Below the pieces are notes generated by a model. That model ran no database searches, had not been told where the DNA came from, and saw only the letters and a list, made by a program, of their open reading frames with translations. From the NCBI RefSeq assembly GCF_003813775.1, contig NZ_RPDH01000001.1:868001-932000 (forward strand): a stretch of DNA of 64,000 bases, in the 5' to 3' direction. Shown here piece after piece: positions 1-64,000 of this stretch. The first letter of the stretch is position 1; each line of letters opens with the position of its first letter. Source of the DNA: Chitinophaga lutea (lineage in GTDB: Bacteria > Bacteroidota > Bacteroidia > Chitinophagales > Chitinophagaceae). A program made the translations under genes and the position numbers.

Positions 1-263
1 CTGAGGTGCTCGTCCCTTTTGTCGATACCGGTGTTGATAGAGGTGGCCTGCGCTGTCAGCTCAATGGTAGCATCGCTGAAATCGGGTTTTGCCGCCGTTA
101 CGGTCGCATCAAAATCGGAAAAAGCGCCGGAAACGGTGGACACGCCAAGGTGCTGAATATCAAACTTCAACTGGGAGTGCGCCTTGTCCGATTTCCAGGA
201 AGACTGCGCGAAAGTGCTGAGCGATGCGGCTACCAGCAATACTAAGCAGGTGATCTTTTTCAT
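1..263 (-). CDS. YceI family protein (partial, runs off window start)
   Basis: The minus-strand frame starts at an ATG at 263 and is still open at base 1, so only about the first 87 residues are visible. It opens with a clear signal peptide (MKKITCLVLLVAASLSTFAQ) followed by SSWKSDKAHSQLKFDIQHLG, the first strands of the YceI lipocalin-like barrel, which is known to bind polyisoprenoid-type lipids in the periplasm. It is divergent from the HxlR regulator at 373. YceI genes beside HxlR regulators are a common pairing, so local control is inferred. The C-terminal half is outside the window. Confidence 0.85.
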   Translation of the reverse strand, partial: MKKITCLVLLVAASLSTFAQSSWKSDKAHSQLKFDIQHLGVSTVSGAFSDFDATVTAAKPDFSDATIELTAQATSINTGIDKRDEHL

Positions 264-325
264 AATATGCTTTTTATTTTTACGGAATGCAAACTTATGT
301 ACATTTGCTTACAAATTGTTAGTAG

Positions 326-358
326 TTACCTGAAGGTAAGTGCTTACGTCCAGGTAAG
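326..358. promoter_or_regulatory. Tandem palindromes in yceI/hxlR divergent promoter, candidate HxlR operator
   Basis: Two adjacent inverted repeats lie just upstream of the HxlR start: TTACCTGAAGGTAA (326-339) and CTTAC-N6-GTAAG (343-358). A third, looser copy (CTTAC...GTTAG) sits around 308-323. HxlR-family dimers bind short inverted repeats near their own promoters. Autoregulation and control of yceI are inferred from position only. Confidence 0.45.
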
Positions 359-372
359 TTAAATTTCGGAAT

Positions 373-747
373 ATGCTAAAGTTACAGACAATTTCGGCAG
401 AATGGGAAGCCTGTACCGCATTAAGTGCCGTGCAGGATGCGCTCTATGTGTTGAACGGCAAATGGAAGCTGCCCATCATCGTAGCGCTCAGCTCCGGCAA
501 CAAGCGGTTCAACGAACTGCAGAAAACCGTGAAGGGGATTGCCGCCAAGGTACTGTCGCACGAACTGAAAGAAATGGAACTGAACGGCTTCGTGGTGCGC
601 CGGGTGTATAACACCACGCCCGTAGCCGTGGAATACGAGCTTACCGATTACAGCAATACGCTGGGCAATGTAGTGGATGCCCTACGGGAATGGGGCACCA
701 TGCACCGGGAAAAGATCCGGAGCCAGCTCAAACAAAAAGTGGCCTGA
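373..747 (+). CDS. HxlR family winged-helix transcriptional regulator
   Basis: This 124-residue protein has the family's usual size. It carries the core N-terminal Cys (EACTALSAVQ), the NGKWKLPIIVALSSG helix, the KRFNELQKTVKGIAAKVLSH recognition helix and the EYELTDYSNTLGNVVDALREW wing and dimer helix. HxlR proteins sense oxidants, aldehydes or quinones, often through the N-terminal Cys (Cys14 here), and control neighbouring detoxification or envelope genes. It is divergent from yceI with candidate operators between them. The ATG is preceded by only an AT-rich leader, as is usual in Bacteroidota, which lack strong Shine-Dalgarno sites. Confidence 0.9.
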   Translation: MLKLQTISAEWEACTALSAVQDALYVLNGKWKLPIIVALSSGNKRFNELQKTVKGIAAKVLSHELKEMELNGFVVRRVYNTTPVAVEYELTDYSNTLGNVVDALREWGTMHREKIRSQLKQKVA

Positions 748-907
748 GGGCCTTTCCGGGCAGTCTGGCCTGCCCCCATTTTAATGGCCGATGCAACATT
801 TTCCACTGCGATATTGTTTCAGTAGACAGATGTTCTGACGTCTTTATGCCTGCTTTTTTCTGCCGACTAGCTTACTGATAGTTCACTACCTGAAACTTTT
901 TCTTGCC

Positions 908-1855
908 ATGCCCACAAAGAGCACCTGGAGTATCCTGCAGGGAAAGAACTTTCAGTTCTCTACCCTGCCGCCTTCCGCCAGACATCCGCATTTAATGAAC
1001 GAGACCACCGCCGCCGCAGCCGGCGCCGGCCACGCACACCTGCTCGCGCAGTACTTTTATGCACACTATGCCCGCGGCTGGTTGTATGATGTACAGTCGG
1101 CCCAGGAAAACCAGCTGGAAATGGTTGTACCGGAAACTACGCCCCTGCTGGTGTACGTGCTGAAAGGCGAGGCCCTGCTGAAAACCAAACCGCACCATAC
1201 CGCCTCGTTATTTGAAAACAGCTACAGCCTATGGTCGTTCAAACCGGGGCAACACGCCCTGGAAACTGCGCCCGGCCACTGCCGCATCCTGTTCCTTCAG
1301 TTGACGGCCCGGCTGCGCTCGCTGGTAGACGAAACCCACATCGGCCACCTGCCGGACAGGATCCCGGAAGCCTGCCTGCAACTGCTGAACGGGTTGTATG
1401 ACAAGACCTACAACGGGGAAGTATGGCAGCTTAAACGGCAGGTGATCATACTCGACCTGCTGTTCAAAACCCTCGACGAGATCGGCGTCCGGTATAAGAA
1501 CCAGCAGGCTTCGGCTTATCACCGGGAATACGACACCTTTAAACAGATCAAGGAATACGTCTGCGAAAATGTACACAAAAAGCTGTCGGTGGAGATGCTG
1601 GCCAGCCGCTTTTCCATACAGCCCACCCTGTTGAGGCGGGGATATAAAAAGGTATTTCATCACCATTTGTCCGATTACATCCGGGAAGTGCGCCTCGACA
1701 GGGCCCGCAACCTGCTGCAGACCACGCAGCTGCCCGTGCATGAAATAGCCTGGGAAGTGGGCTATGAATCGTCTACCAGCTTCAGCCGTGTATTTTCCGC
1801 TCATTTCCGGCAGTCGCCCTCCGATTTCAGGAGAAACACCATCAGGATGCAGTGA
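908..1855 (+). CDS. AraC family transcriptional regulator
   Basis: A 315-residue protein. The first 210 or so residues form a poorly conserved, probably cupin-like ligand domain with strands such as PLLVYVLKGEALLK and SLWSFKPGQHAL. The last 100 residues are a typical AraC double helix-turn-helix: KQIKEYVCENVHKKLSVEML for the first half, then VHEIAWEVGYESSTSFSRVF and RQSPSDFRR for the second. It is transcribed alone between HxlR and the MauE-like gene, with no obvious target next door. The effector is unknown. No terminator was seen in the 230 bases downstream, though that stretch holds two weak inverted repeats (TTTGA/TCAAA and ATGAC/GTCAT). Confidence 0.88.
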   Translation: MPTKSTWSILQGKNFQFSTLPPSARHPHLMNETTAAAAGAGHAHLLAQYFYAHYARGWLYDVQSAQENQLEMVVPETTPLLVYVLKGEALLKTKPHHTASLFENSYSLWSFKPGQHALETAPGHCRILFLQLTARLRSLVDETHIGHLPDRIPEACLQLLNGLYDKTYNGEVWQLKRQVIILDLLFKTLDEIGVRYKNQQASAYHREYDTFKQIKEYVCENVHKKLSVEMLASRFSIQPTLLRRGYKKVFHHHLSDYIREVRLDRARNLLQTTQLPVHEIAWEVGYESSTSFSRVFSAHFRQSPSDFRRNTIRMQ

Positions 1856-2088
1856 CGGATTTGATAGCCAGCCTGTCAAATCGGCTACAAAAAATAAAAT
1901 GGAGTGATTTAAATTTATGCCGCTACCATTATGATAAAGCACAATGAACACAGCATTTGCATGAGAAATTTGAAATGACACGACCGTCATGAAAAACCGG
2001 GTCGCCGAGAACACATCCCGTCATCTATATTTCGCACAGTGCAGACACAATTACGCTCCTTACTTGTAACCATATAAAAGCGCTAACC

Positions 2089-2523
2089 ATGGCCCGTAAG
2101 TGGACATCAGAGACTATTACCATGCTGCTATTCGTCCTTTTCACCTATGCAGCCGGCAGCAAACTGGCCAATTACAAGCTGTTCATTTTCCAGATGAATG
2201 CACAGCCGTTCGACGACAGTTTTACAAAATGGCTCGTACCGGGACTATTACTGACAGAATTCGCCGTTGCGGCCTGCCTGATTTTCAAAAGAACCCTGCT
2301 CACCGGCCTTTGGGCATCCCTGGTGCTGCTGGTGACTTTTACGGTGTACATCGTATTGATAAAAGCGCAATACTTCGACACCGTTCCCTGCTCCTGCGGC
2401 GGGGTGATAGAGCAGCTCAGCTGGACGCAGCACTTGGTATTCAATCTGTTTTTTATCGGCATCAATATCGCCGCGATTGCACTGAACAGGTATCCTGCAC
2501 AACAACAACTAAAACTTTCATAG
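2089..2523 (+). CDS. MauE/DoxX-type redox-associated membrane protein
   Basis: A 144-residue protein with four predicted membrane helices, for example ETITMLLFVLFTYAAGSKLA, LLLTEFAVAACLIF, LLTGLWASLVLLVTFTVYIV and LVFNLFFIGINIAAIALN. A CSCGG motif (near residue 103) lies in the loop before the last helix. The helix pattern and this Cys-x-Cys match the MauE/DoxX group; MauE is needed for disulfide maturation of methylamine dehydrogenase. No methylamine genes are present here. In Bacteroidota such proteins are often found beside short exported peptides, as here, so a role in oxidising or exporting the next gene's product is inferred. Confidence 0.7.
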   Translation: MARKWTSETITMLLFVLFTYAAGSKLANYKLFIFQMNAQPFDDSFTKWLVPGLLLTEFAVAACLIFKRTLLTGLWASLVLLVTFTVYIVLIKAQYFDTVPCSCGGVIEQLSWTQHLVFNLFFIGINIAAIALNRYPAQQQLKLS

Positions 2524-2550
2524 GCTATCACTCATCTACACACAAAAAAA

Positions 2551-2574
2551 AGGCTGTCGCCTAAGGGGCAGCCT
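2551..2574. terminator. Hairpin between MauE-like gene and two-Cys peptide gene
   Basis: Positions 2551-2574 can form an 8-bp stem (AGGCTGTC with GGCAGCCT, one G-U pair) around a 7-base loop. A run of eight A lies on its left (2544-2551), so it reads as a classical terminator only on the minus strand. On the plus strand it could act as an intercistronic attenuator or processing site between the two genes. Confidence 0.35.
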
Positions 2575-2610
2575 ATGTACACTCAACTATCACATTTAAA
2601 TCTATTAACT

Positions 2611-2883
2611 ATGAAGAAAATCAAACTGGCCATCCTGGCCCTGACGCTGGTATGCGGATTTGTGGGTGCTTATGGGACTTCAAAAAAGGCATTTCAACTT
2701 TATTACATTGTTGCCGGCACATCACATCACGATACCGGATTCGAAATTGCCTCCTCCCAACCATCAGTAAACTGCAATGCCGGCTATATCGGATATGTAT
2801 GCACAGTGCAGGCGGAAGAAGGCCTGTTGCCAGGTTACGTCATTCCATCTCAGGACGCGACTATTGTAACAATTTATCAATAA
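2611..2883 (+). CDS. Short exported two-cysteine protein, DUF6520-like
   Basis: The ATG at 2611 (MKKIKLAILALTLVCGFVGA) is preferred over the upstream one at 2575 because it gives a clean signal peptide and leaves the hairpin outside the gene. The product has 90 residues. After the signal the mature part has a C-x8-C pair (CNAGYIGYVC) and no other recognisable domain. Size, signal and late Cys pair resemble the DUF6520 group of small Bacteroidota peptides, an assignment from memory. It follows the MauE-like gene by about 90 bases on the same strand. Function is unknown. Confidence 0.6.
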   Translation: MKKIKLAILALTLVCGFVGAYGTSKKAFQLYYIVAGTSHHDTGFEIASSQPSVNCNAGYIGYVCTVQAEEGLLPGYVIPSQDATIVTIYQ

Positions 2884-2928
2884 TATGTATCTGAACAAGA
2901 ACAAAATCCCTTCCCTTTTTTACCATCA

Positions 2929-4314
2929 TTATCTCTCATTTTGGATCAATCCACCTTGTTCGATTTCTGGCTTTGGCAATGGATAAACATACTTCGGGTC
3001 ATTCGGATTCAATTGAACTATCTCCCCAAAGGAATTTCTTTGCAAAAGCACTGCGAATCTTGGTTCCATATTTAGCCTCCTTAAATCCTGCCAACGAATT
3101 TGACCAGTAAATGGAAATTCCTTCCGTCTTTCCTGTAGAATTTTCTTCAACACCGTTTCTTGTTCTGTCGACAAAAATTCAATGTATGTCCCCCTTTTAT
3201 ATCGATTTGCTAATAATTTGTTTAAATCGCGAAGCGCTGCTCCCAGGTTCCCTAAGCGGGCATTGCATTCGGCCCGAATAAGGTAAATTTCATTACTTGC
3301 AATTCCCGAAAAAGTTCTGTCCGTGCCCGCGTACGAACCTCTATATTTTGCCTTCCCCGGCTCAATCTGATCAAAAAAGTACTGCAATCTCAAATCATCT
3401 TTTTCATAGCTCCTATATAACTGACTGTCGATAAAAGCTGCATTAAATGCTTCATTGGGTGTAGAAGCAACATTTCCGACACCTGTAGCATAAAAAATCA
3501 CTTCCCGGTTCTTTTCGGAAAATGAAGGGAAACGATATGGCTTCGCAAGTGAAACTTCTCCGCTGTTAAAGTCAAGCATGTCACCGAAATACGTGAGCGT
3601 TGAGTCCGCGAACCTCAGCGCATTGCCATAATCTCCCATCAACAAATAAGTTCTTGAAAGTAGGGCAAAAACCGCCGGCTTACTCGGCCGGGTACGATAT
3701 AATGGGTTAACCGGCAATAACGCGCTGGCAGTTTCCAGATCACTTACTATCTGGCTGTAGGTTCTCTGGACAGTTGATCGCTGTTCTATATGATAAATAT
3801 CTGATTTTAGTCGCACTGCTATTCCGAGATCCACAGCCGCGGTTTGCGCATTGTAAGGCTTACAAAAAACATTGGCCAATTCAAAAAACATCATTGCCCT
3901 GTGAAACAAAGCTTGTCCTCTTATATTATTGATTGTACCCAAATCGGCTGGGGAGTTGATTGCCTGTAAACCCTCAAGTACAATATTCGCTAAATTGATC
4001 GCACTATAAGCGTTAGAATAGTCAACAGAAATAGCGCTACCAAATATGTCCCTATTCCAGAAATAGGCGTTTCTGGTTATCGTGTTTAATGAAGGTATGT
4101 TTTCATCAGGATAATAAAAGTTGTCGCATCCTAACACTCCTAATGTCGGATAGCTGGCATTCATCAATCCTGCATTGTCAAGAAGTGACTGAAAATCAGC
4201 CAACGATTCAGGCACAACATCGGAGGTTTGTCGCTTCGCATTCAGCCAATCATTCTGCTTCTTGCAGCTGAAGAGCGAGAAAATCAACAATGATATAATC
4301 AGTAATTCCTTCAT
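2929..4314 (-). CDS. RagB/SusD family nutrient-uptake outer-membrane lipoprotein
   Basis: The ATG at 4314 is chosen because it gives a lipoprotein signal (MKELLIISLLIFSLFSC, Cys17); longer forms would bury it. The mature protein of about 445 residues has the SusD TPR-like helical fold, seen in RGQALFHRAMMFFELANVFC, a SusD hallmark helix, and in a C-terminal block ending LNPNDPKYVYPLPKPEIEQ. It should sit on the cell surface as the lid of the SusC pore encoded just upstream, 10 bases away. The substrate is unknown; no glycosidase or protease gene is attached to this pair. The gene is noticeably AT-richer than its neighbours, as is the downstream half of the SusC gene. Confidence 0.92.
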   Translation of the reverse strand: MKELLIISLLIFSLFSCKKQNDWLNAKRQTSDVVPESLADFQSLLDNAGLMNASYPTLGVLGCDNFYYPDENIPSLNTITRNAYFWNRDIFGSAISVDYSNAYSAINLANIVLEGLQAINSPADLGTINNIRGQALFHRAMMFFELANVFCKPYNAQTAAVDLGIAVRLKSDIYHIEQRSTVQRTYSQIVSDLETASALLPVNPLYRTRPSKPAVFALLSRTYLLMGDYGNALRFADSTLTYFGDMLDFNSGEVSLAKPYRFPSFSEKNREVIFYATGVGNVASTPNEAFNAAFIDSQLYRSYEKDDLRLQYFFDQIEPGKAKYRGSYAGTDRTFSGIASNEIYLIRAECNARLGNLGAALRDLNKLLANRYKRGTYIEFLSTEQETVLKKILQERRKEFPFTGQIRWQDLRRLNMEPRFAVLLQRNSFGEIVQLNPNDPKYVYPLPKPEIEQGGLIQNER

Positions 4315-4324
4315 AAAAAACACA

Positions 4325-7300
4325 TTAAAACTCCGCTTGCACACCAACTGAGAGTGAGAACGGATCTGGCACATAATTCCTCGGCATTCGGTCATAAACA
4401 TCAGGATCCAGTTTATATTTATTGGCGCGCCAAAGAATCCCAAGATTATTCAAATAGCAATAAACCTCTAATTTCTTTACCCCAGTATTCCGCGGTAACG
4501 CAATTAAATATCCCATTCGTATATCCTGCAGCCTGAAATGGTCGCCCCGCTCAACCATATTTTCAGAGAATTGATAAACCCAGCTCCTATCTGTATTTGC
4601 TAAATATGCTAGCGACGGCACATCAGTTCTTGCCTCGTCCCCCGGTGTTTTCCAGCGTTTTGCATAATCAGCGTTCATCCCTGTGCTTAAAATTTCCTGA
4701 TAGCTCATGTTCATTGCCGGCCGTCTGAAATAATAGCCCAGCTTATATATGATGTTCACTGACAAACTGAAACCTTTATATGATAGGTCATTCCTTATTG
4801 CCCCAAAAACTGTGGGTACTGAAGTACCGTGAAAAACCAGGCTGTCTGGATGAAAATTTGATCTGATAGCTGTATAATCCTTACTAACATTCCCCTGATA
4901 GTAACCTTGTGGTTCTCCGCTCTTAGGATCCAGGCCAGCCCATCGGTAACTAAACAGTCCTCTTGTCGGTTTACCAACGACATACAAAATGCCCAACGGA
5001 TCGCGGGAGATAACTGTCGAGGAGATTGGTTTATACGAAAGCCGCTCTACTCTATCTTTGATGTAACTACCCAACATGGTCACATTCCAACTAAGGTCAT
5101 TTTCAATAATCTTGCCTGAAAGCGTTACATCCATACCTTTTGTCAAGGTACCTGCCGCATTGATATTGACTGCTCCTACGCCGGTTTGCGGAATCAACGA
5201 AGTCACCTCCTCAACAAGATCAAGGCCTTCTTTCCTGAAATATTCAACAGTTCCGGATAACCTGGAATTTAACACGGAAAAATCGAATCCAACATTACTG
5301 ATTCTGATCTTTTCCCATCTCAACTCCTCATTTGCCGGAACAATGTTAATGATGGATGGTGCACCGGTTAGCGGATCAATAAATCTTGTTCCGGTCAGGT
5401 ATGCAGAACCGTTATACACATTCCCGTTAAACCCGTAAGAGGTACGCAACTTTAATACCTGAACCCAGGGTACTTGGAAAAACGGCTCTTTATCGATATG
5501 CCAACCACCACCTACTGACCATAATGGTACGAGTCTTTGATTGGTCTTAACTCCAAACAAATTCGCACCATCCTTCCGCGCACTCGCGGTAAAATCATAT
5601 CTGTTCTTATATGAATAACCCACCACGGTATAATAGGAAACAAAGCGGTTTAATAACCCCAGCACGCTACCATTCATTGAAAACGCATTGTTCAGCGTTG
5701 ATTGACCCACCGGGTTGGTGGGATACGGGGTGTTCAGATTAAGGTTCGATGCGGAGGTACCAAACTCATCAGAATAACCGACGGCGCCTTGTTCTGTTCC
5801 TGAAGCCGATAATTCCCTGATTTCCGCACCCGCCACCGCAGACAGGGAATGCATCCGGATCCGCTGCTTGTAACTCAAATTTGCTCTCAGGCTGTTGATT
5901 TTCCAGTCATAATTGCCGAGGTTCAATAACCCGCCCCTCGGAAAATTATACGTGATCTGCTGGGTCTGCGGATCGTACACCGAAAATCTGTTTACCAGGT
6001 TACGGGCGGCATAAGCCGCGCCATTCCTGTAAAGTTTGGACATGATATCCTGGTTCTCATGCTGAAACTGCACTTCCGCGTTCAAAAAAGAAGCAATCTC
6101 GTACTTCACCCCTGCCCTTAACACCAAATCCTTTATCGTAGTGTACTTCCTCGTATTATTGACCTCATCCATCGGCCGGTACTTCCAGTCCAGGAAACCC
6201 AGCCCCATCATGCTATCCACATAACCGGCACGGTAGTCCTTCGTCAGTGTTGCCGCACTCCCGCTTTCGTTCACCAGCCGCGCATAGGGATAGGCCAGCC
6301 GGTATTTCGAGCTGCTGATCAGCAGGTCGCCATGCCCCAGCTCATTATGCTGAAATATCGTATTCTGGCTATAGTTCAGATAAGCCGTCACCTCCAGCTT
6401 CTTCATGGGCCGGTAGGTATTGGAAGAAGTAACCGTCAGCCGGTTAGCGCCGTTGCGGACGAGGTTATCGCGCTTGTTGTCGTAACCCACTGATAAAAAG
6501 TAAGCCAGGTTGCTGGTGCCGCCCCGCAGGTTCATCTGGTACTGCTGGTTGATGCCGGGCTGGTACATATACTTCAGCATGTCGCGCCGCAGGTCGTTGC
6601 CTTTTAATGCGTTCAGCTGGCTTTCGGCTTCATCGTCCGTGATGGCGCCGGCACGCTGCCGGGCCAGGATCTCCACCGCGGGAGACACGGGCGGGCGGCT
6701 GGTCCTGTTGTTGAGGTCGGCGTTAAAGTATCCCCGGTTAAACAACTCCGTTTCGGCGTCGATGTAATCCGCGGCGCTCATGTAGTTCCGGTCTTTGTAC
6801 AGATCGGGTTTGCTCACTACCGTCATGTTGGAATTAAAGCTGACGCTCATTTTCTGGTTGTATTTGCCCTTTTTGGTGGTGAGCACGATCACGCCGTTAC
6901 CGCTGCGGGCGCCCCAGATGCCGGCCGATGCGGCGTCTTTCAGTACGGTCACCGATTCGATGTCGTTCGGGTTGATATTCCGGATATCGCCTTCGTAGGA
7001 AAAATTATCCAGGATCACCAGCGGGTTGATGTTGACTTTATTGGGCGACAAAGTGCTGAGCCCTCTCAGCGATATCCCGAGCGGAACGCCCGTCGGCATT
7101 TTCGAGATGGTGCTCAGGTTGGCGGGTTTATAACTCAGCAGGCCGCTCGTTACGCCTTCGAGCCGGTCGAGGATGTTCATACCCACTCTGCGGTGCAGCA
7201 GGGCGCTGTCTATCAGTACGAACGAACCGGTGGAACGTTCTTTCGGCAAGTCCTGGTACCCCGTTGATACAACGGTAACCGGCTCGATCTGCGTGATGGC

Positions 7301-7909
7301 GGGCATCAGCACGAACGTGAGGAACTTTTCTCCCTCCAGCCGGAACTGCCTCGACAAATACCCCATCGACGATATTTCGAGCGTGCCTTTGACGGGCGCT
7401 CCCTCAATCCGGAACCGCCCTTCGGCATTGGTTTTCGCGCCTTTGAAACTGCCTTTCACCACCACGCTGGCGGAGGGGATGGGATTGCCGTCCGGGTCGG
7501 TAATGGATCCGTTGATGTTGATCACTTCGGGTTCCTTTTCCGCGGCTAGGTCCTTGTTTTCATATAACAGCACCTGCCCTTTCACCAGCACCCAGCCCAC
7601 GGGCAGGTCGCGCAAAACCCGCTCCATGACTTCCTTCAGCTGGGCGTTCCTGAAACTGACGCGCATGCGCTGCAGCCGGTTGAGCACGGAATATTCATAC
7701 GTAACGGTCAAACCCATCTGGGTCTGGACGGCGCCGAAAATCTCTTCTATGGTGTAATTGCCGGAAAGGGTGAGTGTAGGTTCGCCGGCAGCGGGCTGTG
7801 CATAACTGCAAACATGTATGTTAACCAGTAACAAAATGAAAAACAGGCATCTCCTCAGCGATGCGACTCTTTGGCCTGATATCCTTTCTAAATTAATTCT
7901 CTCACCCAT
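4325..7909 (-). CDS. SusC/RagA TonB-dependent receptor with N-terminal STN signalling domain
   Basis: The start is the ATG at 7909; an upstream TTG at 7942 is unlikely. The product has about 1194 residues: signal peptide ending VCSYAQ, STN domain (about 40-105, beginning LTLSGNYTIEEIFGAVQ), a carboxypeptidase-like domain (INGSITDPDGNPIPSASVVV), a plug with PLVILDNFSYEG and NDIESVTVLKDAASAGIWGA, then a 22-strand barrel. The STN domain is what FecA-type receptors use to signal to a FecR anti-sigma factor, and FecR and ECF sigma genes lie immediately upstream. It should import an oligomeric nutrient with SusD and induce its own operon. The substrate is not evident. Confidence 0.93.
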   Translation of the reverse strand: MGERINLERISGQRVASLRRCLFFILLLVNIHVCSYAQPAAGEPTLTLSGNYTIEEIFGAVQTQMGLTVTYEYSVLNRLQRMRVSFRNAQLKEVMERVLRDLPVGWVLVKGQVLLYENKDLAAEKEPEVININGSITDPDGNPIPSASVVVKGSFKGAKTNAEGRFRIEGAPVKGTLEISSMGYLSRQFRLEGEKFLTFVLMPAITQIEPVTVVSTGYQDLPKERSTGSFVLIDSALLHRRVGMNILDRLEGVTSGLLSYKPANLSTISKMPTGVPLGISLRGLSTLSPNKVNINPLVILDNFSYEGDIRNINPNDIESVTVLKDAASAGIWGARSGNGVIVLTTKKGKYNQKMSVSFNSNMTVVSKPDLYKDRNYMSAADYIDAETELFNRGYFNADLNNRTSRPPVSPAVEILARQRAGAITDDEAESQLNALKGNDLRRDMLKYMYQPGINQQYQMNLRGGTSNLAYFLSVGYDNKRDNLVRNGANRLTVTSSNTYRPMKKLEVTAYLNYSQNTIFQHNELGHGDLLISSSKYRLAYPYARLVNESGSAATLTKDYRAGYVDSMMGLGFLDWKYRPMDEVNNTRKYTTIKDLVLRAGVKYEIASFLNAEVQFQHENQDIMSKLYRNGAAYAARNLVNRFSVYDPQTQQITYNFPRGGLLNLGNYDWKINSLRANLSYKQRIRMHSLSAVAGAEIRELSASGTEQGAVGYSDEFGTSASNLNLNTPYPTNPVGQSTLNNAFSMNGSVLGLLNRFVSYYTVVGYSYKNRYDFTASARKDGANLFGVKTNQRLVPLWSVGGGWHIDKEPFFQVPWVQVLKLRTSYGFNGNVYNGSAYLTGTRFIDPLTGAPSIINIVPANEELRWEKIRISNVGFDFSVLNSRLSGTVEYFRKEGLDLVEEVTSLIPQTGVGAVNINAAGTLTKGMDVTLSGKIIENDLSWNVTMLGSYIKDRVERLSYKPISSTVISRDPLGILYVVGKPTRGLFSYRWAGLDPKSGEPQGYYQGNVSKDYTAIRSNFHPDSLVFHGTSVPTVFGAIRNDLSYKGFSLSVNIIYKLGYYFRRPAMNMSYQEILSTGMNADYAKRWKTPGDEARTDVPSLAYLANTDRSWVYQFSENMVERGDHFRLQDIRMGYLIALPRNTGVKKLEVYCYLNNLGILWRANKYKLDPDVYDRMPRNYVPDPFSLSVGVQAEF

Positions 7910-8017
7910 CCGGGTCTGTTTTATCGGGATATAAATATACAATTGCCTGTCGAACGCGGCGTATCACGAATTTGGTTGCTGCTGAAGGATGTCTTTTTTG
8001 GGGATACCGGTTCACTG

Positions 8018-8048
8018 AAATAAATAAAATCCTATACCTGATAGGATT
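8018..8048 (-). terminator. Rho-independent-type terminator after the ECF sigma gene
   Basis: Positions 8028-8048 form an 8-bp perfect stem (AATCCTAT with ATAGGATT, loop ACCTG). Read on the minus strand it is followed by TTATTTATTT. It lies between the sigma stop (8086) and the SusC start (7909), so the receptor genes probably have their own promoter in the roughly 110 bases that follow. Confidence 0.5.
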
Positions 8049-8085
8049 ATCCTCTTGTCTAAGCTCCCATAATAACCCGGAACGA

Positions 8086-8664
8086 TTATTTCAAATTGGC
8101 CAACATCATCCGGAGATTACGCAATGCAATTTTTACGTGGCTGCGGACGGTTTCCATTTTTAGTCCCATTTCCTGGCTCACTTCGCGGTAAGACTTTCTG
8201 TCGAGGTGCGCCTTAATAAACGCCCAGCGCCGTTGTTCGGGCAAATCCTGAACGGCCTGATTGATGCGGAGCCGGACTTCCCAGGCGTCTCCCTGGTTGG
8301 AGGTATCGTACATGGGAGCCGATTCCAGGAAATGCGCCTTTTTCTTTTCTGCGGTTTGCAGCTTGCGCTGCTGGCTGAGGCAATTATTCCGGACGGCGGA
8401 AAATAAATAGCTGCGATAATTGGCCGGCGGCACATTCGCCAGGTGATTTTTCTGCCAGATCACAATGAAAGTTTCCTGTACCACATCCTCCGCTTCCGAG
8501 ATATCGTGCAGAACGGAATGCGCTTCTAAAACGAGCGCTTCCCTGTATTTGAAAAACAGGTGCTTGAATACCTCAGGTGAGTGACTCGGATTGTTGGGTG
8601 TGCATTCTTCACGCATGACTTTTACTATATTGTAAAACGAATGGATAAGCTCCAAGATACGCAT
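8086..8664 (-). CDS. ECF RNA polymerase sigma factor (FecI-like)
   Basis: A 192-residue protein with sigma region 2 (EAEDVVQETFIVIWQK, then YRSYLFSAVRNNCL) and region 4 (LPEQRRWAFIKAHLDRKSYR, SQEMGLKMETVRSHVKIALR). The ATG at 8664 adds 16 residues that look unlike a sigma N-terminus; the ATG at 8616 (MREECTPN) is an equally good start. It is the partner of the FecR-like gene at 9088-10242 and probably drives the STN-type SusC/SusD pair downstream. The order anti-sigma, small ORF, sigma is the reverse of the usual sigma-then-FecR arrangement. Confidence 0.9.
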   Translation of the reverse strand: MRILELIHSFYNIVKVMREECTPNNPSHSPEVFKHLFFKYREALVLEAHSVLHDISEAEDVVQETFIVIWQKNHLANVPPANYRSYLFSAVRNNCLSQQRKLQTAEKKKAHFLESAPMYDTSNQGDAWEVRLRINQAVQDLPEQRRWAFIKAHLDRKSYREVSQEMGLKMETVRSHVKIALRNLRMMLANLK

Positions 8665-8759
8665 TTACCTTGTAAATACATATAGTGAAATAACCCGAAA
8701 TGTGGAAAGTATCTTTTCACCCAAGTTAGTGAAAAAAGGACAGCCCGGAAAAACTGAAG

Positions 8760-8780
8760 TTGTTAATCTTCGGTTAACAA
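8760..8780. repeat. Short perfect inverted repeat upstream of the sigma gene
   Basis: TTGTTAA (8760-8766) and TTAACAA (8774-8780) flank a 7-base spacer in the gap between the 67-residue ORF and the sigma gene. It could be a protein-binding site or a weak hairpin. No run of T follows on either strand, so it is not a standard terminator. Confidence 0.3.
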
Positions 8781-8852
8781 ACTTGCAGGCTAAACAAGGG
8801 CCAGCTGCCCGCGGGATGTGTCAGCGTTGGGGGATTGGGGGTGCACAAAATA

Positions 8853-9056
8853 TTAGCGGATACGCTCGTTGTTCTTCACGATTTCAATATGATAACCAAT
8901 GTGGGTGAGCAGTTCGCTGGCGCCGTCGAGCAATTCGAGCAGTTCGTCGCGCAGGTTATTGCCGTTTTCCCCCGCCCGGTAAGCAAATTCTTCCCAGGTC
9001 AGGTTGTCTGCCAGGAAAATATACTGGAGACGGTTAGTTAGATTGCTGTTATTCAT
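8853..9056 (-). CDS. Small hypothetical protein between fecR and sigma genes
   Basis: A 67-residue acidic, soluble, probably all-helical protein (MNNSNLTNRLQYIFLADN, LRDELLELLDGASELL) with no Cys, signal or membrane segment. It begins 31 bases after the FecR stop on the same strand, so it is probably co-transcribed. I do not recognise the family. Its place between an anti-sigma and its sigma makes a regulatory accessory possible, but this is only inference. Confidence 0.55.
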   Translation of the reverse strand: MNNSNLTNRLQYIFLADNLTWEEFAYRAGENGNNLRDELLELLDGASELLTHIGYHIEIVKNNERIR

Positions 9057-9087
9057 AATGCATTAATATTAGTTGTTCAATGCTTTT

Positions 9088-10242
9088 CTAAAATAAATGC
9101 AGTGTATTGCCTTCCAGCCGGTGTTTGACGTCTTTGGTGATTCGCAATACTTCGAGGAAGTCTTCGATGGGTTTATTTTTGTCAAGCTTACCGGCAAACC
9201 GGAGTTTTGTTAACGAGGGGTTATCGATCAGCACTTCCAGGTCGTACATCCGGTGGATAGCCTTGGAGAGCTCCGCAAGGCTGGCGCCGTTGTAATAGTA
9301 CTCGCCCTGCATCCAGGCCAGCACTTCGGCCTGTTCGAAGCGGGCCACCTTCATGTCTGTATCTTTGCCCCAGGCTGCGGCCTGGCCGGGCTGCAGTATC
9401 TTTTCGGATGCGGCGCCCACGGCTTTGATGCTGCCGCGGACCAGGGAGGCGGTAATCCGGCCGGGCTCATAGGTGTTCACGTTGAAGGCCGTGCCCAGTA
9501 CCCTGATTTCGCCGCCGGGGGTCCGTACGATGAAGGGCTTTTCGGCATTGCGGGCTACGTTAAAGTAAGCCTCGCCCTGTATTTCCACTTCCCGCACATT
9601 GCCGTTGAACGCGAAGGGGAACCGTAAGGTGGATGCGGAATTCAGCCATACCTCCGTACCGTCTGACAGAACGACCTTGTAATCTTTTTTGGCCGGGACC
9701 TCCAGCGTGCTCCACTGGCCCACGCCTCCGCTGCGTTGCTGGAACCGGAGGGCGTTGCCTTCCGTTTCGAGCTGTACATCGCCCACCAGCATTGACTTGT
9801 CGGGCTGCAGCGCCATCCGTTCCCCGTTGGAAAGCCGGAGGAGGATGTCGTACATTTTGATCTTCGGGGTTTCGGTGTTCTTGACGGCTGCCATCTCCCC
9901 GCCCTGCTGCCGGGAAGGCATCATGAACAGGTAGCCGGCAAACCCGACAAGGGCGGCCACGCAGGCGGCTGCCAGCCACCTGAATGCCCGCATATAGCGC
10001 ATGGGCTCTCCCGTTTTTTCCATTACTTTTTCCGCCAGCTCGTTCCAGCGCTTGCTGGTGGGGCGGACGCGTAGTAGCTCGAGCATTTCCGGAGACCGGT
10101 ACAGTTCGTCCAGTTCCTTACACATCTTCCGGATGCGGGGGTCTTGCATGGCAGCCTCCAGCTCTTTGTCCTCCTTTTCGGAGAGCGTACCCGTCAACTT
10201 CTGCAGGTACAATTGCCTGATGTATTCGAGATCTGCTTCCAT
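9088..10242 (-). CDS. FecR-type anti-sigma factor
   Basis: A 384-residue membrane protein. Its cytoplasmic N-terminus (about 1-85) would bind sigma, one membrane helix spans about 88-107 (WLAAACVAALVGFAGYLF), and a periplasmic FecR domain follows with the hallmarks VLSDGTEVWLNSASTLRFP, GEAYFNVA, PFIVRTPGGEIRVLGTAFNV and GSIKAV. The last 70 or so residues are a DUF4974/STN-like C-terminal domain (GEYYYNGASLAELSKAIHRM). It should hold the ECF sigma at 8086-8664 until the STN domain of the SusC at 4325-7909 signals occupancy. It is the first gene of its strand-wise cluster. Confidence 0.92.
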   Translation of the reverse strand: MEADLEYIRQLYLQKLTGTLSEKEDKELEAAMQDPRIRKMCKELDELYRSPEMLELLRVRPTSKRWNELAEKVMEKTGEPMRYMRAFRWLAAACVAALVGFAGYLFMMPSRQQGGEMAAVKNTETPKIKMYDILLRLSNGERMALQPDKSMLVGDVQLETEGNALRFQQRSGGVGQWSTLEVPAKKDYKVVLSDGTEVWLNSASTLRFPFAFNGNVREVEIQGEAYFNVARNAEKPFIVRTPGGEIRVLGTAFNVNTYEPGRITASLVRGSIKAVGAASEKILQPGQAAAWGKDTDMKVARFEQAEVLAWMQGEYYYNGASLAELSKAIHRMYDLEVLIDNPSLTKLRFAGKLDKNKPIEDFLEVLRITKDVKHRLEGNTLHLF

Positions 10243-10474
10243 ATTTTTTTCGGGATCTATACTTAAGATGGATTTTTAAACCCTGTAGGGTGTATCGGAA
10301 GGTAAGGATTTTTCAGTTTCTGCACGGAACCATGCAAAAACGGAAGGGTAAAAATCGCCCGCTGCACCCTCACCGCAGCAACAAAACCCTCTACCAGCAA
10401 GCATCAGCGCATTCTTGCCATTTTCTGAACAGGCATGGAACGGCTTTTGGCATATTCCCGCCAAACAGCAACAC
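10243..10474. other. Divergent gap between fecR and the small-peptide cassette
   Basis: This gap must hold the promoters of both flanking units. I found no convincing TAnnTTTG box, hairpin or repeat in it. Confidence 0.4.
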
Positions 10475-10585
10475 ATGAAACACCACCCGCAACCGGCTCC
10501 CGAAAAACACACCATGTATTACGCGATGGTCGCCGCGGTGACCCTTTCCATTCTTATTCAAATCGTTATAAAAATATTCCAATGA
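10475..10585 (+). CDS. 36-residue single-helix membrane peptide
   Basis: A short frame from ATG 10475 to TGA 10583-10585 encodes a charged, His/Pro-rich N-terminus (MKHHPQPAPEKH) and one hydrophobic helix (MYYAMVAAVTLSILIQIVI). Its stop overlaps the start of the next gene as ATGA, the usual signature of translational coupling, which supports it being real despite its length. It would sit in the inner membrane with a tiny cytoplasmic N-terminus. I do not know a family for it. It forms a three-gene cassette with 10582-10944 and 10944-11528. Confidence 0.55.
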   Translation: MKHHPQPAPEKHTMYYAMVAAVTLSILIQIVIKIFQ

Positions 10586-10944
10586 TCAATCAATATGAAG
10601 TGCCCGCCCTGATCGAGGACACGCTTCCCCAGCTCCGCAAAGCGCTGCACCAGTTCCCGGCCGTTTTTCACATCTACGAAACGCTGCAGTGCCTGAACCA
10701 GTTCCTGTTACAGCAGCTCCGGAACAAAAATTATCCCCTGCTGGCGAAGAGCCTCGGCCTGGCCGGGAAATTATACGAAAGGGGCAACCCGCTCGTCCGG
10801 AAGGCGGTGCTCGATATCATCGTACCAGGTCTTTCCCGCGAAAAACTGCCGGACAACAGCAGCCAGCTCAAACTTTACTCGCTGATACCGGCCAATTTAT
10901 ATAACCAGTACATGCAACACCACCTGCATATCAACAGACAATAA
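10582..10944 (+). CDS. Conserved hypothetical protein, DUF7674-like
   Basis: A 120-residue soluble, mostly helical protein (VPALIEDTLPQLRKALHQF, YETLQCLNQFLLQQL, LAKSLGLAGKLYERGN, VRKAVLDIIVPGLS). The helix pattern with the central AxKLYxxGNxxVRxAV segment resembles the DUF7674 group found in Bacteroidota. This is from memory and should be taken as tentative. The ATG at 10582 is chosen because it overlaps the previous stop (ATGA); earlier in-frame codons run through the small-peptide gene. Its stop overlaps the next start by one base (TAATG). Function is unknown. Confidence 0.7.
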   Translation: MINQYEVPALIEDTLPQLRKALHQFPAVFHIYETLQCLNQFLLQQLRNKNYPLLAKSLGLAGKLYERGNPLVRKAVLDIIVPGLSREKLPDNSSQLKLYSLIPANLYNQYMQHHLHINRQ

Positions 10945-11528
10945 TGGAAACCGCTTCAATCAACACCGAAGACACCGTCCCGGACATCGCCGGAGACATC
11001 ATCATCCGCACCGCACATGCCGGCGACGTACAGTATGCGGATGTGATTTCCGCCGAAATGGAATCGTCCGCAAAAGCCCGCGGAACAGGTATTTCAAAAC
11101 GACCGCCTTCCCTCATCCGGGACAAAATCCTGCAGGGCAAAGCGGTTATAGCCGTGTGCAAAAACGGCCTGTGGGCCGGCTTCTCTTATCTGCAAACCTG
11201 GGAACACGGCGCCTTCGTGTCCAACAGCGGCCTCATCGTATCGCCCGCTTTCCGTGAAAAAGGAATTGCCGCCCTGATCAAGGAAAAAATTGTCCGGCTC
11301 TCCCGGCTGTTGTACCCCGCCGCGAAAATATGCAGCATCACCACCAGCGCGGCAGTCATGAAACTCAACAACCGGCTGGGATTCGAACCGGTGACCTATG
11401 CGGCGCTGCCGCAGGATCCCGCTTTCTGGGAAGGCTGCCGCAGTTGTGTGAATCATGGCATTCTCTGTTCGAAACAACGCCGCAACTGCCTGTGCACCGC
11501 GCTGCTGTTCACGCCTCCGCATGATTGA
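10944..11528 (+). CDS. GNAT family N-acetyltransferase of the Bacteroidota arginine-pathway type
   Basis: A 194-residue protein with the GNAT acetyl-CoA loop region NSGLIVSPAFREKGIAALIK and the late motif MKLNNRLGFEPVTYA. The conserved N-terminal KARGTGISKRPP and the C-terminal Cys-rich segment (FWEGCRSCVN, then NCLCTALLF) match, from memory, the GNAT protein that in many Bacteroidota sits beside argG and argC and is thought to act as N-acetylglutamate synthase. No arginine genes are present here, so this may be a paralogue with another substrate. It overlaps the previous gene by one base and ends the cassette. Confidence 0.82.
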   Translation: METASINTEDTVPDIAGDIIIRTAHAGDVQYADVISAEMESSAKARGTGISKRPPSLIRDKILQGKAVIAVCKNGLWAGFSYLQTWEHGAFVSNSGLIVSPAFREKGIAALIKEKIVRLSRLLYPAAKICSITTSAAVMKLNNRLGFEPVTYAALPQDPAFWEGCRSCVNHGILCSKQRRNCLCTALLFTPPHD

Positions 11529-12101
11529 TGTGGACATTTGAGACGGCGGGACCGTCTTAACGCTTCGCAGGCTCCGCCGTGTTCTTTTCCATGCTTTTTG
11601 TGTGCTCATTGGTAAAATGAAACAACCCCTGCATGAGGTGATTGCACCACACCCTTGTATTGTATGTCAATTGGCCGAATGTGAGACAACCCGTGTATGG
11701 TATGATTTCTCGCCTTTCATGCCTCATGTCCCAATTGGTGAAATGCGAGATCCCCCACATGATTTGATTTACTACACCTTTGATACCCTGTATGCCAATT
11801 GGCGAAATGTCAGACAATCCGTGTATGGGGTAATCTACCGCACACGGTTATGCCTCATATGCCAATTGGCAGGATGTGGGACAACCCGCGCATGATGCGA
11901 TTCACCACACCTTTCATGCCCAGCATACCCATAGGTGAAATGTAAAACAGCATCTGCACAATGTGATTTTCCTCATCTCCCACGCCTGAAATGTGATGCC
12001 ACCGGAAGCCCCCGCAACCCATCACCCTTCATCCCTCCTCACGCCTGCCCACAAAGCTTCTCACAGCTTTTGCACAATGGTGATTTCCACTAACTATGAA
12101 C
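11529..12101. other. Gene-free spacer with competing hairpins and a degenerate repeat array
   Basis: Just after the GNAT stop, two competing stems can form: AGACGG with CCGTCT (11541-11557) and ACGGCGG with CCGCCGT (11543-11580), the latter followed by a T-rich stretch, a possible terminator. The rest is the repeat array listed separately and 140 bases of unremarkable sequence. Open frames across it change phase with the repeat period, so I call none of them genes. Confidence 0.5.
11601..11945. repeat. Degenerate tandem repeat of about 64 bases, six copies
   Basis: A CCAATTGGyGAAATG core recurs with its ATTGG at 11608, 11670, 11734, 11798 and 11865, and a decayed ATAGG at 11931, giving spacings of 62, 64, 64, 67 and 66. 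Each core is followed by a GACAACCCgtgTATG-like block, ACCACACCTTT and TCATGCC. The period is not a multiple of three, so it is not a protein repeat. Copies differ by many substitutions, so the array looks old. Confidence 0.75.
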
Positions 12102-12117
12102 GCTAAAACGATTTATC
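12102..12117. promoter_or_regulatory. Degenerate LacI-type operator before the first GH92 gene
   Basis: GCTAAAACGATTTATC matches 13 of 16 bases of the palindromic site found before the SusC gene of this locus (GCTAAATCGATTTTGC in this orientation). It lies 30 bases ahead of the GH92 start and overlaps a possible -7 box (TATCTTTA, 12114-12121). This placement suits repression by the LacI protein encoded at 22519-23559, which is an inference. Confidence 0.45.
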
Positions 12118-12147
12118 TTTAGCCTAACAAAATCAATCACCCTAAGC

Positions 12148-14430
12148 ATGAGAAGATGTTTCCTTATTCCCCTGTTGATCCTGCCGCCATTGCTGCGGGC
12201 GCAACAGCCGGTGCAATATGTCAGGCCCATCATCGGTACACAAAAGATGGGGCACACCTATCCCGGCGCCACCGTGCCTTTCGGCATGGTGCAACTGAGC
12301 CCGGACACAGACACCATTCCCTACGAAATGAATGGGAAGTACAACCCGGACGTATATAAATACTGTGCGGGTTACCAGTACACCGACAAAACCATCGTCG
12401 GTTTCAGTCACACCCACTTCAGCGGCACCGGCCACTCCGACCTTGGCGACTTCCTGCTGATGCCCACCACCGGCCCGTTACAGCTGAACCCCGGCACGGC
12501 AGACAAACCGGAAAACGGCTACCGCTCCCGGTTCTCGCACGAAAACGAAACCGCCGAGGCCGCCTATTACAAAGTGAAGCTCGACGATCATAACATCCTC
12601 GCAGAGCTCACCGCCACCAACCGTGTAGGGTTCCACCAGTATACGTTCCCGCAGCAAAGCGAGGCGCATGTCATCCTCGACCTGATGGCCGGTATCTACA
12701 ATTACGGCAGCAAAAACGTGTGGACGTTCGTACGTGTGGAAAACGATACGCTCATCACCGGCTACCGCCAGACCAGCGGCTGGGCGCGCACCCGCACCCT
12801 GTATTTTGCGATGACGTTTTCGAAACCCATTAAAAAATACGGCCACCAGAACTACGACACCAGCGTGTACAAAGGGTTCTACCGCAAATTCGACCAGGCC
12901 GTCAACTTCCCTGAAATGGCGGGCCGCCGCATCAGAGCCTGGTTCGACTTCGACACCAGAGCAGGCGAAAAACTGCAGGTGAAATTCGCGCTCTCCCCCG
13001 TGAGCACGGCCGGCGCGCTGAAGAACCTCGCCGCCGAAGCACCGGGCTGGGACTTCGACGCCGTGAAAAAACAGGGGCAGGAAGCATGGAACAAGGAACT
13101 GTCCAAAGTGCAGGTGAAAGCGCTGTCGAACGACGACCTTGTCAACTTCTACACCGCGCTGTACCACACCTACCTGAGCCCTACCACCTACATGGATGTG
13201 GACGGCAGCTACCGCGGCCTCGACCAGCTGACCCACCAGGCCGCCGGCTTCACCAACTATACCACGTTTTCGCTGTGGGACACCTACCGCGCCCTGCACC
13301 CGCTGTTCAACGTGCTGCAGCCCAAACGCAATGCGGATATGGTGCGCTCCATGCTGGAACACTACAACCAGAGCGTACACAAGATGCTGCCCGTATGGAG
13401 CCATCACGCCAACGAAAACTGGTGCATGATCGGCTACCACAGCGTTTCCGTGATCGCAGACGCCATCGTGAAAGGCAACATCCAGGGGTACGACGCCATG
13501 CAGGCGCTGGAAGCATGCGCCGCCACGGCCCGCTACAAAAAATACGACGGCCTGGAATATTACATGGAACAGGGTTATGTGCCGGAAGATAAAAACAGCT
13601 ACGCCGTGTCCAAAACGCTGGAGTATGCGTACGACGACTGGGCGATTGCACAAGCCGCGCAAAAACTCGGCAGAACGGACCTCTACAACGAGTTCATCAA
13701 ACGCTCGCTGAATTACCGCAATGTGTTCGACGCCGCTACCGGCTTCATGCGGCCCAGGCTCGCCAATGGCACGTTCCGCAAGGAATTCGACGTGCTCAGC
13801 ACCCACGGCCAGGGTTTCATCGAAGGCAACGCCTGGAACTACAGCCTCTACGTACCGCAGTATCCCGCGGAAATGATCGCGATGATGGGCGGCAAAAAAC
13901 AGTTCACCCGCCACCTCGATTCACTGTTTACCATGCACCTCCCGGATGCTTTTTTTGCAGAAACGGAAGACATCACCCGCGACGGCATCATCGGCAACTA
14001 CGTGCACGGCAACGAACCGGCCCACCACGTGGCCTACCTCTACAACTGGACGGATGCGCCCTGGAAAACACAGGAACGGGTGCGGATGATTTTGCAGAAA
14101 ATGTACAAACCCACCTCCGACGGGCTTGGCGGCAACGACGACTGCGGGCAGATGAGCGCCTGGTACCTCTTCAGCACACTGGGCTTTTACCCCGTAGCAC
14201 CCGGTTCAACGGCCTACGCGCTGGGCAGCCCCGCCATCCGGACGGCCACCCTGCAGCTTGAAAACGGCAACACCTTTACAGTGGAAGCTGTGAACCAGGG
14301 CGTGGAAAATGTATATGTGAAAAAAGTGGAGCTGAACGGAAAACCGCTGCAGCAAAGATTTATCAGCCACAGCGATATCATGAACGGCGGAAAGCTGGTA
14401 TTTTATATGGACCGCAAAGCGGTGAAGTGA
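12148..14430 (+). CDS. GH92 family alpha-mannosidase
   Basis: A 760-residue exported protein with signal MRRCFLIPLLILPPLLRA. The GH92 start is typical (VQYVRPIIGTQKMGHTYPGA, then VPFGMVQLSPDT), followed by FSLWDTYRALHPLFN, FIEGNAWNYSLYVP (with Glu559, the position used as general acid in the family), HGNEPAHHVAYLYNW and GNDDCGQMSAWYLFSTLGFY near the C-terminus. GH92 enzymes are calcium-dependent exo-alpha-mannosidases of N-glycans and yeast mannan, usually periplasmic. It is convergent with a second GH92 gene and close to a SusC/SusD pair, suggesting a mannoside-use locus. The exact linkage cleaved cannot be read from the sequence. Confidence 0.95.
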   Translation: MRRCFLIPLLILPPLLRAQQPVQYVRPIIGTQKMGHTYPGATVPFGMVQLSPDTDTIPYEMNGKYNPDVYKYCAGYQYTDKTIVGFSHTHFSGTGHSDLGDFLLMPTTGPLQLNPGTADKPENGYRSRFSHENETAEAAYYKVKLDDHNILAELTATNRVGFHQYTFPQQSEAHVILDLMAGIYNYGSKNVWTFVRVENDTLITGYRQTSGWARTRTLYFAMTFSKPIKKYGHQNYDTSVYKGFYRKFDQAVNFPEMAGRRIRAWFDFDTRAGEKLQVKFALSPVSTAGALKNLAAEAPGWDFDAVKKQGQEAWNKELSKVQVKALSNDDLVNFYTALYHTYLSPTTYMDVDGSYRGLDQLTHQAAGFTNYTTFSLWDTYRALHPLFNVLQPKRNADMVRSMLEHYNQSVHKMLPVWSHHANENWCMIGYHSVSVIADAIVKGNIQGYDAMQALEACAATARYKKYDGLEYYMEQGYVPEDKNSYAVSKTLEYAYDDWAIAQAAQKLGRTDLYNEFIKRSLNYRNVFDAATGFMRPRLANGTFRKEFDVLSTHGQGFIEGNAWNYSLYVPQYPAEMIAMMGGKKQFTRHLDSLFTMHLPDAFFAETEDITRDGIIGNYVHGNEPAHHVAYLYNWTDAPWKTQERVRMILQKMYKPTSDGLGGNDDCGQMSAWYLFSTLGFYPVAPGSTAYALGSPAIRTATLQLENGNTFTVEAVNQGVENVYVKKVELNGKPLQQRFISHSDIMNGGKLVFYMDRKAVK

Positions 14431-14434
14431 ACAT

Positions 14435-14462
14435 AAAAAAAACATCCCGAAGAATCGGGATG
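14435..14462 (-). terminator. Rho-independent terminator for the minus-strand GH92 gene
   Basis: A perfect 8-bp stem (CATCCCGA with TCGGGATG, loop AGAA) at 14443-14462 has a run of eight A on its left, which gives hairpin plus U-tract on the minus strand, 55 bases after that gene's stop. It lies only 12 bases beyond the plus-strand GH92 stop and may serve both converging genes. Confidence 0.75.
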
Positions 14463-14517
14463 TAATGTCTACAGTGAACAATGAAATAGCAAAGTTGCTA
14501 CTATTCCAGGATCTTGA

Positions 14518-16815
14518 TTATTTGTTAGCTGTTGAATACGAATACGGAAACGCCTCCTCTTTTGTGCCCCTTGTTTTCTCCGGCTGCGCGCCCATGTTAA
14601 CCCGCATCACACCACCCTGCTGGATGGCTTCGTGGCTGATCCAGTTCTTCGTATGTGGCTTCCCGTTCAGCAGTACGCTTTGCGTATAAAGGTTGGTAGC
14701 ACTGTTGCCCGGCGCTTCAATCACAAAACGTTTCCCGTTTTCGAGGGTGACGGTGGTTTTCGGGAATAACGGCGCACCCAGCACATACTGGTCGGTACCG
14801 GGGCATACGGGATAAAAGCCCATCGCCGTAAATACATACCAGGCGGACGTTTGCCCGTTATCTTCATCACCGCAATAACCGTCGGGGCCAGCGTGGTACA
14901 GTTTATCCATCACCTGGCGCAGCCAGTACTGGGCTTTCCAGGGCTGGCCGGCGTAGTTGTACAGGTAAATCATATGCTGAATGGGCTGGTTGCCGTGCGC
15001 ATACTGGCCCATGTTGCTGATCTGCATCTCCCGGATTTCGTGGATCACGCTGCCGTAGTAACTTTCGTCGTACACCGGCGCCATCACGAATACGGAATCG
15101 AGCATGCGCGCAAATTGTTCGCGCCCGCCCATCAGGCCCGCCAGGCCCTGCACGTCGTGGAATACAGACCAGGTGTAGTGCCAGCTGTTCCCTTCCGTGA
15201 AAGCATCGCCCCATTTGAAAGGATTGAAAGGCGCCTGGAATTTGCCGTCTTTGTTTTTACCCCGCATCAGTTTAGTTTCCGGGTCGAAGATGTTGCGGAA
15301 GTACTGGCTGCGTTTGGCGAAACGGTCTATTTCCGCCTGCGGGCGTTTGAGCGCAACGGCCAGTTTGTAAATCGTAAAGTCGTCGTATGCATACTCGAGC
15401 GTGCGGGCGGCGTTTTCGTTCACGTTTACATCATACGGCACATATCCCAGCTCGTTGTAGTATTTCACCCCTTTGCGGCCTACAGACGAGAGCGGGCCTT
15501 CGTTTTCGGAGTTTTTGAGGATGGCTTCGTAGAGGGTGTTGATGTCGAACCCGCGGATACCTTTCAGGTAAGCGTCTGCAATGATGGCGGCGGAGTTGGA
15601 GCCGATCATGCAGTCGCGGTGACCCGGACTGGCCCACTCCGGCAGCCAGCCGCTTTCTTTATACGTATTGGCCAAACCTTCCATGATATGGCTGTCCAGC
15701 TCCGGATACATGAGGGTGAAGAAAGGAAATACCGCCCTGAAGGTGTCCCAGAAACCGTTATCTGTAAACATATAACCGGGCAGCACCTGGCCGTTGTACG
15801 GGCTGTAATGCACGATGCGGTTTTGCGCATCGTACTCATAGAATTTGCGGGGGAAAAGCAGCACCCGGTACAGGCAGGAATAAAACGTGCGTACCTGGTC
15901 TGCCGTGCCGCCTTCCACCAATATGCGGCCCAGTTCTTTGTTCCAGGCGGCTTTGGCTTTCTGCTGCGTAGCGGCGAAGTGATCTTTTCCGATCTCGCGT
16001 TCGAGGTTGAGCGCGGCCTGTTCGAAACTGATGAACGAAGAGGCCACTTTTACGTGCACCTTTTCGCCTTTGCCGGTCTTAAACCCGACTACCGCGCCAA
16101 CATGGCCCGCTTTCAGTTCGAGGGTATCGCCGGCGAGGCGGCTGCCGTTCCAGGTGTGCGCGACATTAAAAGGTTTGTCGAACACCAGCACGAAATAATT
16201 TTTGAAGTTCTCCGGCACGCCGCCGCTGTTGCGGGTGGTGTAGCCGATGATCTTGTTTTCTTTGGGAATGACTTTGATATAGGAACCTTTGTCGAAAGCA
16301 TCCACCACTACAAACGCACTGTCTGTACGGGGGAAGGTGAAACGGAACTGCGCCGCTCTTTCAGTAGGGGTAATTTCGGTGGTTACATCGGCGTCTGCCA
16401 GGTACACGCTGTAATAATACGGTTTGGCGGTTTCCGCTTTGTGGGAATACCAGCTGGCCCGCTCGTCCTGCGTAAACTTCAGCTTGCCGGTAACGGGCAT
16501 GATGGAAAACTGGCCGTAATCGTTGATCCAGGGAGAGGGCTGGTGGGTCTGTTTGAAGCCGCGGATTTTGTCGGCGCTGTACTGGTAGGCCCATCCGTTC
16601 CCCATCGTGTTGGTCTGGGGCATCCAGAAGTTCATGCCCCATGGTGTGGCGATGGCGGGATAGGTGTTGCCGTTAGACAAACTCCCTTTCGAGTCTGTAC
16701 CCATCAGGGGGTTCACCCATTCTACCGGGTCCGTGATTTTTGAAACTGTTTGCGCTTGGAGGGCCGGAGCTATTGCATAGGTGGCCAGGAAGAGCATCCA
16801 TCCGATCTTTTTCAT
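14518..16815 (-). CDS. GH92 family alpha-mannosidase, second subtype
   Basis: A 765-residue exported protein (signal ending APALQAQT). It carries the GH92 landmarks WVNPLMGTDSKGSLSNGNTY, ATPWGMNFWMPQTN, DNGFWDTFRAVFPFF, FTEGNSWHYTWSVFHD, HGNQPIQHMIYLYNY and GDEDNGQTSAWYVFTAMGFY. It differs from the other GH92 here in several signature loops (GNQP against GNEP, GDEDNGQ against GNDDCGQ), so the two belong to different subgroups and probably attack different linkages. It follows SusD by 130 bases on the same strand, with a perfect palindromic operator in the gap, so it is the third gene of the SusC-SusD-GH92 unit with its own control. Confidence 0.95.
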   Translation of the reverse strand: MKKIGWMLFLATYAIAPALQAQTVSKITDPVEWVNPLMGTDSKGSLSNGNTYPAIATPWGMNFWMPQTNTMGNGWAYQYSADKIRGFKQTHQPSPWINDYGQFSIMPVTGKLKFTQDERASWYSHKAETAKPYYYSVYLADADVTTEITPTERAAQFRFTFPRTDSAFVVVDAFDKGSYIKVIPKENKIIGYTTRNSGGVPENFKNYFVLVFDKPFNVAHTWNGSRLAGDTLELKAGHVGAVVGFKTGKGEKVHVKVASSFISFEQAALNLEREIGKDHFAATQQKAKAAWNKELGRILVEGGTADQVRTFYSCLYRVLLFPRKFYEYDAQNRIVHYSPYNGQVLPGYMFTDNGFWDTFRAVFPFFTLMYPELDSHIMEGLANTYKESGWLPEWASPGHRDCMIGSNSAAIIADAYLKGIRGFDINTLYEAILKNSENEGPLSSVGRKGVKYYNELGYVPYDVNVNENAARTLEYAYDDFTIYKLAVALKRPQAEIDRFAKRSQYFRNIFDPETKLMRGKNKDGKFQAPFNPFKWGDAFTEGNSWHYTWSVFHDVQGLAGLMGGREQFARMLDSVFVMAPVYDESYYGSVIHEIREMQISNMGQYAHGNQPIQHMIYLYNYAGQPWKAQYWLRQVMDKLYHAGPDGYCGDEDNGQTSAWYVFTAMGFYPVCPGTDQYVLGAPLFPKTTVTLENGKRFVIEAPGNSATNLYTQSVLLNGKPHTKNWISHEAIQQGGVMRVNMGAQPEKTRGTKEEAFPYSYSTANK

Positions 16816-16838
16816 TGCCTTGACGTGATATTTTATTG

Positions 16839-16852
16839 CAAAATCGATTTTG
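16839..16852. promoter_or_regulatory. Perfect LacI-type palindrome before the second GH92 gene
   Basis: CAAAATCGATTTTG is a perfect 14-base palindrome centred on CG, the form typical of LacI-family operators. It lies 24 bases upstream of the GH92 ATG and shares its core with the sites at 21783 and 22186. Control by the LacI protein encoded at 22519-23559 is inferred. Confidence 0.65.
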
Positions 16853-16945
16853 TTAGGAAAAAAGGGGCCGGCCCAGGATTGGGCCAGCCGTTAGATGCTA
16901 CTCTTTATTGTTTGTATGATAAGCACTTGTTTATAAAAAGAACAG

Positions 16946-18583
16946 TTATTCGTAACCGGGATTCTGCTTCAGGTTCTTGTTCAGGATCATCTGATTGTAT
17001 GGGATGGGGAAAAGCTCCCATTTCGCCTGTCCTGAAGCCGGGTGATCCCACCAGGAGGCGGTTGTGAACTTCCCGAACCTGATCATGTCTGTTCTTCTTT
17101 TCCCCTCAAAAATAAACTCGCGGCCGCGTTCTGCCAAGAATTCGTCCAAAGTTAATTTTGCAACTGTATAAGCCTCTGTGGGCCAATCTGTTGCAGAGAA
17201 GGCCCTTTTGCGTACCGTGTTCACCAGGTCCACTACCTCGGCTGTTGCCACCCCGCCGTTCTTGCGCATGAGGGCCTCGGCCTTGTTATAATAGATCTCC
17301 GCCAGGCGGTACAGCACAAAATCGTTGTTCCAGTAAACATTGGAGGTTTGCACTCCGGGGCGGTACTTGTTAAAGCGTGCGCCGCTGTTCTCTTCTCCCC
17401 TCGTCATGCCACCAGGGCCGGTTTCGCCTTCGGTATTGCGGCGTATCTCTTTCACGAACACCAGCGGTTTGCCGGCGTATTCCTCTGTCCCTTTCACGAT
17501 ACTGTCGTTGAAGTTGGTGCGGAAAGCCACATCAATTTTGGCGGTATCGATCAGCAGCCAGTTCTTTCTCCGGAGGTCTTTAGCTGAAAATGCATCAAAA
17601 GCCGTGGGAATCACCACGATACCGTTATTTCCGTTAAAGTTTGCATTATACAGCTTTTTTTGCTCATAATGCCATAGATCCCCGTTCCAGCCGAAACGGA
17701 AGTTGCCCACCGTGTAGTCGTAGGTGATCTGGAAAAGGTTCTCCGGGGAGAGGTGGTTCATGTTGTCGAACGGCTTGAGCAGGTCTGTTTCCAGTGCAGG
17801 CGCCCCACCGGACAGGGAACCGCAGGAACCGTCGAGAATCTTGTTACAGGCGGCCACACAATCGTCCCAGCGCGGCGTACCGGCCCATTTTTCGGCATTC
17901 AGGTACAGTTCTGCCAGCATTGCATAACCGGCGGCCCGGGTTACACGGCCCACCAGCGAGGGGGCGAGTTTGGGCAGCAGGTCCACGTTTTCCTTCAGCT
18001 CTTTTTCGATAAAGGCCCATACGTCTTTGCGCGGGGCGTTCTCGGGACTGATGGGCACACCCACCTCGGTCACGATGGGAATGTTCCCATACAGGTCCAT
18101 CAGTTTCAGGTAATGCCAGGCGCGCAGCACCTTGGTTTCCGCGATGATGGCGGCTTTATCCTCGTCCGTCATCCCAATCGTCTTGAAGTCGATGGCAGAC
18201 AGGTCTTTGATGGTGTTGTTACAAAAACCCATCCCCCAGAACATCAGGCGCCAGGGGTTCCAGGCGTTGTTGTCGTTGGCGATCCAGGCGTGGTTGTGAA
18301 GACGGATCCAGTCGCCGCCGTCAAAACCGTGGCGGCCTTTCTGGGGCCAGGCCAGCTGGTCGGCAGACAGTTCGTTCACCCGCCAGTAACCCACCTGCCC
18401 TGTGGGCGCAGCCCAGGCATTGGCGTGGGTGAACGGGCGCAGTACGGCCGCCATTACCTCCGTCCGGTTTTTGTAGAAGTTTTCAGCGGGAATTTCGCTG
18501 TATACCTTTTCTTCCAGGTTCGTGCAGGCGCCTGCTCCCAACATCAGGGAAACCAGGCCCGGCAGGATATATTTCTTTTGCAT
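16946..18583 (-). CDS. RagB/SusD family nutrient-uptake outer-membrane lipoprotein
   Basis: A 545-residue protein with a lipobox signal (MQKKYILPGLVSLMLGAGAC, Cys20). SusD landmarks are ETKVLRAWHYLKLMDLYGNI with the following PIVTE, TRAAGYAMLAELYLNAEKW, and C-terminal DEFLAERGREFIFEGKRRTD and MIRFGKF. It lies 21 bases after the SusC stop and is co-transcribed with it. It should be the surface glycan-binding lid of the SusC pore at 18605-21538. Given the neighbouring GH92 enzymes, mannose-rich glycans are the likely ligand; this is inferred from context. Confidence 0.95.
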   Translation of the reverse strand: MQKKYILPGLVSLMLGAGACTNLEEKVYSEIPAENFYKNRTEVMAAVLRPFTHANAWAAPTGQVGYWRVNELSADQLAWPQKGRHGFDGGDWIRLHNHAWIANDNNAWNPWRLMFWGMGFCNNTIKDLSAIDFKTIGMTDEDKAAIIAETKVLRAWHYLKLMDLYGNIPIVTEVGVPISPENAPRKDVWAFIEKELKENVDLLPKLAPSLVGRVTRAAGYAMLAELYLNAEKWAGTPRWDDCVAACNKILDGSCGSLSGGAPALETDLLKPFDNMNHLSPENLFQITYDYTVGNFRFGWNGDLWHYEQKKLYNANFNGNNGIVVIPTAFDAFSAKDLRRKNWLLIDTAKIDVAFRTNFNDSIVKGTEEYAGKPLVFVKEIRRNTEGETGPGGMTRGEENSGARFNKYRPGVQTSNVYWNNDFVLYRLAEIYYNKAEALMRKNGGVATAEVVDLVNTVRKRAFSATDWPTEAYTVAKLTLDEFLAERGREFIFEGKRRTDMIRFGKFTTASWWDHPASGQAKWELFPIPYNQMILNKNLKQNPGYE

Positions 18584-18604
18584 GTTCTTCAGTTTTAAAA
18601 AATT

Positions 18605-21538
18605 CTAAAATCCGATGTTCAAACCAATGGTGTAAGACCTTGTTCTGGGATAGAAGCCGCGGGCGTCGATACCCGTGGTGAGGCCGTTATCTTCCAGTTC
18701 GGGATCAAGCCCGCTGTACTTGGTAAACGTGGCCACGTTGCGGCCGGCCGCGTAAATGCGGATGCTGCGGATGTAATCGGACTTCAGTTTGAAGCTATAG
18801 CCGAGGGCGATGTTGTCCAGTTTCATGAAATCACCTTTTTCGAGGTAGTAGTCGGAATACTGGGGCACGTCGTTGAGGCCCTTGTGTTTAGTGATGGCGC
18901 TTAACAGCACGTTGTTCGGGAACCAGGCCTTGTTACCAAAATAGAGTTCCTGCAGGTTCAGGATGTCGTATCCGAGCTTGCCGCGGAAGAACAGGCTGAG
19001 GTCCCAGTTTTTGTAACGGAACACGTTATTCCAGGAGAACATCATTTTAGGCACACCGTTGCCGATTACACCGAGGTCGTCCTGCGTGATCTGACCGGCC
19101 ACCACCTTGGAGCCGTCTTTTTTGTAGAACAGCCATTTGCCGTTCTGGTCGAAACCGGCAAAACGTTTACCGAAGAAGTTGCCGAGGGCGCCGCCTTCCA
19201 CTACGCGGATGGCATTACCGAGCGCACCGGGTGAAGGCAGGCTGCCGAACTCCAGTTTCTCCAGGCGGTACTGGTCGTTATGGATGCTCGTCATCTCGTT
19301 CTGCTGGCGGTTGAAGGTAACGTCCACGTTGTAGGTGAAATTCTTCGTCTGCACCGGCGTACCGCTCAGCACGATTTCAAAACCCTTGTTGGAGATGGTG
19401 CCCACGTTGGTGAAGATCTGGCTGGTCACGAACGGCGGCAATTGCGTATCGTAGTTGCTCAGCAGGTCTTCCGTTTTACGCTGGTACACATCGAATGAAC
19501 CGCTCAGGCGGTTGTTCAGCAGGCTGAAGTCCACCCCGATGTTCCATTCTTTTTTCTTTTCCCAGCGCAAATCCGGGTTGGGGTTGCGGGAAGGGCCGTA
19601 TGTTTCGAACCAGGAACCGTTTTGCAGGTAAGCGCCGCCGGTGCCGAGCAGGATCAGCGACTGGTAGTTGGCAAAACCCTGGTTACCGGTAACACCGTAA
19701 CCGGCGCGGAGTTTCAGCTGGTTGATGGTGCGGTTGCCTTTCAGGAAGTCTTCTTCGCTCAGCGTCCAGCCCACGGAGAATGCCGGGAAGTCCGCCCATT
19801 TGTGGTTGGCACCGAAGCGGGAAGAACCTTCGTGGCGGAGAATCGCCTGTGCAAAATATTTCTGACGGAAGGTGTAGTTCACCCTGCCGAAAAATGCCAC
19901 GAGGGTATTGTCCACTTTATTGCTGCCCATGCCGGAGCGGCCGAGGGTACGGTACAAACCGTTACCGAGGTTCCAGTCCTGGAAAGCATCCGTCAGAAAG
20001 CCCGCGTTATTGGCATTGTAGGTTTCAATAGTGCTGTACTGGTAGCTGTAGCCGGCCAGAGCCGTAATGCTGTGCTCGCCGAAAGTGTTGTTATAATCGA
20101 TAACGGATTCGAATGTTTTGTCGAATTCCACGCGGTTGGCTTTGGAAGCATATCCGCCGCCCTGGTAGTCTACCTGTGAAGAGCGGGAAGCGCGCAGCCT
20201 GTACTGGCGGTCGTTCCAGTTATTGCGTACGATGGCGCCGAATGCCGATACGCGCAGGCCTTTGTATACTTCCACGGTCACCTTACCGTCTGCCTGAATG
20301 GTTTGCTGATCGCGCTCGGACAATTCCTGTTCGAGGCGGGCCACTGGGTTGAAGTTGTTGAAAGCGGTGGTTTCTAGGAAGGTGCCGTCCGGGTTCTTAA
20401 CCGGTGCCGTCGGGTTTCTTTGTACCGCCTGTTCGAAATCGCCGTTGCTGCCGCCCAGCAGGTCCGCTTTGTTGAAGTTGGCAGCCAGGTTTGCCTGCAG
20501 GGTCATTTTACCCTGTAAACCGGTCTGGTTCACGTTCAGGCGGCCGCCGTACTGTTTGCGGGAATTGCGTTTGGCGATGCCCTCACCGTCGTTGTAATAA
20601 CCGGCGGCGCGGTAGTTTGATTTTTCGGTGCCCCCGGTAGCGGAGAGCGTGTAGTATTGCGACAGGTTCTTTTTGTTGATGAGCATGTCGTAAATGTCCG
20701 TACTGCTGCCGCGGTCGTTACCGGCGGGAGCGTTGGCCTTGAATTCTTCCGCATTGAGGAAGCGAGGTTTTTTAGCCACTTCATCACGCTGGAGAAAAGA
20801 ACCGAAGTTGAATTGCGGCTCGCCGGATTTCCCTTTTTTGGTGGTTACGAGAATAACGCCGCCGTTCGCACGCGTACCATAGATCGCTGCGGCAGAACCA
20901 TCGCGCAGTACGTCGATGGAGGCGATGTCCTCCTGCTGCAACAGATCGAGGTTGCCGCCCGGCACGCCATCGATTACGATCAGCGGGCCGATGGTGCCGC
21001 TAAGGCTGGTAATACCGCGCATCTGTACGGAAGCGCCTGCGTTCGGGTTGTTGCCGTTCACACGGGTGATGCTGAGGCCCGGCACTTTACCCTGCACGAG
21101 ATCCATGGGGGAACGCGCCACGCCGGGATTGAAGTTTTCCGCCTTGATGGTGGTCACCGCGGAGGTCACTTCTTTTTTCTTCAATGTACCGTAACCCACC
21201 ACCACTACGTCTTCCAACGTTTTGGAAGAAAGCGAGAGCGATGCGTTCACGGTGTTGCCGCTGCCGAGGGGCAGCGTGAGCGTTTCGTAGCCGATGTACG
21301 AAAACTCCAGTTGTGTGCCTGATGTAATGTTCAGACTGTAGGAACCATCACCACCGGTTTGTGTACCGGTACTGGTGCCCACCACCCTGACGGTTACACC
21401 GGGGAGGGGAGACTGGTCTTTGGCATCCTTCACCGTGCCTTTGACGGTTCTGGATTGGGAATAGGCCAGGGAGGCCGACAGCAGCAGCAAAGCGCCGAGC
21501 CAGCTCACGTGCATGAAAAACGTGGATCTTTTCTTCAT
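18605..21538 (-). CDS. SusC/RagA TonB-linked outer-membrane transporter
   Basis: A 977-residue receptor: signal ending SASLAYSQ, then a carboxypeptidase-like domain (VKGTVKDAKDQSPLPGVTVR), the TonB-box region (LEDVVVVGYGTLKKKEVTSA), a plug with VQGKVPGLSITRVNGNNPNA, PLIVIDGVPGG and IASIDVLRDGSAAAIYGTRA, then the barrel. There is no STN domain, so unlike the receptor at 4325-7909 it cannot signal to a FecR. Regulation by the upstream LacI protein fits this. It imports oligosaccharides with the SusD at 16946. The leader upstream is unusually long (about 980 bases) and carries several palindromes. Confidence 0.95.
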   Translation of the reverse strand: MKKRSTFFMHVSWLGALLLLSASLAYSQSRTVKGTVKDAKDQSPLPGVTVRVVGTSTGTQTGGDGSYSLNITSGTQLEFSYIGYETLTLPLGSGNTVNASLSLSSKTLEDVVVVGYGTLKKKEVTSAVTTIKAENFNPGVARSPMDLVQGKVPGLSITRVNGNNPNAGASVQMRGITSLSGTIGPLIVIDGVPGGNLDLLQQEDIASIDVLRDGSAAAIYGTRANGGVILVTTKKGKSGEPQFNFGSFLQRDEVAKKPRFLNAEEFKANAPAGNDRGSSTDIYDMLINKKNLSQYYTLSATGGTEKSNYRAAGYYNDGEGIAKRNSRKQYGGRLNVNQTGLQGKMTLQANLAANFNKADLLGGSNGDFEQAVQRNPTAPVKNPDGTFLETTAFNNFNPVARLEQELSERDQQTIQADGKVTVEVYKGLRVSAFGAIVRNNWNDRQYRLRASRSSQVDYQGGGYASKANRVEFDKTFESVIDYNNTFGEHSITALAGYSYQYSTIETYNANNAGFLTDAFQDWNLGNGLYRTLGRSGMGSNKVDNTLVAFFGRVNYTFRQKYFAQAILRHEGSSRFGANHKWADFPAFSVGWTLSEEDFLKGNRTINQLKLRAGYGVTGNQGFANYQSLILLGTGGAYLQNGSWFETYGPSRNPNPDLRWEKKKEWNIGVDFSLLNNRLSGSFDVYQRKTEDLLSNYDTQLPPFVTSQIFTNVGTISNKGFEIVLSGTPVQTKNFTYNVDVTFNRQQNEMTSIHNDQYRLEKLEFGSLPSPGALGNAIRVVEGGALGNFFGKRFAGFDQNGKWLFYKKDGSKVVAGQITQDDLGVIGNGVPKMMFSWNNVFRYKNWDLSLFFRGKLGYDILNLQELYFGNKAWFPNNVLLSAITKHKGLNDVPQYSDYYLEKGDFMKLDNIALGYSFKLKSDYIRSIRIYAAGRNVATFTKYSGLDPELEDNGLTTGIDARGFYPRTRSYTIGLNIGF

Positions 21539-21782
21539 TGCAATTGGAATTGATTTGGTTAATAATTTGGAATAAGTTGGTAACGCAGCAGCTCAAAACG
21601 TTATGGCATGGCGATTTCTGCCGGCTTCCGGAGGCGCCGCGGGGAGTTGGCAAAACAATCCCTGTACACAGCCGCAGTTGTGCATGAAGGGGAAAAGTCA
21701 GGGCAAAACACAGCCTTTCAGCTTCCGGGGGAAGCCGTCAGGAGGCACAAAACACTCCCTGCATGCATAGCTGGCCATGCAA

Positions 21783-21798
21783 GCAAAATCGATTTAGC
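21783..21798. promoter_or_regulatory. LacI-type operator upstream of susC, proximal copy
   Basis: GCAAAATCGATTTAGC, near-palindromic around CG, lies 245 bases ahead of the SusC start. The same 16 bases recur at 22186-22201, and variants lie before both GH92 genes. A shared site across the locus marks it as a regulon operator, most simply for the adjacent LacI protein. Confidence 0.65.
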
Positions 21799-22185
21799 AA
21801 TAGGTTTGAAAGCTGGAGCTCATTCGGCACTAAATGATCTGCCGTGTTGCTATCCTTTCATTGTTACGATAAATTTTTTGTTGAATGATTAAAAATTGAT
21901 TGCCAGTTGTGGAATCGTCACAACAATCCCAATGGATTTTCTCAGTTACCTACGGTTTTGTTAGCGTATATATATTACACGTGGTGGGTTAGCGGACCCG
22001 CACCACTTTCTCTGTTCACTCCTATTCAGTACCGGCATCGCGATTTAGATTACGGACTGGTTTTTCAAAGTTCACTTATAAAAAAATTCCTTCTGCAGGG
22101 GCTCTGGCAGAGCATTACAGAATACAGTTAGGTCAAATAACCTGGAATTTCCATGTCCCCTTCTCCCCTTCAAAAACAGCCAAAT

Positions 22186-22201
22186 GCAAAATCGATTTAG
22201 C
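22186..22201. promoter_or_regulatory. LacI-type operator upstream of susC, distal copy
   Basis: Identical in all 16 bases to the site at 21783 and flanked by T/A on each side (TGCAAAATCGATTTAGCA). It lies about 320 bases from the end of the lacI gene. Confidence 0.65.
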
Positions 22202-22499
22202 ATAGCTTCCAAAAAAAAGACCCATTCGGATCTGTACCGGCATCACCGGAGAAGTAATACGTACCATAAATGTAGAATTAATTTATGGCTTTCAAAATTT
22301 TTTCACGAAAAATTATTTGAACGGTTTTTTTAGTTCGATGCGAACGCAATGCAGTAAAGCGTTTCGGGCAACAACAGAATTTATCGCCTCCGCGACCTCC
22401 GGTAGTAATTACAAAAAGTACGGCGTAGAATTTACACTTAATGAGTTGCCTGTGCAGCGCAAAAGTAATGCTGGTTGTCCAATAGAATGGGAAGAAAAA

Positions 22500-22511
22500 C
22501 TAAACGTTTAG
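22500..22511. promoter_or_regulatory. CTAAACGTTTAG palindrome at the end of the lacI gene
   Basis: A perfect 12-base palindrome centred on CG lies 8 bases past the LacI stop codon. Its half-site differs from the AAATCGATTT sites of this locus and is closer to the GCAAACGTTTGC sites of the uronate locus at 31-35 kb. It may be a site for another LacI-family protein. Confidence 0.35.
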
Positions 22512-22518
22512 CAATGGC

Positions 22519-23559
22519 TCACGCGGAGCCGCGTTTAATGAATTTACCGGGCACCTGCACCTGGCTTTTACGGGTGGAGCGGGGACTTTTATCGAGCTGC
22601 TGCATCAGCAGGTTAATGGCAGTTTTGGCGATCTCCTCCACCGGCTGCTGCACCACGGTAATACCGGGCGGGTACAGCCGGAAAATATCATGGTCGTCGA
22701 AACAGATCATGGCCATGTCTTCAGGCATGCGCAAGCCCAATCCGGCGATGCTTTCCAGACCGAGGATACCGAGATAGTTGGTGGCGAAGAAAATGGCGTC
22801 CAGCCCTTTGTTGGCATGGATAAACTCCTGGATGAGGCGTACGGCTTCCTCACGCGGACTGTTATACGAAATCTTCAGCACCTGCTTGTTGCGTACGGCA
22901 ATGCCTTCCTCTTTCAACGCGTCCTTATAACCCTGCAAGCGCTGCTGGATTTGTACGAGGTCCATATCCACCGTAATAAAACCGATCTTTTTATAACCTT
23001 TTCCCAGCAGGTGTTTCATGCCCTGCCGCACCCCGCCGTAGTTGTCGATCAGTACATAGGGCACCTGTATGCCGGGGAAATAACTGTCCATCAGGACCAC
23101 CGGCCGTTTGTGCGCCAGCAGCTGCTCGATGTCTTTTTCCATACCGGCGGCGGGCGTGATCAGGAAACCGTCTACCTGCTGGCGGTTCAGCATGCGGATG
23201 AGGTCGCTGCCTTTTTGTGCGTTGTTTTCGGTACTGCAATACACAATATTATAACCGAACCGGTCGGCTTCGGATTCTATCACCCTGGCCAGCGCGGCGA
23301 AAAAACTGCCGGAGATGCTTTCCACCATCAGTCCCAGTGTTTTGGACTGCCCGGTGCGCAGGTTGACGGCCACGGAATGCGGCTGGTAGCCCGTCTTTTT
23401 AACGACGGCCTGCACCTTTTCCGCCAGTTCATCGCTGATGCGCATCTGGCGGGCTTTCCCATTGAGTACGAAGGAAACGGTGGAGGGGGCCACTCCTGCC
23501 ATCCTGGCTACATCTTTCAGAGATAAGCGCTTCATTCCCTGGCCTTTCATATCTTTCAT
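22519..23559 (-). CDS. LacI family transcriptional regulator of the GH92 locus
   Basis: A 346-residue protein with the LacI HTH (LSLKDVARMAGVAPSTVSFV, then LNGKARQMRIS) and a periplasmic-binding-like sensor core (SKTLGLMVESISGSFFAALA, VDGFLITPAAGM, GYKKIGFITVDMDL, DAIFFATNYLGILGLESIAG). The ATG at 23535 (MKRLSLKDV) gives the most typical LacI start; those at 23550 and 23559 add a few residues. It probably senses a mannose-derived sugar and controls the SusC/SusD and GH92 genes through the shared AAATCGATTT palindromes. The ligand and the sign of control are not visible in the sequence. Confidence 0.92.
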   Translation of the reverse strand: MKDMKGQGMKRLSLKDVARMAGVAPSTVSFVLNGKARQMRISDELAEKVQAVVKKTGYQPHSVAVNLRTGQSKTLGLMVESISGSFFAALARVIESEADRFGYNIVYCSTENNAQKGSDLIRMLNRQQVDGFLITPAAGMEKDIEQLLAHKRPVVLMDSYFPGIQVPYVLIDNYGGVRQGMKHLLGKGYKKIGFITVDMDLVQIQQRLQGYKDALKEEGIAVRNKQVLKISYNSPREEAVRLIQEFIHANKGLDAIFFATNYLGILGLESIAGLGLRMPEDMAMICFDDHDIFRLYPPGITVVQQPVEEIAKTAINLLMQQLDKSPRSTRKSQVQVPGKFIKRGSA

Positions 23560-23747
23560 GATACTGCTAAACTGCTTTTTATTCTTTTAATGGCCGGTCT
23601 TCGGCGCGAGGTTGATCGATAAATTTTGTGTAACAGGTTCGGAAATTACGCTGAAAAATCGGGATTAAGGGGCCGTTTTTCTGCAGTGAACGGCTCATGA
23701 CAATACCGTACCGGCATGGCCGGTAGTCCCCAACGGGCACATATACA

Positions 23748-23993
23748 CTAGATTCCCAATGAGTTATCCACCCTGCGGTAACTCATTTTCCATAACACAT
23801 TGGCCAGCTTCCTGGCCGTGTTTTTAACGAAAGTTTCGCTCTTTTCGGGGAAGTAGATGTGCAGTGATTCGTGAAGACTGACTTCCAGATGTTTACGGCC
23901 CTGCAGGCGGCTGTCAATCACAATGGTATTACAACCGTAATCAGACATTCCGTACGCTTTTTCGCGTCCGAGTTTGCGATAGATCACTTTCAT
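23748..23993 (-). CDS. Small protein with an HExxH-like metal motif
   Basis: An 81-residue protein containing VSLHESLHIYFP near its middle. HESLH is the zinc-binding HExxH pattern of gluzincins and of ImmA/IrrE- or SprT-like proteins, but the protein is far shorter than any complete protease of those groups and no third ligand is obvious beyond possible acidic residues. The N-terminal part (MKVIYRKLGREKAYGM, then CNTIVIDSRLQGRKHLEV) looks like the strand pair that precedes this motif in minimal metallopeptidases. It stands alone between lacI and the antiporter. Activity is uncertain. Confidence 0.6.
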   Translation of the reverse strand: MKVIYRKLGREKAYGMSDYGCNTIVIDSRLQGRKHLEVSLHESLHIYFPEKSETFVKNTARKLANVLWKMSYRRVDNSLGI

Positions 23994-24060
23994 ACCTTTC
24001 CTGTTTACTGTTACAAAGGTACGAAGTTATCGGCGCCCCATAAATGGCTGATATAAAATA

Positions 24061-26313
24061 CTACACGGCTGGTTTCTGCGCTTCTCCTTTCACGCGGAAC
24101 AACGCTGCGGTACGTTTTGGACTGCCTACCACCCATACCACGTCGCCCTCTTCGAGCAGCATATCGGAGATGGGATTGAGGATACGCTCCGTTCCGCGCT
24201 CGATGCCCACTACCAGGCTGTGCGCCTGCTCACGGATGCCGGACTGGCGGATGGTTTTACCGTACACCTGCGAGCCGGGCAGCACTTCATAACGGCGCAG
24301 TTCCACTTCTGTTTTCACGGGGCGGATGTCGGGCAGATGCTGTTCGATGTATTGGCGGAACAGGGCGATCTGATCGTCGGTCCCGATCACCTGCAGCCGG
24401 TCGCCGGGATACAGCCGCTCGGACTTCGGGGGAATGGGCAGCAGCCGCTCCCCTCTCTCGATCACGGCTATATTAACGCCGTATTTTTCACGCAGGCCAA
24501 GCTCTTCGAGCGTCTGGCCTACGCCCTCCCAGTCGGGGCGCACATTAAATGAGGCCAGGTGCGCATCCCAGGGCGCCAGCACCGGATTGCGGCGCTTTTC
24601 GGCGGCAGCCTGCGCGGTTTCACGGGCATTGAAGTTGGTGAAGAAACGGGCTTCCAGCCGGTCGTAGAACACCTGCAAACGGCGGGAGAAAATGATCAGT
24701 ACGGTCAGGAACACCACCGTCACGGAAAACGCCACCGTAAAGGAATAAATCCGGTCGAGCATCATACCGATCAGGAATACGGCCAGCACTATCCTGGCTA
24801 TACGAAGCAGCCACAACGGGCCTTTGTATTTGTTCTGCGCATACAGGTTCGAAAACGCGGCGGATTCCACCCGCCGCACCGCGAGCGCCCAAAGAAAAGG
24901 CATCATCACAAGGAATGTACCGATGGCCGTAATGATCCTGCTCCACCTCGCCCCGGCCAGTTCTTCCACTTTCGGGAGCACGTAGAGCGACGACAGCAGC
25001 CCGATGGCAATGATGATCACCGCGCTTACGGCGGTGTTGATCACATATCCTTTCAGTACCACCTGCCAGTCGCTGGCCTGCGAAATCGTCTGCGCACCGG
25101 TGCTGTACCGCGCCAGTGTGGATTTCCAGCCTGCCGGGATTCTTTTATCGAGCCAGCCGTAAAACGGCTCGGCCATTTTGATGAGGTAAGGCGTGGTGAA
25201 GGTCGTGATCGCCGAAACGGCCACGGCGATGGGATAGAGAAAGTCGCTCGTTACCTTGAGCGTGAGCCCGAGCGTGGCAATGATGAACGAAAACTCCCCG
25301 ATCTGCGCCAGGCTCATACCGGCCTGCACGGAGGTTTTCAACGGCTGCCCCGAGATCACGGCGCCCAGCGTGGTGCTCAGCGTTTTGCCCACCAGCGTGA
25401 TCACCGTCAGCAACAGCACGGGCCCCAGGTACAGCTGCAGCATTTTAGGATCTATCAGCATACCCACCGAAACGAAGAAGATGGCGCCGAAAAGGTCTTT
25501 CACGGATTTGACGAGGTGCTCTATTTTTTCCGCCTGCGTGGTTTCTGCGAGAATGGAGCCCATGATGAACGCGCCGAGCGCGGGTGAAAATCCCACCTGC
25601 GTAGCCAGCACCACCATGCCGAGGCAAAGGGCGATAGCCGTTACCAGCATGGTCTCTTCGCTCATCAGCGATTTTGTTTTCTTTAATAATGTGGGGATGA
25701 AAAAGATGCCGCCCACGAACCAGAGGATCAGGAAGAATACCAGCTTCACCACGGAAATCAGCATTTCCGTTCCGGCAAACTGCTGGCTCACGGCCAGGGT
25801 GGACAACAATACGAGCAGCACGATCGCGATCAGGTCTTCCACCACGAGGATACCGAATACGAGCCCGGCGAATTTATGCCCCTTCACGCCCAGCTCTTCG
25901 AACGCACGGATAATAATGGTCGTGGAGGAAACCGACAGCACGCCCCCGAGGAAAATACTGTCCATCATGCCCCAGCCCAGCAACTGCCCGGTGGCATAAC
26001 CCAACCCGAGCATGACAGCCACCTCCACGAGCGCGGTGATGGAAGCCGCCCCGCCGACCTTCATCAGTTTTTTAAAGCTGAATTCAAGGCCGAGGCTGAA
26101 CAATAAAAAGATCACCCCTATTTCGGACCAGACGCGGATGTTGCCCTCCTCCCGGACGGTCGGGAATAAATCGAAATAAGGGCCTACAAGAAAACCGGCA
26201 ATAAGATAACCGAGCACCAGCGGCTGCTTCAGTTTTTTGAAGATCAATGTGGTGATGGCCGCTGCACCGAGCAGCAAAGCGAGGTCTGCAATAAGGTTTG
26301 GTAAATGAATCAT
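24061..26313 (-). CDS. CPA2-type cation/proton antiporter with C-terminal RCK_C domains
   Basis: The start is the ATG at 26313 (MIHLPNLIADLALLLGAAAI); the longer form adds a non-conserved leader. It has about 750 residues. The first 390 are a Na+/H+ exchanger (KefB/CPA2) domain with QPLVLGYLIAGFLVGP, FSLGLEFSFKKL, SVSSTTIIIRAFEELG and GFSPALGAFIMGSILAET. Three or so extra membrane helices follow, then two TrkA-C/RCK_C domains (LYPGDRLQVIGTDDQI and LEEGDVVWVVGSPKRT). There is no NAD-binding RCK_N domain. It probably exports K+ or Na+ in exchange for protons; the ion is not certain. It is transcribed alone. Confidence 0.9.
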   Translation of the reverse strand: MIHLPNLIADLALLLGAAAITTLIFKKLKQPLVLGYLIAGFLVGPYFDLFPTVREEGNIRVWSEIGVIFLLFSLGLEFSFKKLMKVGGAASITALVEVAVMLGLGYATGQLLGWGMMDSIFLGGVLSVSSTTIIIRAFEELGVKGHKFAGLVFGILVVEDLIAIVLLVLLSTLAVSQQFAGTEMLISVVKLVFFLILWFVGGIFFIPTLLKKTKSLMSEETMLVTAIALCLGMVVLATQVGFSPALGAFIMGSILAETTQAEKIEHLVKSVKDLFGAIFFVSVGMLIDPKMLQLYLGPVLLLTVITLVGKTLSTTLGAVISGQPLKTSVQAGMSLAQIGEFSFIIATLGLTLKVTSDFLYPIAVAVSAITTFTTPYLIKMAEPFYGWLDKRIPAGWKSTLARYSTGAQTISQASDWQVVLKGYVINTAVSAVIIIAIGLLSSLYVLPKVEELAGARWSRIITAIGTFLVMMPFLWALAVRRVESAAFSNLYAQNKYKGPLWLLRIARIVLAVFLIGMMLDRIYSFTVAFSVTVVFLTVLIIFSRRLQVFYDRLEARFFTNFNARETAQAAAEKRRNPVLAPWDAHLASFNVRPDWEGVGQTLEELGLREKYGVNIAVIERGERLLPIPPKSERLYPGDRLQVIGTDDQIALFRQYIEQHLPDIRPVKTEVELRRYEVLPGSQVYGKTIRQSGIREQAHSLVVGIERGTERILNPISDMLLEEGDVVWVVGSPKRTAALFRVKGEAQKPAV

Positions 26314-26376
26314 CCGCCCGTCCGTTCTTTTGATACGGTGGCAAAATAACAAAAAAAGGCGGGAGGCAGGGCTAAT

Positions 26377-26415
26377 AAAAGACAAGGAATGCGCCAAACG
26401 GCCGCATTCCTTGTC
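26377..26415 (-). terminator. Strong terminator after the GH88 gene
   Basis: A perfect 13-bp stem (26381-26393 with 26403-26415, loop of 9) lies 27 bases past the GH88 stop. On the minus strand it is followed by TTTTATTAG. It closes the kduI-to-GH88 operon and separates it from the antiporter gene. Confidence 0.75.
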
Positions 26416-26441
26416 AATAGCGTATTAAAATTGTATTAAAA

Positions 26442-27632
26442 TCACCTGGGCGCCCAATTCTTGTAACGGAGCAGGGCTTCGAGGAAATAGTAGTCGGCGT
26501 AAGACAACGGCACGTCTATTTCGGATTTGCCGGGCATGGACCCGGTGCTGTGCATGAGGATAAAGTTGTTGTTCTCCCCTTCTTTGGCGCGGTAGGCGGG
26601 GCCGGCAAGACTTGCCAGCGCATCTGCGCCTGCATTCCAGTAGCGTTTGCCGTCCTGTTTGTCCACGTATTTGCTCAGCTCGAGCAGCGCGGAGCTCATC
26701 ACGGCGCCGGCGGATGCGTCGCGGATGGCGTTCGGGATTTCCGGTGCATCGTAGTCGTAGTACGGGATCAGGTCTTTCGGCATGCGGGGATGATTGAGCA
26801 TGTAATCCGCAATGTGTTTGGCCTGGTCGAGGTACTTCGGGTCTTTGGTTTCGCGGTACATCATCGTGTAGCCGTAGAGGCCCCATGCCTGTCCGCGGCT
26901 CCAGGCGGAGGCGTCGGAGTGGCCCTGGTGGGTCTTTTTGGCGAACACCTTGCCCGTTGTGGTATCGTAGTCGATCACGTGGTACGAGCTGTAATCGTCG
27001 CGGAAATGATTTTTGATGGTGGTATTGGCGTGGTTCACGGCGATGTTGAGGAAGATAGGCTCGCCGCTGTTGCGGGTGGCCCAGGCCAGCATCTCGAGGT
27101 TCATCATGTTATCGATGATCACTGGGCACTTCCAGCCGGGATGATCCCAGGAGCGGATGGCCTCGATGGTGGGTTTATAACGGGTGATGAGCGAGCGTGA
27201 GCTGGTCATCAGGATATCCTTATATGCCGCATTGCCGGTGATACGCAGGCCGTTGCCGAAGCTGCAGTACATGAGGAAACCGAGGTCGTGGGTGTTGGTG
27301 CGGTACTGGTCGGGCAGCAGGTACACCTGGCGTTTTTCGGCTTCTTTTTTAAAGGCGTCGTCTTTCGTGTATTCGTAGAGGTACCAGCAGGAGCCGGGGT
27401 AGAAGCCGGCCGTCCACCAGTTGAATTTCGCGGTCATCAGGCTGCCGTCTTTGTTGGTGGAGCGGGGGAACAGTGAGTCGGGCAGCGACTTCATCATGTG
27501 TTTATACTGCCGCGCCGAAAACCGGAGGCTTTCGTCCACCAGCGCCTTCATCTTTTTGGTGGAGAGTTTCGTTTGCGCCTGGGCGGCGGCGCCCCAGCAA
27601 ACCAGTAATAAAAGAACAATCTTGCTTTTCAT
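26442..27632 (-). CDS. GH88 unsaturated glucuronyl/galacturonyl hydrolase
   Basis: A 396-residue exported protein (signal ending AAAQAQ) with the alpha6/alpha6-barrel motifs of GH88: FNWWTAGFYPGSCWYLYEYT, NTHDLGFLMYCSFG (Asp116), IIDNMMNLEMLAWA (Asp174), SAWSRGQAWGLYGYTMMYRE and a late LSYADYYFLEALLRY. The two Asp residues correspond to the pair used for hydration of the C4-C5 double bond. It removes the unsaturated uronic acid left on oligosaccharides by polysaccharide lyases and supplies KduI. It is last in the operon with kduI, DUF4861, kduD and lacI, separated from lacI by a strong hairpin. No lyase gene is in the window, so the parent polysaccharide is unknown. Confidence 0.93.
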   Translation of the reverse strand: MKSKIVLLLLVCWGAAAQAQTKLSTKKMKALVDESLRFSARQYKHMMKSLPDSLFPRSTNKDGSLMTAKFNWWTAGFYPGSCWYLYEYTKDDAFKKEAEKRQVYLLPDQYRTNTHDLGFLMYCSFGNGLRITGNAAYKDILMTSSRSLITRYKPTIEAIRSWDHPGWKCPVIIDNMMNLEMLAWATRNSGEPIFLNIAVNHANTTIKNHFRDDYSSYHVIDYDTTTGKVFAKKTHQGHSDASAWSRGQAWGLYGYTMMYRETKDPKYLDQAKHIADYMLNHPRMPKDLIPYYDYDAPEIPNAIRDASAGAVMSSALLELSKYVDKQDGKRYWNAGADALASLAGPAYRAKEGENNNFILMHSTGSMPGKSEIDVPLSYADYYFLEALLRYKNWAPR

Positions 27633-27653
27633 TCCGTGTGAATTTTACTTGAG

Positions 27654-27675
27654 GCCGGCAGGCTTTCCTGCCGGC
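27654..27675. promoter_or_regulatory. GC-rich hairpin between lacI and the GH88 gene
   Basis: GCCGGCAGG (27654-27662) and CCTGCCGGC (27667-27675) form a perfect 9-bp stem with a CTTT loop in the 48-base gap. There is no U-run on the minus strand, so it is more likely an mRNA processing or stability element than a terminator. It could let the hydrolase be expressed at a different level from the regulator. Confidence 0.45.
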
Positions 27676-27680
27676 ACGAC

Positions 27681-28796
27681 TTATTTTTTCTTCTTGACGG
27701 CTTTGGCCGTGGCTCCCGTGGCTACGGCGGTTTTGCCATTGCTTACCGGGTCGGGGATTTCCCAGCCCGTGCCGCCGCTCGATTCCCTTTCCACCAGCTG
27801 AATCGGCACGATCTCCTGCGAATGACGGTACGCGGCAGGGTGGCGGGCCTGGATCAGGTCCATCAGCGCCGCTACAATCCGTTCGCCCATGGTAGCCGGG
27901 AACTGGTCTACCGAGGTGATGGAAGGCGTGATGATCTCGGTGCGCGGGTCGTTGGAATACCCGACTATCTTGCATTCCTCCGGTACTTTGATACCGTGTT
28001 TCCGGCAATATTCCAGGATGGTGATGGCCGTGGTGTCGTTGGTGGCAAAAATCCCGTCGGGGTAAGGTTTTTGCGCGAATATCTTCTCGGCCGTCTGCCA
28101 GGCGTTTTCGCGCGTGAGCTCATGGAAAAACACGCGGTGTTTTTTGTAAGGCAGTTTGTGGCGCTGCAGCGCCTCCTTGTAGCCCGCGAGCCGCTCCGTA
28201 TACAGATTACACGTGAGCGGGCCCGAGATGTGCACAATGTCTTTGCAGCCCTTTTCCACCAGGTGTTCCGTGGCTTTGTAGCCGCCGAGGAAATCGTCGC
28301 CTTTGATCACTTTCACGTTGTAGTCTTTCGGCGTACGGTCGAAAAACACGATCGGCGTATTCTGTTGTTTGAAGATGTCGAAGTGGGAGAAATCGGTGGT
28401 GTAGAGGGTGGCGGATACAGCCAGGCCGTCTACCCTGGCCGAATACAGCGTATTGGCCAGTTCGATTTCCTGTTCCAGTGAGTCGTTGCTCTGGCAGATG
28501 ATCAGGTTATAGCCGAACTCCTGCAGTTTGTTCTGGATGATCGTGCTGATGGTTGCCGGGAAGAACATGGAGATGCGCGGTACGATGAGGCCGATGGTCT
28601 TGCTTTTGTTGTTCCGCAAGCCGGCTGCCATCGCGTTGGGGCGGTAGCCCAGCTTCCGCGCCATCTTTTTAACGCGCTCTTTGGTTTTGGCGCTGATGTT
28701 GGGATGATCGTTCAGTGCCCGCGATACGGTGGACACGGAAAGTTCCAGCTCTTCAGCAATGTCTACAATTGTTTTTTCAGAACGAAGGGACGACAT
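27681..28796 (-). CDS. LacI family regulator of uronate catabolism
   Basis: A 371-residue protein: HTH domain (TIVDIAEELELSVSTVSRAL, then NDHPNISAKTKERV), hinge (GYRPNAMAAGLRNNKSKTIG) and sugar-binding core (PDGIFATNDTTAITILEYCR, IVGYSNDPRTEIITPSITSV). An unusual basic tail follows the core, ending AVKKKK. It is inside the operon it presumably controls, between kduD and the GH88 gene. The perfect palindrome at 31677 in the kduI/uxaA promoter and its copy at 35430 are the natural candidates for its operator. The inducer is likely a uronate or keto-deoxy intermediate; both points are inferred. Confidence 0.9.
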   Translation of the reverse strand: MSSLRSEKTIVDIAEELELSVSTVSRALNDHPNISAKTKERVKKMARKLGYRPNAMAAGLRNNKSKTIGLIVPRISMFFPATISTIIQNKLQEFGYNLIICQSNDSLEQEIELANTLYSARVDGLAVSATLYTTDFSHFDIFKQQNTPIVFFDRTPKDYNVKVIKGDDFLGGYKATEHLVEKGCKDIVHISGPLTCNLYTERLAGYKEALQRHKLPYKKHRVFFHELTRENAWQTAEKIFAQKPYPDGIFATNDTTAITILEYCRKHGIKVPEECKIVGYSNDPRTEIITPSITSVDQFPATMGERIVAALMDLIQARHPAAYRHSQEIVPIQLVERESSGGTGWEIPDPVSNGKTAVATGATAKAVKKKK

Positions 28797-28818
28797 ATGA
28801 TTTGATGTTTAGGGGATG

Positions 28819-29589
28819 TTACCTGCCCATCCAGCCGCCGTCTACCGTCATTACGGTGCCGTGCATATAGTTGGATGCGGCAGAAGCCAGAAATACGACC
28901 GGTCCCATAAAATCTTCCGGCTCTCCCCAGCGGGAGGCTGGGATACGTTCCAGGATGCTTTGGCTGCGTTTTTCGTCTGCCCGCAAGGCCGCTGTGTTAT
29001 CCGTGGAAATGTAACCCGGTGCGATGGCGTTCACATTAACGCCTCTGGAAGCCCATTCGTTGGCGAAAGCCTTGGTGAGCTGCCCTACGGCGCCTTTGCT
29101 CGCTGCATATCCCGGAACATTGATGCCGCCCTGGAAAGTGAGCAACGAAGCGGTGAATATCACCTTGCCGCTGCCGCGCTCCGTCATCTTCTTCCCGATC
29201 TCGCGGGTGAGGATGAACTGCGCGGTCTGATTGATGGCAATCACTTCGTCCCAATACTCATCCGGATGCTCTGCAGCCGGCTTACGCATAATGGTGCCTG
29301 CATTGTTCACGAGGATATCGATTACCGGAAAATCCTTTTGTACCGTTCCGATAAAATTATACAATGCTTCGCGCTTCCCAAAATCGCATTGGTAGGCCGT
29401 AAACTTCCGGCCGGTGGCGTTTACCTCTTTTTCCACCTCGCTGCCCGACAGCTCCAGCGATGCGGACACCCCGATAATATCGGCGCCCGCTTCCGCTAAA
29501 GCCACTGCCATGGCCTTTCCTATGCCGCGTTTGCAACCGGTCACCAGTGCCGTTTTGCCTTTCAGGCTGAATAAGTTTAAAACACTCAT
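28819..29589 (-). CDS. kduD: 2-dehydro-3-deoxy-D-gluconate 5-dehydrogenase (KduD-type SDR)
   Basis: A 256-residue short-chain dehydrogenase: LKGKTALVTGCKRGIGKAMA is the NAD-binding TGxxxGIG, ILVNNAGTI the NNAG motif, the catalytic Ser is in IFTASLLTF, and the catalytic pair is YAASK (GYAASKGAVGQL). The C-terminus PEDFMGPVVFLASAASNYMH is typical of KduD. It reduces 2,5-diketo-3-deoxygluconate to 2-keto-3-deoxygluconate. It lies 9 bases after DUF4861 and 22 before lacI in the kduI operon, which fixes its role. The general SDR fold alone would not distinguish it from gluconate 5-dehydrogenases. Confidence 0.9.
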   Translation of the reverse strand: MSVLNLFSLKGKTALVTGCKRGIGKAMAVALAEAGADIIGVSASLELSGSEVEKEVNATGRKFTAYQCDFGKREALYNFIGTVQKDFPVIDILVNNAGTIMRKPAAEHPDEYWDEVIAINQTAQFILTREIGKKMTERGSGKVIFTASLLTFQGGINVPGYAASKGAVGQLTKAFANEWASRGVNVNAIAPGYISTDNTAALRADEKRSQSILERIPASRWGEPEDFMGPVVFLASAASNYMHGTVMTVDGGWMGR

Positions 29590-29598
29590 AACCTCAGA

Positions 29599-30729
29599 TT
29601 ATTTTTTACTTTTCTCGATAATTTTAACGGAAACCGGCTGACGGAGGCGGATAGCCTGCTCCTGGAGGTAGCGGAACCACTCCCCGGCGTTCCTTATTTT
29701 CCCTGCTTTATCCCACGCGCCACCGGTGTAATAGGTGATGGCATTGTTGCCGTCCGTAGCGGAAACCGCCAGCAGATGGCCTTTTTCGACCTTCATTTCT
29801 TTCACCGGCGCCAGTACGATGCAGCCGATACCGGTGGTGCCGTCGGCTCCGTGCTGTGGTTCCCAGTATCCCATTACGCCGCTGGTTTCTTCCAGCAGCA
29901 TGGCCCCGGGCTCTTTCCTTTTGCTGATGCCGATCGCCACGGGCAGGTTCTCGCTGTAGCGGATGTCCATTTTGCTCAACTGGGCATTGGCGTCGAGCGA
30001 TACGCGTTTGGTGACGGTCACGGACCTGCGCCCCACCTGCCAGGCATCGTAGCTCAGTTCGAAGGTGGTGCGCAACGGCCCGCTGTCGAGCATGCGGTGG
30101 CCGGTGTAGTTGCGTGAAAACCAGATACTGTCTTCCAGGTACGGCGCAATGCCGCCTGCACCAAGCGTCAGGCCCACGTGGTAATAGTCGAGCCCCTCGC
30201 CTTCGTCTTTATGGTAATTGCTGCGTTTGTACCATTTGTTGATCACCAGGTCCTCGGTGCGTTTATTCCAGAAGTCCACCCCATAGGCCATTTCCTTCGG
30301 CGTAGCCTCGAGCGCTTTGCCGTACATCCGGAAGGCCACCCTGTTGTTTTCCCAGGCGAAGTCCTCTTTCCGTTCCGGCACATACCGCCCGAAGGTTTTG
30401 GCCGCAACCGGCGCAGGTTTGCCTTCCACGAACTTCACGGTGATTTTGGCGCCTGCGGGCAGGGTTACGTCGAGCAGGATTTTCACCGGCGCGCCGGTCC
30501 CTTCCGTCAACACCTGGTAAGCCACTTCTTTCCCGGTGGCCGTGTTGATCACTTTGAAGTTGCCTTTGGCCAGCGGCTGCCATTGCGCCGCCAAGGCCGC
30601 ATAGTCCACTTCCACAAGGCCGCCGGCAACGGAGGCCGGGTTGTGGAGCGCCACCTGCTGGGCGGCGGCGGTCAGCGCCGCGCCCGACAATATGCCGGCG
30701 CAGATACAGTGTATGATAAATCGTTTCAT
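29599..30729 (-). CDS. DUF4861 family secreted protein
   Basis: A 376-residue exported protein (signal ending ALTAAAQQ), predicted beta-rich, with HNPASVAGGLVEVDY, FAWENNRVAFRMYGKALEA, VDFWNKRTEDLVINKWY, YHVGLTLGAGGIAPYL and LDSGPLRTTFELSYDAW. The pattern matches DUF4861, a family repeatedly found beside kduI/kduD and uronyl hydrolases in Bacteroidota. Its fold resembles carbohydrate-acting sandwich proteins and its biochemical role has not, to my knowledge, been settled. It is the second gene of the kduI operon, so it should act on unsaturated or free uronides in the periplasm. Confidence 0.85.
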   Translation of the reverse strand: MKRFIIHCICAGILSGAALTAAAQQVALHNPASVAGGLVEVDYAALAAQWQPLAKGNFKVINTATGKEVAYQVLTEGTGAPVKILLDVTLPAGAKITVKFVEGKPAPVAAKTFGRYVPERKEDFAWENNRVAFRMYGKALEATPKEMAYGVDFWNKRTEDLVINKWYKRSNYHKDEGEGLDYYHVGLTLGAGGIAPYLEDSIWFSRNYTGHRMLDSGPLRTTFELSYDAWQVGRRSVTVTKRVSLDANAQLSKMDIRYSENLPVAIGISKRKEPGAMLLEETSGVMGYWEPQHGADGTTGIGCIVLAPVKEMKVEKGHLLAVSATDGNNAITYYTGGAWDKAGKIRNAGEWFRYLQEQAIRLRQPVSVKIIEKSKK

Positions 30730-30747
30730 TGAAAAGTCGTATATCCG

Positions 30748-31590
30748 TTACCGTAAATCAGGGATTGCACAATGGTCCATATCGCCATAGTCGAGGTTTT
30801 CACCGGCCATGCCCCAGATGAAGGTATAATTGCTGGTGCCTGCGCCGGAGTGGATGGACCAGGGCGGCGAAATCACCGCTTCGTTGTTCTGCATCCAGAT
30901 GTGACGGGTTTCCTGGGGCTGGCCCCAGAAGTGGCAAACCGACTGGCCCTGCGGCACTTCGAAGTAGAAGTACACTTCCATGCGGCGGTCGTGCGTGTGG
31001 GCCGGCATGGTGTTCCAGGTATTGCCCGGTTTCAGTTCCGTCATCCCCATCTGCAGCTGGCAGGTAGGCAGTACGGAGTTCACGAGCAGTTTGTTGATGG
31101 TGCGGTGGTTGGAGGTTTCCTGTGCTCCCAGCGTCACCACATCCGCTTCTGCGCGCGTGATGCGGCGGGTGGGGTAGTTGGTATGCGCGGGGGTGGAATT
31201 CAGGTAGAACCGGGCGGGTGCGGCACTGTTGTTGCTCGCAAATACCACTTCCCGCTTGCCTTTCCCGACATAGAGCGCTTCCTTGAAGCCCACCTCGTAT
31301 ACCTCACCGTCTACCGTCACGGTGCCGTCGCCGCCGGTATTGATGATGCCCAGCTCGCGGCGCTCAAGGAAATACTCCGCTTTCAGCGGGTCTACGGTTT
31401 CAAGCTTTACCGGCTGATCAACGGGCATTACGCCGCCGGTGATAAAACGGTCGTAGTGGCTGTACACCAGCCGTACATTGCCGGCTTCAAAAAGCGGCGT
31501 GATCAAAAGCGCTTCCCTGGCCTGCGCAGTATCCCAGGCTTTGGCTTCGGCCGGGCTGCTGGCATATCTGGTTTCTATAGACGTGCTCAT
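30748..31590 (-). CDS. kduI: 5-dehydro-4-deoxy-D-glucuronate isomerase
   Basis: A 280-residue double-cupin protein of the usual KduI length. Recognisable blocks are FERRELGIINTGG-like FLERRELGIINTGGDGTV, EALYVGKGKREVVFAS, NSTPAHTNYPTRRI and the zinc-binding MPAHTHDRRMEVYFYF and SPPWSIHSGAGTSNYTFIWG. It isomerises the ring-opened 4-deoxy-5-keto-uronate released by GH88 to 2,5-diketo-3-deoxygluconate, the KduD substrate. It is first in the minus-strand operon and divergent from uxaA across a promoter with a perfect palindrome. Confidence 0.95.
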   Translation of the reverse strand: MSTSIETRYASSPAEAKAWDTAQAREALLITPLFEAGNVRLVYSHYDRFITGGVMPVDQPVKLETVDPLKAEYFLERRELGIINTGGDGTVTVDGEVYEVGFKEALYVGKGKREVVFASNNSAAPARFYLNSTPAHTNYPTRRITRAEADVVTLGAQETSNHRTINKLLVNSVLPTCQLQMGMTELKPGNTWNTMPAHTHDRRMEVYFYFEVPQGQSVCHFWGQPQETRHIWMQNNEAVISPPWSIHSGAGTSNYTFIWGMAGENLDYGDMDHCAIPDLR

Positions 31591-31676
31591 CTGGTAGATT
31601 TAAAAAATTCCGTTACGATAAAAGGTATATCAAAGTTTGAGAATATCCATGGAAAGGTAATATAAAATCCCGAGAA

Positions 31677-31692
31677 ATGCAAACGTTTGCAT
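31677..31692. promoter_or_regulatory. Perfect LacI-type operator in the kduI/uxaA divergent promoter
   Basis: ATGCAAACGTTTGCAT is a 16-base perfect palindrome centred on CG, 87 bases from the kduI start and 157 from the uxaA start. One site placed between divergent units suits joint control by the LacI protein at 27681-28796. Toward uxaA a good -7 box (TAACTTTG, 31764-31771) is present but I find no matching TTTG 19 bases upstream. Confidence 0.75.
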
Positions 31693-31848
31693 TAAATTGC
31701 TATAAAACCGTCAAATATCAGTAACGCCGGGGGCTTCAGCACTAAAATACTACAGGCTTTCGTTAACTTTGCAGTTGGTTAAGATCCAATCAAAAATTCA
31801 GATTTTAGTATTAACAGCACGTTCCCAAATGCGCTATTTTAGCATATC

Positions 31849-33495
31849 ATGAACACGTATCTTCAGATTCACCCGAAAGACAATGTGCTGGTGGCTTTAC
31901 AAGACCTACCGGCTGGGCAGCAAATAGAGTTCAATGGTTCAAAAATTCAATTGAAGCAGAACGTTCCCGCCAAACATAAATTTCCCCTGGCACCCCTTCA
32001 GCCGGGCGATCCCGTACTGATGTACGGCGTGCTCGTAGGCAAGGCCGTGCAACCCATCCAGGAGGGGGAAACCATTACCGTTAAAAACCTGCAGCACGAC
32101 GCCAACGCCTTCCATGAGAAAGACGCGAACTTCCAGTGGCAAGCGCCTGATGTAAGCCGCTGGGCCAATCAGACCTTCCGGGGGTTTCACCGGGCAGACG
32201 GACAGGTGGGCACCCGCAACTACTGGCTGGTGATTCCCATGGTGTTCTGCGAAAACAGGAATGTGGGAGTGATCAAAACAGCCTTTGAAAAAGGCCTCGG
32301 GTTCGCGCCCGCAGAGGTCTACAACGAACAGGTGAACGACCTGGTGAACCTCTACAAAAGCGGCAATCTCGATGCCATCAAAACATACAAGGCACCGGAA
32401 GCAAGCGCCGAGCCCAGGAAAAATGCCGTTTTCCAGAATATCGACGGTATCAAGTTCCTCATCCACGAAGGCGGCTGCGGCGGTACCCGCCAGGATTCCG
32501 ACGCCCTCTGCGCCCTGCTGGCCGGGTATATCCATCACCCCAACGTGGCCGGCGCCACCGTTTTGAGTCTGGGCTGCCAGCACGCGCAGGTGTCCATCCT
32601 CCAGGAGGCGCTCAAGAAACTGAACCCCGACTTCAACAAACCGGTACTGGTGTACGAACAGCAAACCAGCGGTTCCGAATTCAATATGCTCTCTACCGCC
32701 ATCAGGGATACTTTCCTGGCGCTGGTGGAAGCCAATAAACTGGAACGCAAGCCGGCTCCCCTCTCCAAAATCGTAGTGGGACTGGAATGCGGCGGCTCAG
32801 ACGGGTTTTCAGGTATTTCCGCCAACCCAGCCATCGGTCACACATCGGACCTGCTGGTGGCATTGGGCGGCACCACCATCCTGTCTGAGTTTCCCGAACT
32901 CTGCGGTGTGGAACAGGAACTGATCAACCGTTGCGAAAACGACGACACGGCCGATAAATTCATCAGCATCATGCGTGCCTATGAAAGCCAGGCCCAATCT
33001 GTCGGTTCCGGGTTTTACATGAACCCCTCGCCCGGCAATATCAAGGACGGGCTGATCACGGACGCCATCAAATCCGCCGGCGCCGCCAAAAAAGGCGGTA
33101 CCTCCCCGGTGAAAGACGTGCTGGATTATACCGAATATGCTACGAAACCGGGCCTGAACCTGCTGTGCACACCGGGCAACGACGTGGAGTCCACCTCCGC
33201 TGAAGTGGGTTCCGGCGCCTCCGTGGTGTTGTTCACAACCGGCCTCGGCACGCCTACCGGCAACCCGATCGCCCCTGTTGTCAAACTGTCTACCAACACC
33301 CGCCTCGCCCAGCGCATGCCGGATATTATCGACGTCGATACCGGCAGCATCATCAGCGGCCAGAAAAGCATCGCGGAAATGGGCGAAGATATTCTCGACT
33401 TCGTGGTGAAAGTGGCCAGCGGTGAGATTTTCACCAAGGCCGAGCTGCTGCACCAGGACGATTTCATTCCCTGGAAGCGCGGCGTTAGTCTGTAA
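31849..33495 (+). CDS. uxaA: Altronate dehydratase
   Basis: A 548-residue protein with the N-terminal SAF domain (about 10-95, DNVLVALQDLPAGQQIEFNG) fused to the large dehydratase domain with FRGFHRADGQVGTRNYWLVI, IHEGGCGGTRQDSDALCALL, LSLGCQHAQVSI, VVGLECGGSDGFSGISANPA and CTPGNDVEST. The Cys-containing motifs supply metal ligands in this family. It converts D-altronate to 2-keto-3-deoxygluconate, following UxaC and UxaB, which are encoded in the operon at 37-40 kb. It is transcribed alone and ends at a bidirectional terminator. Confidence 0.95.
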   Translation: MNTYLQIHPKDNVLVALQDLPAGQQIEFNGSKIQLKQNVPAKHKFPLAPLQPGDPVLMYGVLVGKAVQPIQEGETITVKNLQHDANAFHEKDANFQWQAPDVSRWANQTFRGFHRADGQVGTRNYWLVIPMVFCENRNVGVIKTAFEKGLGFAPAEVYNEQVNDLVNLYKSGNLDAIKTYKAPEASAEPRKNAVFQNIDGIKFLIHEGGCGGTRQDSDALCALLAGYIHHPNVAGATVLSLGCQHAQVSILQEALKKLNPDFNKPVLVYEQQTSGSEFNMLSTAIRDTFLALVEANKLERKPAPLSKIVVGLECGGSDGFSGISANPAIGHTSDLLVALGGTTILSEFPELCGVEQELINRCENDDTADKFISIMRAYESQAQSVGSGFYMNPSPGNIKDGLITDAIKSAGAAKKGGTSPVKDVLDYTEYATKPGLNLLCTPGNDVESTSAEVGSGASVVLFTTGLGTPTGNPIAPVVKLSTNTRLAQRMPDIIDVDTGSIISGQKSIAEMGEDILDFVVKVASGEIFTKAELLHQDDFIPWKRGVSL

Positions 33496-33519
33496 TAACG
33501 TACTACCGATCAATATGCG

Positions 33520-33554
33520 AAAAACGGTGTGGGGATGTCCTGCACCGTTTTTTT
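33520..33554 (+). terminator. Rho-independent terminator after uxaA
   Basis: AAAAACGGTG (33520-33529) pairs with CACCGTTTTT (33543-33552), followed by further T. The hairpin lies 24 bases past the uxaA stop, and the A/T flanks would let it work on both strands. Confidence 0.8.
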
Positions 33555-33589
33555 GTGCGCAACTAGCCATCATTTCCATCCATCTTGTA

Positions 33590-33735
33590 AATCCAATACC
33601 ATGCATTATCCGTCGTGTTCACCAGCTCCATCGTTTACATCCATCTCATAAATCCAACACCACACGATATCCATCGTCCACATCAGGCCCGCTGCTTGCA
33701 TCCCGTTGCATACACCTAACACCATGATGATTTGT
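33590..33735. repeat. Degenerate repeat of about 62 bases, two to three copies
   Basis: Blocks like CATCCATCTyrTAAATCCAA and AyACCAyrCrATATCCrTCGT recur with a spacing near 62, at about 33590, 33650 and, more decayed, 33700. It lies directly left of the second, unrelated array. No coding potential is apparent. Confidence 0.5.
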
Positions 33736-33757
33736 CGTTGCCCGCCACTACCATTGT

Positions 33758-34017
33758 ATACAGGGTCTTTTATATCGGTGTGATAAACACCCTGCATTTT
33801 ATGCATAAAAAAGCCCTCCGCAAAGTCGCATCACAGTGGTCTTTTATACCCACGTGATAAACACCCTGCATTTTATGCATAAAAGCCCTCCGCAAAGTCG
33901 CATTACTGCGGTTTTTCATACCTGCGTGATAAACACCCTGCATTTTATGCATAAAAAGCCCTCCGCAAAGTCGCATTACAGCGGTTTTCCACACCTGCGT
34001 CATAAACATTTCCTCAT
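33758..34017. repeat. Tandem repeat of about 73 bases with an internal palindrome
   Basis: Units begin at GTGATAAACACC at 33780, 33854 and 33926, with a diverged fourth (GTCATAAAC) at 33999: spacings of 74, 72 and 73. Each full unit contains the 14-base palindrome TTTTATGCATAAAA, followed by GCCCTCCGCAAAGTCGCAT. The fourth unit merges into the terminator hairpin of the transporter gene, which has the related GGCCTCCGCAAACGGGAG. The period is not a multiple of three and spacers are not unique, so this is neither a protein repeat nor a CRISPR array. Confidence 0.8.
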
Positions 34018-34018
34018 G

Positions 34019-34050
34019 AAAAAAGGCCTCCGCAAACGGGAGACCTTTTT
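34019..34050 (-). terminator. Terminator after the hexuronate transporter gene
   Basis: AAAAAGG-C-CTCC and GGAG-A-CCTTTTT form a stem with one internal mismatch around a short loop, 26 bases past the transporter stop. It has A and T tracts on both sides and can act on either strand. Its sequence is related to the repeat units on its left. Confidence 0.65.
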
Positions 34051-34075
34051 CTATTTCCGGTTGATAAAATCGGGA

Positions 34076-35368
34076 TTATGCTTTCACTTCCACCTTTTCC
34101 ATGCGCGGCGCAAAGAAGTGCATGGTTACCCAGGCCAGCAGGTACATCGACCCGCAGATGAGGAACAGGATGTTGTATCCTGCATTGATATTGCCCAGCG
34201 CTTTGTAGTGGTCGAGCAGCGCGCCCACTACCAGCGGGAACAGCATGCCGCCGATGGAGCCCGCCATACCGCCGATGCCCACTACGGAGCTGAGGGTGTA
34301 TTTCGGGAACATGTCGGATGCCGTGGTGAAGATGTTGGCAGACCAGGCCTGGTGCGCGGCGGCGGCCAGACTGATCAGTGCAACGGCCACCCACATATTT
34401 TCCGCATAACGCGCGGTCATGATCGGGATGACGAGGATGGCAAAAATGAACATGGACGTTTTACGCGCCTTGAACACCGGCCATCCTTTGCTGATGAGCC
34501 AGCCCGGCAGGTAACCGCCGCCGATACTGCCGATGGTGGTGGCAGTGTATACGATGATCAGCGGGAGGCCGAGGCTTTTCATGTTCAGATTAAACGTAGT
34601 GGAGAAATAAGACGGCAGCCAGAACAGAAAGAACCACCAGATGGGATCCGTGAGCAGCTTGCCGAATACGAAAGCCCAGGTCTGGCGGATGCCGAAGAGT
34701 TTGATCCAGGATACCTTTTTCTGATCCGCCCCGGGATCCTCTTCGCCGTCGCTTTGAATGTGCGCCAGTTCGGCTTTTCCTACTTTTTTATGACGGGCGG
34801 GCAATTCATACATCACCAGCCAGAAAATCAGCCATACAAAACCGATCACACCGGTCCAGATGAAAGCCTCCTGCCAGCCGTACGCTGAGGCCAGCCAGGG
34901 CACTACGGCCGGAGCGGCTACCGCGCCGATATTGGCGCCGGAGTTAAAGAGGCCGGTGGCAAACGCCCTTTCTTTTTTCGGGAACCATTCCGCCACGGAT
35001 TTAACCGCCACGGGGAAGTTACCCGCCTCACCCAACCCGAGCAACGCACGTGCAGCGCCGAAACCAAAAGTGGATTTAGCCAGCGCATGCGCCATGGCCG
35101 CGATGCTCCACACCACGATGGAAACAGTATACCCTAATTTGGTGCCCACCTTGTCCACAAACCGGCCAAACACGAGCAGGCCCAGTGCGTAGCAGGCGGA
35201 GAATATCATCACGATTTCGCCGTATTGTGTTTCGGTCCAGCTAAACTCTTTCTCCAGGATAGGCTTCAACAGCCCGATCACCTGCCGGTCGATGTAATTG
35301 ATCGTGGTGGCAAAAAACAATAAAGCAACTATGCGCCAGCGGTACCGGCCTACTACGGTGGAATTCAT
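34076..35368 (-). CDS. MFS hexuronate transporter (ExuT-like)
   Basis: A 430-residue, 12-helix major facilitator of the anion:cation symporter group. Motifs are RWRIVALLFFATTINYIDRQ, the loop FVDKVGTKLGYTVS, FGFGAARALLGLGEAGNFPV, EWFPKKERAFATGLFNSGAN and VVGIGGMAGSIGGMLFPLVV. The signature GxGEAGNFPxxxKxVxEWFPxxER is characteristic of hexuronate and glucarate carriers. It should bring glucuronate or galacturonate across the inner membrane. It follows eda by 39 bases and closes the uxaB operon, but an operator palindrome inside the end of eda suggests an extra promoter of its own. Confidence 0.92.
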   Translation of the reverse strand: MNSTVVGRYRWRIVALLFFATTINYIDRQVIGLLKPILEKEFSWTETQYGEIVMIFSACYALGLLVFGRFVDKVGTKLGYTVSIVVWSIAAMAHALAKSTFGFGAARALLGLGEAGNFPVAVKSVAEWFPKKERAFATGLFNSGANIGAVAAPAVVPWLASAYGWQEAFIWTGVIGFVWLIFWLVMYELPARHKKVGKAELAHIQSDGEEDPGADQKKVSWIKLFGIRQTWAFVFGKLLTDPIWWFFLFWLPSYFSTTFNLNMKSLGLPLIIVYTATTIGSIGGGYLPGWLISKGWPVFKARKTSMFIFAILVIPIMTARYAENMWVAVALISLAAAAHQAWSANIFTTASDMFPKYTLSSVVGIGGMAGSIGGMLFPLVVGALLDHYKALGNINAGYNILFLICGSMYLLAWVTMHFFAPRMEKVEVKA

Positions 35369-35407
35369 TTCGTTGATTGTTTAGGATAAATACATGTTGG
35401 CAACAAA

Positions 35408-36070
35408 TTACTTCAATGCCTTTATATATGCAAACGTTTGCGTTACTTTTCCGGCCAGTCCCGCCCAGTCTTTTTTATCGATGGCCGCTTTGGGCAGAAG
35501 ATTGGAGCCCAGCCCCACGCATACCACCCCGGCATCGAACCAGGCCTGCAGGTTCGCCTGCTCGGGCTCCACACCACCGGTGGGCATGAACCGGAGACCG
35601 GGGAACAGGGGTTTGATGGCTTTTACGAAACCGGGACCGAGGGTGCTGCCGGGAAACAGTTTCACGAGCAGCGCGCCGCTCTTTTCCGCCACCGCAATTT
35701 CGGAAGGCGTCATGCAGCCGGGCACCCAGAAGATGTTCTGCGACCGGCAGTAGGTCGCCGTCGCTTCATCGATGATGGGGCTCACGATAAAATCGGCGCC
35801 CATATCGGTGAACGTTTTTGCGTCCGCCGCGTTTTTGATGGTGCCGATGCCCAGGTACATATCGGGCATGGAAGCGGCTTTCAGATCGCGGAGGTGGGCG
35901 AAATTCTGCCGGGCGTTTTCGCCGCGGTTGGTAAATTCAAACACACGGATGCCGCCTTCATAACAGGCTTTCATCACGGCCGCACATACTTCCGGATCGT
36001 CGTGGTAAAATACAGGTACCACCTTGGTAGATTCAAATGCGCTTAATACAGTTTCAGGTTGTGGTGTCAT
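35408..36070 (-). CDS. eda: KDPG / 4-hydroxy-2-oxoglutarate aldolase
   Basis: A 220-residue class I aldolase with VVPVFYHDDPEVCAAVMKAC, the FEFTNRGENA active-site segment with its Glu, YLGIGTIKNAADAKTF, the Schiff-base Lys in GALLVKLFPGSTLGPGFVKA, and FMPTGGVEPEQANLQAWFDA. It cleaves 2-keto-3-deoxy-6-phosphogluconate to pyruvate and glyceraldehyde 3-phosphate, the last step of both uronate branches here. It starts 3 bases after the kdgK stop. Its last codons hold a LacI-type palindrome. Confidence 0.94.
   Translation of the reverse strand: MTPQPETVLSAFESTKVVPVFYHDDPEVCAAVMKACYEGGIRVFEFTNRGENARQNFAHLRDLKAASMPDMYLGIGTIKNAADAKTFTDMGADFIVSPIIDEATATYCRSQNIFWVPGCMTPSEIAVAEKSGALLVKLFPGSTLGPGFVKAIKPLFPGLRFMPTGGVEPEQANLQAWFDAGVVCVGLGSNLLPKAAIDKKDWAGLAGKVTQTFAYIKALK
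35430..35441. promoter_or_regulatory. LacI-type operator embedded in the eda coding end
   Basis: GCAAACGTTTGC, a perfect 12-base palindrome identical to the core of the site at 31677, lies inside the codons for Thr-Gln-Thr-Phe-Ala near the C-terminus of the aldolase, 62 bases ahead of the transporter start. A coding palindrome shared with the divergent uronate promoter is unlikely to be accidental. It probably controls an internal promoter for the transporter. Confidence 0.65.
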
Positions 36071-36073
36071 ATT

Positions 36074-37072
36074 CTACATCAGTTGCGTGATCGATTCCTT
36101 TGCGGTCAGGTTAAAATCGCCGGTGCGGAACAGCTTGGAATACGCTGCCGCTGCGGCAAATGAAATGGTCTGCTGGTTCGTGTAACCGTTCAGGTTAGCG
36201 TGTATGAGACCGGCCATGAAGCTGTCGCCGCTCCCTACCCTGTCTACCACTTCATTCGTTTCAAATTGCCTGGACACATACAGTTCCCCGTCTTTCCAGT
36301 ACACGGCATAATACAGGTTATGCGTGGGCGCGGAAGAAAAACGGAAGGTGAAGGCAACGCGGTCGCACTTCGGAAATTGCTGTACAATGGCCATGGCAGC
36401 ACTTTTTGCCGCCTCTAGGTATTGTTCTTTCGTATCCGCCCGGATGGCTTCCTGGTTGAGGGGAATGCCCAGCATCATGTTGGCGGCCCAGATGTTGCCC
36501 ATGATCACGTGGCAGTACTTCGTCAGTTCCGGCATCACCTCCAGCGGCGATTGCCCGTATTGCCAGAGTTTGCTCCGGTAGTTGAGATCGGTGGAAATGG
36601 TCATACCTTTGCGGGTGGCCGCTTCCAGCACTTCCTTGCAAATCGCCACGGCGTCTTTGTTCAGCGCCGGTGAAATGGCGCTCCAGTGAAACCAGGTGGC
36701 GTCGCCCAGCAATGCGTCCCAATCCACGGTACCGGGTTTGATCTCGGAGAAGCTGGAATACTTGCGGTCGTACACCACTTCGGCATGTTTCAGGTCCGAG
36801 CCCTGCGCGAGATAATAAGCGCCGATGCGGTCGCCGCCCCAGAGCATGCGGTCGGTTTGCACACCCACTGCCTCCAGTTGCGACAGTACCTGCCTCGACA
36901 GGCCGTTGTCCGGCGTTTTGCTGATGTAGGCCACTTTGTCGCCCCAGGTAGCCAGGGCTGCGGCCACATTCGCTTCCGCGCCGCCTACGAAAAGAGCGGC
37001 GCGCTGCTGGGCCCATTCGGGGCTCAGCCTTAATAAAATTTCTCCAAACGTAATAACTGAAACCGGTTGCAT
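36074..37072 (-). CDS. kdgK: 2-keto-3-deoxygluconate kinase (PfkB family)
   Basis: The start is the ATG at 37072; the TTG one codon earlier would overlap the uxaC stop more deeply. The stop of uxaC and this start overlap as TGATG, suggesting translational coupling. The 332-residue protein has the PfkB pattern: ITFGEILLRLSPEWAQQRAA, FVGGAEANVAAALATWGD at the sugar site, TISTDLNYRSKLW, and DRVGSGDSFMAGLIHANLNG with the catalytic Asp. It phosphorylates 2-keto-3-deoxygluconate, as indicated by its place between uxaC and eda. Confidence 0.93.
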   Translation of the reverse strand: MQPVSVITFGEILLRLSPEWAQQRAALFVGGAEANVAAALATWGDKVAYISKTPDNGLSRQVLSQLEAVGVQTDRMLWGGDRIGAYYLAQGSDLKHAEVVYDRKYSSFSEIKPGTVDWDALLGDATWFHWSAISPALNKDAVAICKEVLEAATRKGMTISTDLNYRSKLWQYGQSPLEVMPELTKYCHVIMGNIWAANMMLGIPLNQEAIRADTKEQYLEAAKSAAMAIVQQFPKCDRVAFTFRFSSAPTHNLYYAVYWKDGELYVSRQFETNEVVDRVGSGDSFMAGLIHANLNGYTNQQTISFAAAAAYSKLFRTGDFNLTAKESITQLM

Positions 37073-38466
37073 CAAAAATTAAAATAGGCTTTGGCGTTGT
37101 TATAACATATATCCTGTACCATCTTTCCTAACCAGGGAATATCTCCGGGCAGTTCACCGTTCTCCACATCGTTGCCGATCAAATTACACAATATTCTCCT
37201 GAAATACTCATGCCTCGGGAAAGAGAGAAAGCTGCGGGAATCCGTGAGCATGCCCACGAACCTGCTGAGCAGGCCCATGTTGCTGAGCGCGTTCATCTGT
37301 TTCTCCATACCGTCTTTCTGATCGAGGAACCACCAGCCGGAGCCGAACTGCATTTTGCCGGCCACGCTGCCGTCCTGGAAGTTACCCACCATGGTGGCGT
37401 ACACTTCATTATGGGCGGGGTTCAGGTTGTACACGACGGTTTTGGCGAGCTGGTTGTTCTGATCGAGGCGGTCGAAGAAGCGGCTCATCGCTTCGGCCAT
37501 GGGCCAGTCGCCGATGGAATCCACCCCTGCATCGGCTCCCAGCCGTTTGAGGAGGCGGGAGTTGTTGTTGCGGATGGCGCCTGCATGGAACTGCTGTACC
37601 CAGCCTTTTTCGTGGTTCCAGGTGCAGATGTGGTGCAGGGTGGCCGCTTTGAACATCGTGGCGATTTCGTCGGTCACTTTTTTGCCTGCCGCTACATCTC
37701 TGAAAGCCTCTTCCAGCGCAGTTTCCGTAAAGTCCGCATAAACGAAATAGTTCAGCCCGTGATCGGACAAACGGCCGCCGTTCTCATGGAAGTAGTCGTG
37801 CCGCTTTTTTAACGCGTCCAGCAGGGTTTGGTAGTTTTTGATCTCGATACCCGCGGCAGCGCCCAGCTTTTGCATGTAGGCGTTGAAGGCGGCAGGGTCT
37901 TCCACCGCCATGGCTTTATCAGGCCTGAAAGTAGGCAGTACCTTCACTTTGAAGCCCTGTTTGCGGATGGCGATGTGATGGTCCAGCGGGTCGGCCGGGT
38001 CGTCGGTGGTGCAAAGCGTATCCACGTTAAACTGTTGCAGCAGGGTTTGCGTGCTGAGTTTCGGCAGCTGCGCGTTACAGGCTTCGTATATTTTTGCCGC
38101 GTTGTTGCCGTTCAGCGTTTCCGTAATGCCGAAGGGTTTCTTCAGCTCCATGTGCGTCCAGTGGTAGAGCGGGTTGCGCATGGTGTAGGGCACGGTTTCC
38201 GCCCACATTTTGAACTTGGTGAAATCATCGGCGCCGCCGGTGATCAGATCTTCGTTCACCCCGTTGGCCCGCATGGCGCGCCATTTATAGTGGTCGCCTT
38301 TCAGCCAGGCTTCCGTGATGGTCGAAAATTGTTTATTGGCGGCTATTTCGTCGGGCGGCAGGTGGTTGTGGTAATCAATCACCGGCATGTCTTTCGCGAA
38401 ATCAAAATATAACCGTTTGGCTGTCTCCGTTTGGAGCAGGAAATCCTCAGATAGAAAAGTTTTCAT
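37072..38466 (-). CDS. uxaC: Glucuronate isomerase
   Basis: The ATG at 38466 (MKTFLSEDFLLQTETAKRLY) is chosen; the longer reading enters the end of uxaB out of frame. The 464-residue protein has the amidohydrolase-type metal pair His33 and His35 in VIDYHNHLPPDEIA, followed by WLKGDHYKWRAMRANGVNE, NPLYHWTHMELKKPFGI, CTTDDPADPLDHH, GWVQQFHAGAIRNNN and DSRSFLSFPRHEYFRRILCN. It interconverts glucuronate and fructuronate or galacturonate and tagaturonate, feeding UxaB. It begins 13 bases after the uxaB stop. Confidence 0.95.
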   Translation of the reverse strand: MKTFLSEDFLLQTETAKRLYFDFAKDMPVIDYHNHLPPDEIAANKQFSTITEAWLKGDHYKWRAMRANGVNEDLITGGADDFTKFKMWAETVPYTMRNPLYHWTHMELKKPFGITETLNGNNAAKIYEACNAQLPKLSTQTLLQQFNVDTLCTTDDPADPLDHHIAIRKQGFKVKVLPTFRPDKAMAVEDPAAFNAYMQKLGAAAGIEIKNYQTLLDALKKRHDYFHENGGRLSDHGLNYFVYADFTETALEEAFRDVAAGKKVTDEIATMFKAATLHHICTWNHEKGWVQQFHAGAIRNNNSRLLKRLGADAGVDSIGDWPMAEAMSRFFDRLDQNNQLAKTVVYNLNPAHNEVYATMVGNFQDGSVAGKMQFGSGWWFLDQKDGMEKQMNALSNMGLLSRFVGMLTDSRSFLSFPRHEYFRRILCNLIGNDVENGELPGDIPWLGKMVQDICYNNAKAYFNF

Positions 38467-38479
38467 GACACTGCTTATC

Positions 38480-39979
38480 TTATAAAACCTTAGAGTGTTG
38501 TGTGATGTAGGGCTGCACGCCGTTCTGCAGCATGCCCAGCAGGTGGTCGGCCACCGTGTCCGCAAAACCCGGGATGTTGTTCAGGTCCGTTTCCCAGAGG
38601 CGGGCGTCTTTACAGATCGCGCGCACCATGGCAGACACTTCCGGGTAGCCGTTCTTCTCCACCGATTTCCAGTGTTCTGCAAATACGGCGATGTTATCGT
38701 CGGTGATATCGTAGTACGTATCCTTCCCGCGCAGGCCCTGGTACTTGCCGTTGTTTTCCCTGACCGGTTTGAGGAACAGCAGGGTGGCGGCGAAGCCGAG
38801 CGGCATCATCTCCGGCAGGATGCCTTTCACCTCGCGGTAACGCAGCAGCGTCTGCACGTTGCGGGCGTTCATCTTGGAGCTTTGCTGGAAGGTGATGCTG
38901 ATGAGTTTATGTTCGATGTAAGGATTGGCGAAACGGTCGAGCACATCCCGCGCGAACACGGCCGTTTGCGGGCCGAGACTGCTGAGGGTGGGCAGGATCT
39001 CTTCCATCACCACCGTCTCGAAAAAGCGGCGCATGTACGCGTCCTGCATGCATTCGTATACGGTGTTGAGGCCGGAGAGATACCCCACGCACACGGCCGC
39101 TGTATGGCTGCCGTTGAGGATGCGCAATTTCTGCTCGCGGTAAGGGGTGATGCTGGGCGCGATGAGCATGCGGTCGTCCGACTGGTGGAACGACAGCTGC
39201 TGCGCCACCGCGGCATCGCCTTCGATGGCCCAGAGCAGGAACGGTTCCGCGTCTATCCAGAGCTCGTCTTCATACCCCGCCTGTTCCCAGCATTCGCTGA
39301 TATTTTTGGGCCTGCCCGGCACGATGCGGTCTACCAGCGAACTGCAGAAACGGTTGGCCGATGCGATCCACTGTACAAAATCTTCCGGCAGTTTGTTGTA
39401 TGCAGCCAGCTGCAATACGATTTCCTTCAGCAGTTTGCCGTTGTCCACCACCAGTTCCGTGGGGATGATCACAAACCCGTCCATCCCCTTGCGGAAACGC
39501 TCGTACAGGATGGCCAGCAGTTTGCCCGGGTAGGAAGCCGGCACCCCCGCGGCGATGTTTTCTTCCACGTACTGGATGCCCACTTCAGTGGTGTTGGAAA
39601 TAATGACGTTCAGCGACGGTTGCGTGGCGGCGGCCAATATGGCCTCCCACTCTGCATTCGATTGCAAAACACGGCTAATAGAAGCGTTTACCAGGTACTG
39701 ATCAACCGGCTGGCCTTGCGCCACGCCCTTGATGTGGGTGGTAAAAAGACCGTCCTGCGTGCCGAATGCGCCGGCATCGCCGTCGGTCGACTTCACGACT
39801 ACTATCCTGCCTTTGAAAACGCCTTCTTTATTGGCTTTATCAACCAGGTAATCTACGAGGCCGCGCAGCAGCACGCCCGTACCGAACTGAAGAATTTTTT
39901 CCGGATAATTAAAGTAGTCAGGTGTAATGCCCCATGCGGGGTTGTTCATAACGTGTGGCTTATTCAATCTAGGAAGCAT
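38480..39979 (-). CDS. uxaB: Tagaturonate/fructuronate reductase
   Basis: A 499-residue polyol-dehydrogenase-family protein with ILQFGTGVLLRGLVDYLVD (NAD-binding), IIVVKSTDGDAGAF-like IVVVKSTDGDAGAFGTQDGL, VIISNTTEVGIQYVEENI, FVIIPTELVVDNGKLLKEIV, RFCSSLVDRIVPGRP and KLRILNGSHTAAVCVGYLSG with the catalytic Lys/Asn/His set. It reduces tagaturonate to altronate for UxaA. The ATG at 39949 (MNNPAWGIT) is an alternative start. It is the first gene of the uxaB-uxaC-kdgK-eda-transporter operon, divergent from mnmA. Confidence 0.93.
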   Translation of the reverse strand: MLPRLNKPHVMNNPAWGITPDYFNYPEKILQFGTGVLLRGLVDYLVDKANKEGVFKGRIVVVKSTDGDAGAFGTQDGLFTTHIKGVAQGQPVDQYLVNASISRVLQSNAEWEAILAAATQPSLNVIISNTTEVGIQYVEENIAAGVPASYPGKLLAILYERFRKGMDGFVIIPTELVVDNGKLLKEIVLQLAAYNKLPEDFVQWIASANRFCSSLVDRIVPGRPKNISECWEQAGYEDELWIDAEPFLLWAIEGDAAVAQQLSFHQSDDRMLIAPSITPYREQKLRILNGSHTAAVCVGYLSGLNTVYECMQDAYMRRFFETVVMEEILPTLSSLGPQTAVFARDVLDRFANPYIEHKLISITFQQSSKMNARNVQTLLRYREVKGILPEMMPLGFAATLLFLKPVRENNGKYQGLRGKDTYYDITDDNIAVFAEHWKSVEKNGYPEVSAMVRAICKDARLWETDLNNIPGFADTVADHLLGMLQNGVQPYITQHSKVL

Positions 39980-40166
39980 GCATAGATAATTTATTAAATA
40001 ACATAGCTAATCACGGATAAATATATAATTAGCATTCCAAATTTTTGACAATTTACTAAACATTTACGGGAATCAATCGATGTAAATCGTTTTTAGGGAA
40101 GAAGCGTATCTATGACGCTATTGCTGTTATCTATAGGAGAAATACCCCCTTTTGCCGGGATTTCAG

Positions 40167-40174
40167 TAATTTTG
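40167..40174 (+). promoter_or_regulatory. Possible -7 box for mnmA
   Basis: TAATTTTG matches the Bacteroidota -7 consensus TAnnTTTG and lies 20 bases ahead of the mnmA ATG. No TTTG was found at the expected 19-base spacing, so this is tentative. Confidence 0.35.
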
Positions 40175-40194
40175 CATCCTTAATTCAATGACAA

Positions 40195-41286
40195 ATGAGC
40201 AAGCATGGCAAAGTGCTGGTAGCGATGAGCGGAGGGATTGACAGTACTGTCACCGCCCTGATGCTGCATGAGCAGGGATATGAAGTGGTGGGCATCACCA
40301 TGAAGACCTGGGATTACGCGAGCGCGGGCCCTTCCAAGAAGGAGACCGGCTGCTGTAACCTGGACTCTTTCAACGATGCCCGGGCGGCTGCCGTGCACCA
40401 TGGCTTTCCGCATTTTATCCTGGACATACGGGACGAGTTCGGGGACTTCGTGATCAACAATTTCGTGGACGAATATATAGCCGGCCGCACACCCAACCCG
40501 TGCGTGCTCTGCAATACGCATATCAAATGGCGCGCGCTGATGAAACGGGCCGACGCCATGGACTGCGAGTTCATCGCCACCGGCCACTACGCGCGCCTGC
40601 GCATGGAAAACGGCCGGGGCGTGATCAGCAAGGGGCTGGACGAAACGAAAGACCAGAGTTACGTGCTCTGGGGCCTTGACCAGGATGTGGTGAAACGCAC
40701 CCTCCTGCCCCTGGGCACTTACCGTAAAACCGAGATCCGCCAGATGGCGATGGATTTCGGGTACCCGGAACTGGCCAAAAAGGCGGAAAGCTATGAAATC
40801 TGCTTCGTGCCGGACAACGACTACCGCGGTTTCCTGAAAAGGAAGGTGGACGGGCTGGAAGAAAGGGTGAATGGCGGCAATTTCGTGCTGGCGGACGGTA
40901 CGATCGTAGGCAAACACAAGGGTTACCCCTTCTATACCATCGGGCAGCGGAAAGGGCTGGAAATCGCCCTGGGCAGGCCCATTTTTGTCACCGAGATCAT
41001 CCCGGAAACCAACACCGTGGTGCTGGGCGACGAACATGAACTGAACCGCAGCGAAATGAACGTGGGCGGCCTCAACTACGTGAAGTACGACCACCTGCCC
41101 GAAGGCCTCGAATCGACCGTAAAAATCAGGTACAAAGACAAAGGCGCCCTCGCCAACGTGTACAACAGCCCCGACGGTACCGTGAAAGTACATTTCTACG
41201 AACAGGTGAAAGGCATCGCGCCTGGCCAGTCGGCCGTGTTTTATGACGGTGACGACGTGCTGGCCGGGGGGATTATCCGGCGGTAA
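40195..41286 (+). CDS. mnmA: tRNA-specific 2-thiouridylase
   Basis: A 363-residue protein of normal length. It has the PP-loop SGGIDST (12-18), the catalytic Cys103 in RTPNPCVLCNTHIKW, and the second Cys203 in ESYEICFVPDNDYRGFL, with TGHYARL, KDQSYVLWGL and the C-terminal beta domain starting near VGKHKGYPFYTIGQRKGL. It adds sulfur to U34 of Lys, Glu and Gln tRNAs using ATP. It is a housekeeping gene unrelated to the divergent uronate operon. A clear terminator follows. Confidence 0.97.
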   Translation: MSKHGKVLVAMSGGIDSTVTALMLHEQGYEVVGITMKTWDYASAGPSKKETGCCNLDSFNDARAAAVHHGFPHFILDIRDEFGDFVINNFVDEYIAGRTPNPCVLCNTHIKWRALMKRADAMDCEFIATGHYARLRMENGRGVISKGLDETKDQSYVLWGLDQDVVKRTLLPLGTYRKTEIRQMAMDFGYPELAKKAESYEICFVPDNDYRGFLKRKVDGLEERVNGGNFVLADGTIVGKHKGYPFYTIGQRKGLEIALGRPIFVTEIIPETNTVVLGDEHELNRSEMNVGGLNYVKYDHLPEGLESTVKIRYKDKGALANVYNSPDGTVKVHFYEQVKGIAPGQSAVFYDGDDVLAGGIIRR

Positions 41287-41304
41287 GGGAATAAAAAATC
41301 AGGG

Positions 41305-41337
41305 AGACCGGCTTGGAACAGCCGGTCTTTTTATTTT
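41305..41337 (+). terminator. Rho-independent terminator after mnmA
   Basis: AGACCGGC (41305-41312) pairs with GCCGGTCT (41321-41328) around an 8-base loop, followed by TTTTTATTTT, 19 bases past the stop. Confidence 0.9.
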
Positions 41338-41383
41338 ACATTTACCGCATAAAACCCGTTATACCCATGAAATATGTTTTGTT

Positions 41384-42313
41384 ATGCCTGTTGCCATCTG
41401 TTTTCTGATCTCCGATGCAACCGCCCAGCAATTCTACAACGAAGTGTACAATCACTACAGCAACGTCACGCCGGTTAACACGGTCAAGATCAAAACCAAT
41501 CTGCCGGTGGTGAACGGCAACCAGCAGCCCACCATCATCATCGAGGGTTTCAATTATTCCACCGCCAAGCCCATCGGCATCATGCTCACCTACCATACCT
41601 GGTTCGATGGGTTTTACGCATACAAGGCTCCCTCATTCGGTGCTTATACACCGCCCATTTTCCTGGCAAACGAAGGCGGCAATGTGGTGATCGTGCTGGA
41701 CGACCGCGGCTACTACCAGCGTTTTTCGATCAGGGTGTTTTCCGGCAACGGCGTAGATGAAACACCCGCCAACTTCAGCGGCTGGACGGTGGTGGATGAA
41801 TCGGTCGCCTCCGGCGCTACGGCCGTCACCGCAGTCCCCTACGAAAACAGTTTCGCCGGGAATGTGTTCATGCCCGGCGGCGGCATATGGAACAGTGCGG
41901 GGAAAGTAGGCATCGGCACCACCGATACAAAAGGGCATTCCCTCGCCGTCAACGGCTCCGCCATATTTACAAGGGTGATTGTTAAAAACTATAGCAACTG
42001 GCCCGACTATGTGTTTGACTCCACCTACCAGCTGGCTTCCCTCCGGTCAGTGGAACGCTACATCACAGCCAACAAACGTTTACCGGGGATCCCGGCGGCG
42101 GGGGAAGTGATGCAACAGGGTGTGGATGTTGCGGAGATGCAGCAGCAACAGATGAAAAAAATTGAGGAGCTGACGCTGTATATTATTGAGTTGAATAAGA
42201 AACTGGAGAAACAGCAGGCTTTGATTGAGACGTTGATGAAAAGCGACGCATCTGCCAGCAGTAAACAGTTCCCAAAAGCCAATGAAGTAATACCTATACG
42301 GCACGACTTTTAA
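41384..42313 (+). CDS. Secreted protein with coiled-coil tail, signal peptide apparently frameshifted
   Basis: From the ATG at 41384 the frame gives 309 residues beginning MPVAICFLISDATAQQFYNE, a poor signal without a basic start. An ATG at 41367 reads MKYVLLCLLPSVF and then stops; adding one T to the T4 run at 41401-41404 would fuse it to LISDATAQQ and give a perfect signal peptide. The body is beta-rich. The C-terminus (VGIGTTDTKGHSLAVNGSAI, then SVERYITANKRLPGIPAAGE and a coiled coil MKKIEELTLYIIELNKKLEK) is the tail common in large secreted Bacteroidota proteins, related to trimeric fibre ends. Function is unknown. Confidence 0.75.
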   Translation: MPVAICFLISDATAQQFYNEVYNHYSNVTPVNTVKIKTNLPVVNGNQQPTIIIEGFNYSTAKPIGIMLTYHTWFDGFYAYKAPSFGAYTPPIFLANEGGNVVIVLDDRGYYQRFSIRVFSGNGVDETPANFSGWTVVDESVASGATAVTAVPYENSFAGNVFMPGGGIWNSAGKVGIGTTDTKGHSLAVNGSAIFTRVIVKNYSNWPDYVFDSTYQLASLRSVERYITANKRLPGIPAAGEVMQQGVDVAEMQQQQMKKIEELTLYIIELNKKLEKQQALIETLMKSDASASSKQFPKANEVIPIRHDF

Positions 42314-42399
42314 TCAATCATCTTGCACATTCACGATAACACATATTACATTGTTGCTCTATTAACTTCGTTTGAACCTCTAAAAACTTGAACCATAAA

Positions 42400-42792
42400 T
42401 CAAATGTTTAGTATAGTAGGCGCTGATACCGCCTTTATAGTAATATCTTCACAACTAAATGAGATAGTCCCGTTCTCATAGTCTTCTACTTCGAAATTTA
42501 ATTCTTCCAAATAGTTACCGGAAACATCGATAATATCGAAGCCGGTCAATTGATGTAACTCGGAACCCGAGATTAAAAGCTTAACATTTTTCACTTTGAT
42601 AAACTCCATTGAAATTTCGAAAAACGGCTTATTAAAATCTGGCCACACATCAGCATCCCCCGGCAGTTGAGAATAAAAAACAATTTCTAATCTTCCAGGC
42701 GACCAAACAAGTGATTTAATAAACGCAAGATTAGAAGGCCTCCATGTCGCGTGATCATCCTTAATTTTCTCGATATTTTTAATTTCTGCCAT
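42400..42792 (-). CDS. Probable immunity protein for the adjacent toxin
   Basis: A 130-residue acidic, beta-rich cytosolic protein (FIKSLVWSPGRLEIVFYSQL, DFNKPFFEISMEFIKVKNVK, FEVEDYENGTISFSCEDITI). I do not recognise the family with certainty. Its start overlaps the end of the toxin frame by 14 bases, and it is AT-richer than its surroundings, both usual for toxin/immunity pairs. The role is inferred from that arrangement. If the toxin is inactive, this gene may be a leftover guard. Confidence 0.55.
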   Translation of the reverse strand: MAEIKNIEKIKDDHATWRPSNLAFIKSLVWSPGRLEIVFYSQLPGDADVWPDFNKPFFEISMEFIKVKNVKLLISGSELHQLTGFDIIDVSGNYLEELNFEVEDYENGTISFSCEDITIKAVSAPTILNI

Positions 42793-43622
42793 CTTTGAAA
42801 AAATTAGTAACAGTTTCCTTTCCGTCTTTAAACTCCGACGAATAATCGTATTGGTGGAGATGAGGATTACTGTGATTTGCAGGCCTCATATGCGTTGAAA
42901 AGTCAACTCTATATATTTGACGTCCAAAATTATCATATATTACCTTCGAATTTTCCGCTTGTCCAGTACGCCCACTCACTCTCAACCAGTCCATTCTATT
43001 AATACCTGGTGCGATATTTTTTGGAGCGTAGCTTTGCCAATATTGTGCGTATCTTGTTGCCTCGCTCGCTTGCATCATAGCTGCAAACCCTCCTTTGGCT
43101 GAATGGGATTTCCCTATTATCGTCAATTCATTGTGCAAAGATACCGAACCTCCACTTGCACCTCTCGAAGCCACTTTTCCAGCATTGGAACCCCCCCAAA
43201 GTCCGAAGCCCCCCCACAACACCAATCCTCTCTACAACAGCAAAGGTAGCATTTAATGCGGCACCCTTCTTATCCCCTGAACGAATTGCATTGATCGCCC
43301 TCACACCGGACCCAAGTACAGGAGTCGCATGGATCAGCGCATTGGTCATCTTGTTCAGCAACCTCATTCCGGGGCCATCGTCTTTACTTTCACCTCCGCG
43401 CGATCCCGAAGAACGTGCATTGGAGGATGGCTTGTCAGCGCCCATTTGGTATGCTAGTGCGCGTCCCCATTGCTTACTTATTTGGTAACTCCAACCTTCA
43501 GGGGTTTCGTACAACCATTTATTGTACCAGTACTTTGCAGACACTGCGCTCCTGATCTGATCCTGCACGCCAAAAAAAAATGCGGGGCTCAGCAATATCA
43601 GGCATAACAATATTCGTTTCAT
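42779..43622 (-). pseudogene. Polymorphic-toxin-like gene split by a frameshift in a G7 tract
   Basis: The first frame (43622 to 43128) reads a signal-like MKRILLCLILLSPAFFFGVQ, then SAKYWYNKWLYETPEGWSYQ, LIHATPVLGSGVRAINAIRS and VVERIGVVGGLRTLGG, after which it loses sense. The second frame continues naturally as SNAGKVASRGASGGSVSLHN and ends in a His-rich block (FSTHMRPANHSNPHLHQYDY). Dropping one G from the G7 run at 43191-43197 joins them into one protein of about 280 residues. The middle resembles the pre-toxin segment that follows RHS repeats. The His-rich end could be a nuclease-type toxin, but I cannot name the family. An immunity-like gene follows directly. Confidence 0.6.
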
Positions 43623-43806
43623 GGTATCGGGAATTCGGGTTAAAGCGATATCTCCGTCCGGAAGTCACTTACCGCCGTTACGATAGAGACATGCAGACAT
43701 AATTGGAATTCAAACATAATATTTTGATTGTATTCCAAATATTTATTCGCCTTTTTTTTGAAAAGAGGAAATCCTACTTTACGTTCCGAACTTCCTGCCA
43801 TTTAAT

Positions 43807-44706
43807 TTACCCCACCACCTCCACCGCCCGCTCCCTGACAAACGCCATCAGCGCCTCACTTCCCCGCGTAATTTTCCGCGCAAAGAGGATATCCCGGCCG
43901 GAGACCTCCAGCGCATGCGCCATCGTCAGTTCCTCCGCATGGCGGGTCTTAAACGAGATGAACCGGAGGTTGCGGCCCGCCACCCTTTCCCGGAAACGGC
44001 TCTGCATGATCAGCGTCTGGAAAAACATCTCGTCTGCGAGCTGGGTGTATTTGAAGCGCTGCACAAACGCGGGATTTTCTTTGATGAAGGCCAGCATGTA
44101 ACGGCAGCATTCTGCCGTCAGGCTCCACCATGCGGAGCCAACGTATCGGTTGGGAAACCACTCCGGGGTGCGCCGGCGCAGGCCAACAAGCGCCATCGTT
44201 TTTTGTACGACGCGCGATATCTTGCTCAGCCGCCGCAGGGTAACGTCTTTCAGCCTCGTGGAACGCAAATTGTAATAGTCGTGCCAATGGAAAATGGCAA
44301 ACCGCGATAAGAAATCAGGTATCGTGTCCATATCGACAGATTGAATGAATTCTTCTCCTGCGTGGGTGCTGAAGTAGGCATGGATATAGCCGATGGATTT
44401 TACATGCCGGCACTGTCCGCTGATAAGGTGAAAATATGAGATGTTGCTGAAATGGAACGCTTCGCGGATAAGGCGGAGGGTGGCTTCTACCGTGGCGTAT
44501 GAGCCCCACTGTACGTTCAACCGGTCTCTTACCAGCCTTACACACGGCAGGCTTTGCAGTTGCAGCAGGAAGGGATCGTTGGGCGGTATGTTCGTTTTAC
44601 GGTCGAAGTGAATGACGAAGAAATGTTTTTCGTTCATTAATTCCAATACCTGGTCGTACGCGCTCTTCGCGGAAAAGTGCGTCATTAGCAGAAAACAGTG
44701 GTTCAT
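43807..44706 (-). CDS. GT14-type beta-1,6-N-acetylglucosaminyltransferase-like protein
   Basis: A 299-residue protein with the core-2/I-branching pattern: HCFLLMTHFSAKSAYDQVLE, FFVIHFDRKTN, VQWGSYATVEATLRLIREA, YFHLISGQCRHVKSI, YVGSAWWSLTAECCRYMLAF, YTQLADEMFFQTLIM and a final RDILFARKITRGSEAL. The ADEMFFQT segment holds the catalytic Glu region in this family. Bacterial members are thought to decorate surface glycans. It has no membrane segment and stands alone, so acceptor and donor are unknown. Confidence 0.85.
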   Translation of the reverse strand: MNHCFLLMTHFSAKSAYDQVLELMNEKHFFVIHFDRKTNIPPNDPFLLQLQSLPCVRLVRDRLNVQWGSYATVEATLRLIREAFHFSNISYFHLISGQCRHVKSIGYIHAYFSTHAGEEFIQSVDMDTIPDFLSRFAIFHWHDYYNLRSTRLKDVTLRRLSKISRVVQKTMALVGLRRRTPEWFPNRYVGSAWWSLTAECCRYMLAFIKENPAFVQRFKYTQLADEMFFQTLIMQSRFRERVAGRNLRFISFKTRHAEELTMAHALEVSGRDILFARKITRGSEALMAFVRERAVEVVG

Positions 44707-44925
44707 GCTTCGGATTTTTGAGATCGAATCATTGGCAGGCGGGATCTTCCTGCGGCTGCTGGTATAGACCGGGTGGGTGGTTGGAAAGGTTGGGTAGGAT
44801 GTTAGAAAAAGTAAGGCGGCTAAAGGGCGAAAGCCTTCCCGATTAAATGATGTTCTTATGGCTTCAGAGCATATGGGTACAAACCGGTACAGGGCATACC
44901 TTGATAGTAATCAGCATGGAGACTT

Positions 44926-46086
44926 TCATTTCTTCCTCCCCACCGCCACGAACATCGTGTCCGCGCCACGCTCATACCCGCCGATCACACCGCTCTCTTC
45001 CACTTCCACACCGCACTCGCGCTGCAGGAACGCCACGGCGTCTTCGTTCTCCTCGCGGAATACGGAACAGGTGATATACACCAGCCTGCCGCCGGGCTCC
45101 AGGAACGGGGTGACGTTCCGGGCGATCTTCTTTTGCAGGGCGGCGTATTCGGCGATCTGGCCAGCTTTGAAGAAACTGATGCTTTCGGGGGTACGGCCCC
45201 AGGTGCCGGAGCCGCTGCAGGGAGCATCGAGGATAATGCCCGAAAAACGGGTGCGCGGCATTTCGGAGCGCAGCGACGGGGAAGTGAGGTCGAGCACTTT
45301 GGAGGAATAGTTTTTCAGTCCCGCTTCGGCAAAACGCTTTTTGAGGTTCTCGAGAATACTGGCGCGCACATCACTGGCAAGCAGATGTATTTTGGGTTGG
45401 AGGTCGTGCAGGAGGATGGACTTACCGCCGGAAGCGGCGCAGCAGTCCCACCAGTGCTCCCCGGCTTCAGGCTGAAAACGCAGCCCGGTTTCCTGCGAAG
45501 ACAAATCCTGGATTTCATACCAGCTTTTTTCGGGAAGAATAATTTCGGTTTTGGTGCCGTTCGGCAGCGCGAGCGCGGATTCGCCCACCGCTTCAAAGGG
45601 AATGCCCGCCGCCTCCAGCAACCGCACAACGCCCTGCTTCTTTCCGGGCCTCGTTCTGATAAACAGGTGCGGCTGCTGTAAATGGGAACGGGTGAACGTT
45701 CCGGCGTCGATACCTTCGGAGAGATGCGCGGCAAAAGGGAAGGCTTCCCGCGCATCCCAGGTGAAACCTGCCAACGACAGCTTTTCTTCCAGCGATGCGG
45801 TGGCCCGCTCATTCCAATCAGGCCGAAAAAACTGTAACAGATCATCCGGCGCGTGCTCACAGAGGAAAACGCCCAGCAGGATGCGCTCTTTCAGGGGCAG
45901 TGCGGCCTGCCAGCGGCCCAGCCGGAAATACTGGTACACCAGCTGCTGTATCCTTTTCCGGTCGCGGCTGCCCATGTGGGGGTTCGCTTTGAAAAAAGCC
46001 TTCAGGGAATGGTGCAGCGGCAAAGCGCCGTTGTACCCTTTAATGATCTTTTCAGCCGTGTTGATGTAGTTTTCCCAGCGCGTCAT
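44926..46086 (-). CDS. RsmB/NOP-type RNA m5C methyltransferase
   Basis: The ATG at 46086 (MTRWENYINTAEKIIKGYNG) gives the start usual in the group; one at 46104 adds six residues. The protein has an N-terminal RNA-binding region, then the SAM-binding fold with CCAASGGKSILLHDL, LLASDVRASILENL, the motif IV Cys in ILDAPCSGSGTWGR and the catalytic Cys in RLVYITCSVFREENEDAVA. The two-Cys layout defines the RsmB/NOP group of rRNA or tRNA cytosine-5 methyltransferases. At about 386 residues it lacks the NusB-like extension of classical RsmB, so the target base is uncertain. Confidence 0.9.
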   Translation of the reverse strand: MTRWENYINTAEKIIKGYNGALPLHHSLKAFFKANPHMGSRDRKRIQQLVYQYFRLGRWQAALPLKERILLGVFLCEHAPDDLLQFFRPDWNERATASLEEKLSLAGFTWDAREAFPFAAHLSEGIDAGTFTRSHLQQPHLFIRTRPGKKQGVVRLLEAAGIPFEAVGESALALPNGTKTEIILPEKSWYEIQDLSSQETGLRFQPEAGEHWWDCCAASGGKSILLHDLQPKIHLLASDVRASILENLKKRFAEAGLKNYSSKVLDLTSPSLRSEMPRTRFSGIILDAPCSGSGTWGRTPESISFFKAGQIAEYAALQKKIARNVTPFLEPGGRLVYITCSVFREENEDAVAFLQRECGVEVEESGVIGGYERGADTMFVAVGRKK

Positions 46087-46204
46087 GGGCGCAAAGATAG
46101 GCATCTTCCGGGAGGCAGTGCATCACCGGGCCGGTCATTCTTTCAGGCAATCCAGCCCCTGCATTCGTATGGTGCCATTCTATTTTCCCTTCCCGGCAGG
46201 TGTC

Positions 46205-46343
46205 GGAACGATGCAGGGATGGGGCGGATACGGCCGTTCAATTTGCGGCATGCCTTTTCCCTTCTCCCCGACACCGGACAGACTGATAAGGCCCACATCA
46301 TCTTGTCATGACCGAAAATTCCGCCCCATCCCTGCATCGTTCC
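46205..46343. repeat. 24-base perfect inverted repeat in a divergent promoter region
   Basis: Arms at 46205-46228 and 46320-46343 are exact reverse complements (GGAACGATGCAG... on the left), separated by 91 bases. A second, nested pair lies next to it: GGTGTCGG at 46199-46206 and CCGACACC at 46268-46275. The structure sits between the divergent methyltransferase and serine hydrolase genes. It is too long for an ordinary operator and has no U-run for a terminator. Confidence 0.7.
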
Positions 46344-46404
46344 CACACTTCCGTTACGCCCTTCCGGGATTTCTCCGTAACTTAATATCATAACCCTTTT
46401 TAGC

Positions 46405-47823
46405 ATGTCCCCATTCAAAACTATATGCCTGCTGCTGCTACCCTTCCTGGCCCAGGCACAGGATACGGAAGAAAAAATACGCCAGGTGGAAAACGGCCTT
46501 TCCGCCTGGGTCACTTTCGATAGCGTGGCGCCTACCCGCGGTAACATCCTGCAACGGATGAAAGACCATACGGTACAGGGCGTCAGCATCGCCGTGATCC
46601 GCAATTACAAAATCGACTGGGCCCGCGGCTATGGTTTTGCGGACGTGGAAGAAAAGCGGCCCGTCACACCGCAAACGCTTTTCCAGGCGGCTTCCATCAG
46701 TAAATCGATCAATGGCGTGGCCATCCTGAAACTGGTGGAACAGGGCAAACTGCAACTCGACGCGGATATCAATCAATACCTCAAAACCTGGCACCCGTCG
46801 GCCGACTCGGGAAAAATCACGCTGGCGCACCTGCTGAGTCACACGGCGGGGCTCACCGTCCACGGGTTCCCGGGATATGAAGTAACGGATACGCTGCCCA
46901 CCGTGGAGCAAATCCTCAGCGGCAAACGCCCCGCCAATACCAAAGAAGTAAAACCGGCCTTTGCGCCCGGCAGAAGAATGCAATATTCCGGCGGCGGCAC
47001 CACCGTCACCCAACTCATCCTCACGGGCGTTACAGGCGTGCCGTACGACAGTTACCTGCAAAAAGAAGTGCTCGACCCGATGGGCATGAACGGCAGCTCC
47101 TACACGCAGCCCGCGCCTGCCAATAAAAAGCCGCTCCTCGCCACCGCCTACTACGAAAACGGCAAACCGGTGAAAGGTAAATATCACGTGTATCCGGAAA
47201 TGGCGGCGGCCGGCCTGTGGACCAACCCCACCGACCTGGCGAAATACATCATCGAAACACAGCTCTCCTACGAAGGCAAATCGTCAAAAGTGCTTTCGCC
47301 GGCCATGACGAAAACAAGGCTCACACCGTTCCTGAACACGGAATCCGCACTGGGCGCATTTATTGTCAAAAAGAAATATTTCAGCCACAACGGGAGCAAT
47401 GAAGGTTTCAGCTGCGTCTACATCGGCAGCCTCGAAGGGGGCAACGGTTTTGTGATCATGGTGAACGGTAATGCCAACGGCCTCATCCAGGAAATCTCCC
47501 GCAGCATCGCTTCGACTTATGGATGGACGGATCTCATCCTGCAACCCACTGTCAAAAAACTGGCGCAGCAGCCGGCCGACAGCCTTCCCCGTTTTACAGG
47601 AAAGTATGGTGCGGGCAAAGATGTGCTGACCGTTACACAGCAAAACGAACGCCTGTATCTTTCAGTGAACGGCAGCAATCCCATGCAACTGTATTTCAAC
47701 GATCCCACCCATTTTGTATTAACGGAAGTCCCCGGTGATCTGCGGTTCGATAAAACAGCGACGGGATACGACATTATGGTGAAGCAAGGCGGCTGGGAAC
47801 AACGGTTTGCAGCAATTAAATAG
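46405..47823 (+). CDS. Secreted serine hydrolase of the beta-lactamase/penicillin-binding family
   Basis: A 472-residue protein with a signal peptide (LLLLPFLAQAQD) and the class C-type SxxK motif Ser97-Ile-Ser-Lys100 in LFQAASISKSINGVAILK. It continues with LLSHTAGLTVHGFPGYE, the YSG motif at Tyr194 (GRRMQYSGGGTTVTQLILTG), and a late SHNGSNEGFSCVYIG, the HxG-like third motif. The last 100 residues form a separate beta domain (FTGKYGAGKDVLTVTQQNER). Such proteins are D-aminopeptidase, esterase or peptidoglycan-acting enzymes; resistance to beta-lactams is not implied. It is transcribed alone. Confidence 0.9.
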   Translation: MSPFKTICLLLLPFLAQAQDTEEKIRQVENGLSAWVTFDSVAPTRGNILQRMKDHTVQGVSIAVIRNYKIDWARGYGFADVEEKRPVTPQTLFQAASISKSINGVAILKLVEQGKLQLDADINQYLKTWHPSADSGKITLAHLLSHTAGLTVHGFPGYEVTDTLPTVEQILSGKRPANTKEVKPAFAPGRRMQYSGGGTTVTQLILTGVTGVPYDSYLQKEVLDPMGMNGSSYTQPAPANKKPLLATAYYENGKPVKGKYHVYPEMAAAGLWTNPTDLAKYIIETQLSYEGKSSKVLSPAMTKTRLTPFLNTESALGAFIVKKKYFSHNGSNEGFSCVYIGSLEGGNGFVIMVNGNANGLIQEISRSIASTYGWTDLILQPTVKKLAQQPADSLPRFTGKYGAGKDVLTVTQQNERLYLSVNGSNPMQLYFNDPTHFVLTEVPGDLRFDKTATGYDIMVKQGGWEQRFAAIK

Positions 47824-48066
47824 GGGAACCCGCTCGCTTGAAAACATAGCCGCAGCATGGCGCTGCGTTTATCACGCCAAATTGTTTCTGCCACCACATC
47901 CGGATCGAATCCAGGTTTCCATTTACAAAACCGTGGTTCCTTGCCGCAACTGCATCATTATCCCATCGGGCCGGATGTCTGGTGCTATCCGGCCATGAAC
48001 AACGTTTTCCGTCCAGCGGGAAAAGCCCCGCTTCCGGAGTGCGGCACCGGTCAAATCAAACATCCC

Positions 48067-49077
48067 TCAAAACGTTTCACATCCCGCGCACAGCGCCAGT
48101 TCCTGTTTGCGGCCCTTCAGCAGCAATTCGAGGTACTGCGTTCTTTCGCGGCCCTGGTAGATGTCGACCACATCTTTCTGCCAGATGTTGCCGATCACGC
48201 CTTTTGAATTCAGGTCGCTGCAGCAAACGGTGATATCGCCGTTGGGAAGCAGCACCAGCTGTTTCATCAGCATGCTGCAGCCTATCTTGTGTTTCTTTTC
48301 CCGCGCACTCACATCCACCTCGCCGGCCCAGTTGTGCAGGCGGCGCAGTTCGTACCAGTCGAGCAGCCGGTACAGCTCGCGGAACTCCGGGTGCATCCAG
48401 CGGATGTGGAGAGGCTTGTCGTGCGGAATGCACGAAATGGCGTAGATCTTCGTTTTGCTCCCGGTTGTTTTGACGATCTGATGAAAGGCCCGCACGTTTT
48501 CATGGAACTTGCTCCACACGGCATTGGTGCGCATTTCCTCGAACAGCTCCGGCGTGCCGCCGTCGAAACTCACGCCCACTACATCGATCACGTCGAGATG
48601 AATGATCTGTTGCGAAAGGCTTTCCCGCAGCAGCATGGCATTGGTGAGCATGCGCACCTGGGGGAAACGTTTTCCCAACCTGGCGGCTTCCGTTTTATAT
48701 TTTTTGATCACTTCCAGCATCTCCACCCGTTTGGGATGCAGCAGGATTTCCCCGCCGTTGTGCAGGTTGATCACTTCGGTCTTGCGGAAACGGTCGTCGC
48801 GGATCAGCTGATCCAGGAAACGTTCGAGCGTTTCTTTGCTGATGGTTTCTTTCGGTTTGAAATGATCGAGGGAACAGAATTTGCAGCGCAGGTTACACTG
48901 GCTGGCAAACTCGATATTGATCTCGCGCAGGCTCAACCGGCCGCGGTGGCCGGGCAGTTTGTAGTAGTAATAATAGTCGGCCGCATAAGCAAGTCCCTGC
49001 ATGGTCTCGATCATTTTCCACACAAGGGGGGTATGATAGAACCATTGTTTCAGATTTCTCCGGATGTTGACATACAT
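48067..49077 (-). CDS. Radical SAM/SPASM domain protein
   Basis: The ATG at 49077 (MYVNIRRNLKQWFYHTPLVW) is preferred to the one at 49110. About 336 residues. The radical SAM cluster motif is Cys61-x3-Cys65-x2-Cys68 in FASQCNLRCKFCSLDHF, followed by INLHNGGEILLHP and VGVSFDGGTPELFEEMR. The C-terminal SPASM-type Cys set is in HKIGCSMLMKQLVLLPNGD, ITVCCSDLNSKGVIGNIW and LCAGCETF. SPASM proteins modify peptides or small molecules with extra iron-sulfur clusters. No small substrate peptide gene was found beside it, so a role in cell-envelope or sugar modification is as likely as peptide maturation. Confidence 0.9.
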   Translation of the reverse strand: MYVNIRRNLKQWFYHTPLVWKMIETMQGLAYAADYYYYYKLPGHRGRLSLREINIEFASQCNLRCKFCSLDHFKPKETISKETLERFLDQLIRDDRFRKTEVINLHNGGEILLHPKRVEMLEVIKKYKTEAARLGKRFPQVRMLTNAMLLRESLSQQIIHLDVIDVVGVSFDGGTPELFEEMRTNAVWSKFHENVRAFHQIVKTTGSKTKIYAISCIPHDKPLHIRWMHPEFRELYRLLDWYELRRLHNWAGEVDVSAREKKHKIGCSMLMKQLVLLPNGDITVCCSDLNSKGVIGNIWQKDVVDIYQGRERTQYLELLLKGRKQELALCAGCETF

Positions 49078-49135
49078 AGTTAGGTTACATGGTTGTGATA
49101 TACAACACACAACCTGCCGCCGACCCTTATGCGCG

Positions 49136-50740
49136 TCAAAAATTTATCCGGTAAAAAATACTGACCTGCAACCCGACCCATGTTTTAACGTTCGATGCGG
49201 CGGTGCGTTCGTATGAATTGGAGATGGTATAGAGCGGTTTGACGGTGTACAGGGTTTTATCGTTGAGGCCCTGTGCGGCCGTACCGTGCTCGCTGAAACT
49301 GGCGGCTTTACCGTTCACATAATAAGTAGTGGCGAGATAGTTGAACACGGGCCCGGCGGACACCTTCCAACGGCGGCCCAGCCGTTGCTCCAGCTGCAGG
49401 CTCAGGCGGTGCAGGCTGCTTCTGGCTTCGAAGGTGCGGATGGAGTCGATCGCCACACCCGGACTGGTCAGCTTTCCCGTAGTCGCCTGCGCGTTGATCC
49501 GCCAGCCGCTCCGCAACGGCAGCATACCACCGAGCCCGTAGCGGAATCCGCTGCTGTGGAAATTGGTGCCCCATCCCGCCACCAGGTAAACATATTGCAG
49601 GCCCGCCATCACGGTCGGCTGAAAATACACCGCGTCGTCAGCCTGCACACCGGTCTGCAGAAGCCAGCGGGAATCGTCGTTGTACGCTTCCGGCGTATTT
49701 CCCGGGGCGATGAAACGGGCGATGCCGTCAACGATCAACCCGGGTTGCAGGAAGGGCTCGCTTCGCCCGATAACGGGAATGCTTTGCAGCGACAGGCCGG
49801 CCTTTCCGGAACCGGAAGGATTGCCGGCCTTATCTTCAGTTGTTGGTGTGGCAGGTGTATTTTTATCCGGAGCAGGTTGTACTCCTTTGTTGGCTACTGT
49901 TCTGTCTTTCAGCGAAGATGATGGTATTGTGGTGTTGCCTGCACCTTTATCTTTTGCGGCTGACGCCGGCTGTGCGTTTTTATTTGCGACTGTATTGTTT
50001 TTCAGTGACGCACCGGGTTGAGCCCCTTTGCCTGAAGCAAGACGTGCATCTTTATTGACAGCTGTTTTATCTTTTGGCTGCCGTGCATCTTTGCCTGCAA
50101 TAGGCGCTCCATCCTTGTTGGCGGCTGTTTTGTCTTTCAGTTGCTCTTCTCCTTTGTTTACAACAGGTTGTTCGTCCTTATTCGCAGCTGTTTTATCTTT
50201 TAATGGAGACCTTGTTTGTACGCCTCTGATGGGCGCAGGCCGTGCATTTTTATCAGCAACTGTTTTGTCTTTCAATTGCGCCTTCTTATCCGAAATGGCT
50301 GATTCTTCCCTTTTTGCAGCTATCTTCTCTTTTTCCGGCGCAGGCTGTCCCCCTTTCGCGGCCGTTTTGTCCTTTAACGATACGCCCGGCCGAACACCTT
50401 CAACCGTTTTATCCCCCTTCACCACAGCCGCTTTCCTGAAAATGATATGTTCTTTGTACACCGTATACCCCGCGCCGGTATGCTGTCTGATCAGTTCCAG
50501 CAACTCTCCCAGCGCATATTCCTTTTTTGTGAACGGCACCGGTAACGCAGCGCCCAGCGTGGCCGCATTGAACGAAAACTGATACCCGGCCTGCCTGTAC
50601 ACCAGGTGGCTGATCTCTTCCATTGAAAGCGAAGTAGCGGGGACTTTTATTTTTTTGACGAGGGTATTGTGCTGCGCCCGCAAACCGGCAGTCAGCAACA
50701 AAAGGGGCAGGATGATCATCAGTCGTTTACCGGCACTCAT
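49136..50740 (-). CDS. STN-domain outer-membrane protein with lysine-rich repeat linker and small barrel
   Basis: A 534-residue protein with four parts: signal (LPLLLLTAGLRAQ); STN domain at about 28-102 (KVPATSLSMEEISHLVYRQA); a 190-residue disordered Lys/Ala/Pro linker holding seven copies of LKDKTxANK-like units starting near 122, 156, 180, 201, 222, 246 and 277; and a C-terminal beta barrel of about 220 residues (FQPTVMAGLQYVYLVAGWGT, LHRLSLQLEQRLGRRWKVSA) ending in YRINF, a typical outer-membrane C-terminal signal. It lacks the TonB plug and is too small for a transporter. Its start overlaps the FecR stop by 14 bases in a sigma-FecR operon, so it is probably the sensor of that system. 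Confidence 0.8.
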   Translation of the reverse strand: MSAGKRLMIILPLLLLTAGLRAQHNTLVKKIKVPATSLSMEEISHLVYRQAGYQFSFNAATLGAALPVPFTKKEYALGELLELIRQHTGAGYTVYKEHIIFRKAAVVKGDKTVEGVRPGVSLKDKTAAKGGQPAPEKEKIAAKREESAISDKKAQLKDKTVADKNARPAPIRGVQTRSPLKDKTAANKDEQPVVNKGEEQLKDKTAANKDGAPIAGKDARQPKDKTAVNKDARLASGKGAQPGASLKNNTVANKNAQPASAAKDKGAGNTTIPSSSLKDRTVANKGVQPAPDKNTPATPTTEDKAGNPSGSGKAGLSLQSIPVIGRSEPFLQPGLIVDGIARFIAPGNTPEAYNDDSRWLLQTGVQADDAVYFQPTVMAGLQYVYLVAGWGTNFHSSGFRYGLGGMLPLRSGWRINAQATTGKLTSPGVAIDSIRTFEARSSLHRLSLQLEQRLGRRWKVSAGPVFNYLATTYYVNGKAASFSEHGTAAQGLNDKTLYTVKPLYTISNSYERTAASNVKTWVGLQVSIFYRINF

Positions 50741-51689
50741 TCCCGCTGATATTTATATCGTTCCCGTTGATGGTGTATTGGAGCCCCAGGGAAGCAGTGA
50801 TCACGTCCAGCACATACGCCAGCGGCTGCCCGTTGAAATCCGTGCTCAGCCGGCAGTCGCCGGTCTTTTCATTTGAAAGCACGATATTGACATTATATGT
50901 TTTAGCCACTTCACGCACCACATCGCGCAGCGGCGCGCCCTGAAAATGCAGTTGCTGCGTGGCATACGCGAACACATTTTTATCCGGCGCCGTTACCTCC
51001 GTCACGGTAATGGTATGACGTATCCGGTCGTAGCGGAGCTGCCGGCCGGCCTTCACGACCGTTTCCTCTGTGCCATGTTGCACCGCCACCGCGCCGTTGT
51101 TCACCTGCACCAGGATGTCGTCCGGCGCCGTACGGATGTTGAATGCGGTGCCCAGCACGCGGATGTGCAGTTCTTCCACCTGCAGCACAAAGGGGTTGTT
51201 TTCATCGGGCCGCACGTCGAAATAACCTTCTCCTTTGAGTTGCGCGGTGCGTACGCGGAAACGTTTATCGAACAACAGTTCGCTGCCGGGGGGCATCACC
51301 ACTACCGAACGGTCGGGCAGGGTATCGCGCAATATTGCCTGGTGAGACAGCAGTTGCGCCTGGTTGCTGCCGTGCGGCGCCCAGAGCAGGTACGCCAGCG
51401 CGATGCAGAGTACTGCAGCGGCGGCGGCCATCCACCATTTGACGGGCATGCGCCGCACCGGGCGCTGATGTTTCGCGGCAAAACGTTCCCATTCCGCCCG
51501 GGCGTCCGGCGCACGGTAGGCGGGAGCGCCCTGTTCCCAGGCCTGCTGCAGTTGCCGGAAGGTTTCCCGGTTGGCCGCGTCGGCATCCAGCCAATCGTCT
51601 ATGGCCATGGCTTCACCCGGACCGGCTTCGCCCGCCAGGTACCTGATCAGCAATGTTTCATCAACCGGTATGTATTCTTTATCGCTCAA
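50727..51689 (-). CDS. FecR-type anti-sigma factor (TTG start)
   Basis: A 320-residue protein with N-terminal sigma-binding helices (ETLLIRYLAGEAGPGEAMAI), a membrane helix at about 85-103 (WWMAAAAAVLCIALAYLLW), the FecR domain (LPDRSVVVMPPGSELLFDKR, GEGYFDV, PFVLQVEELHIRVLGTAFNI) and a C-terminal STN-like domain (LHFQGAPLRDVVREVAKTYN). No ATG precedes the conserved N-terminus: the frame opens at a stop six codons above TTG 51689, so TTG is the likely start. It follows the sigma gene by 10 bases and overlaps the next gene. It should pass the STN signal to the sigma factor. Confidence 0.9.
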   Translation of the reverse strand: MSDKEYIPVDETLLIRYLAGEAGPGEAMAIDDWLDADAANRETFRQLQQAWEQGAPAYRAPDARAEWERFAAKHQRPVRRMPVKWWMAAAAAVLCIALAYLLWAPHGSNQAQLLSHQAILRDTLPDRSVVVMPPGSELLFDKRFRVRTAQLKGEGYFDVRPDENNPFVLQVEELHIRVLGTAFNIRTAPDDILVQVNNGAVAVQHGTEETVVKAGRQLRYDRIRHTITVTEVTAPDKNVFAYATQQLHFQGAPLRDVVREVAKTYNVNIVLSNEKTGDCRLSTDFNGQPLAYVLDVITASLGLQYTINGNDINISGNECR

Positions 51690-51699
51690 AATGACAGTT

Positions 51700-52245
51700 T
51701 CAAATCAGCCAGGTGATCACCAGGAAAACAAGGTAGTCCTGCAGTTTCTCCCGCAGCACCCGCAGCGCTTTGCTCATCTGGGCTTCCACCGTTTTCACCG
51801 AAATATTCATCTCCTCCGCTATCTCCGCGTATTTTTTCCCTTCCCGCCGGCTCTTCAGGAACACCGCCCGGCATTGTTCCGGCAGCCCTGCGATGGCCGC
51901 TTCTATCCGCGCGCCCAGTTCCCGTTCCTGCAGCGCATCGGCCGGCAGGTGCCGGTTGTCCGCGTTGCCGGCGCGGTACAGCGCATACCTGCTTTTGCTC
52001 TTTTCCCGGCGCAGTTCGTTCAGGCTGAGATTGTGGATGCTCCTGTAAAGATAGCTTTTGATACCGCTGTCGTGCACAACCGGGTCTTTTTTCTCCCAGA
52101 GGCGGGTAAACACGGCCTGCACCATGTCGTTCGCAACGTCTTCATCCCGCAGCAGGGTATGGGCATAACGATGCAGCCTTTCGTAATGCTGCACGAAAAG
52201 TTCCCTGAAGGCCTGTTCAAACTTCTGCTGTTCCCTGTTACCCAA
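51700..52245 (-). CDS. ECF RNA polymerase sigma factor (TTG start)
   Basis: A 181-residue sigma-70-like factor with region 2 (RYAHTLLRDEDVANDMVQAV, FTRLWEKKDP, YLYRSIHNLSLNEL) and region 4 (IAGLPEQCRAVFLKSRREGK, IAEEMNISVKTVEAQMSKAL). Its C-terminal end, YLVFLVITWLI, is hydrophobic, common in Bacteroidota FecI-type factors. There is no in-frame ATG ahead of the conserved part; TTG at 52245 is the likely start, and the frame closes at a TAA ten codons further up. It heads a three-gene operon with FecR and the STN-barrel protein and presumably autoregulates it. Confidence 0.9.
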   Translation of the reverse strand: MGNREQQKFEQAFRELFVQHYERLHRYAHTLLRDEDVANDMVQAVFTRLWEKKDPVVHDSGIKSYLYRSIHNLSLNELRREKSKSRYALYRAGNADNRHLPADALQERELGARIEAAIAGLPEQCRAVFLKSRREGKKYAEIAEEMNISVKTVEAQMSKALRVLREKLQDYLVFLVITWLI

Positions 52246-52337
52246 AACTGACGATCGTTGCTGGTATGACTCAATTTACCCTATAACACCCATCCCCCGC
52301 TTCACCCTTACGTGCCGGGGAAAAATATTCCCGGTAC

Positions 52338-52371
52338 AAAAAAACCGTCCCCGGATGATCCTGAGACGGTT
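52338..52371 (-). terminator. Rho-independent terminator after odhB
   Basis: AACCGTC (52343-52349) pairs with GACGGTT (52365-52371) around a 15-base loop. A run of A on the left becomes the U-tract on the minus strand. It is 27 bases past the odhB stop. Confidence 0.8.
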
Positions 52372-52397
52372 GATATACGATATACGTTACAGATACT

Positions 52398-53972
52398 TTA
52401 AACTTTCAGCAGCGCCTTCACGGGATCTTTACCGAACAGCAGCTGTTCGGGGTTTTCCAGCATGTCTTTCACACGCACCAGGAAGCTCACGGATTCGCGG
52501 CCGTCGATGATGCGGTGGTCGTAGCTGAGGGCCACGTACATCATGGGGCGTATCACCACCTGGCCGTTCACGGCCATGGGGCGCTCCTGGATTTTGTGCA
52601 TGCCGAGGATGGCGGACTGCGGGATGTTGATGATCGGGGTGCTCATGAGCGAGCCGAACACGCCACCGTTGGTGATGGTGAAGGTACCGCCGGTCATTTC
52701 CTCCATCGACAGTTTATTGTCCCTTGCTTTGGTGGCCAGTTCCACTACTTTTTTCTCGATGTCCGCCATGCCGAGGCTTTCCGCGTTGCGGATAACCGGC
52801 ACTACGAGGCCTTTGGGGGCCGATACGGCGATGGAGATGTCGCAATAGTCGTGGTACACCAGTTCTTCCCCGTCGATGTAGGCGTTCACGGCCGGGAATT
52901 CCTGCAGGGCGAAGCAGCAGGCTTTGGCGAAGAAGCTCATGAAACCGAGGTTCACGCCGTGCGCTGTTTTGAAGGTTTCTTTGTATTTGCTGCGGATGGC
53001 CATGATGTTGGTCATGTCTACCTCGTTGAAGGTGGTGAGCATGGCCGTGGTGTTTTTCGCTTCCACGAGCCTGCGGGATACCACTTTGCGGAGGTTGCTC
53101 ATTTTCTCGCGGCGGTCTACGCGGGAGAACAGTTCATGACCGATGGCCACGCCCGGGTTCTGCAGGGCGGCGAACACATCGTCTTTCATGATTTTGCCCT
53201 GTGCGCCGGTACCTTTGATGGAGGCCGGGTCTACTTTTTTATCGGCGATCACGGCGGCCGCTACCGGCGTTGCCTTGATGTCGTTCGGGATGGATGTAAC
53301 CGGGGCCTGCTGCGCCTGCTGTTGCGGCTGCGGGGCGGCCTGCGGCTGCTGGGGAGCGGGTTGCGCTTTCCCGGCGGGGCGTGCGGCGGCGGTATCGATC
53401 TGGCAGGCTACGTCGCCGATGTGGAGGGTATCCCCTTCTTTGGCGATGGTTTTGAGCACGCCGGCTTCTTCCGCGTTCAGTTCGAAAGTGGCTTTTTCCG
53501 ATTCCATTTCGCAGAGGATCTCATCGCGCTCTACGTATTCGCCGGTCTGTTTAAGCCATTTCACGAGGGTAACCTCGCTGATGGATTCTCCGATGGTGGG
53601 TACCTTGATATCTATCGTGCCTTTGTTCACGGCAGGAGCGGCGGGTGCTGCGGCCGGGGCTGCTGCGGGCGCCGCTTCCGCTTTTGCTTCGGGCGCGCTG
53701 GCCGGAGCCGCTGCGGATGCCGGGGCTGCGCCCTGCGCGTCTGTATCGATGGTGCAGGCCACATCCCCGATTTTCAGGGTGGCGCCTTCTTCCGCCATTA
53801 TTTTTAATACGCCGGGCTTTTCAGCATTCAGCTCAAAAGTGGCTTTCTCTGATTCCATTTCGCACAATACTTCATCCTGCTGCACAAAATCGCCGTCTTT
53901 TTTCAGCCATTTCGCAATGGTTACTTCGCTGATTGATTCTCCTACCGTAGGAACTTTAATTTCGATTATCAT
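52398..53972 (-). CDS. odhB: Dihydrolipoyllysine succinyltransferase, E2 of 2-oxoglutarate dehydrogenase, with two lipoyl domains
   Basis: A 524-residue protein with two nearly identical lipoyl domains (about 1-78 and 117-195), each with the lipoylated Lys in [13 protein letters not shown] (Lys43 and Lys160). They are joined by Ala/Pro linkers. A small E1/E3-binding domain follows ([20 protein letters not shown]), then the catalytic domain with [20 protein letters not shown] and [16 protein letters not shown] at the active site. It transfers the succinyl group to CoA in the TCA cycle. Most OdhB proteins have one lipoyl domain. It lies 31 bases after odhA in the same operon. Confidence 0.95.
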
Positions 53973-54003
53973 GTGTTATACCCTCCAGAGATAAAGTAAA
54001 AAA

Positions 54004-56748
54004 TTAGATATTAAAAGCGGTATCGATTATTTCCTGCTGCTCCTGCGCATGCACTTTGGCATAGCCTGTAGCAGTGGCCGCACTGGGGTTACGGCTGATC
54101 ACGCCGTAGTTGAACTGCTTCAGGTTCATTTGCAGGAAGCTGGCGGCGCCCATGTTCAGCGGTTCTTCCTGAACCCAGAACCAGGTGGCGCCTTTGTATT
54201 GCTGCTGAATGCCTTCCAGTTGGGCGATGGGCAGCGGGTAGAGTTGCTCCAGCCGCACGATGGCCACGTCTTTCCGGTCTTCTTTCATTTGTTTTTCGCT
54301 CAGGTCGAAATACATCTTGCCGCTGCAGAGCAGCACTTTCTTCACGCGGGAAGGATCGGTGATGAACGGATCATCGAGCACTTCCTTGAACCCGCCCTGC
54401 GTGAACTCCGTTACCGGGCTGTAACTGCGTACGTGGCGCAGGTTGGCTTTGGGCGAGAAGTTGATCATCGGCTTGCGGAACGGCTGTGCCAGCTGGCGGC
54501 GCAGCGCGTGGAAGAAGCTGGATGCGGTGGTGCAGTTGGTCACCATGATGTTGTATTCCGCGCATTGCTGCAGGAAACGCTCGAGGCGGGCGCTGGAATG
54601 CTCCGGCCCCTGCCCTTCGTAACCGTGCGGCAGCAGCATCACGAGGCCGCTTTGTTTCTGCCACTTGGTTTCGGCGGACGTGATGAACTGGTCGATCAGC
54701 GTTTGCGCGCCGTTCATGAAGTCGCCGAACTGCGCTTCCCAGATGGTGAGCGCGTAAGGGTTGGCGATGGAATAACCGTATTCGAAACCGAGCACGGCGA
54801 ATTCGCTGAGCAGGGAGTTGTAAATGCGGAACTTGCCCTGTTTGTCGCTGATATTGCTGAGGCGGCTGTATTCTTCGTCTGTTTCTTCGCTGCGCAGCAC
54901 GGCGTGGCGGTGGGAGAAAGTACCCCTCTTCACGTCCTGCCCGCTCAGGCGCACATCGCGGCCTTCGGCCAGGATGCTGCCATAGGCCAGCAGTTCGCCG
55001 GACGCCCAGTCGAGCAGCCCCTGTTCGTCGAACAGTTTCTGTTTTTCCTGGAGCAGCTTTTCCACCTTGCGCAGCGGTTTGAAACCCTGCGGGATGGTCA
55101 TGATGACTTTGAACAGCTCATCCAGCTGTGCTTTGGTGATCGCGGTGTCGGGCGATTTCACAAAATCTTCCGGGGTCGACTTCCGCAGTTCCTGCCACCA
55201 TTTTTCCGGTTTCTGGTAGGTGTACGGGAGCGGATGCTGTTTTACTTCGTCGAGGCGCTCCTGCAGGTCCGCCCAGAAGGCTTTTTCCATTTCCTGGGCG
55301 ATGGCCGCGTCCACATCGCCTTTGGCGATCAGTTGCTGGGAATATACTTCGCGGGGATTGGGGTGCTTGTCGATGGCGGCGTACAGCTTCGGCTGGGTGA
55401 ATTTCGGATCATCGCCTTCGTTGTGGCCGTGCTTGCGGTAGCACACCATATCTATATAAATATCGGAATTGAATTCCTGGCGGTAACGGGTGGCGATTTC
55501 CGCGATCTTGATCACGGCCTCCACTTCGTCGCCGTTCACATGGAACACCGGCGCCTGCACGATGGAGGCAACGCTGGTGCAATAGTCGGAGGAACGGGCG
55601 TCTTCGAAATCGGTGGTGAAACCGATCTGGTTGTTGATCACGAAGTGCATGGTGCCGCCGGTGTAATACCCTCTGAGTTTGCTCATCTGCGCCACTTCAT
55701 ACACCACGCCCTGGCCTGCGATGGCCGCGTCGCCGTGGATGAGGATGGGCAGTATCTTGTCGTAGTCGCTGTCGTAGATCACATCGGCCTTGCTGCGCGC
55801 GAAACCTACCACCACGGGGTCTACCACTTCGAGGTGCGAAGGGTTGGGCGTAAGCTGTACGTTCACTTCCTTGCCGGCCGGCGTCTGGATGCTGGCGCGG
55901 AAACCGAGGTGGTATTTCACGTCGCCGCTGCCCATGGTGGTATCCGGCGTGGCGGTGCCTTCGAATTCGGAGAAGATCTGTTCGTACGTTTTACCGAGGA
56001 TATTGGCCAGTATGTTCAGGCGGCCGCGGTGGGCCATGCCGATCACGGCTTCCTGCACGCCGTATTCGGCGGCGGTGCTGATCATGGCGTCGAGCGCGGG
56101 AATGGTGGTTTCACCGCCTTCCAGCGAAAATCGTTTCTGACCGATATATTTGGTGTGGAGGAACTTTTCGAACATCACACCCTGGTTGAGTTTCATCAGG
56201 ATGCGCTTTTTCTGTTCGGGGCCGAGGGGCTTGCGGAAAGATGTTTCGAGCTCTTTCTGCAGCCATTCTATTCTGGCGGCATCGTTGATGTAGGTAAACT
56301 CGATACCTACCGCGGAAGCATATACTTCTTTAAGATGCTGGATGATTTTTTCGAGAGAGGTTTTACCGAGGCCCACTACCTGGCCGGCGAAAAATTCCGT
56401 TTTGAGGTCGGCGTCGGTGAGGCCGAAATATTTCAGGTCGAGGTTCGCCTGGCGGTCTTTCCTTTCGCGGATGGGGTTGGTTTTGGCAATCAGGTGCCCT
56501 TTTTTGCGGTATGCCTGGATGAGGCGGTATGCCCCGAGTTCTTTTGCAAGCTGTTCGCTGCTCACCGGTAAAGAAGCGGCGCCTGTGGATGTGGCCGCTT
56601 TCCCGTTAGTATTGCTCACCGCAAAGTCGAATCCTTCAAAAAATTTGATCCATTCCGGGTCCACTGCGGCCGGGTCTCTGCGGTACTCCTGGTACAACGA
56701 CTCAATATACGCCGGGTGCGAGTTGGTGACAAACGAAAAGTCCTTCAT
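54004..56748 (-). CDS. odhA: 2-oxoglutarate dehydrogenase E1 component
   Basis: A 914-residue protein of standard E1o length. It has the N-terminal FVTNSHPAYIESLYQEYRRD segment, the thiamine-diphosphate site with HRGRLNILANILGK, HGDAAIAGQGVVYEVAQMSK, NNQIGFTTD, RKHGHNEGDDPKFTQPKLYA, then FSHRHAVLRSEETDEEYSRL, EAQFGDFMNGAQTLIDQFI and LPHGYEGQGPEHSSARLERF. It decarboxylates 2-oxoglutarate and passes the succinyl group to the E2 lipoyl arm. It is first in the odhA-odhB operon and divergent from rpsT. Confidence 0.97.
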   Translation of the reverse strand: MKDFSFVTNSHPAYIESLYQEYRRDPAAVDPEWIKFFEGFDFAVSNTNGKAATSTGAASLPVSSEQLAKELGAYRLIQAYRKKGHLIAKTNPIRERKDRQANLDLKYFGLTDADLKTEFFAGQVVGLGKTSLEKIIQHLKEVYASAVGIEFTYINDAARIEWLQKELETSFRKPLGPEQKKRILMKLNQGVMFEKFLHTKYIGQKRFSLEGGETTIPALDAMISTAAEYGVQEAVIGMAHRGRLNILANILGKTYEQIFSEFEGTATPDTTMGSGDVKYHLGFRASIQTPAGKEVNVQLTPNPSHLEVVDPVVVGFARSKADVIYDSDYDKILPILIHGDAAIAGQGVVYEVAQMSKLRGYYTGGTMHFVINNQIGFTTDFEDARSSDYCTSVASIVQAPVFHVNGDEVEAVIKIAEIATRYRQEFNSDIYIDMVCYRKHGHNEGDDPKFTQPKLYAAIDKHPNPREVYSQQLIAKGDVDAAIAQEMEKAFWADLQERLDEVKQHPLPYTYQKPEKWWQELRKSTPEDFVKSPDTAITKAQLDELFKVIMTIPQGFKPLRKVEKLLQEKQKLFDEQGLLDWASGELLAYGSILAEGRDVRLSGQDVKRGTFSHRHAVLRSEETDEEYSRLSNISDKQGKFRIYNSLLSEFAVLGFEYGYSIANPYALTIWEAQFGDFMNGAQTLIDQFITSAETKWQKQSGLVMLLPHGYEGQGPEHSSARLERFLQQCAEYNIMVTNCTTASSFFHALRRQLAQPFRKPMINFSPKANLRHVRSYSPVTEFTQGGFKEVLDDPFITDPSRVKKVLLCSGKMYFDLSEKQMKEDRKDVAIVRLEQLYPLPIAQLEGIQQQYKGATWFWVQEEPLNMGAASFLQMNLKQFNYGVISRNPSAATATGYAKVHAQEQQEIIDTAFNI

Positions 56749-56967
56749 TTACAACGAATTTAAGCTTGGTCTTTTATTCACATTTTCCCTTACCTGTTTC
56801 ATAAACACAAAAAACGGCAAATGGGATTGCAAATATCGCTAAAGATTTGGGATTTTAAGGTATTTCCGAAGGCTGTTTTATGATTTAAAACAGGCAGATA
56901 TGTATATAATTTATTATTTTTGAACCCGGTAATTCCGGCAGGCATCCGGAAATACCTGCTTTTTATT

Positions 56968-56998
56968 TTTGTTTATAAAAAGATAAAACTTACCTTTG
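56968..56998 (+). promoter_or_regulatory. Bacteroidota-type promoter of rpsT
   Basis: TTTG at 56968-56971 and TACCTTTG at 56991-56998 are 19 bases apart, an exact match to the TTTG-N19-TAnnTTTG consensus of the Bacteroidota housekeeping sigma factor. The rpsT ATG follows 25 bases downstream of the -7 box. Confidence 0.8.
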
Positions 56999-57023
56999 CC
57001 GTCCGAAACTTGAAATTTATACA

Positions 57024-57278
57024 ATGGCAAACCATAAAGCAACGAAAAAAGACGTACGTCAGAGCAGAAAGCGTAATGAGCGTAACCGTTACTACGGTAA
57101 AACTACCCGTAATGCCATACGGGATCTGAAAAAGCTGACCGACAAAGCAGCCGCTTCCGAGAATTTACCTGAAGTAATTTCTATGATCGACAAACTGGCA
57201 AAACGCAATATTATCCACAAGAACAAAGCTGCTAACCTGAAAAGCAAGCTCGCCAAAAAGGTGAACGTTCTGGCATAA
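57024..57278 (+). CDS. rpsT: 30S ribosomal protein S20
   Basis: An 84-residue basic helical protein of the usual size, with the conserved [20 protein letters not shown] start, [18 protein letters not shown] and [19 protein letters not shown] end. It binds 16S rRNA in the small subunit. It has its own consensus promoter and terminator. Confidence 0.97.
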
Positions 57279-57303
57279 TTGCAACTGCTTTCACATAATT
57301 CAG

Positions 57304-57335
57304 GCTCTTCCCTGCAAACGGGAAGGGCTTTTTTT
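57304..57335 (+). terminator. Rho-independent terminator after rpsT
   Basis: GCTCTTCCC (57304-57312) pairs with GGGAAGGGC (57320-57328, one G-U pair) and is followed by seven T. It starts 26 bases past the rpsT stop. Confidence 0.9.
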
Positions 57336-57860
57336 ATTTGTTCCCATCCAAGTGATTGATTATCACTCCATCTTTCCTTTTTTGCAACAATTGTTCATAC
57401 AGGGGTAACTGTGCTTCAGCTATGCTCTGGATATGCTCCTGCTACGGAGGGGCTCCGAAGATGCTTCGGTAAGGCACTGTAAATCAATTGAGTATGATTT
57501 TGCCGCTGCAGGTCATGAGGAGATTTCAGTAAATCATTGAAAATCAATTATTCCGAATTTTCAGCAGGACGGGCAGGCCTATCCTGGGCAGGGTCAACCC
57601 AGGGTCTCCCCCCATGCTACTTAAGGGATACTTAAGGGTTACTTAGGGGATAGTGCGTAGGGAGTGCGTGTTTTAGCAAAAAACGCGTTTTAGGGAAACA
57701 ATCAACACACACATTATCAATAACTTATAGCCGTTTTTTCTGAAAACCACCCTTATTTTAACGCACTAAGCGCATATTTTGATACCGGAGGGAATAAACC
57801 CGTTTCAAGAAACAGGAAGAAATAACACTTCCAAACCCGCCACCAGCCAGACAATCAGAA

Positions 57861-57886
57861 AAACGCCCCTTACCGGGTGGGCGTTT
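57861..57886 (-). terminator. Terminator-like hairpin without a matching gene
   Basis: AAACGCCC (57861-57868) pairs with GGGCGTTT (57879-57886). On the minus strand it is followed by TTTTTCTG, as in a Rho-independent terminator, but no minus-strand gene precedes it until beyond 60.7 kb. Confidence 0.4.
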
Positions 57887-57897
57887 GCACGGTGTTC

Positions 57898-57998
57898 AAC
57901 GAACCTTCAACGAACAACGAACGAACCTCCAACGAACCTACACTTTTCCGCTATTCCTTCGTTCATCACCCAGGGAAGCTTCGTTCATCCTTCGTTCG
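57898..57998. repeat. Clustered AACGAAC / TTCGTTC motifs
   Basis: AACGAAC occurs at 57898, 57909, 57916 (overlapping a further CGAAC) and 57931. TTCGTTC occurs at 57958, 57980 and 57991. The two halves are largely complementary and could fold into a long imperfect hairpin 100 bases ahead of the peptidase start. Confidence 0.6.
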
Positions 57999-58097
57999 AT
58001 CCCCTTCCTTTTCTGCTCCCCGCATCGTACATTTAACCCCATAAACGGTAAAACCTGCACCGTCACCAAATCTAAACCATCTGATTTTCATTGATTT

Positions 58098-59828
58098 ATG
58101 AGGAATCTCTCCTGTATCCTGCTGCTCCTGGCCCTGGCCTGCCGCCTTTCCGCCCAAAACCTTGCCACCCGCTACGAACGCAGCGAAGGCAAAGAAACGG
58201 CCACCTATTTCGAATGTATCGCCTATTACAAAATGCTGGCCACCCGCTTCCCGCAGCTCAGACTGCTCGAAATAGGGCAGACAGACAGCGGATATCCGCT
58301 TCATCTGGCCGTTTTGTCGCCGGACAGGGACTTCTCCTTCCCCAGCCTGAAAAAGAAGAATAAACGCGTTATTCTCGTCAATAACGGCATCCACCCCGGC
58401 GAGCCGGACGGTATCGACGCCAGCATGATGCTGGTGAGGGATATCCTCCAGGGCAAAAAACAGCTGCCGGCCAACGTGGTGCTGGCCGTCATCCCCCTCT
58501 ACAATATCGGCGGCTCCCTCAACCGGAGCGCCTTTTACCGGGTAGACCAGAACGGCCCCGCCGAATTCGGCTCCCGGGGCAATGCCCAGAACCTCGACCT
58601 CAACCGCGATTTCATCAAGGCCGATTCCCGCAACGCCCTGGCTTTCCACAAAATCTACCACCTCACCGACCCGGACGTGTTCATCGACAACCATGTGAGC
58701 AACGGCGCCGACTACCAGCACGTGATGACCCTGCTCAGCACCCAGCACGGCAAACTGGGCGGGCCCATGGGGGAATTCCTCCACAAAACCTTCGAGCCGG
58801 AACTGTATAAAATGATGAAAACCAGGGGATACGATCTGCTCCCCTACGTCAACCACTACGGCAGCACGCCGGACAGCGGCTGGGTGGCGTATGCGGACGG
58901 CCCCCGGTATTCCAGCGGTTACACCACCCTGTTCCATACCTTCGGCTTCGTGCCCGAAACCCACATGCTGAAGCCCTACCGCCAGCGGGTAGACGCGACC
59001 TACGCCCTCATGGAATGTTTCATCGCGTTCACCGCCCGGCACAGCGAGCAGATCAAACATCTCCGCGAGCAAACGAAAGCCGCCGTGAAGACACAGGAAA
59101 AATTCCCGCTCAGCTGGGCGCCCGACATGACGCAGTACGACCTGTACACCTTCAAAGGGTACAAGGCGGGCGCCAAAACCAGCGAAATATCCGGGCTGCC
59201 GCGCCTGTACTACGACCGGCAGCAACCCTTCGAAAAACAGATCAAAGTATTCAACACCTTCGTGCCCGGCGATTTCGTGACCCGCCCCGAAGCGTACATC
59301 GTGCCGCAGGGATGGTGGGCCGTGATCGAGCGCCTGCAATTGAACGGCGTACAGATGCGGCGGTTTGCGCAAGACACGACCGTCGCCGTGGAAGCGTATA
59401 AAATCGAAAACTATAACACCGGCCAGCGCCCGTACGAAAAACATTACCTCCATACCGGCACCACCGTGAGCAGCAGCCGGCAAACGCTCAAATTCCTGAA
59501 AGGCGATTATTACATCCCCATGAACCAGACGGCCAACCGCTACCTGGCCGAAACGCTGGAGCCGCGCGGCGGGGATTCCTTTTTCGCCTGGAACTTTTTC
59601 GACGCCATCCTCGGCCAGAAAGAAGGGTATTCGACGTATGTGTTCGAAGACACGGCCGCGGAGTTCCTGCGGTCGAACCCCGACGCCAAAAAAGCACTCG
59701 AAGAAAAACGCGCCACCGACACCGCCTTTGCAAAAAGCGCATCGGCGCAGCTGAATTTCGTGTACCGCCTTTCGCCCTGGAATGAGCCGGGATTCATGCG
59801 GTACCCGGTGTTCAGGGTGGTGAAATGA
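58098..59828 (+). CDS. M14 family zinc carboxypeptidase
   Basis: A 576-residue exported protein (signal ending LACRLSAQ). It has the M14 zinc ligands His99 and Glu102 in NNGIHPGEPDGIDASMM and His199 in VFIDNHVSNGADYQHV, with NLDLNRDFIKADSRNALAF between. Glu287 in FGFVPETHMLKPYRQR is the likely general base. The last 220 residues form extra beta domains. M14 proteins remove C-terminal residues or trim peptidoglycan-like peptides; substrate is unknown. It is followed by a secreted protein of unknown function 44 bases downstream on the same strand, probably in one operon. Confidence 0.92.
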   Translation: MRNLSCILLLLALACRLSAQNLATRYERSEGKETATYFECIAYYKMLATRFPQLRLLEIGQTDSGYPLHLAVLSPDRDFSFPSLKKKNKRVILVNNGIHPGEPDGIDASMMLVRDILQGKKQLPANVVLAVIPLYNIGGSLNRSAFYRVDQNGPAEFGSRGNAQNLDLNRDFIKADSRNALAFHKIYHLTDPDVFIDNHVSNGADYQHVMTLLSTQHGKLGGPMGEFLHKTFEPELYKMMKTRGYDLLPYVNHYGSTPDSGWVAYADGPRYSSGYTTLFHTFGFVPETHMLKPYRQRVDATYALMECFIAFTARHSEQIKHLREQTKAAVKTQEKFPLSWAPDMTQYDLYTFKGYKAGAKTSEISGLPRLYYDRQQPFEKQIKVFNTFVPGDFVTRPEAYIVPQGWWAVIERLQLNGVQMRRFAQDTTVAVEAYKIENYNTGQRPYEKHYLHTGTTVSSSRQTLKFLKGDYYIPMNQTANRYLAETLEPRGGDSFFAWNFFDAILGQKEGYSTYVFEDTAAEFLRSNPDAKKALEEKRATDTAFAKSASAQLNFVYRLSPWNEPGFMRYPVFRVVK

Positions 59829-59872
59829 TACCGGAAATATCCGCCCTGTTTTGACCAAAAAGAAAACATGCC

Positions 59873-60718
59873 ATGCACACCATCATCCGGCTATTGCCCC
59901 TCCTGTTGCTGTACCTCCCCGGTACGGCGCAGACACATCGTTACCAGCTCATCACGCACGTACGTTACAACGGGCAGCCCCAGCCCGGCAGCATTGCCGT
60001 CTGCGAACTGACGGCCGGCGCCGACGCGAAAGGCATTCCCTATGAAGAAGTGAAATGGATTTCCATGCGCATCGTGAAAGGAAGCGATACGACCGACGCC
60101 GGCCACAGCGCCCGCGCCGTACAGCCCTACCGCATTTCGCTGCACACGCAGGGCAATCTCGCCCTGCCGCGCATCGCCGTAGCGGATATGACAGGCCCCA
60201 TTACCGATTTTCATACTTTCTATGTAGCCCTCGGCCCGAAGCTGGGCCTCGCTTCCCTGAAAAAGGCGGGCGACCGGTTTGTGCTGCCCGCGCCGCTCAC
60301 GGGAGACTTCGCGAACGGCAGCTCCATCCTGCTGGGCAACGATTGCCTGCAGGTCTCCAACACCCTTACCGGCATCAGGAACAATACCCTGTTGCTGAAA
60401 ACGGCGTTCCGTCCGCCGGCCACCAGCTGCCTGCGTTTTATGCTCGACGAAATGAATGCGCCCGTCGTTCCCGACACGCTGAACAACTTCCAGATGGTGC
60501 GGCCCGCTGCCGCCGGCACTTTCAACGTGCAGTGGGGCCGTGAGTATTTCGATATCGACAGCGAGGTGCAGCAACAAAGCGGCAGGCTGCTGAAAGCGGC
60601 GATGGTGAATGATCTGAAGCTGAAAGTAAAAATCGCCTGCGACAGTACCTACCGGCATTGCCAGCGCGAAGTACCGTTCCGCATCGAGCGTGAGCTGGAA
60701 CTGGTGTTGTTGCAATAG
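59873..60718 (+). CDS. Hypothetical secreted protein
   Basis: A 281-residue protein with a signal peptide (IIRLLPLLLLYLPGTAQ) and a beta-rich mature part (YQLITHVRYNGQPQPGSIAV, PRIAVADMTGPITDFHTFYV, YFDIDSEVQQQSGRLLKAAM). Its only mature Cys residues are spread and could form disulfides. I do not recognise the family. It follows the M14 peptidase closely on the same strand, and the strand-rich repeats suggest an adhesion or carbohydrate-binding sandwich, though this is a guess. Confidence 0.7.
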   Translation: MHTIIRLLPLLLLYLPGTAQTHRYQLITHVRYNGQPQPGSIAVCELTAGADAKGIPYEEVKWISMRIVKGSDTTDAGHSARAVQPYRISLHTQGNLALPRIAVADMTGPITDFHTFYVALGPKLGLASLKKAGDRFVLPAPLTGDFANGSSILLGNDCLQVSNTLTGIRNNTLLLKTAFRPPATSCLRFMLDEMNAPVVPDTLNNFQMVRPAAAGTFNVQWGREYFDIDSEVQQQSGRLLKAAMVNDLKLKVKIACDSTYRHCQREVPFRIERELELVLLQ

Positions 60719-60798
60719 CGGAAAACAGGGGGGTATTTCCGAAGGACTTCCCGGGGGAGGTCAGTCTCCAGGCGCCTTCGCGTTGACAGGAAACATAA

Positions 60799-61815
60799 TT
60801 ACCTGCTCAGCAGAAAGAATGCATGCTGCTCCCCGTAGAAGTGGTTATAGATCAGCACCCGTTTTAAAGAAGGCTCCGCTTCCATGCGCTGCACCGCCAT
60901 CCACAGGGCGAATGCCGAGGCCGTATCGTACTCTCCGCATAAATGTTTAAACGGCTCGCTGGTGGTTTGCGGGAAATAGCGGGATTGCAGATCGTGATAA
61001 AAGTGATCGTAATTCGTGTCGCCGCTCTGCCCGGTGATGAGCAGATCAATATCCGCGGCGGTGACCTGATGCTGCGCCAGAAAGGCTTCCAGCGATTGCG
61101 ACAGCGTTTCCTGCGAAGGTTTGTAGATCATTTTCAAACCCTCGAGCCGCACGGCAGCGGGTTCGGTGCTGAGCACAAAAAACACGGCGCCTTCACCGGC
61201 GATGGAGCCGGGTGTGTTGGCCGTGTAGAGATCGGCGGGCTGGGTGAGCTGCTCTTTCCAGTAACCGATGCGGCTTTTGATGTAGAAATGCTCGGCGGTG
61301 ATTTCATCGAACCCGCCGGCCAGCACGTTCACGGCGTTGCCTTCGTTCAGCAGCAGCAGGCCGTCGAGCACGGCATGCTCGAAAGAGAAACCGCGGTGCA
61401 CGAAAGTATTGTTGTAGCGGGTGCATTGCTGCTGAAGGGCAATGAGGCCGTTCACGGAGTTGTAGGTGGATTGTATGAAGGGCGTGGGATTGAGCGCGGC
61501 TTCGGCGTACTGCCGGATGTCGTGCAGGAAACGTTCCGTATCCTGCAGGCTGCCTTTACCGGTGCCGGTGATGATGGCATCGGGCACCTGCAGCCCGCTG
61601 TTACGCAGGCATTGCAATGCGGCGGTGAGGCCCATCTTCAGCATGCGGCTCATGCGGCGCAGGTTGTTGGGCGCAATGAATCCTTTGTAGTCCGGTTCTT
61701 TCGCGCGCATCATGTTATGCTCCGCCAGCGTTACCGGCTGCGGAACAAAACCGCCGCTGAAGCTCTCCTGCGCGGAGATGGCGGCGCAACCCCGTATATA
61801 AACCTTAGCCTTCAT
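60799..61815 (-). CDS. Ketosynthase-like chain-length-factor protein
   Basis: The ATG at 61815 (MKAKVYIRGCAAISAQESFS) gives 338 residues and an 11-base overlap with the ketosynthase upstream. It has the thiolase-type fold of ketosynthases (PDAIITGTGKGSLQDTERFL, FIQSTYNSVNGLIALQQQ, VNVLAGGFDEITAEHF), but the nucleophile Cys region reads VHRGFSFEHAVLDG and the second His loop reads HLCGEYDTASAFAL, so the catalytic residues are missing. Such inactive partners act as chain-length factors of the ketosynthase. Together with ACP and ABC-2 genes it points to an aryl-polyene or flexirubin-type pathway. Confidence 0.82.
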   Translation of the reverse strand: MKAKVYIRGCAAISAQESFSGGFVPQPVTLAEHNMMRAKEPDYKGFIAPNNLRRMSRMLKMGLTAALQCLRNSGLQVPDAIITGTGKGSLQDTERFLHDIRQYAEAALNPTPFIQSTYNSVNGLIALQQQCTRYNNTFVHRGFSFEHAVLDGLLLLNEGNAVNVLAGGFDEITAEHFYIKSRIGYWKEQLTQPADLYTANTPGSIAGEGAVFFVLSTEPAAVRLEGLKMIYKPSQETLSQSLEAFLAQHQVTAADIDLLITGQSGDTNYDHFYHDLQSRYFPQTTSEPFKHLCGEYDTASAFALWMAVQRMEAEPSLKRVLIYNHFYGEQHAFFLLSR

Positions 61816-63019
61816 ATTTACTGAACACCAGCGATGCATTGTTGCCGCCGAAACCGAATGAGTTGGATATCACGTTCTGTACGGGATACTCTTCAATCAG
61901 TTGCGTTTCGGGCACAATGGCCAGTTCTTCCATTTTTTCCGAAAAATTCAGGTTGGGAAACACCACCTGCTGGCCGATCGACAGCACGGCATAGATCGCT
62001 TCTATGGCGGCGGCGGCGGCCAGGGTATGACCGGTGAACGGCTTGGTGGAGCTGAAGCGCGGCACGTCAGTGCCGAACAGCCTTTCCAGTGCTTTCCCTT
62101 CCGATACGTCGTTATTTAAAGTGGCGGTGCCGTGCACATTCACGTACTGCACGTCGTTCACCGTTCTGCCGCTCATGGCGAGCGCGTTTTTCATGGCCTC
62201 GTACGCGCCGTCGCCTTCCGGCGAAGGAGCGGTGGGATGGAACGCTTCGTTGGTATTGCACCATCCGCTCAGTTCCGCCAGTACTCTTGCGCCGCGGCGT
62301 TTGGCCAGCGATTCGCTTTCGAGTATGAGGTAGGCCGCGCCTTCCCCGAGGTTCAGGCCGTTACGGTGCTGATCGAAGGGGCGGCAGAATTGTTTGTCGA
62401 TATTTTTGAGAGAGTTGAAACCGTTGATGGTAAAACGGGTGAGCGCTTCCGTGCCGCCGCATACCGCCCTGTCCACCAGTCCCTGCTGAATAAGCCGGGC
62501 GCCGTACATCAGTGCGTTGGCGGAAGAGGAACAGGCGGTGCTGATGGTGGTCACATATTCGCGGATGCCGGTTGCGTCGGCCATGCGCTGCGTACAGTCG
62601 GCGCAATCGAGCACATCGATGTATTGCAGAAAGGTGCCTTCCTTCTGGGGATCGAGGATATCGAAATATACTTTTTCCGTATCGCACATGCCGCCCACAG
62701 TAGAGGCGTTGATGAGCGCGGCGGGTAGTTCGGCGGCGTTGGCGATGCCGGCGGATTCGAGCGCTTCGCGGATGGCGATGAGGCCGAGCAGGGTGGTGCG
62801 GGTAAAACCGCCCGGCTGCTCCACGCTGGCCATATGGGCCAGTTCTTCAGTGCTGTATTTCACTTCCCCGACAGGCAGCGTTTCCTTGTGAATGGTTTCA
62901 ACGTACCGGGTATACCCCAGCCCGCTCTGTTGCAGCCGCAGGCTGCGCAGGTTCTCCACCACATTGCTGCCAATAGCGGATATCATGCCCATACCGGTAA
63001 TAAAAACCCTTTCCGCCAT
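61805..63019 (-). CDS. Beta-ketoacyl-ACP synthase (FabF-type) of a polyene-type cluster
   Basis: A 404-residue condensing enzyme with the complete triad: Cys163 in TTISTACSSSANALMYG, His296 in YVNVHGTATLNNDVSEGK and His331 in SSTKPFTGHTLAAAAAIEAI. The N-terminus MAERVFITGMGMISAIGSNV is typical. It should elongate ACP-bound chains with the chain-length-factor-like protein encoded by the overlapping next gene. It begins 14 bases after the ACP stop. Length and motifs would also fit fatty-acid KAS II, but the neighbours favour specialised metabolism. Confidence 0.9.
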   Translation of the reverse strand: MAERVFITGMGMISAIGSNVVENLRSLRLQQSGLGYTRYVETIHKETLPVGEVKYSTEELAHMASVEQPGGFTRTTLLGLIAIREALESAGIANAAELPAALINASTVGGMCDTEKVYFDILDPQKEGTFLQYIDVLDCADCTQRMADATGIREYVTTISTACSSSANALMYGARLIQQGLVDRAVCGGTEALTRFTINGFNSLKNIDKQFCRPFDQHRNGLNLGEGAAYLILESESLAKRRGARVLAELSGWCNTNEAFHPTAPSPEGDGAYEAMKNALAMSGRTVNDVQYVNVHGTATLNNDVSEGKALERLFGTDVPRFSSTKPFTGHTLAAAAAIEAIYAVLSIGQQVVFPNLNFSEKMEELAIVPETQLIEEYPVQNVISNSFGFGGNNASLVFSKYEG

Positions 63020-63033
63020 ATCTCGTTCAGGTG

Positions 63034-63291
63034 TTATGCCGCTTGTTTGCTTTTGATGAATTCAGCCATCGTCTGCACGCTCTGCAGGATCTTACGGCCT
63101 TCGCGGGGATCTTCCACTTTGATCTGGTATTGCCTTTCGAGCAGCACCATCAGCTCCAGCGAATCAATACTGTCGAGCCCCAGCCCTTCCCCGAACAGCG
63201 GCGCGTTATCGTCGATGTCTTCGGGGCGGGTATCCTGCAAATTCAATGCCTCAATGATTTGCTGTTTCAGTTTCAGTTTTAAAGCTTCCAT
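63034..63291 (-). CDS. Acyl carrier protein
   Basis: An 85-residue acidic four-helix protein with the phosphopantetheine Ser41 in GEGLGLDSIDSLELMVLLER. The variant LGLDSIDSLEL, in place of LGADSLDTVEL, is usual for dedicated carriers of aryl-polyene and flexirubin clusters. It lies immediately ahead of the ketosynthase, so it should carry the growing polyene chain. Confidence 0.92.
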   Translation of the reverse strand: MEALKLKLKQQIIEALNLQDTRPEDIDDNAPLFGEGLGLDSIDSLELMVLLERQYQIKVEDPREGRKILQSVQTMAEFIKSKQAA

Positions 63292-63387
63292 AATGTTGTA
63301 GGTTTCTGCGCTTCGGGCCGCTGCCCACGGCGCATTCCAAGGGAGTAAAAATAAATGTTTTACGGTTGTTACGAAAATGTTTGTTCC

Positions 63388-64000
63388 TCAGCTGATCCTC
63401 CGCTGCTCCACCCACGCGGCAATGCCCAGCATTACCAGTCCACAGCCCAATAACCGTGCAATATCCGGCAGCACGTAGCGCGTATTGCCGTTTCGCAGGT
63501 AAATATCGTTGATGGCGTCGAGGCCCCAGCTGAGGGGCGAGAGCCGGCCGATGGTCTGAATGCCTTCGGGCATTATTTCCAGCGGTATCCAGATGCCCCC
63601 GATGGCGCTCAGTATCACGATCGAAATGGCCCCGAAGTTCAGCGCCTGGTTAGGCGTTTTGAACAGCGTGCCGATCAGGATGCCGTAGGCCGTGGCCGCC
63701 ATCCCGATGCTGAACGCGGTCAGGAAACCGGCAACGTGGTCCACGCCCAGTTGCAGCCTCGGCAGGCCCAGCAGCGGCATCGCGTACAGCCCCACCATCA
63801 TCATGAGGTAAAACTGCACAAGGCAGACGCCTACAAAAAACAGCAGTTTGCCGCCCAGTATTTCGGCATAGTTGCCGGGGATGAGCTTCATCCGCACCAG
63901 GCTGCCGTCTTCCCGCTCCCGTATCATGTTCCCGGCGATGGGTATCACGATGAAGAACATCGCAAAAATGCTCCAGGCCGGCACGTTGTGCTGCACGGAA
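63388..64000 (-). CDS. ABC-2 type transporter permease (partial, runs off window end)
   Basis: The frame is open through base 64000; the GTG at 63996 is internal, since the conserved block continues into it. The visible C-terminal 203 or so residues contain QHNVPAWSIFAMFFIVIPIA, GNMIREREDGSLVRMKLIPG and five or so membrane helices, ending VMLGIAAWVEQRRIS. This is the DrrB/NodJ-like ABC-2 permease pattern, with the conserved loop following the second helix. It lies next to ACP and ketosynthase genes, so it may export the pigment or its precursor. Its start and ATPase partner lie outside. Confidence 0.88.
   Translation of the reverse strand, partial: SVQHNVPAWSIFAMFFIVIPIAGNMIREREDGSLVRMKLIPGNYAEILGGKLLFFVGVCLVQFYLMMMVGLYAMPLLGLPRLQLGVDHVAGFLTAFSIGMAATAYGILIGTLFKTPNQALNFGAISIVILSAIGGIWIPLEIMPEGIQTIGRLSPLSWGLDAINDIYLRNGNTRYVLPDIARLLGCGLVMLGIAAWVEQRRIS

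Follow-up and report, generated by a model that had tools for sequence, protein, structure and literature searches.

Signalling through FecR proteins is usually tied to TonB-dependent import by a large nutrient transporter. The FecI-FecR-FecA, PupB-PupR and FoxA-FoxR systems share with the locus described here an ECF sigma factor, a FecR protein with an STN-like end and an STN domain on an outer-membrane partner, all encoded by neighbouring genes. For FoxA-FoxR, PMC11637429 reports that the FoxA signalling domain is already bound to the STN-like end of FoxR when no signal is present, shielding it from proteolysis; this domain is also cut off the receptor. That the STN domain can leave the transporter is indicated by the VreA-VreR-VreI (PUMA3) system of Pseudomonas aeruginosa; according to PMC2729926, VreA resembles our sensor in that its STN domain is on a small non-transporter protein that goes with a FecR-type regulator and an ECF sigma factor, but it has a TolA/TonB-like end and no barrel and is mostly soluble, and in PUMA3 the gene for sigma goes with that for the receptor while the regulator is encoded in another unit. 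The Dma1/Dma2 proteins indicate that a sigma factor (ECF21 in that case) can be controlled by a protein whose barrel is carried on a disordered tether; in PMC13088901 each is described as one chain with an anti-sigma domain, a transmembrane helix, a long disordered tether and a C-terminal barrel, and the likeness to our sensor considered here is one of architecture. An STN-linker-barrel protein encoded with a sigma factor and a FecR in exactly this layout was not found described in the titles and opening abstract lines of the matches listed from the open-access literature, with subscription journals mostly outside that scope. Within these listings the statement in an earlier note on this DNA that no such system is described stands for the exact layout, but VreA and Dma1/Dma2 are close analogues.

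The locus was found in a 64,000-nucleotide stretch of the genome of the soil bacterium Chitinophaga lutea (the window, in whose numbering all positions below are given). Three closely packed minus-strand genes lie where the earlier note had placed them. The ECF sigma factor (51700-52245, TTG start) belongs to Bacteroidetes family 1, with a score of 164 bits against the NCBIfam TIGR02985 cut-off of 126.4, and sigma regions 2 and 4 are matched in Pfam. The adjoining FecR-type anti-sigma factor (50727-51689, TTG start) exceeds the Pfam cut-offs for both FecR (1.2e-11) and FecR_C (2.9e-15); the stretch that matches FecR_C also gives a weak Pfam STN match (0.015), and a hydrophobic segment can be read from the sequence. 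The ATG of the third gene, which encodes the 534-residue sensor (49136-50740), overlaps the end of the FecR gene. An ECF sigma factor beside a FecR with an STN-like C-terminal domain is the arrangement of cell-surface signalling of the FecI-FecR type, and the N-terminal STN domain on the partner protein is a further feature of that type.

The sensor begins with a signal peptide at about residues 1-22 (50675-50740, minus strand), read from the sequence and modelled as a helix at residues 3-20. An STN domain follows at residues 24-108 (50417-50671, minus strand; family profile and model), and residues 357-534 (49139-49672, minus strand) form a predicted eight-stranded barrel of the outer-membrane type (model and fold comparison). 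The window's protein by itself gives no meaningful Pfam or NCBIfam match, so both assignments derive from the profile matches of its family and from the predicted structure, in which STN and barrel are both visible. At E <= 1, Pfam STN is matched by 9 of 42 family members (best 8e-4) and OMP_b-brl by 22 of 42 (best 3.6e-5), matches that are individually weak. A sequence search of solved structures with the whole family, the STN part and the barrel returned nothing meaningful, and single-sequence fold prediction of the sensor gave no usable model. In the alignment the barrel shows good conservation, and G, T, D and W residues are invariant at some positions; sequence identity to OmpA, OprF, OmpW, NspA and PagL is 8-14%, and to our knowledge none of those five has an STN domain. 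No plug family was found among the best 25 of the 28 Pfam families matched by the sensor family. The profiles and the model thus bear out the proposal of an STN fold joined to a small barrel with no plug found and no space for a 22-strand pore, and neither of the outcomes that would have spoken against it, a plug or a missing barrel, appeared in the structure prediction; the barrel had been put at about 220 residues, and the model makes it about 178 residues with eight strands.

FecA, PupB and FoxA, as TonB-dependent transducers, have a plug and 22 strands; in our sensor no plug was found and there are eight strands, which implies that it does not transport and presumably takes no TonB-dependent step. 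Because pore and plug are what such a transducer requires, we classify the locus as a variant of FecR signalling and not as a TonB-dependent transducer. The small barrel at the C-terminus led us to reject identity both with a FecA-type transporter and with a VreA-type protein, whose C-terminus would be TolA/TonB-like. The sensor shares with Dma the tether followed by a C-terminal barrel, but no single chain runs from anti-sigma domain to barrel: the two are separate genes, and FecR and the STN-tether-barrel protein must meet through STN. A further difference from FecA-type systems is that the next gene in the window encodes an enzyme with its own copy of a promoter-like element (below).

Residues 109-356 (49673-50416, minus strand; net charge +14) are predicted to be a disordered linker, with block means of the model of 42-53 over residues 111-350, which supports the proposed disordered tether between STN and barrel. 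The Lys-rich repeats also described there are present as seven LK[DN][KNR]T-like strings (LKDKT four times, PKDKT, LKNNT and LKDRT; residues 122-281, 49898-50377, minus strand) in a basic linker. They are no conserved part of the machine, however: the nearest homologue (P0002, 57% identical to the sensor) has no KDKT string, and Tandem Repeats Finder detected no DNA repeat in this region. The linkers of the 42 homologues are largely unconserved, range from 70 to 260 residues and are net positive in 42/42, but the STN domains (39/39) and barrels (38/39) are net positive too. Special contact of the linker with peptidoglycan or other polyanions, as had been suggested, is therefore not indicated, and we no longer count the basic character of the linker as distinctive. 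Since its length is free, its sequence largely unconserved and its charge not special, we read it as a tether of free length.

The FecR_C profile matches 73 places in the C. lutea genome, about 61 of them in FecR-sized frames; about 61 FecR-type genes are thus found in one 6.6 Mb genome. Behind 54 of the 60 FecR genes examined the longest frame has at least 850 residues (47 of these 54 match the STN profile), and behind five it is neither transporter-sized nor STN nor a small barrel. The window locus is the only one of the 60 with an STN-barrel partner, in agreement with the proposal that the sensor is a dedicated one.

Homology searches recovered few relatives of the sensor directly: the whole-protein search was swamped, with 3 matches among 7998 candidates scored, and a search with only the barrel yielded 4, counting the protein of the window itself. 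Some match is found in 68 of 79 same-genus genomes, but a share of the matches are transporter STN domains, and STN-part matches also occur in frames of 1100-1250 residues; matches that reach the barrel are found in 50 of the 79. Among 40 same-genus loci chosen from the genus match table, sigma, FecR and STN-barrel genes stand together in 39. Among the 294 family genomes, 28 match the barrel profile, and they represent 17 of its 101 genera; the same three genes stand together in 20/20 loci (17 of the short form and three of 616-630 residues) chosen from the 27 other barrel-matching family genomes. The gene order that a homologue search was expected to recover is therefore that of a conserved operon. 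At the order level the barrel is matched in 15 of 248 genomes. Longer cousins of 574-630 residues (L079, L080, L082 and L196-L198) have an STN domain and then a similar small barrel; the first three have GxQxxGxxN-like repeats after STN, and L196-L198 sit inside sigma-FecR operons. The exception among the same-genus loci (L063, genome G048) is a lone STN-barrel gene at 5645-6877 on the minus strand, which has no adjoining sigma or FecR gene but does have a copy of the promoter-like element.

That element, TAAGGGT-N14-GTGTTATA, lies at 52282-52310 on the minus strand and ends 36 bp before the sigma start. A second copy, TAAGGGT-N14-GTGTTGTA, is at 49101-49129 on the same strand, 6 bp behind the sensor stop and 23 bp before the ATG of a gene for a radical-SAM/SPASM protein; in five relatives (L033, L045, L047, L051 and L065) the TAA of this second copy doubles as the stop codon of the sensor gene. 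The strict form TA[AG]GGGT-N14-GTGT precedes sigma in 31 of 39 operons, and it appeared neither in 200 rounds of shuffling nor in reversed stretches. A variant with 15 intervening bases and TTGT accounts for 3 of the 39, and with near variants included 38 of 39 match (only L034 is without), against a mean of 3.4 of 39 in 200 shuffling rounds and 5 in reversed stretches for the lax form. Across the 79 genomes a longer pattern, TARGGGT-N14-GTGTNNTA (with NNTA), has 121 matches against 52 in the reversed control (0.66 per genome), and beyond the first-chosen operons 56 stretches (16 of one set of 20, plus 40) were inspected. The only two matches of this pattern in the C. lutea genome are both in the sensor module. 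Four further matches of the shorter pattern there (L083-L085 and L088) lie inside long reading frames, and matches so placed, in this genome and several in relatives, were set aside. We also set aside the matches ending in '...GTTGTACCAGGAGGTGT' (L123-L126), which we regard as coding DNA since they are not followed by the start of any long reading frame on the same strand, and did not count TAGGGGT-N14-GTGTCNTA matches as targets because several precede other sigma/FecR operons (L142, L159, L162 and L163).

The gene behind the second element (48067-49077, minus strand) is the predicted output gene of the module (Pfam Radical_SAM 4.2e-13, SPASM 1.6e-8). Both this gene and the element in front of it fall beyond the coordinates of the earlier note. 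Orthologues (E <= 1e-40) are found in 10 of the 79 genomes and lie directly behind the sensor in the nine that can be placed. One of these nine (G064) was placed by coordinates alone and is spread over two frames, in an assembly with a completeness rating of 65%; the tenth (G072) is at a contig end. Relatives in named records are from C. pinensis, C. deserti, C. rhizosphaerae and two Chitinophaga sp. A methyltransferase (Pfam Methyltransf_11, E <= 1e-30) is present in 15 of the 79 genomes, directly behind the sensor in 15/15 by coordinates, and at these thresholds no genome has both enzymes. The element precedes the radical-SAM gene in 8/8 loci examined, window included, and the methyltransferase gene in 7/8 (L042 is without). 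In other genera the methyltransferase stands behind the sensor in 5 of 20 loci (L179-L181, L186 and L187).

Other outputs recur as well. In 7/7 loci of another clade (L037, L038, L040, L044, L049, L053 and L055) a radical-SAM and Gfo/Idh gene pair stands beside the operon and is directed towards it, and the element precedes the pair; in four further genomes (L127, L139, L148 and L157) such a pair with the element lies far from the operon. In L034 and L035 the element is about 1.4 kb before a membrane glycosyltransferase-like gene, which in L034 has a weak Glyco_transf_22 match (8.6e-6) and another gene between it and the element. Six unlinked element sites (L119-L122, L158 and L170) precede two genes, one for an FAD oxidoreductase (by the PRK07208 model in L119, the copy scored) and one for a membrane protein with no significant Pfam match. 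A di-haem MbnH/MauG-like gene is divergent from the sigma operon in 10 of 40 loci (L033, L036, L041, L045, L046, L050, L052, L054, L056 and L057), and one relative, G027 (L032), has no output gene. On a tree of 39 sensors, in which long branches leave some placements unsure, the output label changes 6 times against 21.8 for shuffled labels, so sensor clades tend to pair with their own output gene. The recurrence of SAM enzymes, oxidoreductases and glycosyltransferase-like proteins suggests that a surface molecule is modified, but the outputs are mixed, and the di-haem enzyme and a 2OG-oxygenase (below) fit this less well.

The module is real, conserved and rare within its genome: computation shows that one chain combines an eight-stranded barrel with a disordered tether and an STN domain, that the sigma, FecR and sensor genes form conserved operons, and that sigma and the following gene are both preceded by a promoter-like element. 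We consider it likely that this is a cell-surface-signalling module in which a dedicated sensor replaces the usual TonB-dependent transporter and the sigma factor controls its own operon and the radical-SAM gene. Within that reading the layout and the dedicated-sensor role are very probable, and the radical-SAM gene is probably a direct sigma target. We infer that the barrel would sit in the outer membrane with the tether crossing the periplasm, and that STN would pair with the STN-like domain at the C-terminus of FecR. In the resting state such pairing would keep FecR intact and sigma bound; a cue at the barrel, either a ligand at the surface or an outer membrane that is damaged or wrongly assembled, would change the pairing, FecR would be cut, and the released sigma would raise expression of its own operon and, from the second promoter, of the radical-SAM/SPASM enzyme. 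Since the sensor has no plug, its signalling step should not need TonB. By the FoxR/FoxA precedent the STN-barrel protein would hold FecR at rest and release it when the barrel is engaged or faulty, although we propose this protective resting direction only tentatively, with a little less than even confidence.

The barrel might instead be a small OmpA/OmpW-like channel or structural protein and STN only a stabilizer of FecR, so that the system monitors outer-membrane protein assembly and a failing barrel leaves FecR unprotected and turns sigma on. Its common eight-strand kind, the free length (70-260 residues) and sequence of the linker, and the protection of the anti-sigma factor by a bound signalling domain reported for FoxR/FoxA in PMC11637429 are all in keeping with such a monitor, but the good conservation of the barrel with its invariant G, T, D and W and the tendency of sensor clades to match their own output gene suggest a specific cue, and we judge the monitor somewhat unlikely. 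We give very little credence to the locus being a remnant, a degraded transporter operon that lost its pore and acquired a stray barrel with no working sensor: transporters do share the STN domain (the STN-part matches in frames of 1100-1250 residues), and G048 keeps a lone STN-barrel copy, but barrel matches in 17 of 101 family genera, intact operons in 20/20 and 39/40 chosen loci and the conserved element speak against decay.

The dedicated-sensor reading also makes the radical-SAM gene an output. The second element and this gene could be chance neighbours, with sigma only autoregulating and its true targets elsewhere; besides the copy before sigma only one in the C. lutea genome lies outside long reading frames (the four looser-pattern matches being within them), and the relative G027 lacks that one. 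This is rather improbable, however, given that the element is found right after the sensor gene in front of two unrelated enzymes, that the control rate is 0.66 per genome, and that close orthologues of the radical-SAM and methyltransferase genes occur only behind the sensor wherever they can be placed.

If a conserved family does keep STN and FecR without a pore, it would show that the FecR pathway can run as pure sensing, and together with the Dma proteins there would be two solutions, with one chain or with two, by which a surface barrel can signal to a sigma factor. With the output gene built in, signal and regulon can both be tested directly in Chitinophaga, using one reporter and one target. 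A broader reading, speculative and on balance unlikely, is that these modules form a TonB-independent class in which the small barrel reads the state of the surface and sigma induces one dedicated modifying enzyme whose product alters the very surface molecule being read, closing a feedback loop that could be re-aimed by swapping enzyme and sensor clade. The enzyme would be radical-SAM/SPASM here; in sister clades its place would be taken by a methyltransferase, by a radical-SAM protein together with an oxidoreductase, or by a protein resembling a glycosyltransferase.

Two minor observations concern neighbouring genes. The window contains a gene for a serine hydrolase of the beta-lactamase family (PF00144) at 46405-47823 on the plus strand. 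Near the lone STN-barrel gene of L063 a gene that carries the element is a 2OG-oxygenase by Pfam, and a similar-looking gene in L069 also has the element.
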